DNA of 43,371 bases from Halococcus hamelinensis 100A6 (GTDB lineage: Archaea > Halobacteriota > Halobacteria > Halobacteriales > Halococcaceae): positions 19,848-63,218 of the forward strand of contig NZ_AOMB01000011.1 of the NCBI RefSeq assembly GCF_000336675.1, written 5' to 3'. Of this stretch, positions 1 through 43,371 are shown piece by piece. Numbering within the stretch: the first letter of the stretch is position 1; each line of letters begins with the position of its first letter. The notes under the pieces were generated by a model. That model searched no databases. It had not been told where the DNA came from and saw only the letters and a program-made list of their open reading frames with translations. The translations under genes and the position numbers were made by a program.

Positions 1-170
1 ATTTCCTTCGACGTGCGAACGGGCGCTTCGCGCCCGTGAGCAGAGAGTGGTTCGCCGAAGGCGAACCCGACGAGGAAAAAAGTGGGCGCGGAGGCGTGTG
101 GCCGTCGCGGAGCGGTGCGGTCTGCGTTTCTCAGTTGTGTCGGGTTCGCAGCGGCTTTCGAACCGATTCG
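1..170 (+). repeat. Dispersed intergenic repeat, copy 1 (cut by left edge)
   Basis: Non-coding stretch after the lipA stop. It holds an 8-bp hairpin (19-37, stem ACGGGCGC, loop TTC), a second hairpin GGTTCGCC-GAA-GGCGAACC (50-68), an A6 tract and then a GTGGCCGTCGCGG-type module near 99-111. The same order of hairpin, A-tract and G-rich module recurs at 7815-7857 and 9909-9990. Read on the minus strand the A6 is a T6 tract, so it could end lipA transcription. No protein is credible here. Confidence 0.7.
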
Positions 171-207
171 GCCCCTCAAAAAAACCTTTTTCGAAGAACG
201 ACCCGAA

Positions 208-1152
208 TCACGCCGAGTTCGATGCGGCCCGAGCGCTCTTCCGCGCCGCCTCGACCGAGCGCCCCTCACGGACGACCGCGTCCACGAACAGCTCGCCCGC
301 CTTGTACGACGAGCGCACCATCGGCCCGCTGGCACAGTAGAGGAAATTCAACTCCGCCTCCGCGACCCGCCGCCACGTCTCGAACTTGTCGGGGTGGACG
401 TAGTCGGAGACGTCGAGGTGGCTCCGGGAGGGCTGGAGGTACTGGCCGAGGGTCACGACGTCGACGTCCGCTTCTCGCAGGTCCGAGAGGGTCTGGTAGA
501 CCTCGTGGTCGTACTCGCCGAGGCCGAGCATCACCGAGGTCTTGGTGTAGCCCTCGAAGGTGTCCGCCGCGTGTTCGAGCACCGACAGCGACTGCTCGTA
601 GCCCGCTCGGCGGTCGCGGACGGGCCACTGAAGTCGCGAGACGGTCTCGATGTTGTGGGCGATCACGTCCGGACCCGCCGCGATGATCTCGTCGACGAGG
701 TCGAGATCGCCACGGAAGTCGGGGATCAGGACCTCGACCAGGATCTCGGGGTCGCGTTCCTTGATCGCCGCGATGGTTCGCGCGAAGTGGGCCGCCCCCT
801 GGTCCGCGAGGTCGTCGCGGTCGACGGAGGTGAGCACCACGTAGTCGAGGCCGATCTCCGCGACCGCCGCCGCGACGTTCTCGGGTTCGTCGGGATCCAA
901 TTCACCCATCCCGCCGGTCTCGACGTCACAGAAGTTACAGCCGCGCGAGCACCGCTCGCCCATCAGCATGAACGTCGCGGTGCCGGGGCCCTCGCCCGCG
1001 CCCCCGGACCAGCACTCGCCCATGTTGGGGCAGTTGGCCTCCTCGCAGACGGTGTGGAGGTCGCGGTCTCGCAGGGTTCGTTTGATGTCGGTGAACCGCT
1101 CCCCCGACGGCGGGCGGCTCTTCAGCCAGCCGGGTTTTCGCGCGCGACTCAT
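208..1152 (-). CDS. lipA: Lipoyl synthase
   Basis: A 314-residue radical-SAM enzyme that inserts two sulfurs into protein-bound octanoyl groups to make the lipoyl cofactor of 2-oxoacid dehydrogenases and glycine cleavage. The auxiliary cluster motif is complete (C36, C41, C47; CX4CX5C), as is the SAM-cluster motif (C68, C72, C75; CX3CX2C). The C-terminal RSSY motif (about 280-283), which supplies a serine ligand to the auxiliary cluster, is present. I chose the ATG at 1152, preceded by GGAGGGACACCA. An upstream extension to 1236 adds residues not found in the family. The gene diverges from the MATE exporter. No lipB or lplA is visible, though the left edge is close. Confidence 0.95.
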   Translation of the reverse strand: MSRARKPGWLKSRPPSGERFTDIKRTLRDRDLHTVCEEANCPNMGECWSGGAGEGPGTATFMLMGERCSRGCNFCDVETGGMGELDPDEPENVAAAVAEIGLDYVVLTSVDRDDLADQGAAHFARTIAAIKERDPEILVEVLIPDFRGDLDLVDEIIAAGPDVIAHNIETVSRLQWPVRDRRAGYEQSLSVLEHAADTFEGYTKTSVMLGLGEYDHEVYQTLSDLREADVDVVTLGQYLQPSRSHLDVSDYVHPDKFETWRRVAEAELNFLYCASGPMVRSSYKAGELFVDAVVREGRSVEAARKSARAASNSA

Positions 1153-1277
1153 TGGTGTCCCTCCGGGTCGCGTCGGCAAAAGGGTGGGGTTCGCCGTCAC
1201 GAGGCCGACCGAACCCGCCCTTCCGTCGCGGCACACACCCGAATCCGGACCTCCGTTCCATCCGGAGATACGAATGA

Positions 1278-1285
1278 TTAATTAC
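1278..1285 (+). promoter_or_regulatory. TATA box of the MATE exporter gene
   Basis: TTAATTAC lies about 26 bases before the GTG start at 1308, in a locally AT-rich patch of an otherwise GC-rich region. The spacing predicts an mRNA with almost no leader. Confidence 0.5.
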
Positions 1286-1307
1286 CATTACATTTCAACG
1301 ACGTTCC

Positions 1308-2711
1308 GTGCTCGACCTCTCCTCCGAGGAGATAACCCAGGGGTCGCTGACGCGGGCGCTGGTCGTGCTCGCGACCCCGCTGTTGGTCCAGAACCTCGTG
1401 CAGGTCGTCCAGCAGGTGGTCGACCTCTTCTTCCTCGGACGGCTGAGTTCGGCCGCGGTCGCCGCGGTGGGGCTCTCGCTCCCGGTCCTCGCGCTGTGCT
1501 TCGCGCTCGTGATCACGCTCCCGTTCGTCGGCACCCAGATCCTCGTCTCCCAGCGCGTCGGCGGCGAGGACGTCTCCGGGGCACGCCGGGCCGCCGCGAC
1601 CGGGCTCGGGGTCGCGGTGGCGCTCGGGGTCGTCGGGGGGCTCGTCCTCTGGGTCGGGGCGCGCCCGCTCGTCGACCTCCTCACGCGGGTCCAGCCGGGC
1701 GGGGCGAACGTCACGGCGCTCGCGACGGTCTACCTCTCGGTGCTCGCGGTCGGCCTGCCGGCGGCGGCCGCGAGCGACGCGATCGAGGCGGCGTTCGTCG
1801 GCTGGGGCGACTCGCGCGCGCCGCTCTACGTCTCGGTCGCCACGGTCGCCACCAATCTCGTGCTCGACCCGGTCCTGATCTTCGGGCTCGGGCCGGCCCC
1901 CGCGCTCGGGGTAGAGGGCGCGGCGCTCGCGACGGTCGCGGGCTACGTCGCCGGCTTCCTGCTCGCGGCTGGTCTCGCGCTCGCCGGCCGCGACGGCTGG
2001 GTCTACACCCGGGCGACCGCCCGGTTCGAGGCCGACGACCTCCGTGAGCTGTTCGACGTCGGCGCGCCGATCGCCGGACAGGGTGCCGTGCGTCAGGTCG
2101 TTCGGGTCCTGATCGTCACGGTGGCGTTCGCGGCGGGCGGCACGGCAGGGCTCGCGGCGTACTCCATCGGCGGCCGAGTCGCGTCGGTCGCCTTCGTGCC
2201 CGCCCTCGGCCTCCAGCAGGCCGCCCAGAGCGTCGTCGGGCAGAACCTCGGTGCCGCAAAGCCCGACCGTGCCGAACGAGCGACCTATCTCGGTGTCGGG
2301 CTCGCCGCCGGCGGACTCGCGGTCATCGGTGCCGTCCAGTGGCTCTTCCCGGTCCCGGTCGCCACCCTGTTCGCGCCGGCGTTCACCGACCGCGCGCTCT
2401 CGCTTTCGGTCTCGTACCTCGAGATCCTCGCCTACGGCTATCCCGCCATCGGCGTCGCCTACCTCTTCGAGGCGGGCTTCAACGGCGCGCGCCGGACCCG
2501 TACCAGCCTCGTCGCCACGCTCGCCCAGTTCTGGGTCGTTCGGCTTCCGCTCGCCGCGGGCGCGGGGGTCGTGTTGGGGGCCGGCGTCGTCGCGGTGTTC
2601 TGGGCCGTGACGATATCGAACCTCGTCGTCGCCGTCGGTCTCTGGTTCTACTACCGTCGCGAGGTGGGCGACGGGATGCTCCAGCGGGCGAGCGAGCGCG
2701 CCAGCACCTGA
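1308..2711 (+). CDS. MATE-family multidrug/cation exporter
   Basis: A 467-residue polytopic membrane protein. Two homologous halves of hydrophobic segments are evident, starting with a TM segment at about 18-40 that contains the family's typical PLLVQNLVQVVQQVVDLFFL stretch. The second half opens near residue 245 with a similar gate region (GAPIAGQGAVRQVVRVLIV). MATE proteins exchange H+ or Na+ for drugs or organic cations across the cytoplasmic membrane; the substrate cannot be read from sequence. The start is the GTG at 1308, placed about 26 bases after a TATA-like element, so the message is probably leaderless. It is a single gene, divergent from lipA and convergent with the channel gene that follows. 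Confidence 0.9.
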   Translation: MLDLSSEEITQGSLTRALVVLATPLLVQNLVQVVQQVVDLFFLGRLSSAAVAAVGLSLPVLALCFALVITLPFVGTQILVSQRVGGEDVSGARRAAATGLGVAVALGVVGGLVLWVGARPLVDLLTRVQPGGANVTALATVYLSVLAVGLPAAAASDAIEAAFVGWGDSRAPLYVSVATVATNLVLDPVLIFGLGPAPALGVEGAALATVAGYVAGFLLAAGLALAGRDGWVYTRATARFEADDLRELFDVGAPIAGQGAVRQVVRVLIVTVAFAAGGTAGLAAYSIGGRVASVAFVPALGLQQAAQSVVGQNLGAAKPDRAERATYLGVGLAAGGLAVIGAVQWLFPVPVATLFAPAFTDRALSLSVSYLEILAYGYPAIGVAYLFEAGFNGARRTRTSLVATLAQFWVVRLPLAAGAGVVLGAGVVAVFWAVTISNLVVAVGLWFYYRREVGDGMLQRASERAST

Positions 2712-2731
2712 CCGGCGGCCGAACGGGCGTT

Positions 2732-4411
2732 TCACTCGTCGGGAAGACGTCGAAGCCGTTCGTCGGTCCCCGCGACGACGAGCGTGTCGCTGTCGGCGAT
2801 CTCGATGGTGTCGTCGGTCAGGAACTCCCCGTCGCGTTCGAGACCCACGCCCACCCACTCCTGGTTGGCGTTCCGCTGGATCTCCCCGAGGTCCTGTCCG
2901 ACGAACTCGTCGCTTTCGACCCTGGCGAACCGTATCTGCCCGATCGGGTGCACCACCGGCTCCCGGTGGGCCTCGGCGGCGAGCAGTCGTGCGATCGTTC
3001 GTCGCTCGGAGAGCACGTAGTCCGCCCCCGCGTCGAACCCCTTCGCCACGTCCTCCGCGTTGGTCACCCGAACCAGGATGTCGATCTCCTCGGCCATCGA
3101 CCGGCCGACCGCCGTGGCGAGCAACGCGGTCTCGTCGTCGTCGACGGCCACGACGAGCGCCGTCGCGTCCTCGATACCGGCCTCCGCGAGCACGGGCCCG
3201 TCGCTCGCGTTCCCCACCACGTCCGCCCCCGTGCTCTCGTCCACGTCGATGGTGGTGACGTCGACCTCGTCCGGGAAGTGTTCCGTGACCGCCGTTCCCG
3301 CCTCGCCGAGTCCGGCGACCACGACACTGTCGTACGTCGTCAGCGACCGGAACCCGTCGTCCTCGTCGTGAATCCCCTCGAAAGCGGCTTCGGGTCCGAC
3401 GACCACGAGCACCGAGTTCGGCGAGAGCCGTTCGGACGACCGGGGTGGAAGCCGTAGCTCACCGTCGATCCACGCTCCGACCAGCGTCAGGTCCGGGTTC
3501 GCCACGATGGGCGTGTCCTCGACCCGCGCCCCGGCGAGCGGTCCGTCGTGGCGGACGACCAGTTCCCGAACCACGGTCCCGTCGCCGATGGCGTCGGCCG
3601 CGGTCGCGAACGTCGCCGTCGCCGTCGCCTTCTCGGCCAACTGGCGGCCGATGAGCGACGGGACGCAGACCACCCGGTCCACCCCGACCTGTTCGAGCGC
3701 GTCCTGCCGGTCGGGGGTTTCGGTGAGCGAGAGCACCCGCACGTCGTCGTTGCACTGGTAAGCCGTCAGCGCGACGCTCGCGTTGCGCGCCCGTGCGTCC
3801 GTGACGACCAACGCCGCGTCCTCGACCCCGGCCCGTCGGAGCGTCTCCGTCCTCGTCGGGTCGCCGTCGATGACCTGGTAGTCGCGGTTCGAGAGGTCGA
3901 TGGCCTCCTCCTTGTCGGGGTCGACCAGGACGTAGTCGATCCCCGAGGCCTCGAACTCGTCGAGCAGCACGTCCTTCCCCCGGCCGTACTCACAGACCAC
4001 GACGTGGTCGTCCTTGGTGGTCAGACGGTCGTCGAGCACCACCGGGGCGCGCTCGAACAGCGGGATGATGAGGATCCGCAGCGTCACGAGCCCGATGAGC
4101 ACGCCGGATATCTGATACCAGATGATGAGGAGGTTCATGTACGGCGTCACCCACGGTGCGCCGGCCCCGTAGCCGGTGGTCGTCATCGTCTCGACCACCG
4201 TCTGGAGCGCACGGAAGATCGTGATGTCGTCGCCTTCGAGGGTCCGCATTCCGGCCTGGTAGATGACGGCGTAGCTGACGAGCACCGAGACGAGCACCAC
4301 GATATACTTCACCACGGTCCGCTGTCGGTTGGTGAGGTCCTCGAGCGAACTCACCGACCGGAGCTGGCGGAGCTGTTGTTCGAGCGGTCCCTGTGGCTTC
4401 TCGGAACTCAT
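2732..4411 (-). CDS. K+ channel-like protein with two RCK (TrkA-N/TrkA-C) modules
   Basis: A 559-residue protein. Order: cytoplasmic N-terminus, TM1 (about 33-56), pore loop with TTTGYGAG (filter core TGYG), TM2 (about 92-118), then RCK1 (TrkA-N about 130-250, TrkA-C about 270-345) and RCK2 (about 360-475 and 480-559). This is the two-TM, MthK-like plan, but with a tandem RCK pair on one chain. The first Rossmann motif is degenerate (VVCEYGRGKD in place of GxGxxG), whereas the second keeps GLGEAG. It probably conducts or regulates K+ for osmotic balance, gated by a nucleotide or ion at RCK2; the ligand is inference. It diverges from the DxDxDG membrane protein at 4500 with an 88-base shared promoter region. 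Confidence 0.9.
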   Translation of the reverse strand: MSSEKPQGPLEQQLRQLRSVSSLEDLTNRQRTVVKYIVVLVSVLVSYAVIYQAGMRTLEGDDITIFRALQTVVETMTTTGYGAGAPWVTPYMNLLIIWYQISGVLIGLVTLRILIIPLFERAPVVLDDRLTTKDDHVVVCEYGRGKDVLLDEFEASGIDYVLVDPDKEEAIDLSNRDYQVIDGDPTRTETLRRAGVEDAALVVTDARARNASVALTAYQCNDDVRVLSLTETPDRQDALEQVGVDRVVCVPSLIGRQLAEKATATATFATAADAIGDGTVVRELVVRHDGPLAGARVEDTPIVANPDLTLVGAWIDGELRLPPRSSERLSPNSVLVVVGPEAAFEGIHDEDDGFRSLTTYDSVVVAGLGEAGTAVTEHFPDEVDVTTIDVDESTGADVVGNASDGPVLAEAGIEDATALVVAVDDDETALLATAVGRSMAEEIDILVRVTNAEDVAKGFDAGADYVLSERRTIARLLAAEAHREPVVHPIGQIRFARVESDEFVGQDLGEIQRNANQEWVGVGLERDGEFLTDDTIEIADSDTLVVAGTDERLRRLPDE

Positions 4412-4499
4412 TCAGTTTGGGTGCTCGCGTGGCCCCCATGAGGCTTTGGCTTGTCCGTGCGGTGGATAGACTGATACCGCTCTCGGCACAATCGCCGCC

Positions 4500-5006
4500 A
4501 TGTCCGCGCCAGTGGCGACCATCACCGACCGCGTCCGCGGGGCTTGGGAGTACTACCGGCGCTACACACTGCGGCGAACGGGCGTCCACGCTGGCGCGAC
4601 GGCGGCGCTCACCGTTCTCGGACTCCTCGCGTACTACGAGCGCTGGTTCGCCCTCGTGGCGATCGTCGCCTACCTGCTCCCACCGGTCTACCTCTATCTC
4701 ACCGGCGACGACCTCTCAGAACCCGAACCCCAACCGACGAACCCCGAACCCGCGACCGCGCCGAACGACCACGCCTCCAGCACCACTGGCGTGGTTCGGG
4801 ACGCCGACGTGGACTTCGACGGAGCCGACGCGGACTTCGACGGAGCCGACGCGGATTCCGATGGCTATGATGCGGACTTCGATGGAGCCGACGCGGATTT
4901 CGACGGGATCGATAGGGACTTCGACGGACACGACGCGGACTCCGACGGCGACACGGATTCGGATGGCGACGACGGGGATACGGACGGCGATTCCGACGGC
5001 GACTGA
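4500..5006 (+). CDS. Small membrane protein with acidic DxDxDG repeat tail
   Basis: A 168-residue protein of unrecognised family. Residues about 28-68 form two adjacent hydrophobic segments, preceded by a basic N-terminus (YYRRYTLRRTG). From about residue 100 to the end the chain is a tandem heptad of the type DADFDGA, decaying into SDGDTDGD. The heptad is encoded by an imperfect 21-bp minisatellite. Each unit fits DxDxDG, the oxygen-rich loop of EF-hand, dockerin and thrombospondin-3 calcium sites. No function is known to me; a divalent-cation-binding tail anchored in the membrane is inference. The nearest neighbour is the divergent potassium-channel gene. The repetitive tail may vary in copy number between strains. 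It could alternatively be simple halophilic acidic low complexity. Confidence 0.75.
   Translation: MSAPVATITDRVRGAWEYYRRYTLRRTGVHAGATAALTVLGLLAYYERWFALVAIVAYLLPPVYLYLTGDDLSEPEPQPTNPEPATAPNDHASSTTGVVRDADVDFDGADADFDGADADSDGYDADFDGADADFDGIDRDFDGHDADSDGDTDSDGDDGDTDGDSDGD
4802..5003 (+). repeat. 21-bp coding minisatellite (DADFDGA units)
   Basis: At least seven tandem units of about 21 bp with core GACTTCGACGGAGCCGACGC. The first two units are identical at most positions and later ones decay. It lies wholly inside the open frame and keeps phase, so length changes would alter the protein tail without frameshift. Confidence 0.85.
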
Positions 5007-5197
5007 ACCGCTGCCGGACCGTGCGGACGATCGCGGGCGGTCCACGATGCGGGAGAAGAAACGCCTTTGTCGGCCCCACCCCCAGTATCGTTTCACGTGA
5101 TCACCGTCGTTTCGTCCGACCCGCGAGGACCGGCGCGGACCCGCCTCACGAGGTTGACCCCGTGAGCACCGTTGCGTCACTGCGTTCGCAACGAACG

Positions 5198-5229
5198 CAC
5201 GAAACCCACCGCCGGCGGTGGGTTTCGTG
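5198..5229. promoter_or_regulatory. Perfect 32-bp palindrome over the helicase start codon
   Basis: The half site CACGAAACCCACCGCC is followed directly by its exact reverse complement. The right arm contains both candidate GTG starts of the helicase gene (5218, 5227). It could be an operator for a dimeric regulator or, in RNA, a hairpin hiding the start codon. The flank (GCGTTCGCAACGAACGC, 5182-5198) is a second shorter dyad. Confidence 0.8.
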
Positions 5230-7554
5230 AGCGTCGCCGAGACGGTCCCCGAGTTCGCCGACGCGTTCGCCTTCGAGGAGTTCAATCGGATGCAGCGCGA
5301 GGCGTTGCCCGCGATCCTCGAACGCGAGGAGAACGTCGTCGCCAGCGCGCCGACGGCCTCGGGCAAGACCGCCCTCGCCGAGCTCGCGATCTGCAAGTGC
5401 CTCCGGACCGGCGGGACGGCCCTCTTCATCGCGCCGCTGCGCGCGCTCACCAACGAGAAGGAGTCCGAGTGGGAGCGCTTCGAGTCGATGGGCTACTCGG
5501 TCTACGTCGTCACCGGCGAACGCGACCTGGTCCCGCACCGCGCCGAGCGGGCCGACATCCTCGTGATGACCCCCGAGAAGGTCGACTCCGCGACGCGGAA
5601 ACACGACTCCCCCAGATACGGCTTCATCACCGACGTCTCGTGCTGTGTGATCGACGAGGTCCACCTCCTCGACTCCGAGAAACGGGGGAGCGTGCTCGAA
5701 GTCACCATCTCCCGGCTCCGGCGGCTCTGTGACCCCCGCGTGGTGGCGCTCTCGGCCACGATGCCCAACGTGGGCGACATCGCCGACTGGCTCGACGCTC
5801 CCCCCGAGACGACCTTCGACTTCGGCGACGAGTATCGACCCGTCGACCTCGAATCGGGCGTCCGGACCTACACCCACGGCGAGAACGCCTTCGCCGACAA
5901 GTACCGTCGCCTCTATCGCGCGCTCGACCTCGCCGAGGACCACATCCGGGAAGAGGGTCAGGCGCTCGTGTTCGTGGCCTCGCGCCAAGACACCGTTAGG
6001 GCGGCCGAGAAGGCCCGCGACGAACTCGCCTCACGGGACGTGCCGATGGGCGCGCGCGGCGACTACGATTTCCACACCGAAAGCCAGGTCCTCGAGAACC
6101 AGACCCTCCGGAACTCCGTGCTCGACGGCGTGGCCTTCCATCACGCGGGTCTCTCGAAGTCCGATAAGGACCACGTCGAGGAGTGGTTCCGCGAGGGAAA
6201 GGTGCAGCTCCTCTTTTCGACCTCGACGCTCGCGTGGGGGGTGAATTTGCCTGCTCGGTGTGTCGTGATCCGTGATACGAAGTACCACGACCCCCTGGAG
6301 GGGGAAGTCGACATGAGCCCGCTCGACGTGCTCCAGATGCTCGGGCGCGCGGGTCGACCGGGCTACGACGACGCGGGCTACGCCTACGTCGTCTGTGACG
6401 CCGCCGACGCCGACAAGTACCGGAAACTCCTCCGTGACGGCAAGGAGATCGACTCCCACCTCGCCGCGGACCTCGACACCCACCTCAACGCCGAGATCGC
6501 GATGGGCACGATCCGGGACGTGGGCGACGTGATGGACTGGCTCGAAACCACCTTCGGGTTCGTCCGCGCGAAGAACAACCACGTGACCGACGCGGTCGAG
6601 ACCCTCCGCGAGGCGGTCCGTGAGACCCTCTCCGAACTCCGGGACCGTGGGTTCATCGAGACGGACGACCTCGACGTCGCCGCGACGCCGCTCGGCACCC
6701 TGACCTCGTCGTACTACCTCCGGCTGCCGACCGCCCGCCGGTTCTTCGACCTCGCGGGGACCGGCCCCAGTGTTCGAGCGATCCTCGAAACCGTCGCCCG
6801 GAGCACGGAGTTCGACAGCGTCAACGCCCGCCGTGCCGAACGCGACGCCATCGCGGGGGTGCTCGGCTCCGGTGACGACCTCGATTCGGGCCCGCGGAAG
6901 GTGCTCGCGATCCTCGAATCCAGCACCCGTGGCTCGACCCCCGCCGAACTCCGGAGCGACGCGTGGGTCATCCGCCAGAACGCGCTCCGGTTGCTCGCCG
7001 CACTCGGGGCCTTCCTCGACCGTTTCGGGTCGGCCTGGGAGGCCAACCGGGCGTGTCGCGTCGCGGCACGCATCGAGAACGGCGTCGGCGAGGACGCGGC
7101 CGCGCTCACCGCCATCGACGGCGTCGGGCCGGGCCGGGCGAGCAAACTCGCGAGCTCGGGGATCGAGACCCCGGCGGACGTCGTCTCGGCCGGGGTCGAC
7201 GAACTCGTCGAGGTCGGGCTCTCGGAGGGGGTCGCCGAGCGGGTGGTCGAGCGTGCGCGCGCCCTTCCCGCGCTCGACATCGACTGGGGGGCCTTCCCCG
7301 AGCGGATCGCGCGCGGCGAGAACGACCTGTGTGAGGTCACCGTCGAGAACCGGGGCGAGGGTGCGCGGGCCGGCCTCCGGGTGACGGTCAACGACACCCA
7401 GATGACCGAGACCGCGTCGTTTCTGGGGACCGAGACCCTCCCCGCGCCGGTCTTCGGCGGCGACCCCGACACCCTCACGTTCGCCGTCGAGGTCGTCTTT
7501 CCCGACCTGCCGCTCCCGCCAGTTACGGAGACGAGAACCGTCTGGGTGGATTGA
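5227..7554 (+). CDS. Ski2/Hel308-like DEAD-box helicase with Brr2-type C-terminus
   Basis: A 775-residue ATP-dependent superfamily 2 helicase. Walker A APTASGKT is at 41-48, motif II DEVH at 143-146, SAT at 176-178, and motif VI QMLGRAGRPG at about 370-379. After the winged-helix and ratchet region come a helix-hairpin-helix (about 628-680, AIDGVGPGRASKLA) and a C-terminal beta-rich domain (about 690-775). That last order (helical, HhH, Ig-like) is the Sec63 module of Brr2, and goes beyond plain Hel308. The substrate may be stalled replication forks or structured RNA; not decidable here. The start is GTG at 5227 (MSVAETVPEF) or 5218, both inside a palindrome. A dispersed repeat follows the stop. 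Confidence 0.88.
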   Translation: MSVAETVPEFADAFAFEEFNRMQREALPAILEREENVVASAPTASGKTALAELAICKCLRTGGTALFIAPLRALTNEKESEWERFESMGYSVYVVTGERDLVPHRAERADILVMTPEKVDSATRKHDSPRYGFITDVSCCVIDEVHLLDSEKRGSVLEVTISRLRRLCDPRVVALSATMPNVGDIADWLDAPPETTFDFGDEYRPVDLESGVRTYTHGENAFADKYRRLYRALDLAEDHIREEGQALVFVASRQDTVRAAEKARDELASRDVPMGARGDYDFHTESQVLENQTLRNSVLDGVAFHHAGLSKSDKDHVEEWFREGKVQLLFSTSTLAWGVNLPARCVVIRDTKYHDPLEGEVDMSPLDVLQMLGRAGRPGYDDAGYAYVVCDAADADKYRKLLRDGKEIDSHLAADLDTHLNAEIAMGTIRDVGDVMDWLETTFGFVRAKNNHVTDAVETLREAVRETLSELRDRGFIETDDLDVAATPLGTLTSSYYLRLPTARRFFDLAGTGPSVRAILETVARSTEFDSVNARRAERDAIAGVLGSGDDLDSGPRKVLAILESSTRGSTPAELRSDAWVIRQNALRLLAALGAFLDRFGSAWEANRACRVAARIENGVGEDAAALTAIDGVGPGRASKLASSGIETPADVVSAGVDELVEVGLSEGVAERVVERARALPALDIDWGAFPERIARGENDLCEVTVENRGEGARAGLRVTVNDTQMTETASFLGTETLPAPVFGGDPDTLTFAVEVVFPDLPLPPVTETRTVWVD

Positions 7555-7651
7555 GCCACCGTCGAAGACTGATCCGCGTCGCGACCAACCACCGTGGCGC
7601 GCGCTCGCGACCGGTCCGAACAATAGTGAGGGCCGGTCGTGGACATTGTGC

Positions 7652-7880
7652 GAGGGATGAGCACCGGAGTGAGCGAAGCGAACGAGGAGCGCAGTCGGTT
7701 GGGGAGGTATGTGGCTGTCGCGAGGCGGCTGCGGAGCGGGAGGGTTAGTGGTTGTACCGCGAGTGAGGCCGGAGGCCGAACGAGCGGCAGTTTTTAGTCC
7801 AGGTTTTTGCGAGGAGTGGTTCGCCGGAGGCGAACCCGACGAAGTAAAAAAGTGGGGTCCGGTAGCTTCAAACCGTCCCG
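7652..7880 (+). repeat. Dispersed intergenic repeat, copy 2
   Basis: The helicase-phoD gap (7555-7896) holds no gene. The repeat begins with GAGGGATGAG 98 bases after the helicase stop, continues with TCGGTTGGGGAGGTATGTGG (7695-7714), then two T5 tracts in TTTTTAGTCCAGGTTTTTGC (7791-7810), the hairpin GGTTCGCC-GGA-GGCGAACC and an A6 tract. The T tracts would suit archaeal termination of the upstream plus-strand transcript; the A6 would serve the minus strand. Confidence 0.75.
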
Positions 7881-7896
7881 CCCGAAAGCCGAACCG

Positions 7897-9633
7897 ATGA
7901 CGAGCGACGGTCACGAGAAGCTCGCCGCCGCGCTCGACGCGCGCTCGCTCTCCTTCCCGGTCGAACCCGCCGAAACCGTCGAGGAGAACGTGTTCGATGC
8001 CGACCCCGACGTCGCCCCCGAGACGACCTTCCCGCAGTCGGTCGCGAGCGGCGGACCAGAACCGACCGGGGTCGTCGTTTGGACCCGTATCGACCCCGAG
8101 GCGTACCGCGAGGACGAACCCCTCGGGATCGAGGTCGCGCACGACCCGGACTTCGACGAGACCGTCTATCGTGGCACCCTCCGTTCCGAGCACGTCACGC
8201 CCGCCCACGACTACGCCGTTTCGGTGGACTTGCTGGGGCTGCTCGACCCCGATCAGTTCTACCACTACCGCTTCACCTACGACGGGGTTCGGAGTCGGGT
8301 CGGGCGGTGTCACACGCTGCCCGCCGCGGATGCGAGCCCCGACTCGCTCCGGCTGGCGGTGTTGACCTGTCAGGATTATACGAACGGGTATTACGGCGCG
8401 TACCACCGCGTCGCGGAGGAGGACGTCGACTTCGTGGTCCACGTCGGGGACTTCATCTACGAATCCGTCGCGGGCGACTACAAGGGTCGGGGGAGTCCCG
8501 ACCTGCCCGACCGGGACCTCGAACTGCCGAGCGGTCACGACCTCGCGTGGACCCTCGAGGACTACCGATACCTCTATCGGGCCTACCGGTCGGACGAGTT
8601 CCTCCAGGAGGCGCTCGAACGCCACACCATCATCGCCGCGCGCGACGACCACGAGTTCACCGACAACGTCTACTGGGACCCCGAGGCCGGTGCGCCGCGC
8701 GGCCCGAACCATCCACGCGGGCGGGACCCCGAGTTCATGCTGGGGCTCGCGGCGGACGCGCTCACGGCGTGGTGGGAGTACATGCCCGCGCGGATCGGCT
8801 ACGACCCCGCGGCCGACTCGTTCGGCGAGCGCTACCGGCTCTGGCAGTCCTTCGCGTTCGGCGACCTCGTGGACCTGGTGATGACCGACGAACGGCTCTA
8901 TCGCGACCCGCCGCGCAACGCCGACAACCACCTGCCGGCGTGGTTCCCGCTCTCGTTCGGCTACGACGCGCCCGAACGGAGCATGCTCGGGGACGAACAG
9001 CGCGAGTGGTTCCTCGACGAGGTGCGCGACTCGACGGCGACCTGGACGGTGTGGTCCGACGAGGTGCTGACGGTGCCGTTTCGGGTGGGGATGGGGCCGC
9101 TGACGTTGCACCCCTCCGAGAGCGGCTGGGACGGGTACGGCCACGAGCGCCGGCTCATCACCGACGAGGTCGCGCGGGCCGACATCGAGAACTTCGTCAC
9201 CCTCACGGGCGACATGCACTGCTACATCGCGAGCTACCAGCAGACGACCTACGAGAACCCGTTCTCGCACGTGTTCAACGGCGAACCCGGGAACACCGAC
9301 CACCGGGTCGGTGTCGAGTTCATGACGCCCGCGATCACGAGCGTGACGGTCAGCGAGGGTCTCGGGGCCAGCGATGGGCTCTGGGAGACGATCTCGGAGA
9401 GGCTCCTCTCGCCGTTCGTCCGGGTCCAGAACCCCCACATCGAGTTCTTCGACAGCCACCACTGGGGCTACTCGGTGGTCGAGTTCACCCCCGAGGAGTG
9501 CACCTACACCGCCTACTCGGTGGACAAACTCGACGACTCGTCCGACCCCGACACGGAGGTCGTGGTCGCGCTCCGAGTGCCCGAAGGCCGGGTCGAGATC
9601 CAGGACCGTTCGCTCGACGACGGCGACCCGTGA
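7897..9633 (+). CDS. PhoD-like metallophosphatase/phosphodiesterase
   Basis: A 578-residue member of the alkaline phosphatase D family. An N-terminal PhoD_N segment (FPQSVASGGPEPTGVVVWTR, about 46-65) precedes the metallophosphatase core: HVGDFIYE (about 180-187), DDHEFTDN (about 250-257) and LTGDMHCYI (about 436-444). PhoD proteins hydrolyse phosphate mono- and diesters and use Ca2+/Fe3+. Most are Tat-exported, but here the ATG at 7897 (MTSDGHEKLA) gives no twin-arginine signal and no hydrophobic stretch, so the enzyme looks cytoplasmic or uses another route. The longer frame from 7807 lies in the dispersed repeat and gives arginine-rich residues without an h-region, so I reject it. Dispersed repeats lie on both sides. 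Confidence 0.9.
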   Translation: MTSDGHEKLAAALDARSLSFPVEPAETVEENVFDADPDVAPETTFPQSVASGGPEPTGVVVWTRIDPEAYREDEPLGIEVAHDPDFDETVYRGTLRSEHVTPAHDYAVSVDLLGLLDPDQFYHYRFTYDGVRSRVGRCHTLPAADASPDSLRLAVLTCQDYTNGYYGAYHRVAEEDVDFVVHVGDFIYESVAGDYKGRGSPDLPDRDLELPSGHDLAWTLEDYRYLYRAYRSDEFLQEALERHTIIAARDDHEFTDNVYWDPEAGAPRGPNHPRGRDPEFMLGLAADALTAWWEYMPARIGYDPAADSFGERYRLWQSFAFGDLVDLVMTDERLYRDPPRNADNHLPAWFPLSFGYDAPERSMLGDEQREWFLDEVRDSTATWTVWSDEVLTVPFRVGMGPLTLHPSESGWDGYGHERRLITDEVARADIENFVTLTGDMHCYIASYQQTTYENPFSHVFNGEPGNTDHRVGVEFMTPAITSVTVSEGLGASDGLWETISERLLSPFVRVQNPHIEFFDSHHWGYSVVEFTPEECTYTAYSVDKLDDSSDPDTEVVVALRVPEGRVEIQDRSLDDGDP

Positions 9634-9700
9634 TCCACTGGGCGGTGCGGTCGGCACGCGGCCCGCGCGCCGTCCGACGGGCGGCGCGCGACGCTCGTGT

Positions 9701-10050
9701 GAGGGATGAGTGAGCGACCGGAGGGAGTCGTTCGAAAGGCGCGAAGCGCCTTTCGTGATGACGAAAATCGCGTAGCGATTTTCGAACCACGAACGAATCG
9801 GCTGGGGAGGTGTGTGGGCGGTGCGGGGCGGTCGTGGACTGATTGTGTTCGAACCGCGAACGAGCCATAGGTGAGTGAGCGGCCTTTTTAGTCCAGGTTT
9901 TTGCGAGGAGTGGTGTGTGAGCGCAGCGAACGCACCCGACGAGGAAAAAAGTGGGTGTGGGAGGCTCGTGGCTGTCGCGGGGCGGTCGCGGTGCGGTTTC
10001 TCATTTGTACCAGCGTTCGCAATCGACTTCACGTGCTTCTCAAAACAGAC
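9701..10050 (+). repeat. Dispersed intergenic repeat, copy 3
   Basis: It fills most of the 459-base gap between phoD and the convergent HAD gene, which has no credible ORF. GAGGGATGAG starts 68 bases after the phoD stop. An insertion-like pair of hairpins (9733-9784) follows, then TCGGCTGGGGAGGTGTGTGG (9798-9817), TTTTTAGTCCAGGTTTTTGC (9885-9904), A6 (9944-9950) and GTGGCTGTCGCGG (9968-9980). The last part matches copy 1 beyond its own A6. Confidence 0.75.
9733..9784. repeat. Twin perfect 10-bp hairpins
   Basis: CGAAAGGCGC-GAA-GCGCCTTTCG (9733-9755) and CGAAAATCGC-GTA-GCGATTTTCG (9762-9784) are both perfect stems with 3-base loops, separated by six bases. The outer ends (GTTCGAAA and TTTTCGAAC) can also pair with each other, so a single long hairpin is an alternative fold. 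Confidence 0.85.
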
Positions 10051-10092
10051 ACCGAGCCGAGCCATCTCACGAAACGATCCACGAATCCTCGC

Positions 10093-10740
10093 TTATCGCG
10101 CTAGCAGTTCGGCCCGGAGTTCCTGCGGCCCATCGACGACGACGTCCGCCGCCGAGAGGTCGAGGGTTCGGTCGCTGCCGCCGCGATAGCCGATGCAGGT
10201 CGTGCCGGCGGCCGTGGCCGACGCGACGCCGTTGGTCGAGTCCTCGACCGCGACGCAGTCGGCCGGGTCGACGCCCACCGCTTCGGCGGCGTGGCGGTAG
10301 ATGTGGGGTTCGGGTTTGCCGGGGCCCTCGACCTCCTCGGCCGAGACCACCGCGTCGAAGCCCGTGAGGTCGAAGCGCTCGCGGACCATCTCGATCCACT
10401 CGGGCGGCGAGGAGGTCACGATCGCGGTCCGGACTCCCCGGTCCCGGAGCGTGCCACAGAGGTCGCGGAAGCCGTCCATGAGCTCGGCGCGTTCGGTGTA
10501 GAGCTCCGCGGCGCACTCCTCGTAGATCCCCTGGAGTTCGTCCGCGCCGACCGCCGCGTCGTAGTTCTCGGTGAGGTAGGCGGCGATCTCCTTGTAGTTC
10601 ATCCCGGTGATCTCGCCGGGATCGAGCCCCGAGACCTCCGCCGCGGGGAGGATCCGCTCCTCCTCGTACTCGGCCCAGTAGCGTTCGGAGTCGACGATGA
10701 CGCCGTCCATGTCGAACAGCACCGCGCGGAGTTCGGTCAT
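10093..10740 (-). CDS. HAD-superfamily phosphatase/phosphomutase
   Basis: A 215-residue haloacid-dehalogenase fold enzyme of the beta-phosphoglucomutase-like group. Motif I DMDGV (about 9-13) carries the nucleophile Asp and the acid/base Asp. Motif II TSS is near 100, motif III Lys lies in GPGKPEPHIY and motif IV is VAVEDSTNGV. A helical cap sits between motif I and motif II. It should dephosphorylate or isomerise a small sugar phosphate; the substrate cannot be named. The ATG at 10740 fits the family start MTELRAVLFDMDG; the frame's extension to 10875 runs into the divergent gene. It diverges from the flavin oxidoreductase with a 79-base gap. Confidence 0.88.
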   Translation of the reverse strand: MTELRAVLFDMDGVIVDSERYWAEYEEERILPAAEVSGLDPGEITGMNYKEIAAYLTENYDAAVGADELQGIYEECAAELYTERAELMDGFRDLCGTLRDRGVRTAIVTSSPPEWIEMVRERFDLTGFDAVVSAEEVEGPGKPEPHIYRHAAEAVGVDPADCVAVEDSTNGVASATAAGTTCIGYRGGSDRTLDLSAADVVVDGPQELRAELLAR

Positions 10741-10819
10741 CGACCGGCCGGAGGTGGCCGGCCGGAAAGTGGGTTCCGGTGTCGACAAGGGTCTTCCCGG
10801 TCGCGTGCCGACCTCCGCT

Positions 10820-11740
10820 GTGTCACCCCACGAGAACGCGGGCTTCCGTCGACTCTTCGCCGGCGACGGACTCACCTTCGGTACCGGCTTCCCGCTGACC
10901 GGGGTCGACGAGTCCGCCCCGCCGATCGCGGACGAACTCGCGCTCGCCGAACGCGCCGAGGCGCTCGGCTTCGACGGCCTCTGGGTACGCGACGTCCCGA
11001 CGTACTGGCCGACGTTTCGCGACGCGGGCCAGACCTACGACCCCTGGGTCTGGCTCGGGCAGGTCGCCGCCCGCACGGACGACATCGCGCTCGGCACCGC
11101 GAGCGTCGTCCTCACCCTCAGACACCCGCTTCACGTCGCGAAGGCTGCCGCGACCGTCGACCGGCTCTCCAATGGACGGCTGGTGCTCGGCGTCGCGACC
11201 GGCGACCGCCCGCCCGAGTTCGCCGCCTTCGACGTCGACACGGACGACCGCGCGGCGCTGTTCCGGGAGGCCGTCGACCTCCTCCGCGCCGTGTGGGGCG
11301 AGTCGTTCCCCGAACGCGAGACCCGGTGGGGGACCCTCGACGGCGACCTCGACGTGACGCCGAAGCCCGTCGCGGGGTCGATCCCGCTGCTCCCGACCGG
11401 CAACGCGCGCCAGTCCGTCGAGTGGATCGGCGCGCACGGCGACGGCTGGCTGTTCTATCACCTCCCCGAGGCTACCCTCGAAAGCTACCTCGAAACCTGG
11501 CGCGAGCGGAGCGGGGAGAAGCCGTTCGCGATGGCCGTCACGGCCGAGATCGCCGACGACCCCGAAACGGGCCCCGAACCCGTCAACCAGGGGTTTCGCG
11601 CCGGGCGCGAGTGGTTCGTCGAGTACTTCCGCGACCTCCAATCGATGGGGGTCGACCACGTCCTCGTCGGCGGCGTCGGCGACGACCCCGAGCGCTGGTT
11701 GACGCGCTTCGCCGACGTGATCGAGCGGGTCCGAGTTTAA
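10820..11740 (+). CDS. LLM-class flavin-dependent oxidoreductase
   Basis: A 306-residue protein of the bacterial luciferase-like monooxygenase class with a TIM-barrel core. Features include GFDGLWVRDVP (strand 2), LGTASVVLTLRHPLHVAKAAATVDRLSNGR (split by family norm into the FMN-pocket loop and helix), and VLGVATGDRP. Such enzymes use FMN or F420; haloarchaea contain F420, so either is possible. The substrate is unknown. The start is probably GTG at 10820 (MSPHENAGFRR); another GTG at 10805 cannot be excluded. The zinc-ribbon protein begins 25 bases after its stop, so the two may be co-transcribed. Confidence 0.87.
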   Translation: MSPHENAGFRRLFAGDGLTFGTGFPLTGVDESAPPIADELALAERAEALGFDGLWVRDVPTYWPTFRDAGQTYDPWVWLGQVAARTDDIALGTASVVLTLRHPLHVAKAAATVDRLSNGRLVLGVATGDRPPEFAAFDVDTDDRAALFREAVDLLRAVWGESFPERETRWGTLDGDLDVTPKPVAGSIPLLPTGNARQSVEWIGAHGDGWLFYHLPEATLESYLETWRERSGEKPFAMAVTAEIADDPETGPEPVNQGFRAGREWFVEYFRDLQSMGVDHVLVGGVGDDPERWLTRFADVIERVRV

Positions 11741-11765
11741 GTACGGGAACGCGACCACCCTCGGT

Positions 11766-12503
11766 ATGTCCGATGGTATCCGGGTCTTCGCCGGCGACTG
11801 CACCGTCACCACGACGGGAGCCAGGGAGAACGACCTCCGCGGTGAGGTCGTCGTGCTCCTCAAACCCGACAACACCGTGCTGGTCCACGACCGCGACGGC
11901 TACCAGCCCGTCGCGTGGCTCACGCGGCCCGAGAGCCTGGTCTACGACGGAACTGCCGATGGGGAATTCTCGCTCACCGCCGTCGACGACGGCTCGCGGC
12001 TCGAGGTCACCGCGAACGACGAGTACGGTCTCGGGCGCTATCCCGCCTCCCGCGCGGGGACGCCCGTGGGAACCTGCCCCGACTGCGACGGCGTGCTCAC
12101 CCGCGCGAACGGTGCCGTGACGTGTCTCGGCTGCGAGGCACGGTACGGGCTGCCCGCGGCTGTCGAAATCCTCGACGAGGACTGCTCCTCGTGTGGGCTC
12201 CCGACGATGCGCGTCGAGCGCGGCCGGGCGTTCACGCTCTGTATCGACCGCGAGTGTCAGTCGCTCGACGCGGCGGTCACGGCGGCGTTCGACCGGTCCT
12301 GGGATTGCCCGGACTGTGACGGCAGCCTCCGAATCGTCCGAAACGGGACTCTCCTCGCGGGCTGTGAGAACTACCCCGACTGCGAGACGGCTTATTCCGT
12401 TCCGACGGGCGTCGTCGACGGCGAGTGCGACTGCGGACTGCCGGCGTTCGAGACCGGCAACGGTCGACGGTGTCTCGATGCGACCTGCGAACGCGCCGGC
12501 TGA
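11766..12503 (+). CDS. NucS N-domain protein with four C4 zinc knuckles
   Basis: A 245-residue protein. Residues about 25-90 resemble the N-terminal DNA-binding domain of endonuclease NucS (LLKPDNTVLVHDRDGYQPVAWL, about 31-52). The nuclease domain with its catalytic acidic and lysine residues is absent. Instead four cysteine quartets follow: C104/107/120/123, C140/143/159/164, C181/184/200/206 (CENYPDC, as in topoisomerase I C4 fingers) and C221/223/236/241. This looks like a nucleic-acid-binding adaptor; its partner is unknown. It lies 63 bases upstream of endA, which is overlapped by trpS, so a link to tRNA or DNA end handling is plausible but only inferred. Confidence 0.82.
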   Translation: MSDGIRVFAGDCTVTTTGARENDLRGEVVVLLKPDNTVLVHDRDGYQPVAWLTRPESLVYDGTADGEFSLTAVDDGSRLEVTANDEYGLGRYPASRAGTPVGTCPDCDGVLTRANGAVTCLGCEARYGLPAAVEILDEDCSSCGLPTMRVERGRAFTLCIDRECQSLDAAVTAAFDRSWDCPDCDGSLRIVRNGTLLAGCENYPDCETAYSVPTGVVDGECDCGLPAFETGNGRRCLDATCERAG

Positions 12504-12566
12504 CTTCCATCCTCTCCCGCCGCGCCCGACCGCAGACCACTTGTCGCCCCGCGGCCCGTTTCGGCC

Positions 12567-13586
12567 ATGGACGCCACGCTCGATGGCGACGTCGTTCGCG
12601 CCGGCGGCGACGCCCGCCAGCGGTTCTACGACTCGCGGGGCTACGGTCGGCCAACCGGGTCCGGGGTCGCGCTCGCCCCGGTCGAGGCCGCCCACCTCCT
12701 CTACCGCGACGACCTCGATGCGGTCGACGGGATGGGCTTTCGGGAGTTCCTCGCGACCGACGACCGGCTCGTAATTCGATTCTTGGTCTACAAGGACTTC
12801 CGCGAACGGGGGTTCTACCTCTCGCCCGCGCGCGAGGACTGGGTCGCGGACCCCGATCCGGCCACCGACCTCGTGGTCTACCCGCAGGGAAAGGGGCCGT
12901 GGGACGACGAGGTTCGCTATCGCGTTCGGGTGGCCGGCGAGCGCGAATCGGTTCCGGCGACCGACCTCGGGGGGGTCGTGCTCGCGGTGGTCGACGAGGA
13001 GAGCGAGATCACCTACCTCGAAACGACCCGTCCGGCCATCGAGGGTGGCACCGACTACGACCCCTCGCACACATCGGGCGACCTCCTCGCGGACCGGGTC
13101 GTGCTCTGGGATCCCCCCCAAAACCTCTACGAACGCGGTTTCTTCGGCCAGCGCCTCGCGGGTCGCGGGGCCGAGGACGGCCCGCTCCAGCTCTCGCTGG
13201 TCGAGGCCGCCCACCTCGCTCGCGAGGGGATCCTCGACCTCGACGTCGACCCCGCCGCGGTCGTCGAACGCGGGCGCGAGGTCGAGGGCGAACGGTTCGA
13301 CCGCCGGCTCACGGTCTACGCGGCGCTCCGTTCGAAGGGGCTGGTCCCCAAGACGGGCTTCAAGTTCGGGGCGGATTTCCGGACGTACTCCACGGTCGAA
13401 ACGGTCGAGAACCTCGGGCACTCCGAGAACCTGGTCCGGGTGCTCCCGGCGGGCTACGCGTTCGGGCCGCGCGAACTCTCGCTCGATGCCCGGCTCGCGG
13501 GTGGGGTCCACAAGCGAACGGTTTTTGCGCTGACGGCTTCGAGTGGAGCCATCGACTGGCTCGCCGTCGAGCGAATCCGCCCATGA
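12567..13586 (+). CDS. endA: tRNA-splicing endonuclease (fused two-repeat type)
   Basis: A 339-residue enzyme that removes introns from pre-tRNA and pre-rRNA at bulge-helix-bulge motifs. The catalytic triad is visible in the second half: Tyr274 (in DFRTYS), His285 (in GHSENLVRV) and Lys316 (in VHKRTVFAL). The first half is a diverged repeat with its own VEAAHLLYRDDL motif matching VEAAHLAREGIL in the second, so this is the fused alpha2 euryarchaeal form, about twice the single-subunit length. The substrate type is present in this same window as the 16S and 23S processing stems. trpS starts inside its stop region (ATGA overlap). Confidence 0.95.
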   Translation: MDATLDGDVVRAGGDARQRFYDSRGYGRPTGSGVALAPVEAAHLLYRDDLDAVDGMGFREFLATDDRLVIRFLVYKDFRERGFYLSPAREDWVADPDPATDLVVYPQGKGPWDDEVRYRVRVAGERESVPATDLGGVVLAVVDEESEITYLETTRPAIEGGTDYDPSHTSGDLLADRVVLWDPPQNLYERGFFGQRLAGRGAEDGPLQLSLVEAAHLAREGILDLDVDPAAVVERGREVEGERFDRRLTVYAALRSKGLVPKTGFKFGADFRTYSTVETVENLGHSENLVRVLPAGYAFGPRELSLDARLAGGVHKRTVFALTASSGAIDWLAVERIRP

Positions 13587-15196
13587 CAGACCCAGACCAC
13601 GACTCACGAGCGCCGGACCGGCCGTATCCCGATGGCGGGCGCGAGGCGCGAAGCGCTTCGGATGGATCGAGCGGGCAACGTCCGCGAGATACCGCCACGG
13701 GGGCCGACGAGACGACGCTCGACCCGTGGGGTTCCTCGACGGTCGACGACTACCGGAACCTCTTCGAGGAGTTCGGGATCGAGGCGTTCGACGACGTGCT
13801 GGCCGGCGTGCCAGCCCCGCACTACCTGATGCGCCGCGGGGTCATCTTCGGCCATCGAGGCTATGGGCGCGTGCTCGACGCGCTGCGGAACGACGACCCC
13901 GCCGCCGCGCTCTCGGGGTTCATGCCGACCGGCGACCCGCACATCGGCCACAAACTCGTCTTCGACGAACTGATCTGGCATCAGGAACGCGGCGCGGATA
14001 CGTACGGCCTGATCGCCGACCTCGAAGCCCACAGCGCGCGCGGGCTCTCGTGGGCGGAGATCGACGAACACGCGCGGGATTACCTCCTGAGCCTGATCGC
14101 GCTCGGCTTCGACCCCGAGGACGGCGAACTCTACCGGCAGTCGGACAACCGCCCGCTCCAGGACCTCGCGTTCGAACTCGGTATCGAGACGAACTTCTCC
14201 GAACTCGAGAGCATCTACGGCTTCGGCGGCGAGACCGACGTCTCGCACATGCAGTCGGTCGTGACCCAGATGGCGGACATCCTCTATCCCCAACTCGACG
14301 GGCCGAAACCCACGGTGATCCCCGTCGGCCCCGACCAGGACCCACACGTTCGGCTCTCGCGCGACCTCGCGGCGCGGATGCGATATTTCGGCGTGACGGA
14401 GGCCTACGCGAGCTTCGAGGCCGACCCCGCCGAACGCGCGCTGCTCGCCGAGGTCTTCGAGGCGCTCTCCTCATCCGACGAGGACGACCCCGTCAGGTGC
14501 GTCGCGGCCGCCGACTGGCTCGCCGAGCGCGACGACGGCTCCGCCGCCGCGGCGGGGGCGATCGAGAAGCTCCGGGCCGCCGGCAAGGAACCCCTTCGCC
14601 CGCGCACCCGCTTTCTCGACCGCAACGCGACCAAAGACGCCTTCTCGGCGCTCATCGAGGCTGTCGAGGGCGAAAAGCGGGTCTACGAGGGCCACATCGA
14701 CAGCTTCGAGCTCTCACCCGAGGCGGCCGACGACCTCGCGCGCGAGATCGAACTCGACCACGGCGGCTACGGCTTCGTCGCCCCGTCCTCGGTCTATCAC
14801 CGCTTCATGACCGGCCTCACGGGCGGCAAGATGAGTTCCTCGATCCCGGCGAGCCACATCAGCCTGCTCGACGACCCCGAGGACGGCTACGACAAAGTGA
14901 AATCGGCCACGACCGGCGGGCGCGAAACAGCGGAGAAACAGCGCGAACTCGGCGGGAAGGCCGACGAGTGTCCGGTCTACGAACTCTATGCCTACCTCCT
15001 CGCGGCGGACGACGACGAGTTCGCGACCAAGGTCTACGAGGAGTGTACCGGCGGCGAGCGACTCTGTGGTGGTTGCAAGGAGCAGGCTGCGGAGTTGATG
15101 CGCGAGTTCCTCGCAGAGCACCAGGAGAAACGCGCGGAGGCCGAGGCACTTCTGGAGGACCTCGACATCGACCTCGACAGCCCACGTGCGACGTAA
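13583..15196 (+). CDS. trpS: Tryptophanyl-tRNA synthetase
   Basis: A 537-residue class I synthetase charging tRNA-Trp. The HIGH-type motif is HIGH at 120-123 within PTGDPHIGH, and the KMSKS-type motif is KMSSS at about 416-420. The first 45 or so residues are a disordered acidic, charged leader common in haloarchaeal proteins. Its ATG at 13583 overlaps the endA stop by four bases (ATGA), so translation is probably coupled and the two form an operon. In-frame sequence upstream of this ATG is the endA shadow. A C-terminal segment after KMSSS carries CTGGERLCGGCKEQ, four cysteines that might hold metal. Confidence 0.95.
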   Translation: MTDPDHDSRAPDRPYPDGGREARSASDGSSGQRPRDTATGADETTLDPWGSSTVDDYRNLFEEFGIEAFDDVLAGVPAPHYLMRRGVIFGHRGYGRVLDALRNDDPAAALSGFMPTGDPHIGHKLVFDELIWHQERGADTYGLIADLEAHSARGLSWAEIDEHARDYLLSLIALGFDPEDGELYRQSDNRPLQDLAFELGIETNFSELESIYGFGGETDVSHMQSVVTQMADILYPQLDGPKPTVIPVGPDQDPHVRLSRDLAARMRYFGVTEAYASFEADPAERALLAEVFEALSSSDEDDPVRCVAAADWLAERDDGSAAAAGAIEKLRAAGKEPLRPRTRFLDRNATKDAFSALIEAVEGEKRVYEGHIDSFELSPEAADDLAREIELDHGGYGFVAPSSVYHRFMTGLTGGKMSSSIPASHISLLDDPEDGYDKVKSATTGGRETAEKQRELGGKADECPVYELYAYLLAADDDEFATKVYEECTGGERLCGGCKEQAAELMREFLAEHQEKRAEAEALLEDLDIDLDSPRAT

Positions 15197-15232
15197 TAGC
15201 TCTGTAGAAGTTTCATACCGGATGTCGCGTCG

Positions 15233-15349
15233 ATAGCGAACTCGTCTATGGCAAATCCCGACGCAAACGAGGGACCGCACCGCCCCGCACCGACCACACC
15301 CTCCCCAACCGATTCGCGCCGTTCGTTTCACTCACGCCGCTCATCCCTC
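15233..15349 (-). repeat. Dispersed intergenic repeat, copy 4 (inverted)
   Basis: It lies in the 230-base gap between trpS and the convergent flavoprotein gene. On the minus strand GAGGGATGAG (15349-15340) begins 78 bases after the flavoprotein stop, followed by CGAATCGGTTGGGGAGGGTG and a GGTGCGGGGCGGTGCGGT module. The T-tract and GGTTCGCC hairpin parts of copies 2 and 3 are missing. No gene is seen in this gap. Confidence 0.7.
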
Positions 15350-15426
15350 GCGCGTTCTCCGGCCTCCGGCCGGATTCATCGCGCGCCACCGTCTCCCGCA
15401 CCGGCCTCGAGAATCGGGTCGTTTGC

Positions 15427-16488
15427 TTACCCGTAGCTCTCCTCTTCGTAGTAGAGATCCGAGACCCCGAGCGGTTCGACGACGTCCCTGACGCTCTCGC
15501 ACATCACGCCGATACCGCAGACGTAGACCTCGGCGTTCGCGGGGTCGATCCGCGCGTCGATGTCGTAGGCCGCGTCGCTGCCGACGAACTCCTCGGTTTC
15601 GGGTGGCAACGAGCCAGTGTCGGTTTTCTCGGGGTCGAGATACTTCAGGAGGGAGTGCTGGACGTACTCGGTCTCGCCCTCCCACTCGGCGAGGTGTTTC
15701 TCCCGGCTACAGGTCATCACGGGGTGGAAGTTGTCGTGCTCGTCGGCGAGGTCCATGAACGCCTCGCGGTAGGGCAGGTCGTCGGCCCACGAGGAGCCAA
15801 CGAACAGCCAGACGTCGCGTTCGGTCCCCTCGTACTCGTCGAGACCCTCCTCGAAGGTGTAGTCGATCATGCTCTTGAACGGGGCCGCGCCGGTCCCGGT
15901 GGCGACGAAGACGAGGTCGCGGTCGGTGGGGTCCTGGAGCATGAACTCGTCGCCGTAGGGCCCGCGCAGGAAGAGGTCGTCGCCCTCCGTGGTGCGGTCA
16001 CAGAGGTTGGGGGTGAGGTGGCCGCCGGGCACCCGTCGGATACAGAGTTCCATGTCCTCGGCGTTGGGCGAACTCGCGATCGAGTAGACCCGGGGTTCCT
16101 CCTCCTCGTAGCTGATCCGGGCGAACTGGCCCGGCACGAACTCGAAGGGCTGCTCGGGCCGGAATCCCAGTTGAAGCAACGAGGGATACGAGCGCTCGGC
16201 GCGCTCGCGGAGGGTGTCGACACGCGAGCGCATCGCCGTCGCGACCGCCTTCGCGCCCGACTCGCGGAGCGCGTCGATGGCCTCCTCCCATCCCTCGGCG
16301 TCCTCGGTTATCGGTCCCGGCGGCGAGTCGAGGTCCAACCGCTCGACGAGGGTCTCGCGGTCGTCGTCGAGCACCGTCTCGATCTCGTCGGTGCGGTCGC
16401 GGTCCATCGGTTCCGCGCGGGTCACCACCGCGTGCTGGTTCTCGATGTCGGCCTCGTCGGCCAGCTCTTGAGCACGGCGTTTGGACAT
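15427..16488 (-). CDS. FNR-type FAD/NAD(P) oxidoreductase
   Basis: A 353-residue flavoprotein. About 100 charged residues precede a ferredoxin-reductase core: FAD-binding RVYS (133-136), nucleotide-binding VATGTGAAPF (195-204), and C-terminal VYVCGIGVMCESV, the usual CGxGxM loop shielding the flavin. It should transfer electrons between NAD(P)H and a ferredoxin or other carrier in the cytoplasm. The N-terminal extension is not recognisable and may bind the partner. The start is taken as ATG 16488 (MSKRRAQEL); ATG 16503 adds only MDRQQ. It diverges from the GH114-type gene. Confidence 0.85.
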   Translation of the reverse strand: MSKRRAQELADEADIENQHAVVTRAEPMDRDRTDEIETVLDDDRETLVERLDLDSPPGPITEDAEGWEEAIDALRESGAKAVATAMRSRVDTLRERAERSYPSLLQLGFRPEQPFEFVPGQFARISYEEEEPRVYSIASSPNAEDMELCIRRVPGGHLTPNLCDRTTEGDDLFLRGPYGDEFMLQDPTDRDLVFVATGTGAAPFKSMIDYTFEEGLDEYEGTERDVWLFVGSSWADDLPYREAFMDLADEHDNFHPVMTCSREKHLAEWEGETEYVQHSLLKYLDPEKTDTGSLPPETEEFVGSDAAYDIDARIDPANAEVYVCGIGVMCESVRDVVEPLGVSDLYYEEESYG

Positions 16489-16584
16489 TTGTTGTCTGTC
16501 CACTCTCGCTCGTCGTCGTTAGTTCTTGCGCGTCGATGCGTCCGCGTTTATCCCGCCTCGCCGCCGACCTCCGATCGATAGCCG

Positions 16585-17445
16585 ATGACCGTCCACCCCA
16601 CCGCGACCGCCCGACTACCGACGTCACGACGCGCCGTCCTCAGTGCGCTCGCGCTCTCCGGTGCGGCGGGGATCGGCTACGCGCTCGTTCGCCGCGCGAC
16701 CGACGGGACCGACGCCGATTCGACCGGGCCCCTTGATGGTGGATGGACGCCGCCCCCGGCCAGCGCCGACTGGCAGTGGCAGCTCTCCGGTCCCGTGAAC
16801 ACCGGCTACGACGTCGCGCTCTACGACCTCGACGGGTTCGAGACACCCCGATCGGTCCTCGACTCGCTCGCCGCCGACGGACGCTACCTCATGGCGTACT
16901 TCTCGGGCGGGTCGTACGAGCGATGGCGGCCCGACGCGGGCGACTTTCCGGACTCGGTACTCGGCAACGGGCTCGACGGCTGGCCCGGCGAACGCTGGCT
17001 CGACGTGACCCGCCACGACGCCCTCGAACCAATCATGCGCGAGCGCGCACGGCTCGCGCGCTCGAAGGGGTTCGACGCCATCGAGTGGGACAACATCGAC
17101 GTCCACGCCAACCCGAACACCGGGGTCTCGGTCTCCGCGGCGGACCAGATCGCGTACAACCGGCTGCTCGCGCGGATCGCCCACGACCACGGGCTCGCCA
17201 CGGTTCTCAAGAACGACGCCGGACAGGTCGCGGCGCTCGAACCCGCCTTCGACGGCTGTCTCGCCGAACAGGCCTACGAGTACGATGAAGTCGACGCGTA
17301 CGCGCCGTTCCTCGACGCGGGGAAGTGGCTCGGGATCTGTGAGTATCGGGGCCCGCTCGACTGTGCGGACGCGCGAAGGCGCGGGCTCCACCTCATCCGG
17401 AAACACCCACGGTTGGGTCCCGGTCGCCCCGTCTCGTGCGGATAG
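16585..17445 (+). CDS. Tat-exported GH114-type glycosidase-like protein
   Basis: A 286-residue protein with a twin-arginine signal (TSRRAVLSALALSGAAGIG, about 13-31) and a mature domain resembling endo-alpha-1,4-polygalactosaminidase (GH114, TIM barrel). Markers are WQWQLSG (about 63-69), YDVALYDLDGF, YFSGGSYERWRPD, and GFDAIEWDNIDVH, which carries the acidic residues at the active-site edge. The family cleaves galactosaminoglycans; several members are made by microbes that secrete such exopolysaccharide. No lipobox cysteine follows the signal, so it should be released or held at the cell wall. Halococcus has a thick sulfated heteropolysaccharide wall, so wall turnover is a reasonable but untested role. 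Confidence 0.85.
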   Translation: MTVHPTATARLPTSRRAVLSALALSGAAGIGYALVRRATDGTDADSTGPLDGGWTPPPASADWQWQLSGPVNTGYDVALYDLDGFETPRSVLDSLAADGRYLMAYFSGGSYERWRPDAGDFPDSVLGNGLDGWPGERWLDVTRHDALEPIMRERARLARSKGFDAIEWDNIDVHANPNTGVSVSAADQIAYNRLLARIAHDHGLATVLKNDAGQVAALEPAFDGCLAEQAYEYDEVDAYAPFLDAGKWLGICEYRGPLDCADARRRGLHLIRKHPRLGPGRPVSCG

Positions 17446-17675
17446 GCGAGCGCGGCGGTCCCGCCACCACGTCACAAGAGTTTTGCCGACGAGCGGACCA
17501 CTGCCTCCCATGGCAGCCGAACGCCGCCGTGGACGGCACGCAGCCCGACCGTCGACCAGCCCCGGCTTCGGCTCTCGCTTTTTCGGTCGCTTCTGACGAG
17601 CGTGGACGCCGCGGCGGCCGAAACCCTCACACCCGAGTCGGAACCGTTAGTTGAACGACTCCCGGTAGACCCCAC

Positions 17676-19172
17676 ATGAAACTCCCCGAAGCACAGCTCG
17701 CGGTGCTCGAAGCCGCGAGCGCGAACGAGGCACAGCCGATCGACGAGATCGCGACCGAGACGGGCACGAACCCCACGACCGCCACCGGTGCGGCCTTCGC
17801 GCTCGAAGACGAGGGGCTCCTCGACGTCATCGAACACACCCGAACGACGGCGAGCCTCACCGACGAGGGCCGCGAGTACGCCGACGCTGGACTCCCCGAG
17901 ACCCGGCTCTACGAGGCTGCCGACGGGATCGAGGGCGACGCCGAGATGGGGCCCGTCATCGGCGCGTCCGGACTCGACGGCCCGGCGGTCGACATCGCGC
18001 TCTCGAACTTCGCCCGGAAGGAGTATGGAAAAATCGAATCGGGAACCATCCGCATCGACCCCGAGGCCGACCCCGACGATGATCCCGAACACGCGGCGCT
18101 CGCCGCGCTCGCCGACGGCGAATCGGTCCCGGACGAGGCGGTCCTCGACCGCCTCGCGAGTCGGGACCTCGTCCAGCGCGAGGAGACGGTCGTGCGCGAG
18201 GTCCGACTCACCGACGACGGCGTGACGGCGCTGATGGAAGGCGTCGAGGCCGCCGACACCGTCGGCCAGCTCACCTCCGACCTCCTCACCACCGGCGAGT
18301 GGCGCGACGTCGAGTTCGCCGAGTACAACGTCGAAGCCGACGCCGAGCAGGTCGACGGCGGTCGGATCCACCCGCTCCGGCGGACCGCCGAACGCGTGAA
18401 GGACGTCCTCGTCGGTATGGGCTTCGAGGAGATGGACGGCCCGCACGCCGACGCGGAGTTCTGGATCAACGACGCGCTGTTCATGCCCCAGGACCACCCC
18501 GCGAGAACCCACTGGGACCAGTTCACGCTCGCGGACCCCCCGGCGATCGACGACCTGCCGGACGACCTGGTCGCGGGGGTCAAGCGTGCCCATCTGGAGG
18601 GCGTCGACGACGGCGAGGGCTATCACTCGCCGTGGGCCGAGGACGTCGCGCGCGGCCTCACACTGCGTGGACACACCACCTCGCTGTCGGCGCGCTACCT
18701 CTCGGGCGAGGCGGTCGGCGACCTCGAACCGCCACAGCGGTTCTTCAGCGTCGAGAAGGTCTACCGCAACGACACCCTCGATTCGACCCATCTCCTCGAG
18801 TTCTTCCAGATCGAGGGCTGGGTGATGGCCGAGGACCTCTCGGTACGCGACCTGATGGGCACCTTCACCGAGTTCTACGCGCAGTTCGGGATCACCGACC
18901 TCCAGTTCAAACCCACCTACAACCCCTACACCGAGCCGAGTTTCGAACTCTTCGGCGAACATCCGACGACTGGGGAACTCGTCGAGATCGGTAACTCCGG
19001 GCTCTTCAGACCCGAGATGCTCGATCCCCTTGGTGTGGACTGTGACGTGATGGCGTGGGGGCTCGCGCTCGAACGCCTCCTCATGCTCACCCACGGCTTC
19101 GAGGACATTCGTGACGTCCACGGCACGCTCGTGGATCTCGACTTCCTCCGGAACGCGGAGGTGGTCTACTGA
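17676..19172 (+). CDS. pheS: Phenylalanyl-tRNA synthetase alpha subunit
   Basis: A 498-residue class II synthetase subunit. An N-terminal winged-helix region (about 1-75) precedes the catalytic domain, with motif 2-like VYRNDTLDSTHLLEFFQIEG (about 366-385) and motif 3-like GLALERLLML (about 466-475). Phe-binding motif FKPTYNPYTEPSFE is present. It attaches phenylalanine to tRNA-Phe as an alpha2-beta2 enzyme with PheT. The stop TGA shares one base with the pheT ATG, so they are one operon and likely coupled. The 230-base gap upstream has no protein gene; a 28-codon ATG frame at 17511 shows no conserved features. Confidence 0.96.
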   Translation: MKLPEAQLAVLEAASANEAQPIDEIATETGTNPTTATGAAFALEDEGLLDVIEHTRTTASLTDEGREYADAGLPETRLYEAADGIEGDAEMGPVIGASGLDGPAVDIALSNFARKEYGKIESGTIRIDPEADPDDDPEHAALAALADGESVPDEAVLDRLASRDLVQREETVVREVRLTDDGVTALMEGVEAADTVGQLTSDLLTTGEWRDVEFAEYNVEADAEQVDGGRIHPLRRTAERVKDVLVGMGFEEMDGPHADAEFWINDALFMPQDHPARTHWDQFTLADPPAIDDLPDDLVAGVKRAHLEGVDDGEGYHSPWAEDVARGLTLRGHTTSLSARYLSGEAVGDLEPPQRFFSVEKVYRNDTLDSTHLLEFFQIEGWVMAEDLSVRDLMGTFTEFYAQFGITDLQFKPTYNPYTEPSFELFGEHPTTGELVEIGNSGLFRPEMLDPLGVDCDVMAWGLALERLLMLTHGFEDIRDVHGTLVDLDFLRNAEVVY

Positions 19173-20878
19173 TGCCCGTCGTCGACGTCGACCCCGACGA
19201 ACTCCGGCGGTTCACCGGTCACGAAACCGAGGACGACGAACTCCTCGCCGACCTCTTCGAGCTCGGCCTCGAGTTCGAAGGCGAGACCGAGGACGGCCTG
19301 TTCCAGCTCGAATTCGAGGCCGATCGGCTCGACAGACTCTCGGTCGAGGGCGTCGCGCGCTCGCTTCGCTACCAGTACGGCGACGACCGGGGGATCTACG
19401 TCCCGAACACCAACGCGCCCGACTGGACCATCGAGGTCGACGAGAGCGTCCCGGACGAGCGGCCCTACGTCACGGGCGCGGTGATCCGAGGGGTGGACCT
19501 CGACGAGGCAGGACTCGACTCGCTGATCCAGTTGCAGGAGAAACTCCACGCTACGATGGGCCGCGGGCGCGCAAAGGGGGCCATCGGGATCCACGACCTG
19601 GCGATGGTCAAGGGCCGGGCCCGGATCGAGGGCGGCGAGAACTCGATCACCTACCGCGGGGTCGACCCCGATGGCGATAGCTTCGTCGCGCTCGACGACG
19701 ACGCCGAACGCACCCCCGGGGAGATCCTCACCGACCACCCGACCGGCGAGACCTACGCCGACCTCCTCGACGACTACGTGCGCTATCCCGCGATCTACGA
19801 CGACCTCGGGCTGTTCTCGTTTCCTCCCGTCATCAACGGCCGGCGGACCGAGGTCGACACCGGGAGCCGTGAGCTCCTCGTCGAACTCACGGGAACCGAC
19901 CAGTGGACCATCGACCGGATGTGCGCCATCATCTGCTATGCGCTCGACGCCCGCGGCGCGACGGTCGAGCGCGTGACCGTCGAGTACCCCGACGGCGACC
20001 TCGACCGGCCCGACTTCGAGGTGACCGAAAAGACCGTCGCACACGACCGGATCGAGCGCGCGCTCGGGGTCGCGCTCGACGAACGCGAGGTGGTGGACCT
20101 CCTCGAACGGTCGGGCCTCGACGCCGAGACCGACCCGACCGATGACGCGGTCTACACCGTCTCGATACCGCCCTACCGGACGGACGTGCTCCACCCCGTC
20201 GACGTGATCGACGACATCGGGCGGGCCTACGGCTTCAACGCCCTCGAACCGGAGTACCCCGACGTCAGCACGGTCGGGGGCCGCCACGAGCGCTCGCGCC
20301 ACGAACGCGCGGTCCGCGAGACCCTCGTGGGGCTCGGTTTCGAGGACCTGTTGAACTTCCACCTCATCGGCGAGGCCGAGAACTTCGACCGGATGGCCCT
20401 CGACCCGTCGGACGACGCCCTCGGCGCGGCCGACCCCGCCCGGATCGCCGAGCCCTACAGCCGTGATTACGAGGTCGTCCGGACCTGGGCACTGCCCTCG
20501 CTGTTGATGGTGCTCGAAAACAACACCCACCGGCGCTACCCACAGTCCCTCGCCGAGGTCGGCCTCGTCGCCCACGTCGACCCCGAGGAAGAAACCGACC
20601 TCGCCGAGGAGCGCCACGTCGCCGGCGTCCTCGCCCGGACCGACGCCTCGTTCGAGGACGCCAAAAGTCGATTGTCGGGGCTCGCGCGCGCGTTCGACGT
20701 CGACCTCGAAACGCCCGCGACCGAGCACCCCTCGTTCATCGACGGGCGCGCCGCGAGCGTGGTGCTCGACGGCGATCACGCGGGTGTCGTCGGCGAACTC
20801 CACCCAGAAGTTCTCGTCGAGCACGGCCTCGAAGTTCCCGTCGTGGGCTTCGAGTTCCGGGCCGACGCGCTCCGATAG
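19172..20878 (+). CDS. pheT: Phenylalanyl-tRNA synthetase beta subunit
   Basis: A 568-residue partner of PheS. It shows the archaeal/eukaryotic short beta subunit plan: B1-like N-terminus, B3/B4 editing region (about 95-270), B5 domain (about 280-360), then a class II-like core that lacks catalysis (DVIDDIGRAYGFN near 345). It lacks the EMAP-like and anticodon-binding extensions of bacterial PheT. Its ATG overlaps the pheS stop by one base. Its TAG stop (20876-20878) directly abuts the pyrD stop on the other strand, leaving no intergenic base. Confidence 0.96.
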   Translation: MPVVDVDPDELRRFTGHETEDDELLADLFELGLEFEGETEDGLFQLEFEADRLDRLSVEGVARSLRYQYGDDRGIYVPNTNAPDWTIEVDESVPDERPYVTGAVIRGVDLDEAGLDSLIQLQEKLHATMGRGRAKGAIGIHDLAMVKGRARIEGGENSITYRGVDPDGDSFVALDDDAERTPGEILTDHPTGETYADLLDDYVRYPAIYDDLGLFSFPPVINGRRTEVDTGSRELLVELTGTDQWTIDRMCAIICYALDARGATVERVTVEYPDGDLDRPDFEVTEKTVAHDRIERALGVALDEREVVDLLERSGLDAETDPTDDAVYTVSIPPYRTDVLHPVDVIDDIGRAYGFNALEPEYPDVSTVGGRHERSRHERAVRETLVGLGFEDLLNFHLIGEAENFDRMALDPSDDALGAADPARIAEPYSRDYEVVRTWALPSLLMVLENNTHRRYPQSLAEVGLVAHVDPEEETDLAEERHVAGVLARTDASFEDAKSRLSGLARAFDVDLETPATEHPSFIDGRAASVVLDGDHAGVVGELHPEVLVEHGLEVPVVGFEFRADALR

Positions 20879-21931
20879 TCAATCGAGGTCCGCGCCGACC
20901 GCGTCCGCGACGCACTCGAAGCCGTCGCGGTCGAGCATTTCGAGGAGTCCCCGGTTGATGTCGCGCGCGATGGCCGGTCCCTCGTAGACGAACCCCGTAT
21001 AGAGCTGCACCAGCGACGCGCCCGCCCGGATCTTCCGGTAGGCACCCGCCGCGCTCGATACGCCGCCGACCCCGACGACGGGGAGGTCGGTGCGCTCGGC
21101 GACGAACGCCACCGTACGCGTCGCGCGTGCATCCAACGGCTTCCCGGACAGCCCACCCTTTTCGTCCCGGTGTGCCCCGCGGAGTGATGCTGGCCGTTCG
21201 GTGGTCGTGTTCGTCGCGATGACCCCGTCGAGCCCCTCGTCCTCGGCCACGGCGACGGCCTCGGCGACCGCGTCGTCGGTGAGGTCTGGCGAGAGCTTGA
21301 CGAGCAGCGGGCTCGCGCCCGCCTCGCGGAGCGTTCCGAGGATCCGTTCGAGGTGTGCGCGGTTCTGGAGGTCGCGGAGCCCCGGCGTGTTCGGGCTCGA
21401 TACGTTGACCACGAAGTAGTCACCCGTCGAACAGCGCTCGTAGGAGGAGACGTAATCGGCGGCCGCGTCGTCGAGCGGGGTCGACTTCGACTTCCCGATG
21501 TTGACGCCAACCGGAACGTCCACGCGTGCGTGCGCGAGGCGCTCGCCGATCCGGTCGGCCCCGTGGTTGTTGAACCCCATCCGGTTGACGAGCGCGCGGT
21601 CGTCCGGCAGCCGGAACAGCCGCGGGCGCGGGTTGCCGCCCTGTGGTTCGGCGGTGACGCCACCGACCTCGACGTGGCCGAAGCCGAACGCCGCCAGCGC
21701 CCGCGGGATCTCGGCGTTCTTGTCGAAGCCAGCCGCCATCCCGACGGGGTTCGGGAAGTCGAGGCCGAACGCGACCGTTCGGAGCCGGTCGTCGTCGACC
21801 CGATATCGTGCGTCGAGCGCGCGCTCGGCCGGGGTGTGTTGGACGGCTCCGAGAACCGTCTTCGCGGCTCCGTGGACCGACTCCGCCGGGAGACGAAACA
21901 ACAGCGGCTTCAGCGCGTCGTAGCCTGTCAT
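20879..21931 (-). CDS. pyrD: Dihydroorotate dehydrogenase, class 2
   Basis: A 350-residue FMN enzyme oxidising dihydroorotate to orotate in pyrimidine synthesis. The N-terminal helical segment (about 1-35) that docks class 2 enzymes to the membrane quinone pool is present. Core motifs are NPVGMAAGFDKN (61-72), NRMGFNN (117-123) and NVSSPNTPG with the catalytic serine that distinguishes class 2. The ATG at 21931 (MTGYDALKP) fits the family; the frame runs eight codons further. It ends head-on against pheT with adjacent stops. Confidence 0.95.
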   Translation of the reverse strand: MTGYDALKPLLFRLPAESVHGAAKTVLGAVQHTPAERALDARYRVDDDRLRTVAFGLDFPNPVGMAAGFDKNAEIPRALAAFGFGHVEVGGVTAEPQGGNPRPRLFRLPDDRALVNRMGFNNHGADRIGERLAHARVDVPVGVNIGKSKSTPLDDAAADYVSSYERCSTGDYFVVNVSSPNTPGLRDLQNRAHLERILGTLREAGASPLLVKLSPDLTDDAVAEAVAVAEDEGLDGVIATNTTTERPASLRGAHRDEKGGLSGKPLDARATRTVAFVAERTDLPVVGVGGVSSAAGAYRKIRAGASLVQLYTGFVYEGPAIARDINRGLLEMLDRDGFECVADAVGADLD

Positions 21932-21964
21932 GCGGTTCGGTGGTCCGACGGTCACGTCGAACCC

Positions 21965-22162
21965 TCAGAAGTCGTGTTCGACCTCGTCCTGGTCGGCCTT
22001 CTGGATGATGATCTTGTCCTCGCGAACGCGAACGAACACCTCGTCGCCGATCGCCATCCCCGCAACCGAGAGTTCGTCTTCGTGGAGGTTGACGTGTACG
22101 TTGTGGTACTCGCCCTCGTTGTCTTTTGCCCCGCTCGGACTGAGCTTCTTTTTCCGTACCAT
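21965..22162 (-). CDS. AbrB/SpoVT-like small protein
   Basis: A 65-residue protein (MVRKKKLSPSGAKDNEGEYH...). Two strands around ELSVAGMAIGDEVFVRVRED and KIIIQ resemble the swapped-hairpin AbrB/MazE DNA-binding fold (VGDEVxVxxxxxxIxI). The basic N-terminus and acidic C-terminus suggest a nucleic-acid-binding dimer. The family is common in haloarchaea but unnamed as far as I know; it could be a regulator or a lone antitoxin-like protein. No toxin frame is adjacent. The ATG at 22162 is chosen because upstream residues lack similarity. It diverges from the MC1 gene. Confidence 0.75.
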   Translation of the reverse strand: MVRKKKLSPSGAKDNEGEYHNVHVNLHEDELSVAGMAIGDEVFVRVREDKIIIQKADQDEVEHDF

Positions 22163-22287
22163 CGCGGCGTCTGACTCGGGACTTCGCGGTTGGATACTCT
22201 TAACCTTACGGTCCGTTCGTCGTCCCGTCGGGTTCGTGGCCACCCAGCCCCAACTATCGGCTTCCGTCACCCGATATGAGGGACATG

Positions 22288-22295
22288 TTTATACA
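22288..22295 (+). promoter_or_regulatory. TATA box of the MC1 gene
   Basis: TTTATACA lies 37 bases before the MC1 ATG. The expected transcript start (about 22315-22318) falls on ATGGAGTGGTGA, a three-codon mini-frame whose GGAG also stands 10 bases before the real ATG as a Shine-Dalgarno sequence. Confidence 0.65.
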
Positions 22296-22331
22296 TCGCC
22301 CTGTGTTGGGTTGGCATGGAGTGGTGAAACC

Positions 22332-22643
22332 ATGGCACGTGATACGGATGGCAAGCGGAACTTCGCACTGCGCGACGCGAACGGCGAGACCAGCGTTTTC
22401 TCGGGACGAACCCCGCGTCAGGCTGCGCTGAAGGCCGCTCGACGGCTCGAACCGGCCGACGGCGAGTCGAACGCGAGCCGACAGGACCTCCGGCTTCGTG
22501 AGAAGGGGACCCACAAGGTCCACATCTACGAGGGGTGGGCCTGGCGCGAGGACGCCCCCGACGACAAGCCGGACTGGATGCCCTCGACGATCACCGAGGC
22601 GAACGTCTCGAAGCAGGGCATCGAACACCTAGAGGAACTGTAG
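22332..22643 (+). CDS. MC1-family chromosomal protein
   Basis: A 103-residue homologue of MC1, the monomeric non-histone DNA-bending protein of methanosarcinas and haloarchaea. Recognisable blocks are RNFALRDANGETSVFSG (about 9-25), TPRQAALKAARRLEP (about 27-41), LRLREKGTHKVHIYEGWAW and DKPDWMPSTI. MC1 binds DNA non-specifically, prefers bent sites and compacts the chromosome. Acidic substitutions relative to Methanosarcina suit high salt. The ATG at 22332 follows a GGAG sequence and TATA box. It diverges from the AbrB-like gene and precedes the rRNA promoters by about 270 bases. Confidence 0.9.
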   Translation: MARDTDGKRNFALRDANGETSVFSGRTPRQAALKAARRLEPADGESNASRQDLRLREKGTHKVHIYEGWAWREDAPDDKPDWMPSTITEANVSKQGIEHLEEL

Positions 22644-22911
22644 TCCGCCGAATCCCCACTTACTTTGCCGCCGCGCGACGAGCCACGGCTGCGCGGCCAG
22701 ACACCCGACCAGACCCGACGCGCACGCGTGGGATGACCGGCCGGCCTCCAGCCGCGCGATATTCCTCCGAGTCCCTCGACGACCCCGACTATCGAACCGT
22801 TTTGAGGGTAGTTCGTTTTGGTACCGGCAACATTTCAGCCGATCCCCGATGAAGGATCGTCCGTGAGAGGCGACTTCGCGAAGCAAGCCAACGGGCCGCA
22901 CACGGCGTCTA
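22644..22911. other. Non-coding gap before the rRNA promoters
   Basis: This stretch has no credible gene or RNA. A CAGCCGCGCGATATTCC segment and a TTTTGAGGG run are visible but I can assign no role. Confidence 0.6.
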
Positions 22912-22958
22912 ATCCGACGGACTTATGAGTTAGTCGGGATTTGGAGTGAAATGCGAAG
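22912..22958 (+). promoter_or_regulatory. rRNA promoter P1
   Basis: TCCGACGGACTTATGAG with TATA-like CTTATG (22922-22927), followed 25 bases on by GTGAAATGCGAAGG, matches the haloarchaeal rRNA promoter pattern (TCCGAC, TTATG, then a TGCGAA start region). Confidence 0.75.
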
Positions 22959-22986
22959 GTCGGTTGGAAACGACCGACGAAGCAGG

Positions 22987-23040
22987 AATCCGACGCCCTT
23001 AAGTGGTACAGGGCACTCGGATGGAATGCAGAAAGCAAGC
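22987..23040 (+). promoter_or_regulatory. rRNA promoter P2
   Basis: AATCCGACGCCCTTAAGTGG with CTTAAG (22998-23003) is followed by ACTCGGATGGAATGCAGAAAGC, which parallels the start regions of P1 and P3. Confidence 0.75.
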
Positions 23041-23112
23041 GAAGTCGAGGGCCGTTCAATTCGGCCCTCGGGATGGATTCCCGGAGGCGAGTTCGGCTCG
23101 CCTTCGACGACA

Positions 23113-23166
23113 TCGCTTCGGAGGGTTTATCCCTTCGAACGATGTACGATGGAATCCGAAGCAAGC
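23113..23166 (+). promoter_or_regulatory. rRNA promoter P3
   Basis: TATA-like TTTATC (23126-23131) lies inside the imperfect inverted repeat TTCGGAGGG/CCCTTCGAA, followed by GATGGAATCCGAAGC. The 33 bases 23117-23149 recur exactly at P4. Confidence 0.8.
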
Positions 23167-23238
23167 GAAACCAAGGCCGGCAACGCCGGTCTTTGCAGCG
23201 GGCTTCCGAGGGCGAGGTCGACTCGCCCCGGATGACAT

Positions 23239-23290
23239 CCGATTCGGAGGGTTTATCCCTTCGAACGATGTACGAGGAAGTCCGAAGGAG
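23239..23290 (+). promoter_or_regulatory. rRNA promoter P4
   Basis: TTTATC (23252-23257) is 126 bases after that of P3, in an identical 33-base block (23243-23275), followed by AGGAAGTCCGAAGGAG. This is the promoter nearest to 16S. Confidence 0.8.
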
Positions 23291-23337
23291 ATGAGGATTC
23301 CGCCCCTGCGGTCCGCCGTCAAGACGGGATCTGATGG

Positions 23338-23395
23338 TAGCCCTTGGTAGTTCGGTGACACCCGGTTCGGTCCGTGGTGTCGCTGAATGCGAACC
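23338..23395 (+). other. Pre-16S processing stem, 5' arm
   Basis: Pairs over nearly its whole length with 24966-25022: TAGCCCTTGGTAGTTCGGTG against CACCGATGAACTACCAAGGG, then CACCCGGTTCGG and GTGTCGCTGAATGCGAAC against their partners. The unpaired bases in both arms fit the bulge-helix-bulge cut by the tRNA-splicing endonuclease (endA, 12567). Confidence 0.85.
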
Positions 23396-23454
23396 CGATA
23401 GGTGAACACACCCTTGTGTTCCCGCCTATACCCCCCGAGCCTTGTGCTCGGGAC

Positions 23455-24929
<1,475 letters not shown>

Positions 24930-24965
24930 AACGAACGGGACCGGGCCGACGGCCCGGCCCACGTA

Positions 24966-25022
24966 CGTTCGCAGTCAGCGACCCACGGTGCCGACCGGGC
25001 ACCGATGAACTACCAAGGGCTG
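24966..25022 (+). other. Pre-16S processing stem, 3' arm
   Basis: Complement of 23338-23395, closing the 16S precursor loop. It contains CAGCGACCCACGG and ACTACCAAGGGCTG. Confidence 0.85.
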
Positions 25023-25086
25023 CCGACAGAACGCGACAGCCTTCCGTTGTCGTGTCCCGCAGCGGGTGGACGCGAACGAGGAAGGC

Positions 25087-25158
25087 GGGCCCATAGCTCA
25101 GTGGGAGAGTGCCTCCTTTGCAAGGAGGATGCCCTGGGTTCGAATCCCAGTGGGTCCA
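25087..25158 (+). tRNA. tRNA-Ala (TGC)
   Basis: A 72-base cloverleaf in the 16S-23S spacer. The acceptor GGGCCCA pairs with TGGGTCC, the anticodon loop is TTTGCAA with anticodon TGC, the T-arm is CTGGGTTCGAATCCCAG and the discriminator is A. This is the standard euryarchaeal spacer tRNA; no intron and no encoded CCA. Confidence 0.97.
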
Positions 25159-25177
25159 TATGTCGGGTTGAAGCGAA

Positions 25178-25201
25178 CCGAGTCCCTTAAGTGGGTCTCG
25201 G
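25178..25201 (+). promoter_or_regulatory. Possible internal spacer promoter / hairpin
   Basis: CCGAGTCCCTTAAGTGGGTCTCGG shares CCTTAAGTGG with P2 and is also a hairpin (CCGAG/CTCGG plus CCC/GGG). An internal promoter upstream of 23S is known from some haloarchaea; for this site it is inference. Confidence 0.35.
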
Positions 25202-25306
25202 GGATATGCTTGAATCCGACCGAACCGATGCACCACCCCGTGCAAGCGTGGGTGGGAAGGGTTGAGACACGCCTGCCAACACTCAGGCGTGTGGATGAGA
25301 CCGTGT

Positions 25307-25363
25307 GTACGTGCGATCCAGGCGTCCACTGGACCCGTTCAGCGGGTTCATGGATTCTGATTG
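25307..25363 (+). other. Pre-23S processing stem, 5' arm
   Basis: GTACGTGCGATCCAG, CTGGACCCGTTCAGC and TGGATTCTGATTG pair with 28305-28357. An independent hairpin CACGCCTG/CAGGCGTG (25268-25291) stands just before it. Confidence 0.85.
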
Positions 25364-25369
25364 AAGACC

Positions 25370-28294
<2,925 letters not shown>

Positions 28295-28304
28295 AGTCAT
28301 ATCG

Positions 28305-28357
28305 CATTGGAATCCGTCCAGCTGGACGGGTCCAGGCGCAAACTGGATCGCACGTAT
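28305..28357 (+). other. Pre-23S processing stem, 3' arm
   Basis: Complement of 25307-25363 with mismatched bulges near GGAATCCGTCC; closes the 23S precursor loop. Confidence 0.85.
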
Positions 28358-28432
28358 TACACACATCGACGCAGCCCGAACGCATCGGCCACCGATCGTC
28401 GGCTTCACGTGGTTCGAGTCCACGGATCGGCA

Positions 28433-28663
28433 TTAAGGCGGCCACAGCGGCGGGGCGACTCCCGTACCCATCCCGAACACGGCAGATAAGCCCGCCAGCG
28501 TTCCAACGAGTACTGGAGTGCGCGAGCCTCTGGGAAAATTGCCTCGCAAGAGGGGCCAAGTACGAGCCCAGGAACGCAATCGGTAGTACACGCAGGGTCC
28601 GTCCCGGTGGAACCCGAGACCGTTCCGTTACAACGGCTCGCAACTGGTGGTTCGCCGCCTCCC
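28433..28663 (+). rRNA. rrf: 5S ribosomal RNA with 108-base insertion
   Basis: Starts TTAAGGCGGCC and runs as a normal haloarchaeal 5S (CCCGTACCCATCCCGAACAC, TACTGGAGTGCGCGAGCC) to GGGAAAATTG. It then departs from the family for 108 bases and resumes at GTTCGCCGCCT (28650-28660), which supplies the helix I 3' strand. Total length is about 231 against the usual 122 or so. The same 231-base form with a 108-base insert is known for Halococcus morrhuae. Ends are uncertain by about two bases. Confidence 0.93.
28542..28649 (+). other. 108-base insertion within 5S rRNA
   Basis: If removed, TTG joins GTTCGCCGCC and the helix CCAA/TTGG plus helix I are restored. The insert opens with the hairpin CCTC-GCAA-GAGG (a GNRA tetraloop) and holds a second likely hairpin CCGT-TACA-ACGG (28625-28636). 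Boundaries are ambiguous by a base because G occurs on both sides. Confidence 0.88.
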
Positions 28664-28672
28664 ATTCATATC

Positions 28673-28697
28673 TCGGTGCACGCCTCGCGTGCACCGA
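28673..28697. other. Perfect 11-bp hairpin after 5S
   Basis: TCGGTGCACGC-CTC-GCGTGCACCGA. It stands ten bases after the 5S end and could be a processing signal or stop structure of the rRNA transcript. No T-run follows directly. Confidence 0.8.
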
Positions 28698-28709
28698 CCC
28701 ATCATTCAC

Positions 28710-28737
28710 CATCGCTGAGTGGAAACGCTCGGCGATG
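28710..28737 (+). other. 12-bp hairpin with GAAA loop
   Basis: CATCGCTGAGTG-GAAA-CGCTCGGCGATG, all pairs Watson-Crick or G-T, capped by a GNRA tetraloop. It follows the previous hairpin and precedes the tRNA-Cys promoter. Confidence 0.8.
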
Positions 28738-28746
28738 ATCGCTATC

Positions 28747-28754
28747 GTTATACA
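28747..28754 (+). promoter_or_regulatory. TATA box of tRNA-Cys
   Basis: GTTATACA is centred about 28 bases before the tRNA 5' end, suggesting that tRNA-Cys has its own promoter besides any read-through from the rRNA operon. Confidence 0.55.
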
Positions 28755-28778
28755 AGCACCACGAGTAGTGTCAACCGC

Positions 28779-28854
28779 GCCAAGGTGGCAGAGTCCGGCC
28801 TAACGCAGCGGCCTGCAGAGCCGCCCATCGCCGGTTCAAATCCGGCCCTTGGCT
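28779..28854 (+). tRNA. tRNA-Cys (GCA)
   Basis: A 76-base cloverleaf. Acceptor GCCAAGG pairs with CCTTGGC, discriminator T as expected for Cys. The anticodon loop CTGCAGA sits on GCGGC/GCCGC and reads GCA. The T-arm is GCCGGTTCAAATCCGGC. It is the distal tRNA of the rRNA operon, as usual in haloarchaea. Confidence 0.97.
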
Positions 28855-28932
28855 TTCTGCTGTGAGCACGTACGCGAACAGCGGAAGCCACGCCGATTCG
28901 AATCACGAGAGGGGAACGAAGTGAGCCTCTCT

Positions 28933-28958
28933 CCGGTTCAAATCCGGCCCTTGGCTTC
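28933..28958 (+). repeat. Duplicate of tRNA-Cys 3' end (att-like)
   Basis: CCGGTTCAAATCCGGCCCTT followed by GGCTTC repeats 26 bases of the tRNA-Cys T-arm and acceptor (28831-28856, allowing one base in the T run), 102 bases downstream in the same orientation. An inverted repeat GAGAGG/CCTCTC (28911-28935) directly precedes it. Confidence 0.85.
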
Positions 28959-29087
28959 CTTCGACCCATTTTCCGTTCCAGTTCGCTTCGTAGCGACTGT
29001 GTCCCGCTGATCGTCCGTCGGGGTGACTGCTCCGGAACCATCGGATAGCGGAGCGGCCACGAATATCCATCTCACGAAAAGCAACGA

Positions 29088-29094
29088 TTATACC
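29088..29094 (+). promoter_or_regulatory. TATA box of the sequon-rich surface protein gene
   Basis: TTATACC, 26 bases before the ATG at 29117, so the mRNA is probably leaderless. Confidence 0.6.
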
Positions 29095-29116
29095 GGAGGA
29101 ACCTATCTTGGGGTGT

Positions 29117-30130
29117 ATGCAACGACGGGCTGCGGCGATCTACGTCGTTTTCTTCGTGGTGGTCGCGATCGCGGCGTACTCCCTGACGACGGTCGCGGAG
29201 GAGCCGTCGGTTTCGGTCGAGGGCGAGAGCTACGCACAGGGCGATCCCATCACCGCTGGCGGCACGCAGTGGACCGTCAACATCGCGGATGGAAGCGGCA
29301 ACGTCTCGTCGACCAACGACTCGGCACGGTTCACGACCTCGTTCTCGAACAACTCCTCGCTCGCCTTCCAGAACGGGATGTATCGGCCGGCACCGAACGA
29401 CTCCAGCGAGGGTGCTGGAACGGCATCGACCGGCACCACGAGCGGTGCCGGAACGACCGGCACCAGCACGACTGGCCCGTCGACGAGCGCCACCACGAGC
29501 GGCGGCGGAACGAACGCCTCGTCGAGCACCCCCGGCACCGAGTTCCGCGTCGTCATCCCCAACGAGTCGGCGGGCAGCGCTTCGGGTGGAAACGCGTCGG
29601 GCGGGAACGCGTCGGCCGCGAACGTCTCGTCGTTCACCCTCCACCAGGAGTTCGACACCGCCGCCCGCCTGCGGGCCGACCCGGCGGTCGCGGACACCAC
29701 GCTGAGCGGTGCGAACGACACGGAGTACGTCCGATATCGCAACGGAACGACCCAGACGCTCGAGGCCTACCTCCCGGAACCGACGACCCGAAACGTCTCC
29801 GTCGGTGACCGATTCCCCTACCGGAACAACTCCTCGCAGGTCGAGTCCATCAACACCAGCGGCGTGACGCTCGCCTGGCGGGCGAACCTGACGCGTTCAC
29901 AGGAGCTCGCCGCCGGGGAGAACGTCACCCTCGGCGGCACGACCTACGTCGCCCAGTTCCCACAGAACGACAGCGTCGTGCTCTCACAGAACGTCTCGGG
30001 CTATCAGGCCGAGCAGGCAGCGCTCGAACACTTCAACGACCGCATGCTCGGGCTCTGGGGTGTCGTCATCATCAGCCTGTTCGCCGCCATCCTGGTCCTC
30101 GCACTGGCGTATCTGCCGGTCCGGGGCTGA
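29117..30130 (+). CDS. Sequon-rich exported protein anchored at both ends
   Basis: A 337-residue protein of unrecognised family. A signal or anchor helix (about 5-25, AAAIYVVFFVVVAIAAYSL) is followed by an extracellular-type region with roughly 18 N-glycosylation sequons (NVS, NNS, NES, NLT and others). A low-complexity Ser/Thr/Gly linker occupies about 95-150. A second TM helix (about 310-332) ends with a short basic tail. This architecture fits a membrane-anchored, N-glycosylated surface protein. The ATG at 29117 matches the TATA spacing; an upstream TTG at 29108 is less likely. It is the only gene between tRNA-Cys and tRNA-Lys, in a segment flanked by duplicated tRNA 3' ends. Confidence 0.8.
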   Translation: MQRRAAAIYVVFFVVVAIAAYSLTTVAEEPSVSVEGESYAQGDPITAGGTQWTVNIADGSGNVSSTNDSARFTTSFSNNSSLAFQNGMYRPAPNDSSEGAGTASTGTTSGAGTTGTSTTGPSTSATTSGGGTNASSSTPGTEFRVVIPNESAGSASGGNASGGNASAANVSSFTLHQEFDTAARLRADPAVADTTLSGANDTEYVRYRNGTTQTLEAYLPEPTTRNVSVGDRFPYRNNSSQVESINTSGVTLAWRANLTRSQELAAGENVTLGGTTYVAQFPQNDSVVLSQNVSGYQAEQAALEHFNDRMLGLWGVVIISLFAAILVLALAYLPVRG

Positions 30131-30199
30131 CGACTGGCGCTTTCGACTCATCGACCGTCCCCGACCCGCGGCTCCGTTCACGACTCTCTTCGACCCGAC

Positions 30200-30268
30200 C
30201 CCTCCAGCGTTCGCTGTTCGCTCTTCACTATCGTTCAGTGGAACAGCGGGCTGGGAGGGATTCGAACC
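30200..30268. repeat. Tandem duplicate of tRNA-Lys 3' end plus trailer, copy A
   Basis: 69 bases matching 30312-30380 with one mismatch. The last 21 bases are the tRNA-Lys T-arm and acceptor 3' strand (GGGCTGGGAGGGATTCGAAC); the rest is the sequence that follows the tRNA 3' end. Spacing between copies is 112 bases. Confidence 0.9.
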
Positions 30269-30311
30269 ACCTGAACTTCGCTCGCGTTGCTCGCTCGTTC
30301 CGTCCTCCGAA

Positions 30312-30358
30312 CCCTCCAGCGTTCGCTGTTCACTCTTCACTATCGTTCAGTGGAACAG

Positions 30359-30380
<22 letters not shown>
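30312..30380. repeat. Tandem duplicate of tRNA-Lys 3' end plus trailer, copy B
   Basis: Copy overlapping the intact tRNA-Lys gene. It differs from copy A at one base (A at 30332 against G at 30220). Confidence 0.9.
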
Positions 30381-30432
<52 letters not shown>

Positions 30433-30462
30433 TCGTTCCGAATCTTGAGTGTCGTGCGTAAA

Positions 30463-31137
30463 TCAGTACCGCTCGCCGGTCGTGGGCTCGAGGGCCGCGA
30501 GCGCGTCGGCGACCACGTCGGCGGGGTCGACCCGCCGGAGGGCGGCGCGGCGTCTGAGTTCGGTGTAGGTCTCCACCGGGAGCCGAAGCCGTAGCTCGCC
30601 GAGCGTCACGTCGTGGGAAGCGAGGGCGTCGGCGGGCGAGGTGCCGGCGTTGATCGCGCTCGCCACCGCACGGACCTCGCGAACGGTGAGGTCGCTGTCG
30701 AGCACCGCCCACGCGAGCTGGAAGCGTGCGTGGTCGGAGACCCGCGCGATGTGTTTGGCCGCCGTGGGCGCGATCTCGCCGGCGGCGACGTACTGGCGGA
30801 TCGACCGGGGCAGGTCGTGGACCCGGGCCCACTTCCGGATGAACGAGACGGTGACGGCGTCGCCGGTACGGGCGGCGGCGGCCTTGTAGGAGCCCTCCCC
30901 GCGAACGAGCGCCGCGCACGCCGCCGCGCCACGGAGCATGTAGACGCTGTCGGCGCTCTCGACGGTATCGTCGGCGAACGCCTCGACCACCTCGGCGGCG
31001 GTCGCGAGGCTCTCCGGGTCGTCCGGGTCGAACTGGACGGCTTCCTCGGCGCGCTCGCCGGCGAAACTCGGGTCTCCCCGGACGACCGGCTCGCCGATCG
31101 GTGACTCGCGGTCGGTGGTCGGCTCGTCCGGGCTCAT
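30463..31137 (-). CDS. Conserved haloarchaeal protein with ParB-like helical domain
   Basis: A 224-residue protein. Residues about 75-160 read as a helix-turn-helix array of the ParB/KorB kind: GSYKAAAARTG, VSFIRKWARVHDLPRSIRQYVAAGEIAPTAAKHIARV and LTVREVRAVASAI. The C-terminal 50 residues (LRLPVETYTELRRRAALRRVDPADVVADAL) look like a ribbon-helix-helix unit. It therefore probably binds DNA. Family members are widespread in haloarchaea (I recall a DUF7119 label, unverified). It lacks the ParB CTPase N-domain, so a plasmid-partition role is not supported. The small acidic protein at 31198 lies 60 bases upstream on the same strand. Confidence 0.8.
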   Translation of the reverse strand: MSPDEPTTDRESPIGEPVVRGDPSFAGERAEEAVQFDPDDPESLATAAEVVEAFADDTVESADSVYMLRGAAACAALVRGEGSYKAAAARTGDAVTVSFIRKWARVHDLPRSIRQYVAAGEIAPTAAKHIARVSDHARFQLAWAVLDSDLTVREVRAVASAINAGTSPADALASHDVTLGELRLRLPVETYTELRRRAALRRVDPADVVADALAALEPTTGERY

Positions 31138-31197
31138 AGGTGATCGGTGGTCGCAACGACCAAAAACACCCCGCCCCCGCAGTCCCGGAGCACCCGG

Positions 31198-31338
31198 TCA
31201 GTCGTCCTCTTCTTCGTCGTCGCTCTCGGCCTCCCGCCGGTTCGAGAGGTGCTCCCAGATCTCAGTACAGCCCGCACCGTCCTCGATGTCGTCGAGGTAG
31301 TTCGAGGAGGACTCCTCGTCGGCTTTCGCGTCGCTCAC
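31198..31338 (-). CDS. Small acidic conserved protein (46 residues)
   Basis: GTG start (MSDAKADEESSS) to TGA, encoding 46 residues with core SNYLDDIEDGAGCTEIWEHL and a Glu/Asp tail. I recognise the NYLDD...GCTEIWEHLS pattern from small haloarchaeal proteins of unknown role; this is from memory. One cysteine and one tryptophan suggest a short ligand or partner site. It is probably co-transcribed with the ParB-like gene 60 bases downstream. The GTG overlaps the stop of a 25-codon leaderless upstream frame (GTGA), so coupling is possible. Confidence 0.7.
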   Translation of the reverse strand: MSDAKADEESSSNYLDDIEDGAGCTEIWEHLSNRREAESDDEEEDD

Positions 31339-31412
31339 CGGCTCGTCCTCCGCACGCCGCCCGGGAAGCGACTCCGCGACCGTCGTGCCCTCTCGGCAGT
31401 GATTCCTTTCAT
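31335..31412 (-). other. Possible leaderless upstream ORF (25 codons)
   Basis: The ATG at 31412 lies where transcription should start from the TATA box at 31436-31443. The frame encodes MKGITAERARRSRSRFPGGV plus a few residues and stops with TGA inside the next gene's GTGA. The basic peptide is unlike typical acidic halophile proteins, so it is more likely regulatory than functional. Confidence 0.35.
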
Positions 31413-31435
31413 CGGAACATCGTACGGTAGCTTCC

Positions 31436-31443
31436 TGTATAAA
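31436..31443 (-). promoter_or_regulatory. TATA box of the small acidic protein transcript
   Basis: TTTATACA on the minus strand, about 26 bases before the ATG at 31412. Confidence 0.6.
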
Positions 31444-31539
31444 CGCGCGTCCACCCGTAAGCCCTACCCTGACTCCCGTTTAGCGGCAAGGGGATCCGAA
31501 AGCTCCGACGGTGATTAGCCGCCGATCCGCTCTCAGTCG

Positions 31540-31570
31540 TGCGGTTTCGGGTTCGATCCCCGTCACTGGA
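31540..31570 (+). other. tRNA 3'-half-like fragment
   Basis: CGGGTTCGATCCCCG followed by seven bases TCACTGG and A has the form of a T-arm plus acceptor 3' strand. A weak partner CGGTGA is at 31509-31514, but no D-arm or anticodon arm fits. It may be a remnant left by integration at a tRNA gene. Confidence 0.3.
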
Positions 31571-31614
31571 TTCGAACGCCAACCGCTTTCCGTCCTCCGG
31601 CCCGTGTTCCGTCC

Positions 31615-32571
31615 ATGACCGCCAGCGACTGGACTACGGACGAGATGGGGGACCTACACGGGAAAACCGTCGTCGTCACCGGCGCGAACAGCGGGCTTGG
31701 TTACGAGGCCGCCCGCGAGTTCGCGCTCCACGGCGCTGACGTCGTGCTCGCGTGTCGAAGCGTCGAGCGGGGCACCGAGGCGGGCGAACGGATCCGTGAG
31801 GAAGCACCCGACACCCGCCTCACGGTGATCGAACTCGACCTCGCGGACCTCTCGTCGGTGGGTGCGTTCGCCGCGGCGTTCGCGGACACCCACGACGAGC
31901 TCCACGTGCTCTGCAACAACGCCGGCGTGATGGCGGTCCCCCGAAGCGAGACGGTCGACGGCTTCGAGACACAGTTCGGGGTGAACCACCTGGGCCACTT
32001 CGCGCTCACGGCCGCGCTGCTGGGCCACCTCCGCGAGACCGAGGGCGAGACGCGCGTCGTCACCCAGAGCAGCGGACTCCACGAGAACGGCGAGATCGAC
32101 TTCGAGGACCTCCAGGGCGAGGACGCATACGACGAGTGGGCGGCCTACGGCCAGAGCAAGCTCGCGAACGTCCTGTTCGGCTACGAACTCCACCGTCGCC
32201 TCCGCGAGGCCGAGGTCGACGACGTCACCAGCGTGGTCTGTCACCCCGGCTACGCCGCGACCGACCTCCAGCGGCGCGGTCCCGAGCAGTCCGGCTCGCG
32301 GCTCCGGCTCTGGGGGATGCAGGCCGCGAACGCGCTGGTCGCCCAGGACGCCGCCACTGGAGCCCTCCCGCTGCTCTACGCCGCGACCACGCCCGACATC
32401 GAGGGTGGCGAGTACGTCGGCCCCGGTGGCCTTCGGAACATGCGCGGCCACCCCGCGGTCCAGGCATCGAGCGACCGGTCGTACGACGAGGGGACCGCCC
32501 GACGGCTCTGGGCGGTCTCGGAGGAACTCACCGGCGTGAGCTACGATCTCGCACCCGCGCGGACGGTCTGA
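31615..32571 (+). CDS. Short-chain dehydrogenase/reductase
   Basis: A 318-residue NAD(P)-dependent oxidoreductase of the retinol-dehydrogenase-like SDR group. The nucleotide motif TGANSGLG is at about 22-29, CNNAGVM at about 101-107, the catalytic Ser in TQSSGLH, and YGQSK with the catalytic Tyr/Lys at about 180-184. Arg after the second strand (CRSVERG) suggests NADPH preference. The substrate is unknown, possibly an aldehyde, ketone or retinal-type compound. ATG 31615 fits the family start with a short leader. It is a single gene, convergent with the SRPBCC gene. Confidence 0.92.
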   Translation: MTASDWTTDEMGDLHGKTVVVTGANSGLGYEAAREFALHGADVVLACRSVERGTEAGERIREEAPDTRLTVIELDLADLSSVGAFAAAFADTHDELHVLCNNAGVMAVPRSETVDGFETQFGVNHLGHFALTAALLGHLRETEGETRVVTQSSGLHENGEIDFEDLQGEDAYDEWAAYGQSKLANVLFGYELHRRLREAEVDDVTSVVCHPGYAATDLQRRGPEQSGSRLRLWGMQAANALVAQDAATGALPLLYAATTPDIEGGEYVGPGGLRNMRGHPAVQASSDRSYDEGTARRLWAVSEELTGVSYDLAPARTV

Positions 32572-32599
32572 CTCGGTCCGAGGTCCGAGGTTCGAGGTT

Positions 32600-33073
32600 C
32601 TATACCGCCGGCTCGCTCGACACCGCCGCGTCGGTTCGGTCGGCGGTGGTGGGTTCGAACCGCTCGACCAACCGATCCACGCTGGATCCGATCCCGCGTT
32701 CGATGCGTCCCCGAACGAACGGCGCGAGCACCCGCATTCTACCGCGAAACGCCATGCTCCCGGTGTAAATGACCACGGTCTCGCCATCACACGTCGCCAG
32801 CGTGTACGTGACCTCGACGGGCGTTCGTCCGACGACCGTCCGGTAGCCGAACGTCGTCGGTGCCTCGTACCTGGTACACTCCTCGACGTTCTCCGAGCGA
32901 CCGCCGGCCGTTCGGACCACGCGCGTCCACCGGGCTCCGACCGCCATCCCACCGTCGAACTCGTCCACGGCTACCACTCGATCCTTCCACTGGCGGTCGT
33001 TTCGGGGGTCGGCGACGAACGAGAAGACGTCGGTCGCCGGTGCGGCTACTCTGACCCGGTATTCGAAGTCCAT
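32600..33073 (-). CDS. SRPBCC (START/cyclase-like) ligand-binding protein
   Basis: A 157-residue helix-grip protein: MDFEYRVRVAAPATDVFSFV opening strand and helix, NDRQWKDRVV, and a long C-terminal helix (about 118-145). The family binds hydrophobic small molecules in a central cavity or acts as cyclases and coenzyme Q-binding proteins. No catalytic residues can be named. The TATA box CTCTATAACG (33100-33091) lies about 22 bases upstream of the ATG, so the gene is its own leaderless unit. It converges on the SDR gene. Confidence 0.85.
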   Translation of the reverse strand: MDFEYRVRVAAPATDVFSFVADPRNDRQWKDRVVAVDEFDGGMAVGARWTRVVRTAGGRSENVEECTRYEAPTTFGYRTVVGRTPVEVTYTLATCDGETVVIYTGSMAFRGRMRVLAPFVRGRIERGIGSSVDRLVERFEPTTADRTDAAVSSEPAV

Positions 33074-33090
33074 TATCTCACACGATCGTA

Positions 33091-33100
33091 CGTTATAGAG
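33091..33100 (-). promoter_or_regulatory. TATA box of the SRPBCC gene
   Basis: CTCTATAACG on the minus strand, about 22 bases before the ATG at 33073. Confidence 0.55.
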
Positions 33101-33139
33101 CTACCGTCCTAAGCCTGTCGGCAGCTCCGGGCTCCGACC

Positions 33140-34366
33140 TCACACCTCGACGACGTCACCGCGTTCCGGTGCGCTCGCATCGAACCCGTCCTCCTGCAGT
33201 TCGGCGGCGAACGCGGCACATCGATCCCCGTGATTGACGAGCACTCGCGAATCGCGGTACGAATCGAGGAAGGCGCTGAGCCCGTCGTGGTCGGCGTGTG
33301 CCGAGAGGTCGTAGCGTTCGACCTGTGCGCTCACGGGCATCACCCGGCCGTCGATCTCGGCGCGACCGGTGTCGAGCAGCTCCCGTCCCGGCGTGCCGGC
33401 GACCTGATAGCCCACGAAGGCGACCTTGTTCACTGGATTCCCCCTGATGAGCGGGATGTAGGTCATCGCCGGCCCGCCCGAGAGCATCCCGCTGGTGGTG
33501 ATCACCACCGTGTTCTGGTCGGCGATCCGCTCGCGCTGGCCGGGGTTCGAGACGAACCGGGCGTGTGCGTTCGCCCGCTTGAGCGCGTCCTCGCGGACGA
33601 AGCCCGACGTGCGCCGGAGGAGTTCGGTGACGCGCTTGCCCATCCCGTCGACGTAGCACTCGATGTCGTGACGTGCACAGATCGCCATCACCTCCTGTGT
33701 TCGTCCGATGGCGAACGCCGGCACCACGACGGTGCCGCCCTCCCAGAGCGTGGTCCGGAGGCTCTCGACGAACCGTTCCTCGACCGCCGCGCGCGCCTCG
33801 TGCTCGACGTCGGAGTAGGTCGACTCACAGACCACGACGTCGGCTGCGGGCCGTGCGGTGGAGCCACCCACGATCCGCTGGTCGGCGGTGTGGAAATCGC
33901 CCGTATAGAGGATCCGGGTGCCGTCACGCTCGACGAGGACGTGTGCACTGCCCGGGATGTGGCCCGCGTCGAAGAGGGTGACGTCGTGGCCCGCGGCGTC
34001 GAACCGCTCGCGGTAGTCGTGGAGTTCCGAGACCTGGGTGAGCCGGGCGACGTCGGTCTCGGTGAACGGACACTGCGGGGTGCCGCCGCGGAGTTTCAGG
34101 GTGTCGCGCGCGAGCAACAGCCCCAGGTCGCGCGTCGGCGGCGTCCAGTGGACCGGCGGGCGGGCGTCGCCAGAGAGGAGCGCGGGGACGGTGCCGACGT
34201 GGTCGAGGTGGCCGTGCGAGACCACGACCGCGTCCGGATCGACGTTGCCGACGGGAAACCCGGGCGGGGTTCCGGACTTCATGCCGTAATCGAGGAGCAG
34301 CGAGTCGTCGAGGAGGACCGCGCTCCGGCCGACCTCGCGTGCTCCGCCGCAGAAACGGAGTTCCAT
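33140..34366 (-). CDS. Beta-CASP metallo-beta-lactamase RNase (aCPSF2-like)
   Basis: A 408-residue zinc nuclease. HGHLDH (51-56) is the metallo-beta-lactamase signature; GHIPGSAH and TGDF supply further metal ligands. The beta-CASP insert is evident between about 180 and 310 (PAFAIGRTQE, TTSGMLSGG), and the C-terminal motifs SAHAD and VNHGD complete the site. There is no N-terminal KH region, so it is not aCPSF1; length and layout fit aCPSF2-type RNases that act in mRNA 3'-end formation or 5'-3' decay. The role in vivo is inferred from the family. The ATG is followed at once by MELRFCGGAREVG, the usual start. Confidence 0.9.
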   Translation of the reverse strand: MELRFCGGAREVGRSAVLLDDSLLLDYGMKSGTPPGFPVGNVDPDAVVVSHGHLDHVGTVPALLSGDARPPVHWTPPTRDLGLLLARDTLKLRGGTPQCPFTETDVARLTQVSELHDYRERFDAAGHDVTLFDAGHIPGSAHVLVERDGTRILYTGDFHTADQRIVGGSTARPAADVVVCESTYSDVEHEARAAVEERFVESLRTTLWEGGTVVVPAFAIGRTQEVMAICARHDIECYVDGMGKRVTELLRRTSGFVREDALKRANAHARFVSNPGQRERIADQNTVVITTSGMLSGGPAMTYIPLIRGNPVNKVAFVGYQVAGTPGRELLDTGRAEIDGRVMPVSAQVERYDLSAHADHDGLSAFLDSYRDSRVLVNHGDRCAAFAAELQEDGFDASAPERGDVVEV

Positions 34367-34412
34367 TGTGGACCCTACCGGCCCGACGGGTTTCGGCCCG
34401 TCGGTCCCGCGC

Positions 34413-35537
34413 TCAGTCGTTCTTCAGCTCGTCGACCCAGCCCGGCTGGCCGACGTCGGTCGAGCCGACGCCCGAGAACCGACGGGTGGTCTCGATGGTG
34501 ACGGGCTCGCCGGAGCTGAGGTAGTCAGTGGTCCGGGTGGTCTCGAGGCTCCGAACCACGCCGGTCTCGGGGTTCATCACCAGCGTCGAACCGAAGGCCG
34601 TGACGTCCTCGCCTCGGTAGAGCGCGCCCGAGGTGTCGACGCTGTCGGTCCCGTTGGCGACGTAGACCGCGAGTCGGGTGCCGTCGCGGGTGACGGTGTC
34701 CGAGCGCTCGTAGTCGACCGCGCGGACGGTCTCGTAGACCCGGTTGCTACCGGTGAGGCTTCCCGCCAGCGGCTTGCCGAGCTCCTCGGTCTCGTACTGG
34801 GAGTCGCCCGAGAGCACGTTTCGTTTGTAGGCCGTCGCGCCCTCGGCGTAGGTGTACCGAGTGGCCTCCTCGGTGGGGCTGGAGACCTGATACGCGGTGT
34901 CGGCGTCGAGGTCGACACGCGCGCCGCTCGTCTCGGTCTCGGGACCGTCCGCGGTCGGGTCGCGGAGCGTCGAACTCGCGTTGACCGTGAAGCTCCCGGC
35001 CGACTGCAGCGCGCTCTCGTGGGCGTCGGCGATCGACCTGGCGTCGAGCGGCGGCTCCGGCCCGACGGCGGCTTCGGTCGTCGACGTCGTGTTCTCGGTC
35101 GGTGTCTCGGTTGCCGTCTCGGTGGACGTCGGGGTACCGGTCGCCGTGGTGGTCTCGGTTCCAGTCGATGTGTTGGTCGGTGTCGTCGTTGCCGTCGGTG
35201 TCTCGGTTGGCGTCGGCGTCTCGGTCGCCGGGGTGGTTCCGGCCGGCGTTTCGGTTGCCGTGGCTGTCGTGGCCGAGGTTCGCGTTCCGGTGGCCGTCGC
35301 CGTCCCGTCGGTCGTTTCGCTCGACGTGACGGTCGCGGTCGATACGGCCGTGGTCGGCGCTGCCGTCGACATCGACGTCCCGGTCGCCGTCGCCTTGACG
35401 GCCGTGGCCGTCGGTCCGGGCTCGGAGCCGTTCTCGGTGGGCACGGCGGTCGAGTCCCCACTGTTCGAGAGGCCGCTACAGCCGGCGAGTGCGACGAGCG
35501 CGATGACGACGAGGATGAGGGCCGTTCGTCGTACCAT
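34413..35537 (-). CDS. Haloarchaeal lipoprotein with Thr-rich linker
   Basis: A 374-residue protein with signal peptide and lipobox LAGC (Cys20), so the mature N-terminus is lipid-anchored outside the cell. Residues about 45-160 are a Thr/Glu/Ala/Ser low-complexity stalk, likely O-glycosylated. The C-terminal domain (about 165-374) is beta-rich, with YTYAEGATAYKRNV and TGVVRSLETTR, and resembles haloarchaeal LolA-like lipoproteins in size and layout. Function unknown; binding of a lipid or lipoprotein is possible. It stands alone, divergent from rps6e. Confidence 0.85.
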   Translation of the reverse strand: MVRRTALILVVIALVALAGCSGLSNSGDSTAVPTENGSEPGPTATAVKATATGTSMSTAAPTTAVSTATVTSSETTDGTATATGTRTSATTATATETPAGTTPATETPTPTETPTATTTPTNTSTGTETTTATGTPTSTETATETPTENTTSTTEAAVGPEPPLDARSIADAHESALQSAGSFTVNASSTLRDPTADGPETETSGARVDLDADTAYQVSSPTEEATRYTYAEGATAYKRNVLSGDSQYETEELGKPLAGSLTGSNRVYETVRAVDYERSDTVTRDGTRLAVYVANGTDSVDTSGALYRGEDVTAFGSTLVMNPETGVVRSLETTRTTDYLSSGEPVTIETTRRFSGVGSTDVGQPGWVDELKND

Positions 35538-35659
35538 GCGTTTTTTGAAACGGGTGTTGCCATGAATCTACTGGTCGTCCGCCGCTCGGGGTCGAACGGG
35601 CGTCGCCCGGGCGACCGGCTTTCAATACGCTTTTGAGGGGCGACCGGCTTCCTTCCGCC

Positions 35660-36058
35660 ATGGCTGATTTCACGGTCGTCGTCGCCGACCCCGAGGACGG
35701 GGCGGCCTACCAGCGCGCGGTCGAGGGACAGGACGCGAACCGATTCATCGGACGGTCCATCGGCGACGAGGTCGATGGCGGCGCGGTCGGGCTCGACGGC
35801 TACACCGTCGAACTCACGGGCGGGTCGGACACCGCCGGCCGACCGATGCGCGAGGACGTCGCGGGCTCGACGCTCTCGTCGGTGCTCCTCTCGGGCGGCA
35901 CCGGGTACCACCCGACGAGCGACGGCGAGCGAAAGCGCGTCACGGTTCGGGGCCGCGAGGTCGGCGACGAGACCCGCCAGATCAACGCCACCATCACCGG
36001 GCGTGGCGACCAGTCGGTCGACGAGCTCTTCGGCGAGGGCGACGACGCCGACGAGTAG
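35660..36058 (+). CDS. rps6e: 30S ribosomal protein S6e
   Basis: A 132-residue archaeal/eukaryotic small-subunit protein. Diagnostic blocks are [44 protein letters not shown] and [13 protein letters not shown] (each shorter than given in full). ATG 35660 starts [14 protein letters not shown]; the upstream in-frame ATG at 35633 adds non-family residues. Its TAG stop shares one base with the GTG start of the next gene, so the two are translated as a pair. Confidence 0.96.
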
Positions 36059-36480
36059 TGCCCGAGCGCCTCCCGAGCGACCACCCCTCGGTCGAGACGG
36101 TCGAGGTGACCATCGACCGCTGGGGCCGAACCCGATCCCGTCTCTCGCTCCCCGCCGATGGCCGTTTTCCTCCCGGAGCCGTGCGGCTGGTCGTCGACGA
36201 CGTCACCCGCCACGCGACCATCGAGACCACCGACGACGGCGGCCACGAGGTCAAAGGAGCCTACGATAACGCCCGTCTCGCGCGCGAGCACGACGGCGAG
36301 GACCGACTCGAAGCCTGGCGGCGTGCGGTGGGCCTCGACCACGGTCGGCGGGTCGCCCTCGACATCGTCGAGTCGGGGTTCCTCTACGGGATCCGTAAAC
36401 CGGGCGAGCGCTCGGTCTACGAGGCCGTCGAGTCACCGAACGAGAGCCTCGCGTCCATCGCGCGCGACCTCGACGGCTGA
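36058..36480 (+). CDS. Conserved haloarchaeal protein coupled to rps6e
   Basis: A 140-residue protein (GTG start, MPERLPSDHPSVETVEVTID). It has a beta-rich N-terminal half with RLSLPADGRFPPGAVRLVVDD and a helical middle part EVKGAYDNARLAREHDGEDRL. I know similar haloarchaeal proteins of unknown function but no mechanism. The one-base overlap with the rps6e stop implies coupled expression, which hints at a ribosome- or translation-linked role without proving it. Confidence 0.8.
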   Translation: MPERLPSDHPSVETVEVTIDRWGRTRSRLSLPADGRFPPGAVRLVVDDVTRHATIETTDDGGHEVKGAYDNARLAREHDGEDRLEAWRRAVGLDHGRRVALDIVESGFLYGIRKPGERSVYEAVESPNESLASIARDLDG

Positions 36481-36519
36481 ATCCCCCGGGCTTTTCTTCG
36501 CGGATCGACTACGGCGCGC

Positions 36520-36948
36520 ATGAACCCCGAACGACGCGCGTTCCTCGCGGGCGACGAACCCGACGAGGTCCTGGTCTTCTTCGCCGAATCGGCGGTCTCG
36601 GACCTCGGCACCCTCTCCCAGCACGGCGAACAGGTCCCTCGGGGGGTCGTCCTCGTCCTCGAAGCCGAACGCGGCCGGAGCGCGTTCGAGGGCGCGACCG
36701 GCGTCGACCCGATGGCGCTCGCGAGCTCGGCGATGCAGGCCGAGGGAACCCTCGACCTCGACTCGTTCGAGGGCGAGTGTCCCGAGGGCGACGGTGGCGA
36801 GCACGCCCCGCGATTCGTCTTCGCGTTCGCGGAGGAACAGAACGAGGAGGTGGGCGAGATCTACGCCGAGGGCGACGTGATCCACGCCTACGCGGTCTGT
36901 GAGTGCGGGACGGCCTACTCCGACCGCTGGGTCGTGGACGAACGCTGA
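36520..36948 (+). CDS. Conserved haloarchaeal protein (DUF5807-like)
   Basis: A 142-residue protein. It starts MNPERRAFLAGDEPDEVLVF and ends with two closely spaced cysteines (VCECGTAYSDRW). The middle holds an acidic stretch FEGECPEGDGGE. No catalytic motif is visible. The DUF label is from memory. It follows the previous gene by 39 bases on the same strand, so it may be the third gene of the rps6e unit. Confidence 0.8.
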   Translation: MNPERRAFLAGDEPDEVLVFFAESAVSDLGTLSQHGEQVPRGVVLVLEAERGRSAFEGATGVDPMALASSAMQAEGTLDLDSFEGECPEGDGGEHAPRFVFAFAEEQNEEVGEIYAEGDVIHAYAVCECGTAYSDRWVVDER

Positions 36949-37196
36949 CTCGTCGAATCCTCACACCACGCCGGACGTACGGCCGTTCTCAAAGCCACAA
37001 CCGCCGGATCCGTCCACCCGGCAGTCGCACGCTCGGAGACACGATTGCTTCGGCTGGTCGGGCATGAGACAACGATCCGGGTTCCCGAAGTGTTCGGGTC
37101 CATCGATTCGTCCCCTACGTATCCCGTCTCCTCCATCTCTTCGAACACGTCGATGGTGAGAAACGATATCTACGACCGTGATTCGATGAACCGGGG

Positions 37197-37514
37197 TTAG
37201 GTCCAGTCGCGGACGTACTGTATGGTGTCGTCGAGGTCGTCGAACTGGCGCTCGATCCGAGAAACGGCTGTCTCGACCGCACCCGGCCGCATATCCTGGG
37301 GGACGAACAAAACACCGTGATGGGAGCCGAACTGGCCGAAATCCTTGTCGCCGTTAGTCAGTACAACCAACCCGTTTTCGCGTGCGTGCTCGATGACCGA
37401 CTCGTCGGTCGCTGCCTGATCGAGCACATCCTGGACTCGAACGACCTCGTGACCGTGCGACCGGAGCGCATTCAGACACGCCGACTTGACGTGAACGTCC
37501 GCGATCAGGTCCAT
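37197..37514 (-). CDS. DUF5615 PIN-like toxin
   Basis: A 105-residue protein of the Mut7-C/PIN-like group: DLIADVHVKSACLNALRSHG at the N-terminus, acidic DQAATDESVIEHARENG, and VVLTNGDKDF, placing Asp residues as in PIN RNase sites. These proteins are predicted RNase toxins paired with DUF433 antitoxins. Its ATG shares one base with the stop of the antitoxin gene directly upstream, the usual order and spacing of type II toxin-antitoxin pairs. Activity is inferred from family only. Confidence 0.85.
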   Translation of the reverse strand: MDLIADVHVKSACLNALRSHGHEVVRVQDVLDQAATDESVIEHARENGLVVLTNGDKDFGQFGSHHGVLFVPQDMRPGAVETAVSRIERQFDDLDDTIQYVRDWT

Positions 37515-37786
37515 CAGGTGCGCTCTATCGTGCCGGGTCGTTCGCGGCGGATGTCCTCGACGAACGCGTCCCGACGGGTCTCGATCTCGTCCATCTCCTC
37601 GGGCGTGTCGTAATAGTACGCGAGCGCGTGATAGACGTCGGCGAGATCGATGTCGTAGTCGGCGGCGATCTGGGCGGGGTCGTCGCCCGCGTCGAGGCGT
37701 TCCTTGATGTGGATGACGCCAACGCGAGTCCCCTCTACTCGGGGGTCTCCACCGAGAACGTCCGGCGATCGCACAACCTCACGCAT
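37514..37786 (-). CDS. DUF433 antitoxin
   Basis: A 90-residue protein: VVRSPDVLGGDPRVEGTRVGV, a DUF433 hallmark, then a helix-turn-helix (DPAQIAADYDIDLADVYHAL) and YYYDTPEEMDEIE. It should neutralise the neighbouring PIN-like toxin and repress the pair's promoter. GCTTAACC on the minus strand near 37823 is a candidate TATA element. A 248-base gene-free gap lies downstream of the toxin gene. Confidence 0.88.
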   Translation of the reverse strand: MREVVRSPDVLGGDPRVEGTRVGVIHIKERLDAGDDPAQIAADYDIDLADVYHALAYYYDTPEEMDEIETRRDAFVEDIRRERPGTIERT

Positions 37787-37859
37787 ACCGATGAATCCTC
37801 GTCCGGGACGGTTAAGCGTACCGTCGGGTTGTCCGCCGCTGTCGATGTGATTCGCCGTC

Positions 37860-38963
37860 TCACTCGTTCGATTCGCCGTCGGCGACGCCGTCGACCACCT
37901 CCGAATCGAGCCGCTTGAACGCTTCCAGGATCACCCGTTTCGTCACCGCACCCTGAGTCGTCCAGTGGTGGGCGTAATCCAGCATGTCGTCGTAGATGTC
38001 GGGTTTACAGCCCGCGGCCTTCGGGTGGCCGCCGCCGTTGACCTGGCCCGCGACCTCGTGGCACCGCTCGAAACTTTCGGTGCCGCGGATGCTCGCGCTC
38101 CCGGCGGGTTTGACGACGACCGCCGCGTCGGCCCCCGCCTCCCGCAGCGCCTCACAGACCTCGTTCTGCGAGCAGCGGCCGTAGGTGACACCGACCGTCC
38201 ACGGGCCGACGCGCTTCATCTCCGCGCGCTCGACCGCCCGCTCGATCAGCGCCTCCTTCTCGATCCGCTGGTCGGCGAGGAACGCCTCGACTTCGGATGG
38301 AAGGTCCGCGCCGTGTTCGCGCACGGTGGCGATGTACGCCTCGGGTTCGGCCCAGTGGGCGTAGTCGGCGAGGTCGTCGCTTCGGGGGTCCTCGCGCAGC
38401 CAGAGGTCGTGGTCGCGGGTGACGGCCGCGAGTTCGGTGTATCGCGGGTCGAAGTCGTGGTCGAGCGATTCGAGGGTCACGTCCGTCGAACAGACCTCCT
38501 CGCTGTCCCCGACCACGAGCCGCGCGCCGTGGTCGCGGACCTTCTCCATGTCTTCGGCCTCCCACTGGTGGTGGTCGAACCACTCGACGCTCGCGGCGCG
38601 GGTCGTGAGGCGGTCGAACTGGCCCGAGATGTAGTAGAAGTCGTCGACAGAGAGGTCGCAGACGAACACCTGCGCACCCGTCTCGACGTGATCGGCCACC
38701 CGGTCGATGGTGTTGCTCAGGTCGTGGGGGCCCGTCGGGATCAGCGCCACCTCGCCGAACGCCTCGCGGAGCAACGCGACACAGCCCAGTCCGTCCGCGT
38801 CGGGGTCGGCGAGGACCACCCGCTGGGCCCCGTCGAGCGCCTCGCGGGTCTCGCGCTCGGCGCGCTCCTCGTCGAACGAGTCGGGGTAGAAGAAACCCGC
38901 GCCCGGCAGGAGGGACTTCCTCGCGAGCGGGAGGGTTTCGTCGTCGATGAGTTCGTCGTTCAT
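37860..38963 (-). CDS. DHH-family phosphoesterase (RecJ-like)
   Basis: A 367-residue protein. The DHH domain has DPDADG (53-58), a CDLS metal loop (102-105) and DHH at 130-132. The DHHA1 substrate-binding domain follows, with VNGGGHPKAAG near 315. Members are 5'-3' single-strand exonucleases, oligoribonucleases or cyclic-dinucleotide phosphodiesterases. Haloarchaea carry several RecJ-like paralogues, one of which (GAN/Cdc45-like) joins the replisome; which paralogue this is cannot be told here. The DHH set looks complete, so it should be catalytically active. Single gene, starting at ATG 38963. Confidence 0.9.
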   Translation of the reverse strand: MNDELIDDETLPLARKSLLPGAGFFYPDSFDEERAERETREALDGAQRVVLADPDADGLGCVALLREAFGEVALIPTGPHDLSNTIDRVADHVETGAQVFVCDLSVDDFYYISGQFDRLTTRAASVEWFDHHQWEAEDMEKVRDHGARLVVGDSEEVCSTDVTLESLDHDFDPRYTELAAVTRDHDLWLREDPRSDDLADYAHWAEPEAYIATVREHGADLPSEVEAFLADQRIEKEALIERAVERAEMKRVGPWTVGVTYGRCSQNEVCEALREAGADAAVVVKPAGSASIRGTESFERCHEVAGQVNGGGHPKAAGCKPDIYDDMLDYAHHWTTQGAVTKRVILEAFKRLDSEVVDGVADGESNE

Positions 38964-39075
38964 ACCGACCTCTCAGTTCCGGTACCGAAGAAACCCCCGA
39001 TCCCGGCCATCGGTCGTTACAGTCCGCCAGTTCCCCCGATCTTATGTCCGGCGGTAGCGTTCCCCTCTCAACGCG

Positions 39076-39486
39076 ATGGCAACGCCGATCTGGGAACGTA
39101 CGCAACCAGCGAGCGTTCTCCGCACCGGAGTCGCTCTCTGCGCGGTCGGGATCGTGGTTTTGGTCGACGCACCCCGAACGACCCCCGAAATCGCCCTCGC
39201 TGTCGTCGCGGTCTGTTGTCTCGCGTTCGAACTCGTTCGGACAGCCCGTGACCGATGGGACGACCGACCTGGTCTGGACGCCGGCGGCCACGGTCTCGTC
39301 AGCCTCGCGCTCGTCCTGCAGTCGATCCGCCTCACCGGGCTCGGCCCCGCGTTCGGGTACGCCGCCACTGTGCGAGCGCTCGCCGACCTCGGGATACTCC
39401 TCGCGGGCCTCGGGGTCCTCTCGATGTGGTGTTCGAACCGTACGAAACCCTCCACCGACCGGACGAGCGAAATGGATCGCTCCTGA
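39076..39486 (+). CDS. Four-helix membrane protein of unknown function
   Basis: A 136-residue protein with hydrophobic segments at about 14-31, 38-55, 74-90 and 97-117, and a basic/Ser-rich tail NRTKPSTDRTSEMDRS. No motif allows a functional call. It stands alone between the divergent DHH gene and the convergent GNAT gene. Confidence 0.65.
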   Translation: MATPIWERTQPASVLRTGVALCAVGIVVLVDAPRTTPEIALAVVAVCCLAFELVRTARDRWDDRPGLDAGGHGLVSLALVLQSIRLTGLGPAFGYAATVRALADLGILLAGLGVLSMWCSNRTKPSTDRTSEMDRS

Positions 39487-39507
39487 TTCGACGGGAACGT
39501 TCCCGAC

Positions 39508-40020
39508 TCAGAGTCGGAGCGCCATCTCCATCTCGAAGCTCTCGGAGCCGCAGGTCTCGAAGCCGAACTTGTGATAGAGCGCGATCGCCGCCTGATTCCA
39601 TCGCTCGACGGTGAGCCAGACGTGCTCCGCGCCGTCGGCCTGGGCGCTCCCGAGCAAGCCTTCGAGGAGCTGTGAGCCGACCCCGGCCTGCTGGTGGGTG
39701 TCGAGAACGAAGATCGCGAGCTCGTAGGCGTCCTCGCCGTCGGGCACGAGGGTCGCGTGGCCGACGCACTCCTCGCCGTGGACGGCGATGACGTTGTAGC
39801 TCCCCGCGAGGATCACTTCGAGCCAGTTCTCGACGGCGTCCTCGTCGGCCGGTGGGATGCCCTGGGCGCGGTCGGCGGGGTCGAACGCGACGTACATCGC
39901 GGTGAGCGCCTCGCGTTCGTCGTCGTACTCCTGGATCCGGATCTCGCGGCCGTGGGCGTCGGTGAACGTGATGGGCGGCGGGTCGAACGTCCGGGCGTGG
40001 TCCTCGGGGTAGCCCCTCAT
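39508..40020 (-). CDS. GNAT-family N-acetyltransferase
   Basis: A 170-residue acetyltransferase. The acetyl-CoA motif A is AIFVLDTHQQAGVGSQLLEG with the Q-Q-x-G-V-G loop; motif B is AIALYHKFGFETCG. The substrate cannot be read. Its ATG overlaps the stop of the UspA gene in ATGA fashion, so the two form an operon. In haloarchaea GNAT and Usp genes often travel together in stress-related units; a functional link is inference. Confidence 0.88.
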   Translation of the reverse strand: MRGYPEDHARTFDPPPITFTDAHGREIRIQEYDDEREALTAMYVAFDPADRAQGIPPADEDAVENWLEVILAGSYNVIAVHGEECVGHATLVPDGEDAYELAIFVLDTHQQAGVGSQLLEGLLGSAQADGAEHVWLTVERWNQAAIALYHKFGFETCGSESFEMEMALRL

Positions 40021-40379
40021 CGGGCGAGTGTCACCGAGGTCTCGGCGTTCAGGAGGACGAACTCGGTGGTAGGGTCGAGCCGGATCTTCCCGGTCGGGGT
40101 GCGCTCGCCGCCGTCGAGCACCAGCCGGTCGAACCCGCCGGCCTCGGCGAGCTCGACCAGCGCGCCGCCGGCGTGACCTTCGACCTGCTCGATCCCGGCG
40201 TCGATGTCGACGTCGTCGAGCATCGTCCGGATCCGCCGTTCGACCGCCTCGGGGTCCGTGACGTCGCTCTCGACCACCGCCACCGTGAGGTCGTCGCCGG
40301 TCTCGCGCACCCGCGCGATGGTCCGTTCGAGCGCGTCGAACGCCCGGTCCGTCCCGTCGATACCGAGCAGCACGTTCAT
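40017..40379 (-). CDS. Universal stress protein (UspA family)
   Basis: A 120-residue Usp fold protein, MNVLLGIDGTDRAFDALERT at the N-terminus. The ATP-binding GxxGG...G(S/T) loop typical of ATP-binding Usps is reduced (GGERTPTGKIRLDPTTEFVL), keeping part of the GK and S/T pattern, so nucleotide binding is uncertain. ATG 40379 is preferred over the frame's extension into the divergent promoter. First gene of the usp-GNAT pair, divergent from the conserved gene at 40466. Confidence 0.85.
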   Translation of the reverse strand: MNVLLGIDGTDRAFDALERTIARVRETGDDLTVAVVESDVTDPEAVERRIRTMLDDVDIDAGIEQVEGHAGGALVELAEAGGFDRLVLDGGERTPTGKIRLDPTTEFVLLNAETSVTLAR

Positions 40380-40465
40380 GCCGGATGCTGGCGGCCTCGG
40401 AGGAAAACCGTTGTGGCGCTCGCGGCTCCCGAACGCTTTTTCACCCCCGTCCGCAACCCACCACG

Positions 40466-41086
40466 ATGACCGACGACGCTCCACAGAACCCCGATTCGGG
40501 GGATGAAACCGGCGAGGACCCGGCCCCCGACACGACGGTCCCCGAGGACGTCCGAACCTACGACCGCTTCTCGAAGATGGACGGTGCGCGCTATGAGCGC
40601 GCCAACGAGTTTCTCAGGGATCGAACGTACATCACCGCCCGTGAGTGGGCGATCGCGCGGCTGTGTGCCGACTTCCGCACCGAGACCGGCGTCGAGATGA
40701 CCAAGATCGGCGACCACCTCCCCGAACTCGTCCCCTTCATGACCGACACCTACACGCCACAGGCCGTCAACCAGGCCCGGTCGGCGTTCGAGGGCAAGGT
40801 CAGGAAGGCGGGGGCGACCTTCCTCTACGGCGCGATGTGTGATTTCTTCACCGCCGAGGACCTCGACGACGTGATGTACGAGGCCACCGAGGTGGCGAAG
40901 TTCCTGCTCGAAGTCGAGGGCGTGGACCTGGCGTTCGACGACGAACTCGCCGCCGAGGAACGGATCTCCTCGACGATGCGCGAGGTGCGAACCCAGAGCG
41001 CCGCGCTCCGCCACGACGACCTCACCTGTCCCCACTGCGGCGAGCGGTTCGAACCGGGCGAGACGACCGACGAAGCCAGCGACTGA
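40466..41086 (+). CDS. Conserved haloarchaeal protein (DUF5806-like)
   Basis: A 206-residue protein. An acidic disordered N-terminus (about 1-30) precedes a helical domain with YDRFSKMDGARYERANEFLR and LCADFRTETGVEMTKIGDHL. A C-terminal CPHCGERF gives one CxxC pair, half of a zinc ribbon, which may dimerise. Function unknown to me; the DUF number is from memory. Divergent from uspA with 86 bases between starts. Confidence 0.8.
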   Translation: MTDDAPQNPDSGDETGEDPAPDTTVPEDVRTYDRFSKMDGARYERANEFLRDRTYITAREWAIARLCADFRTETGVEMTKIGDHLPELVPFMTDTYTPQAVNQARSAFEGKVRKAGATFLYGAMCDFFTAEDLDDVMYEATEVAKFLLEVEGVDLAFDDELAAEERISSTMREVRTQSAALRHDDLTCPHCGERFEPGETTDEASD

Positions 41087-41176
41087 CCGGGTAGGGATCC
41101 GACGGATCTCCTCGTTCGACCGTGGCGACGACGTCGACCTCGGGAGTAGCGACGTCGTGGAACGTCGGCTCCGGCC

Positions 41177-41650
41177 TCACTCGTCGGGGGTGTCGGGGAA
41201 GAACAGGTCCGGTTCGTCGTGGGTGAACGTCACCCACGTCTCGTCGTCGAGCGGGCGGACGTGGGTGTGCATCGCGCCCTCCGCGTGGCTCCGACGTTCG
41301 AGGGCCTCGACGTCCCGGTCGTCGTAGTAGGCCGGACAGCAGACCGCCTGCTCGGCCTCGGGGTCGGTGAGCACGAGCAGGAGGAACGTCATCCCCGCCT
41401 CCCGCGCGTGGTAGACCTCGTAGGAATCGAAGGTCGCCGCCGCGGTGACGCGTTCGAGTTCGTCGTACTCCTCGCCCGGGACGAGGACGTCGAGGCCGTA
41501 GCGTTCGTCGTTCTCGACCGCGACGTCGCCGGGGTGGAGTTCGAGCACCGAGTATCCCGCCTCGCGGTAGCCCGTGGCGGTGGCCGCCATGTCCTCCATC
41601 ACCGCCTCCCAGGGTTCCACGACGCGCTCGAACGGGTTGTCCTCCGTCAC
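41177..41650 (-). CDS. Conserved haloarchaeal protein of unknown function
   Basis: A 157-residue protein starting MTEDNPFERVVEPWEAVMED. The middle has LELHPGDVAVENDERYGLDVLVPG and two adjacent cysteines (AVCCPAYYDD); the C-terminus WVTFTHDEPDLFFPD. The alternation of predicted strands and an initial helix suggests one compact alpha/beta domain. I recall relatives in haloarchaea under a DUF7529-type label, unverified. It converges with the preceding gene and diverges from the ABC gene. Confidence 0.75.
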   Translation of the reverse strand: MTEDNPFERVVEPWEAVMEDMAATATGYREAGYSVLELHPGDVAVENDERYGLDVLVPGEEYDELERVTAAATFDSYEVYHAREAGMTFLLLVLTDPEAEQAVCCPAYYDDRDVEALERRSHAEGAMHTHVRPLDDETWVTFTHDEPDLFFPDTPDE

Positions 41651-41784
41651 ACCCCTCCTGTGTCACTCGTGGACAAAAGCGTTGTTCCTCCGCCCGAAGC
41701 GCCGAGTTACCCCCGCCCGATCGTGAGAAACGACGACCGATCCGGGGTTCGACCGTCGATCCGGTCGGCGGGGTGCGCCAGACG

Positions 41785-41790
41785 TATATA
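41785..41790 (+). promoter_or_regulatory. TATA box of the peptide ABC ATPase gene
   Basis: TATATA about 25 bases before the GTG at 41813; predicts a leaderless mRNA. Confidence 0.65.
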
Positions 41791-41812
41791 CACCCGTTTC
41801 GAACGGAGCGCC

Positions 41813-43371
41813 GTGACAGACCTCCTCTCGCTTTCCGGTCTGCGGACCCAGTTCGCCACCGACCGGGGGACGGTGAAGGCCGTCGACGGGCTCGACCTCA
41901 CGGTCGAAAAGGGCGAAACCGTCGGCCTCGTCGGCGAGTCCGGGTCGGGGAAGTCGGTGACGGCGCTCTCGACGATGGGGCTCGTCGACTCCCCCGGTCG
42001 GGTCGTCGACGGCAGCGTCGAGTTCCACGACGCCGACCTCGCACGGACGTTCGCCGAGGAGTATCGTGGCGACTTCGCCGACCCGGAGCGGGGGACCGTC
42101 GACCTCACCCGCGCGCCCGACGACGCGATGCGTCGGGTCCGCGGCGGCGAGATGAGCATGATCTTCCAGGACCCGATGACCTCGCTCAACCCCGCCGTGC
42201 CCGTCGGCGAGCAGGTCGCCGAGAGCCTCCGCCTCCATCAGTACGGCGGTCGTCGGAAGGACTCGTGGTTCAACGCCGTCCGCGAAGTCGTGCCGCGGGT
42301 CGGGTCGGGGCTCGACGACCGAGTCCTCGAAGACACCATCGAGATGCTCTCGGCGGTCGGCATCCCCGAACCCGCCGCGCGGGTCGAGGAGTTCCCCCAC
42401 GAGTTCTCGGGCGGGATGCGCCAGCGGGTGTTGATCGCCATCGCGCTGGCGTGTCGACCCCAGCTCCTGATCGCCGACGAACCGACCACCGCGCTCGACG
42501 TCACGATCCAGGCCCAGATCCTCGACCTGATCAACGACCTCCAGGACGAGTTCGGGATGTCCGTGCTCTTCATCACCCACGACCTCGGCGTCGTGGCCGA
42601 GACCTGCGACCGCGTCGCGGTGATGTACGCCGGCGAGATCGTCGAGGAGGGACCGGTCGAGGAGATCTTCGCGAACCCCTCGCACCCCTACACCTACACC
42701 CTGCTCGAATCCATCCCCCGCGAGGACGCCGACCGCCTGACCCCGATCGAGGGCAACGTGCCCGACCTCATCGACCTCCCCGAGGGCTGTCGGTTCGCGC
42801 CCCGCTGTCCGTGGGCCCACGCCGAGTGTCGCGAGGACCCGATCCCGTACCTCCAACACGGCCCCGAGGACGTGAACCACCGCTCGAAGTGCGTCCTCCA
42901 GGAGTTCGACACCAGCGAGTACGGCACCGACGAGGGGGTCGCGGCGACGGACGAACCGACCGCCGCACCCGACCGGACGGGCGAGCCGCTGGTCTCGGTC
43001 GAGGGGATGAAGAAACACTTCTCGCAGACCGAGGGCCTCCTCGATAGCTGGCTCGCCAGCGACACCAAGCCCGTACGGGCGGTCGACGGCGTCGACTTCG
43101 ACGTCTACGAGGGCGAGACCCTCGGGCTGGTCGGCGAGTCCGGCTGTGGGAAGTCCACGACCGGGCGCACCGTCCTCAGGCTCCTCGAACCCACTGATGG
43201 GAAAGTGGTGTTCGCGGGCGAGGACCTCGCGGGGCTCGACGGCGACGCCCTCCGGGAGAAACGCCGCGAGATGCAGATGATCTTCCAGGATCCGCTGTCG
43301 AGCCTCGACCCCCGGATGAACGTCGGCGCGACGATCGCCGAGCCGCTCACGATCCACGACCTCCCCGAGAC
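41813..43371 (+). CDS. Fused oligopeptide/dipeptide ABC transporter ATPase (cut by right edge)
   Basis: At least 519 codons open to the window end. The first ATPase (Dpp/OppD-like) has Walker A GESGSGKS (about 39-46), FSGGMRQR signature, Walker B LLIADEPT, and the Opp-type C-terminal cysteine region CRFAPRCPWAHAEC, which in this family can hold an iron-sulfur cluster. A linker of about 30 residues leads to a second ATPase (OppF-like) with Walker A GESGCGKS and a Q-loop FQDPLSSLDPRMNVG; the rest lies outside. Such DppD-DppF fusions energise peptide or nickel uptake. No permease or binding-protein gene precedes it, so partners may lie to the right or elsewhere. Start: GTG after TATATA. Confidence 0.92.
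   Translation, partial: MTDLLSLSGLRTQFATDRGTVKAVDGLDLTVEKGETVGLVGESGSGKSVTALSTMGLVDSPGRVVDGSVEFHDADLARTFAEEYRGDFADPERGTVDLTRAPDDAMRRVRGGEMSMIFQDPMTSLNPAVPVGEQVAESLRLHQYGGRRKDSWFNAVREVVPRVGSGLDDRVLEDTIEMLSAVGIPEPAARVEEFPHEFSGGMRQRVLIAIALACRPQLLIADEPTTALDVTIQAQILDLINDLQDEFGMSVLFITHDLGVVAETCDRVAVMYAGEIVEEGPVEEIFANPSHPYTYTLLESIPREDADRLTPIEGNVPDLIDLPEGCRFAPRCPWAHAECREDPIPYLQHGPEDVNHRSKCVLQEFDTSEYGTDEGVAATDEPTAAPDRTGEPLVSVEGMKKHFSQTEGLLDSWLASDTKPVRAVDGVDFDVYEGETLGLVGESGCGKSTTGRTVLRLLEPTDGKVVFAGEDLAGLDGDALREKRREMQMIFQDPLSSLDPRMNVGATIAEPLTIHDLPE

Follow-up and report, generated by a model that had tools for sequence, protein, structure and literature searches.

A small gene whose product combines a membrane hairpin with a repetitive aspartate tail was found in the window (the whole 43,371-nucleotide stretch of DNA analysed here), between a divergently transcribed potassium channel gene and a helicase gene (Table 1). 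The first residues of the protein were identical in the orthologue from the sister species (genome G006). AlphaFold2, run on 17 sequences, gave three helices in the N-terminal part with pLDDT of about 70-80 and a disordered tail; the model as a whole had a mean pLDDT of 60.6 and a pTM of 0.24 and contains no ions, and only its helices are trustworthy. The original prediction, a tail of DxDxDG repeats carried by a two-helix membrane hairpin, was confirmed, with ten units counted. Searched by sequence, the small protein had no match in the PDB (best E 1) or in PHROGs, and its first 70 residues had none among the PLSDB plasmids by tblastn. Neither a signal peptide nor a sortase motif was seen on reading the sequence.

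Table 1. Features of the small gene and of its neighbours, in window coordinates.
Feature	Positions	Strand	Basis or remark
Presumed MATE-type transporter gene	1308..2711	+	Directly upstream of the short gene in several channel-less relatives
Two-RCK K+ channel gene, GsuK-like	2732..4411	-	Pfam stretches, PDB match; neighbour, outside the conserved unit
88-bp divergent intergenic region, channel/small gene	4412..4499	.	Arrangement only in the window genome and sister G006
Small gene, 168 aa, membrane hairpin and Asp-only tail	4500..5006	+	ATG start; stop codon included
N-terminal Arg-rich helix, residues 5-25	4512..4574	+	AlphaFold2 helix
Hairpin helix 1, residues 28-46	4581..4637	+	AlphaFold2; conserved H-A-x-x-x-A-A-L-T
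Hairpin helix 2, residues 48-68, invariant Y-x-x-P-P	4641..4703	+	AlphaFold2, alignment of relatives
Variable linker, residues 69-99	4704..4796	+	D and E similar in linkers of relatives (191:148)
Asp-only repeat tail, residues 100-168, ten DxDxDG	4797..5003	+	Repeat count, shuffles
Hel308-like helicase gene	5218..7554	+	Stable family neighbour; start may be 5227

The divergent gene had been read as encoding a two-RCK channel, and this held: its product carries a TTTGYG filter and two stretches each of TrkA_N and TrkA_C, and its best solved relative is GsuK (4gx5/4gx0, E 1.9e-30, residues 31-512 aligned), with MthK also aligning. The gene at the other end of the channel gene encodes what we take to be a MATE-type transporter. 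The helicase downstream of the small gene is called Hel308-like because it resembles Hel308 with a score far below the Hel308 cut-offs of NCBIfam. Matches of its orthologues mostly start at codon 4, and its true start may therefore be the GTG at 5227. A perfect 30-base palindrome (ACGAAACCCACCGCC followed by its reverse complement) lies at 5199-5228, at the 5' end of the helicase ORF; the 24-base core of this palindrome has a single copy in the own genome and none in 12 relatives.

The short gene was present in 11 family genomes (G000-G006, G008, G009, G010 and G011). A tblastn search of their 15-16 kb regions placed the channel beside it in the window and in G006, and in no other of these genomes. 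In nine other family genomes the order was lipA, the MATE gene (in several), the short gene and the helicase. In G002, G003 and G008 no more than about 60 bp separated the end of the MATE gene from the short gene, and 10 of the 11 genomes had the helicase after the short gene. The region of G011 had no lipA, MATE, channel or helicase neighbour. Neighbours differed from one haloarchaeal family to another, and neither a partner conserved across families nor a calcium-related neighbour common to the families examined was found in a survey that covered 51 of 59 regions, the crude gene caller having missed the hairpin gene in the other 8.

A profile HMM of the hairpin matched 151 of 392 Halobacteriales genomes, in 45 of 95 genera and in either of two architectures, leaving 241 genomes with no match. 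When 392 genomes were drawn from the whole phylum, the 24 with a hairpin match all belonged to Halobacteriales, and 27 hairpin loci from the named contig collection bore haloarchaeal names except for one Euryarchaeota MAG. One hairpin relative is plasmid-borne, on an unnamed replicon of Haladaptatus halobius. The hairpin reached the cut-off of no model in Pfam, NCBIfam or PHROGs, and a limited search of the open-paper literature found nothing on the family. The family is restricted to Halobacteriales and apparently undescribed, as far as these databases and this search show.

The short architecture consists of the hairpin and an Asp tail, and the long one of the hairpin, a mixed acidic linker and a YCF48-like beta-propeller; most family genomes have one of each. 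In a Pfam scan of three long forms, one scored above the PF23366 and PF14870 cut-offs, one matched PF14870 weakly and one gave no match. The predicted propeller of the long form had most blocks at pLDDT above 90, and its best PDB matches in a fold search included the YCF48 structures 5oj3 and 5ojr, together with designed and WD40 propellers. The long paralogue carries, behind the common hairpin, a propeller of the YCF48/HCF136 type (PF14870; 5oj3, 5ojr) and PF23366 HVO_0234-like type, whereas in the window's short form the propeller is lacking and the hairpin is followed by the Asp tail alone. Haloarchaeal hairpin-anchored YCF48-like propellers sharing the membrane anchor of the small protein were also noted at loci L127-L153 (for example, L137 and L151).

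Positively charged flanks of membrane helices lie in the cytoplasm according to the positive-inside rule. In the 52 of 58 hairpin proteins that the topology pattern recognised (six were left out), the 20 residues before helix 1 contained on average 3.6 K+R compared to 0.44 in the hairpin turn, and the C-terminal flank averaged 2.0 K+R and 5.0 D+E. With a positive N-terminal flank and a neutral turn, the rule places both ends of the hairpin on the cytoplasmic side. The tail thus probably faces the cytoplasm, with a certainty that the acidic C-terminal flank lowers.

The 69 residues of the tail comprised 32 Asp, no Glu and 10 DxDxDG units. When all tail residues were shuffled, DxDxDG occurred 1.0 times on average with a maximum of 6 in 20,000 shuffles, compared to the 10 observed. 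When the Asp positions were held fixed and the other residues were shuffled, the mean was 4.3 and 0 of 2,000 shuffles reached 10. A 30-base codon pattern of the repeat had 8 matches in the whole own genome, 7 inside the small gene and 1 elsewhere. Across all 52 short forms, DxDxDG was counted 208 times, whereas shuffles that held every Asp in place gave 139 on average (sd 8). An Asp stood at loop position 10 after DxDxDG in 170 of 174 cases and at loop position 12 in 169 of the 173 units having that residue (52 short forms).

In the short-form relatives, the tail cores contained 1258 D and 13 E, compared to 191 D and 148 E in the adjoining linkers (n = 51 of the 58 extracted hairpin proteins, with the seven long forms left out and the window protein not counted; the 58 regions were the analyst's choice from the best matches and not a random sample, and the core was delimited by Asp density, a criterion that permits Glu). 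An Asp-rich core, 22-99 residues in length, was present in 51 of 51 short forms. DxDxDG was missing from 8 of these 51, whose tails are of the DGDTDSDSD type, which means that conservation does not extend to an EF-like loop. Acidic residues of halophile proteins are usually ascribed to general salt adaptation, Asp and Glu alike. A tail with Asp at almost every other position and hardly any Glu, adjoining a linker that contains both, is a clean test, provided by nature, of an Asp-specific role.

Between the window gene and that of the sister species, the 32 aligned Asp codons had 14 silent and 0 replacing changes, compared to 7 silent and 5 replacing changes at the non-Asp positions of the tail. 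In 12 ortholog pairs, the Asp columns had 85 silent and 16 replacing changes (2 to Glu) and the other columns 74 silent and 98 replacing changes; these pairs were hand-chosen and aligners favour Asp on Asp, making the sister pair the cleaner test. These counts show that the Asp codons of the tail are under strong purifying selection. Moreover, silent and non-Asp changes break up the DNA repeat while the Asp stays, indicating that the Asp pattern is kept by selection. On the evidence of the sequences, it is this Asp pattern that is the selected feature, and DxDxDG is not universal in the family.

The repeat had been likened to the calcium-binding loops of EF-hands, dockerins and thrombospondin-3 repeats. 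A 12-residue loop with acidic residues at positions 1, 3, 5 and 12 was indeed found, an agreement that the repeat itself makes trivially easier to reach. Helices flanking the loop were absent, the tail being helix-free in the AlphaFold2 model (low confidence, no ion). Membership in the three families was rejected, as none of their Pfam or NCBIfam models matched the protein at E up to 1 in a HMMER search, which may suppress low-complexity matches; the sole matches in that range were DUF3742 (0.099) and a ClfB repeat (0.0056), both below cut-off. The likeness held for the acidic spacing, and failed for the family models and for the universality of DxDxDG.

A closer comparison is offered by the Dx[DN]xDG motif of Rigden and co-workers, which, according to the available text, needs a further acidic or amide ligand downstream and does not require flanking secondary structure (PMC3123361). 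The window protein has ten exact copies of the motif, nearly always with D at 10 or 12, so that later Asp residues are potential extra ligands. The known cases are folded proteins with a solved ion site, whereas here the motif recurs about every seven residues in a predicted disordered tail and may be absent from relatives of the window protein. The same text states that the motif arises readily in Asp-rich regular repeats.

The tail also has the character of an acidic disordered binder, being predicted disordered, densely acidic and richer in Asp than in Glu, with no helix or strand in its modelled part. In its dense negative charge and its Asp over Glu it resembles DSS1, prothymosin alpha and Starmaker; the available text of PMC8391695 describes no two-helix membrane hairpin for these proteins, and the likeness is one of character, with no claim of homology. 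That text gives a Ca2+ affinity of about 50-130 uM for acidic disordered proteins, and bound Ca2+ falling to one quarter in DSS1 with its acidic residues changed to Glu. It also reports that Starmaker SM4, a plain Asp-Ser repeat peptide, bound less Ca2+ than did peptides containing hydrophobic residues, a finding that speaks against the relatives whose tails read DTDSDSD. In the window protein and its sister, the unit contains a Phe (DADFDG), and these two are nearer to the EF-loop-like motifs that PMC8391695 describes. Cation binding by the tail is plausible, and the idea is somewhat strengthened by the keeping of Asp, by the near exclusion of Glu and by the Asp at loop position 12.

We tentatively favour the reading that the small protein is a membrane-tethered, disordered polyaspartate brush that would bind divalent cations at many sites with low affinity, independently of the channel. 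This reading draws on the selection for Asp over Glu, on the DxDxDG spacing with later Asp, and on the analogy with published acidic disordered proteins; the retention of the gene with the helicase in 10 of 11 family genomes and the spread of the hairpin over 45 of 95 genera also speak for it. The protein is the short form of a Halobacteriales-restricted family of membrane anchors, with a three-helix N-terminus and a tight two-helix hairpin both ends of which, by the positive-inside rule, would lie on the cytoplasmic side. The tethered tail would be a weak multi-site binder of Ca2+ in the first place and possibly of Mg2+ or Mn2+, and in the window lineage the DxDFDG units may serve as local EF-loop-like sites. 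The protein would act with no fixed genomic partner, the K+ channel gene having been placed alongside it in one sublineage. Molar intracellular KCl would weaken electrostatic binding, and this counts against such a binder, as do the lack of a common calcium-related neighbour in the families examined, the 8 of 51 relatives without DxDxDG and the 241 genomes of the order with no hairpin match. So read, the tail may be one means by which haloarchaea handle divalent cations at their membrane.

A possible though rather unlikely alternative is that the tail is a polyanionic brush with an electrostatic job, meeting cationic protein or nucleoprotein partners, mimicking nucleic acid, or providing spacing or hydration at the inner membrane. 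It would account for alternating acidic charge being universal when DxDxDG is not, and it is in keeping with the helicase and, further off, presumably EndA-like and TrpS-like proteins as neighbours in several genomes. However, it leaves the 1258 Asp against 13 Glu unexplained, since the adjoining linkers use both residues.

It is doubtful that the hairpin is inverted, with the tail outside in the brine or cell wall, where it would bind Ca2+ or Mg2+ as a surface or adhesion element, as the Ser-Asp repeats in bacterial adhesins may do. The strongly acidic C-terminal flank is unusual for a cytoplasmic flank, and in the available text of PMC3123361 the EF-hands and calcium blades are the only Dx[DN]xDG contexts found in large numbers inside cells. 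The best NCBIfam match, weak and with the cut-off far above it (ClfB, E 0.0056), was also to an adhesin Ser-Asp repeat; the tail shares low-complexity alternating Asp with the staphylococcal MSCRAMM adhesins, but it forms a free C-terminus, and its relatives all come from haloarchaeal records save the one Euryarchaeota MAG. In contrast, the concentration of K+R ahead of helix 1 relative to the turn predicts both ends inside, as the reading of a cytoplasmic cation-binding tail would have it.

The original prediction went on to give the small protein an accessory role at the divergent two-RCK channel, that of buffering or sensing cations, which we now regard as very unlikely. In its favour, the 88-bp divergent arrangement was kept in two species. 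Intracellular Ca2+ closes GsuK with a K1/2 of 197 uM, ADP and NAD+ easing gating, as given in the available text of PMC3510474, and this K1/2 was taken to fall in the range of acidic disordered proteins. A manual mapping of the GsuK Ca2+ site, using an offset of three in residue numbers deduced from matching letters, paired T183, N210, T214, E449, N450 and Q453 with T, S, T, E, D and K in the window channel; T183, T214 and E449 were thus kept and N450 was replaced by Asp, and Ca2+ regulation of this channel is possible. The resemblance to GsuK and other two-RCK channels (4gx5; PMC3510474, available text) belongs by sequence to the product of the neighbour gene and not to the small protein, and the link of that gene to the small gene is not conserved. 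The channel adjoined the short gene in 2 of the 11 family genomes, both from the sister species pair. In G002, a channel orthologue (61% identity) lay on a different contig from the hairpin genes, and G001, where the small gene is present, had no channel match reaching 1e-20. Moreover, channel homologues were found in 381 of 392 genomes of the order and the hairpin in only 151. The small gene therefore occurs in relatives with no channel beside it, the outcome that had been named in advance as refuting the accessory role.

The channel partnership was rejected on family synteny, on the 58 hairpin regions (15-16 kb each, apart from one of 10 kb) and on a comparison by eye of hairpin and channel coordinates among the matches listed for the order. 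The original sequence observation is right and goes beyond chance, and the channel story is not supported by the relatives; what remains of the earlier interpretation is putative cation binding, which is plausible. The gene order of the relatives separates a tempting two-gene story from the conserved facts.

Some further proximity of hairpin and channel genes was seen. In the window genome, the long paralogue (G000:C5:22209-22670, L046) lies 2.4 kb from a second two-RCK homologue (G000:C5:18235-19815, 36% identity), and in G006 (C3) the spacing of the long form and second channel equals that of the window genome, so that both hairpin genes are near a channel in both genomes. Among the matches listed, the channel was also near the long form in G210 and G340, at about 4.4 kb, which are 2 of the 20 genomes of their genus, and relatives of RCK channels lay inside regions L096 and L122. 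The rough chance expectation is near 0.015 per genome (about 2 hairpins and 2-3 channels, 10 kb in 3.5-4 Mb), and among the matches listed the proximity beyond the window pair amounts to a weak, post hoc excess over chance. A bolder scheme built on it strikes us as highly improbable: the hairpin proteins would be membrane-tethered cytoplasmic Ca2+ sensors or buffers, both of which were brought near GsuK-like channels in a Halococcus sublineage (the short form at 88 bp, the long form at 2.4 kb), assembling a calcium-controlled K+ leak with the tail setting the Ca2+ seen by the gating ring.

Hardly credible, finally, is a tail that is the functionless by-product of repeat slippage in GC-rich DNA: the tail DNA does hold tandem 21-base units, their number varies among orthologues, and a single transition turns an Asp codon into a Gly codon, making repeats of this kind easier to form (PMC3123361, available text), but the units diverge at silent and non-Asp sites with Asp kept, the tail is found in 51 of 51 short forms, and GAT makes up 10 of 32 Asp codons in the window tail compared to 10 of 185 in three nearby genes, the only own-genome control for codon use (Fisher P 8e-5).

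Other repeats were present in the window. Near-identical dispersed stretches (TTTTTAGTCCAGGTTTTTGCGAGGAGTGGT, GAGTGGTTCGCCGAAGGCGAACCCGACGAGG) were observed at gene borders at 45-81, 7791-7850 and 9885-9950, and at 35080-35403 repeats of 12 and 18 bases, of the GTCTCGGTCGACGTC type, followed one another in a long, separate low-complexity stretch.

Follow-up and report, generated by a model that had tools for sequence, protein, structure and literature searches.

What becomes of 108 bases that interrupt the core of a 5S rRNA gene, and what do they do if they remain in the RNA? An rRNA operon of Halococcus hamelinensis 100A6 raises this question, and we analysed the whole 43,371-nt stretch that holds it (NZ_AOMB01000011.1, positions 19,848 to 63,218 of the forward strand), here called the window. 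An insert in Halococcus 5S rRNA is already known, since 1981, and what its arm does has been a question for four decades, which a fold supported by covariation and a conserved 28-nt tip now make concrete. The insert is very probably a retained rRNA expansion segment, present in the mature 5S, its tip most likely contacting a ribosome-associated partner.

An expanded 5S rRNA gene in an rRNA operon of ordinary order

The window contains one rRNA operon in the ordinary order 16S-Ala-23S-5S-Cys:

23455..24929, + strand: 16S rRNA, same operon as the expanded 5S
25087-25158: tRNA-Ala, same operon
25365..28296, + strand: 23S rRNA, same operon
28433..28663, + strand: expanded 5S rRNA gene, 231 nt; Rfam RF00001 match from 28434, borders modelled on those of H. 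morrhuae DSM 1307, 66311-66541 (PMC7812874)
28542..28649, + strand: 108-nt expansion segment at core positions 104/105; placed from the sequence, homologous inserts and a covariance model, borders ambiguous by 1 nt
28779-28854: tRNA-Cys, same operon

On reading the sequence, the uninterrupted 5S core ends GGGAAAATTG at 28541 and GTTCGCCGCC resumes at 28650, with 108 nt (28542-28649) between both core parts; the insert borders may shift by 1 nt (28541-28648), because the insert ends in G and is itself preceded by G. The initial annotation, made from the sequence letters and open reading frames, had placed a 108-base insertion at exactly these positions, which is confirmed, and homologous inserts occupy the same site in independent genomes. 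Its observation that removal of the insert restores a 5S of about 123 nt with CCAA/TTGG pairing was likewise borne out, since the gene without the insert measures 123 nt and helix V is re-formed. The helix itself had been misassigned: the insert was put in helix I and actually lies inside helix V, at core positions 104.1 / 105, the site of the Halococcus type.

The Rfam RF00001 match to the 5S gene spans 28434-28552 (69.8 bits), its 3' end being falsely placed within the insert (28542-28552), an error described as a misannotation in all archaeal cases (PMC7812874). From this 3' end, automated annotation here yields a false 119-nt 5S. In H. morrhuae DSM 1307 (NZ_AOMC01000054.1), from which the gene borders were transferred, the Rfam 5S match begins at 66312.

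Identification with the known Halococcus insert holds. H. morrhuae (Luehrsen et al. 1981; PMC7530397; PMC7812874) belongs to the same genus and has the same site, a 108-nt insert and a 231-nt gene, and the insert of strain DSM 1307 is 94% identical to that of the window over positions 1-108 by BLAST. The two differ by few substitutions (6.5%) and in that the 231-nt RNA was directly shown in H. morrhuae, whereas the expanded 5S of H. hamelinensis is known from its gene.

The expanded gene is the one 5S match in the H. hamelinensis draft genome (3.42 Mb in 46 contigs, 96.4% complete, with collapsed or missing copies possible), and the second, ordinary 5S gene named in the initial annotation as a possible objection was not found in this draft. 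Further along the operon, the 3' end of tRNA-Cys (28823-28858) is repeated 102 nt downstream at 28925-28960 (36 nt, 89% identity), a pattern that an integrating element, or duplication of part of the tRNA, could leave behind.

Covariation supports a hairpin and a long arm

The insert folds into a conserved, covariation-supported shape that consists of a hairpin and a long arm, the latter topped by a loop-E-like motif with a hairpin tip:

28503..28506, + strand: 5' strand of helix V, CCAA; pairs with 28539-28541 (TTG) and G28650, which flank the insert
28542..28553, + strand: insert hairpin 1, CCTC-GCAA-GAGG; 4 pairs with 100% of cells paired, double-sided changes in 2
28556..28567, + strand: 5' strand of the long arm's basal helix; partner 28636-28647, 11 pairs, 7 with double-sided changes
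28571..28576, + strand: 5' strand of the middle helix; partner 28621-28626, 6 pairs with 100% of cells paired, double-sided changes in 4
28580..28583, + strand: 5' strand of the upper helix; partner 28614-28617, 4 pairs with 100% of cells paired, double-sided changes in all 4
28585..28612, + strand: loop-E-like AGUA/GAA element (28585-28588 / 28610-28612) and hairpin tip (28589-28609); from conservation, loop E named from sequence

The 28 different expanded 5S sequences compared had 95.4% of cells paired, and double-sided changes occurred in 18 of 36 pairs. Cells with double-sided changes numbered 138; shuffles gave 50.7 (sd 6.6) and slid controls no more than 34, the latter being the better guide because shuffles ignore relatedness. 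Helix V pairing across the insert is also kept among carriers, with CCAG/CTGG and CCAU/AUGG variants. Free-energy folding of the isolated insert agreed with the covariation fold, at an energy weakly below that of shuffles (z -1.67), and an energy-only fold of the whole 231-nt gene was discarded with its 5S core misfolded; because of this misfolding, we take covariation rather than energy as the evidence for the fold. The structure is of the same secondary structure type as the Halococcus-type archaeal expanded 5S.

A covariance model of the insert returned 144 bits at the window copy (which was included in training) and 10.6 bits at the next match in the window. On the basis of this difference, and of the homologous inserts at the same site in independent genomes, the insert is not a product of chance. 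The CCTC-GCAA-GAGG hairpin at 28542-28553 that had been noticed earlier is real; the accompanying idea of a tertiary contact, in the form of a conserved GNRA interaction, is not supported because the loop sequence changes from lineage to lineage (GCAA, GAGA and others, e.g. AUUA).

Expected retention of the insert in the mature 5S rRNA

Introns can account for inserts in the rRNA genes of archaea, and the normal 5S restored on removal of this insert is in keeping with an intervening sequence that is absent from the mature RNA. This is contradicted in H. morrhuae, whose mature RNA keeps the insert: in the part of PMC7812874 that cites Luehrsen 1981, direct sequencing is credited with a 231-nt 5S and no other 5S, the entire pool carrying the insert, rather than the mature form of about 122 bases that the initial annotation had associated with splicing. 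Cryo-EM moreover revealed density at the insert site, the insert being seen on the ribosome with a four-way junction and flexible protruding density (PMC7530397), and inspection of the covariation-supported fold, with its hairpin and long arm at a four-way junction, disclosed no evident bulge-helix-bulge. We therefore consider an intron very improbable. Since retention has been shown in the homologous H. morrhuae, the insert is expected, by homology, to be retained in the ribosome with a four-way junction in H. hamelinensis as well.

As a retained expansion segment, the insert would open helix V at one point and create a four-way junction of the helix below, the helix above, the short hairpin and the arm of ~94 nt, which would leave the canonical 5S fold undisturbed. 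The arm would stand out from the central protuberance, with a tip (loop-E-like motif and hairpin) that would most likely contact a candidate ribosome-associated partner, either rRNA or protein. Independent self-folding inserts in the 5S core also occur in Thermoanaerobacterium and other bacteria, at other sites (e.g. positions 52-53) and with other lengths than here, and these bacterial types are treated as independent in origin (PMC7812874).

Distribution of the insert in Halobacteria

BLAST searches of 391 Halobacteria genomes with the insert revealed 32 carriers and a covariance-model search 33 carrier genomes, in 10 of 86 sampled Halobacteria genera, both searches favouring inserts with the usual tip. 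Halocatena and Halorutilus are among these ten genera. One genome of a carrier genus without a match (G305) has its 5S cut by a contig end. Because nine other sampled genera carry the insert, it is not specific to Halococcus, contrary to the initial annotation, which had taken it as a mark of that genus. By a pattern scan of named genomes, the carriers also comprise Halorutilus salinus (order Halorutilales), YIM 93972 (filed as Halocatena halophila, Natronomonadaceae), the MAGs Ods01 and Ods02 and several Halobacteriales MAGs. YIM 93972 has an expanded 5S on both its chromosomes. Among 393 genomes drawn from the phylum, no carriers outside Halobacteria were listed, and viral contigs contained no insert.

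All 33 carrier genomes contain expanded 5S genes only, save for one partial match beside N in a Halococcus draft (G009). This draft, which matches H. thailandensis JCM 13552, has a partial tandem 5S adjoining N on contig C155 that looks like an assembly artefact.

A 2021 survey gave Halococcus, Halalkalicoccus, Halomarina and Halodesulfurarchaeum as the archaeal carriers and suggested transfer between them (PMC7812874). The inserts of the last three genera are homologous to the window insert (79-96% identity) and share its structural type and site (PMC7812874); in the Halomarina and Halodesulfurarchaeum genomes that we examined they measure 104-109 nt versus 108 nt here, and the hairpin loop of Halodesulfurarchaeum is unlike that of the window. 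Halorutilus, Halocatena and the Ods MAGs lie outside the four genera named in the text of that survey, and a literature search on Halorutilus/Actinoarchaeum 5S rRNA returned taxonomy only, with no report of an expanded 5S found. The carrier range thus appears to be wider than published, with at least ten Halobacteria genera and a breadth unreported in the literature searched, and it provides extra carriers (Halorutilus, Halocatena) for work on the function of the arm.

A conserved arm tip and its possible partner

Strong conservation in the insert falls on the tip at the far end of the long arm and not on the loop of hairpin 1. Among 22 distinct inserts, the mean entropy at the tip (insert positions 44-70) was 0.17 bits versus 0.5-1.13 in all other parts, and 16 of the 27 tip positions were invariant. 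The tip helix is unvarying in the 28 sequences and covariation is neutral there, neither for nor against; one piece of support for the helix comes from genome G375, in which the closing C-G of the tip is swapped for G-C and one base is lost. From its sequence we infer that the AGUA/GAA element around the tip is a loop-E motif, with inexact versions in some carriers (GAU, GAC or GGA on the 3' side) and no AGUA in genome G138. G375 and G138 represent two lineages with a diverged insert tip.

Judging from this conservation, we lean towards a tip that binds something. Counting against a partner-binding tip are the flexible distal arm (PMC7530397), the lack of a shared 23S column, the differing tips of G138 and G375, and the bias of both insert searches towards the usual tip. 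Cryo-EM indicates that the distal arm is not packed on the subunit, with faint density towards helix 38 that is maybe noise (PMC7530397). When 23S columns were compared between carriers and non-carriers, weak single columns separated the two, none of them common to all carrier clades, and no partner site for the tip was visible in 23S by this comparison.

The same flexibility in cryo-EM (PMC7530397) would suit a neutral, self-folding ornament on the ribosome surface that has no partner, as would the patchy distribution, most Halobacteria being without the insert; for some expansion segments, neutrality is left as a possibility in PMC7812874. Such an ornament is nonetheless unlikely in view of a tip with far higher conservation than the stems that carry it, common to two orders with inserts that are unlike at about 35-45% of positions overall, of a fold kept by compensatory changes, and of the finding that in no carrier genome does an ordinary 5S accompany the insert.

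Origin and descent of the insert

A retained expansion segment could in principle have arisen by duplication, as all or part of a second 5S that then degenerated. An AGUAC...GGAA motif is common to the insert and the 5S, both have a loop-E-like AGUA/GAA element, and pairwise insert-core scores exceeded shuffles in a few lineages. A profile-profile comparison, by contrast, scored 11.4 versus 11.9 (sd 1.8), a value reached by 86 of 150 shuffles and hence at chance, as was the window insert against its core, and the pairing topology of the insert differs from that of 5S. With the profile comparison not above chance, origin from a duplicated 5S is unsupported and we give it hardly any credence. 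Origin from the 16S or 23S of the operon was also rejected, with scores no higher than those of shuffles.

On a 23S tree in which some deep nodes are weakly supported, Halorutilales and f6 lie apart from the rest and carriers are scattered over several clades. Parsimony with a root lacking the insert requires 6 changes versus a single gain plus 7 losses, counts that are close. Insert distance correlates with 23S distance (r=0.71), and the inserts of Halococcus and Halalkalicoccus are unusually alike, differing by 4-10% at a 23S distance of ~0.24 versus ~20-35% for other pairs at that distance.

We tentatively propose, at somewhat less than even confidence, that the insert is old in Halobacteria, whether it preceded the Halorutilales split or spread with plasmid operons, and that its near-invariant, loop-E-capped tip may be a selected docking site for a putative ribosomal partner. 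Plasmid-borne rRNA operons offer a transfer route: Halococcus dombrowskii H4 has the insert on two plasmids, NZ_CP095007.1 (261 kb) and NZ_CP095009.1 (351 kb), and on the former we verified a complete 16S-23S-5S operon with an expanded 5S at 920-6108.
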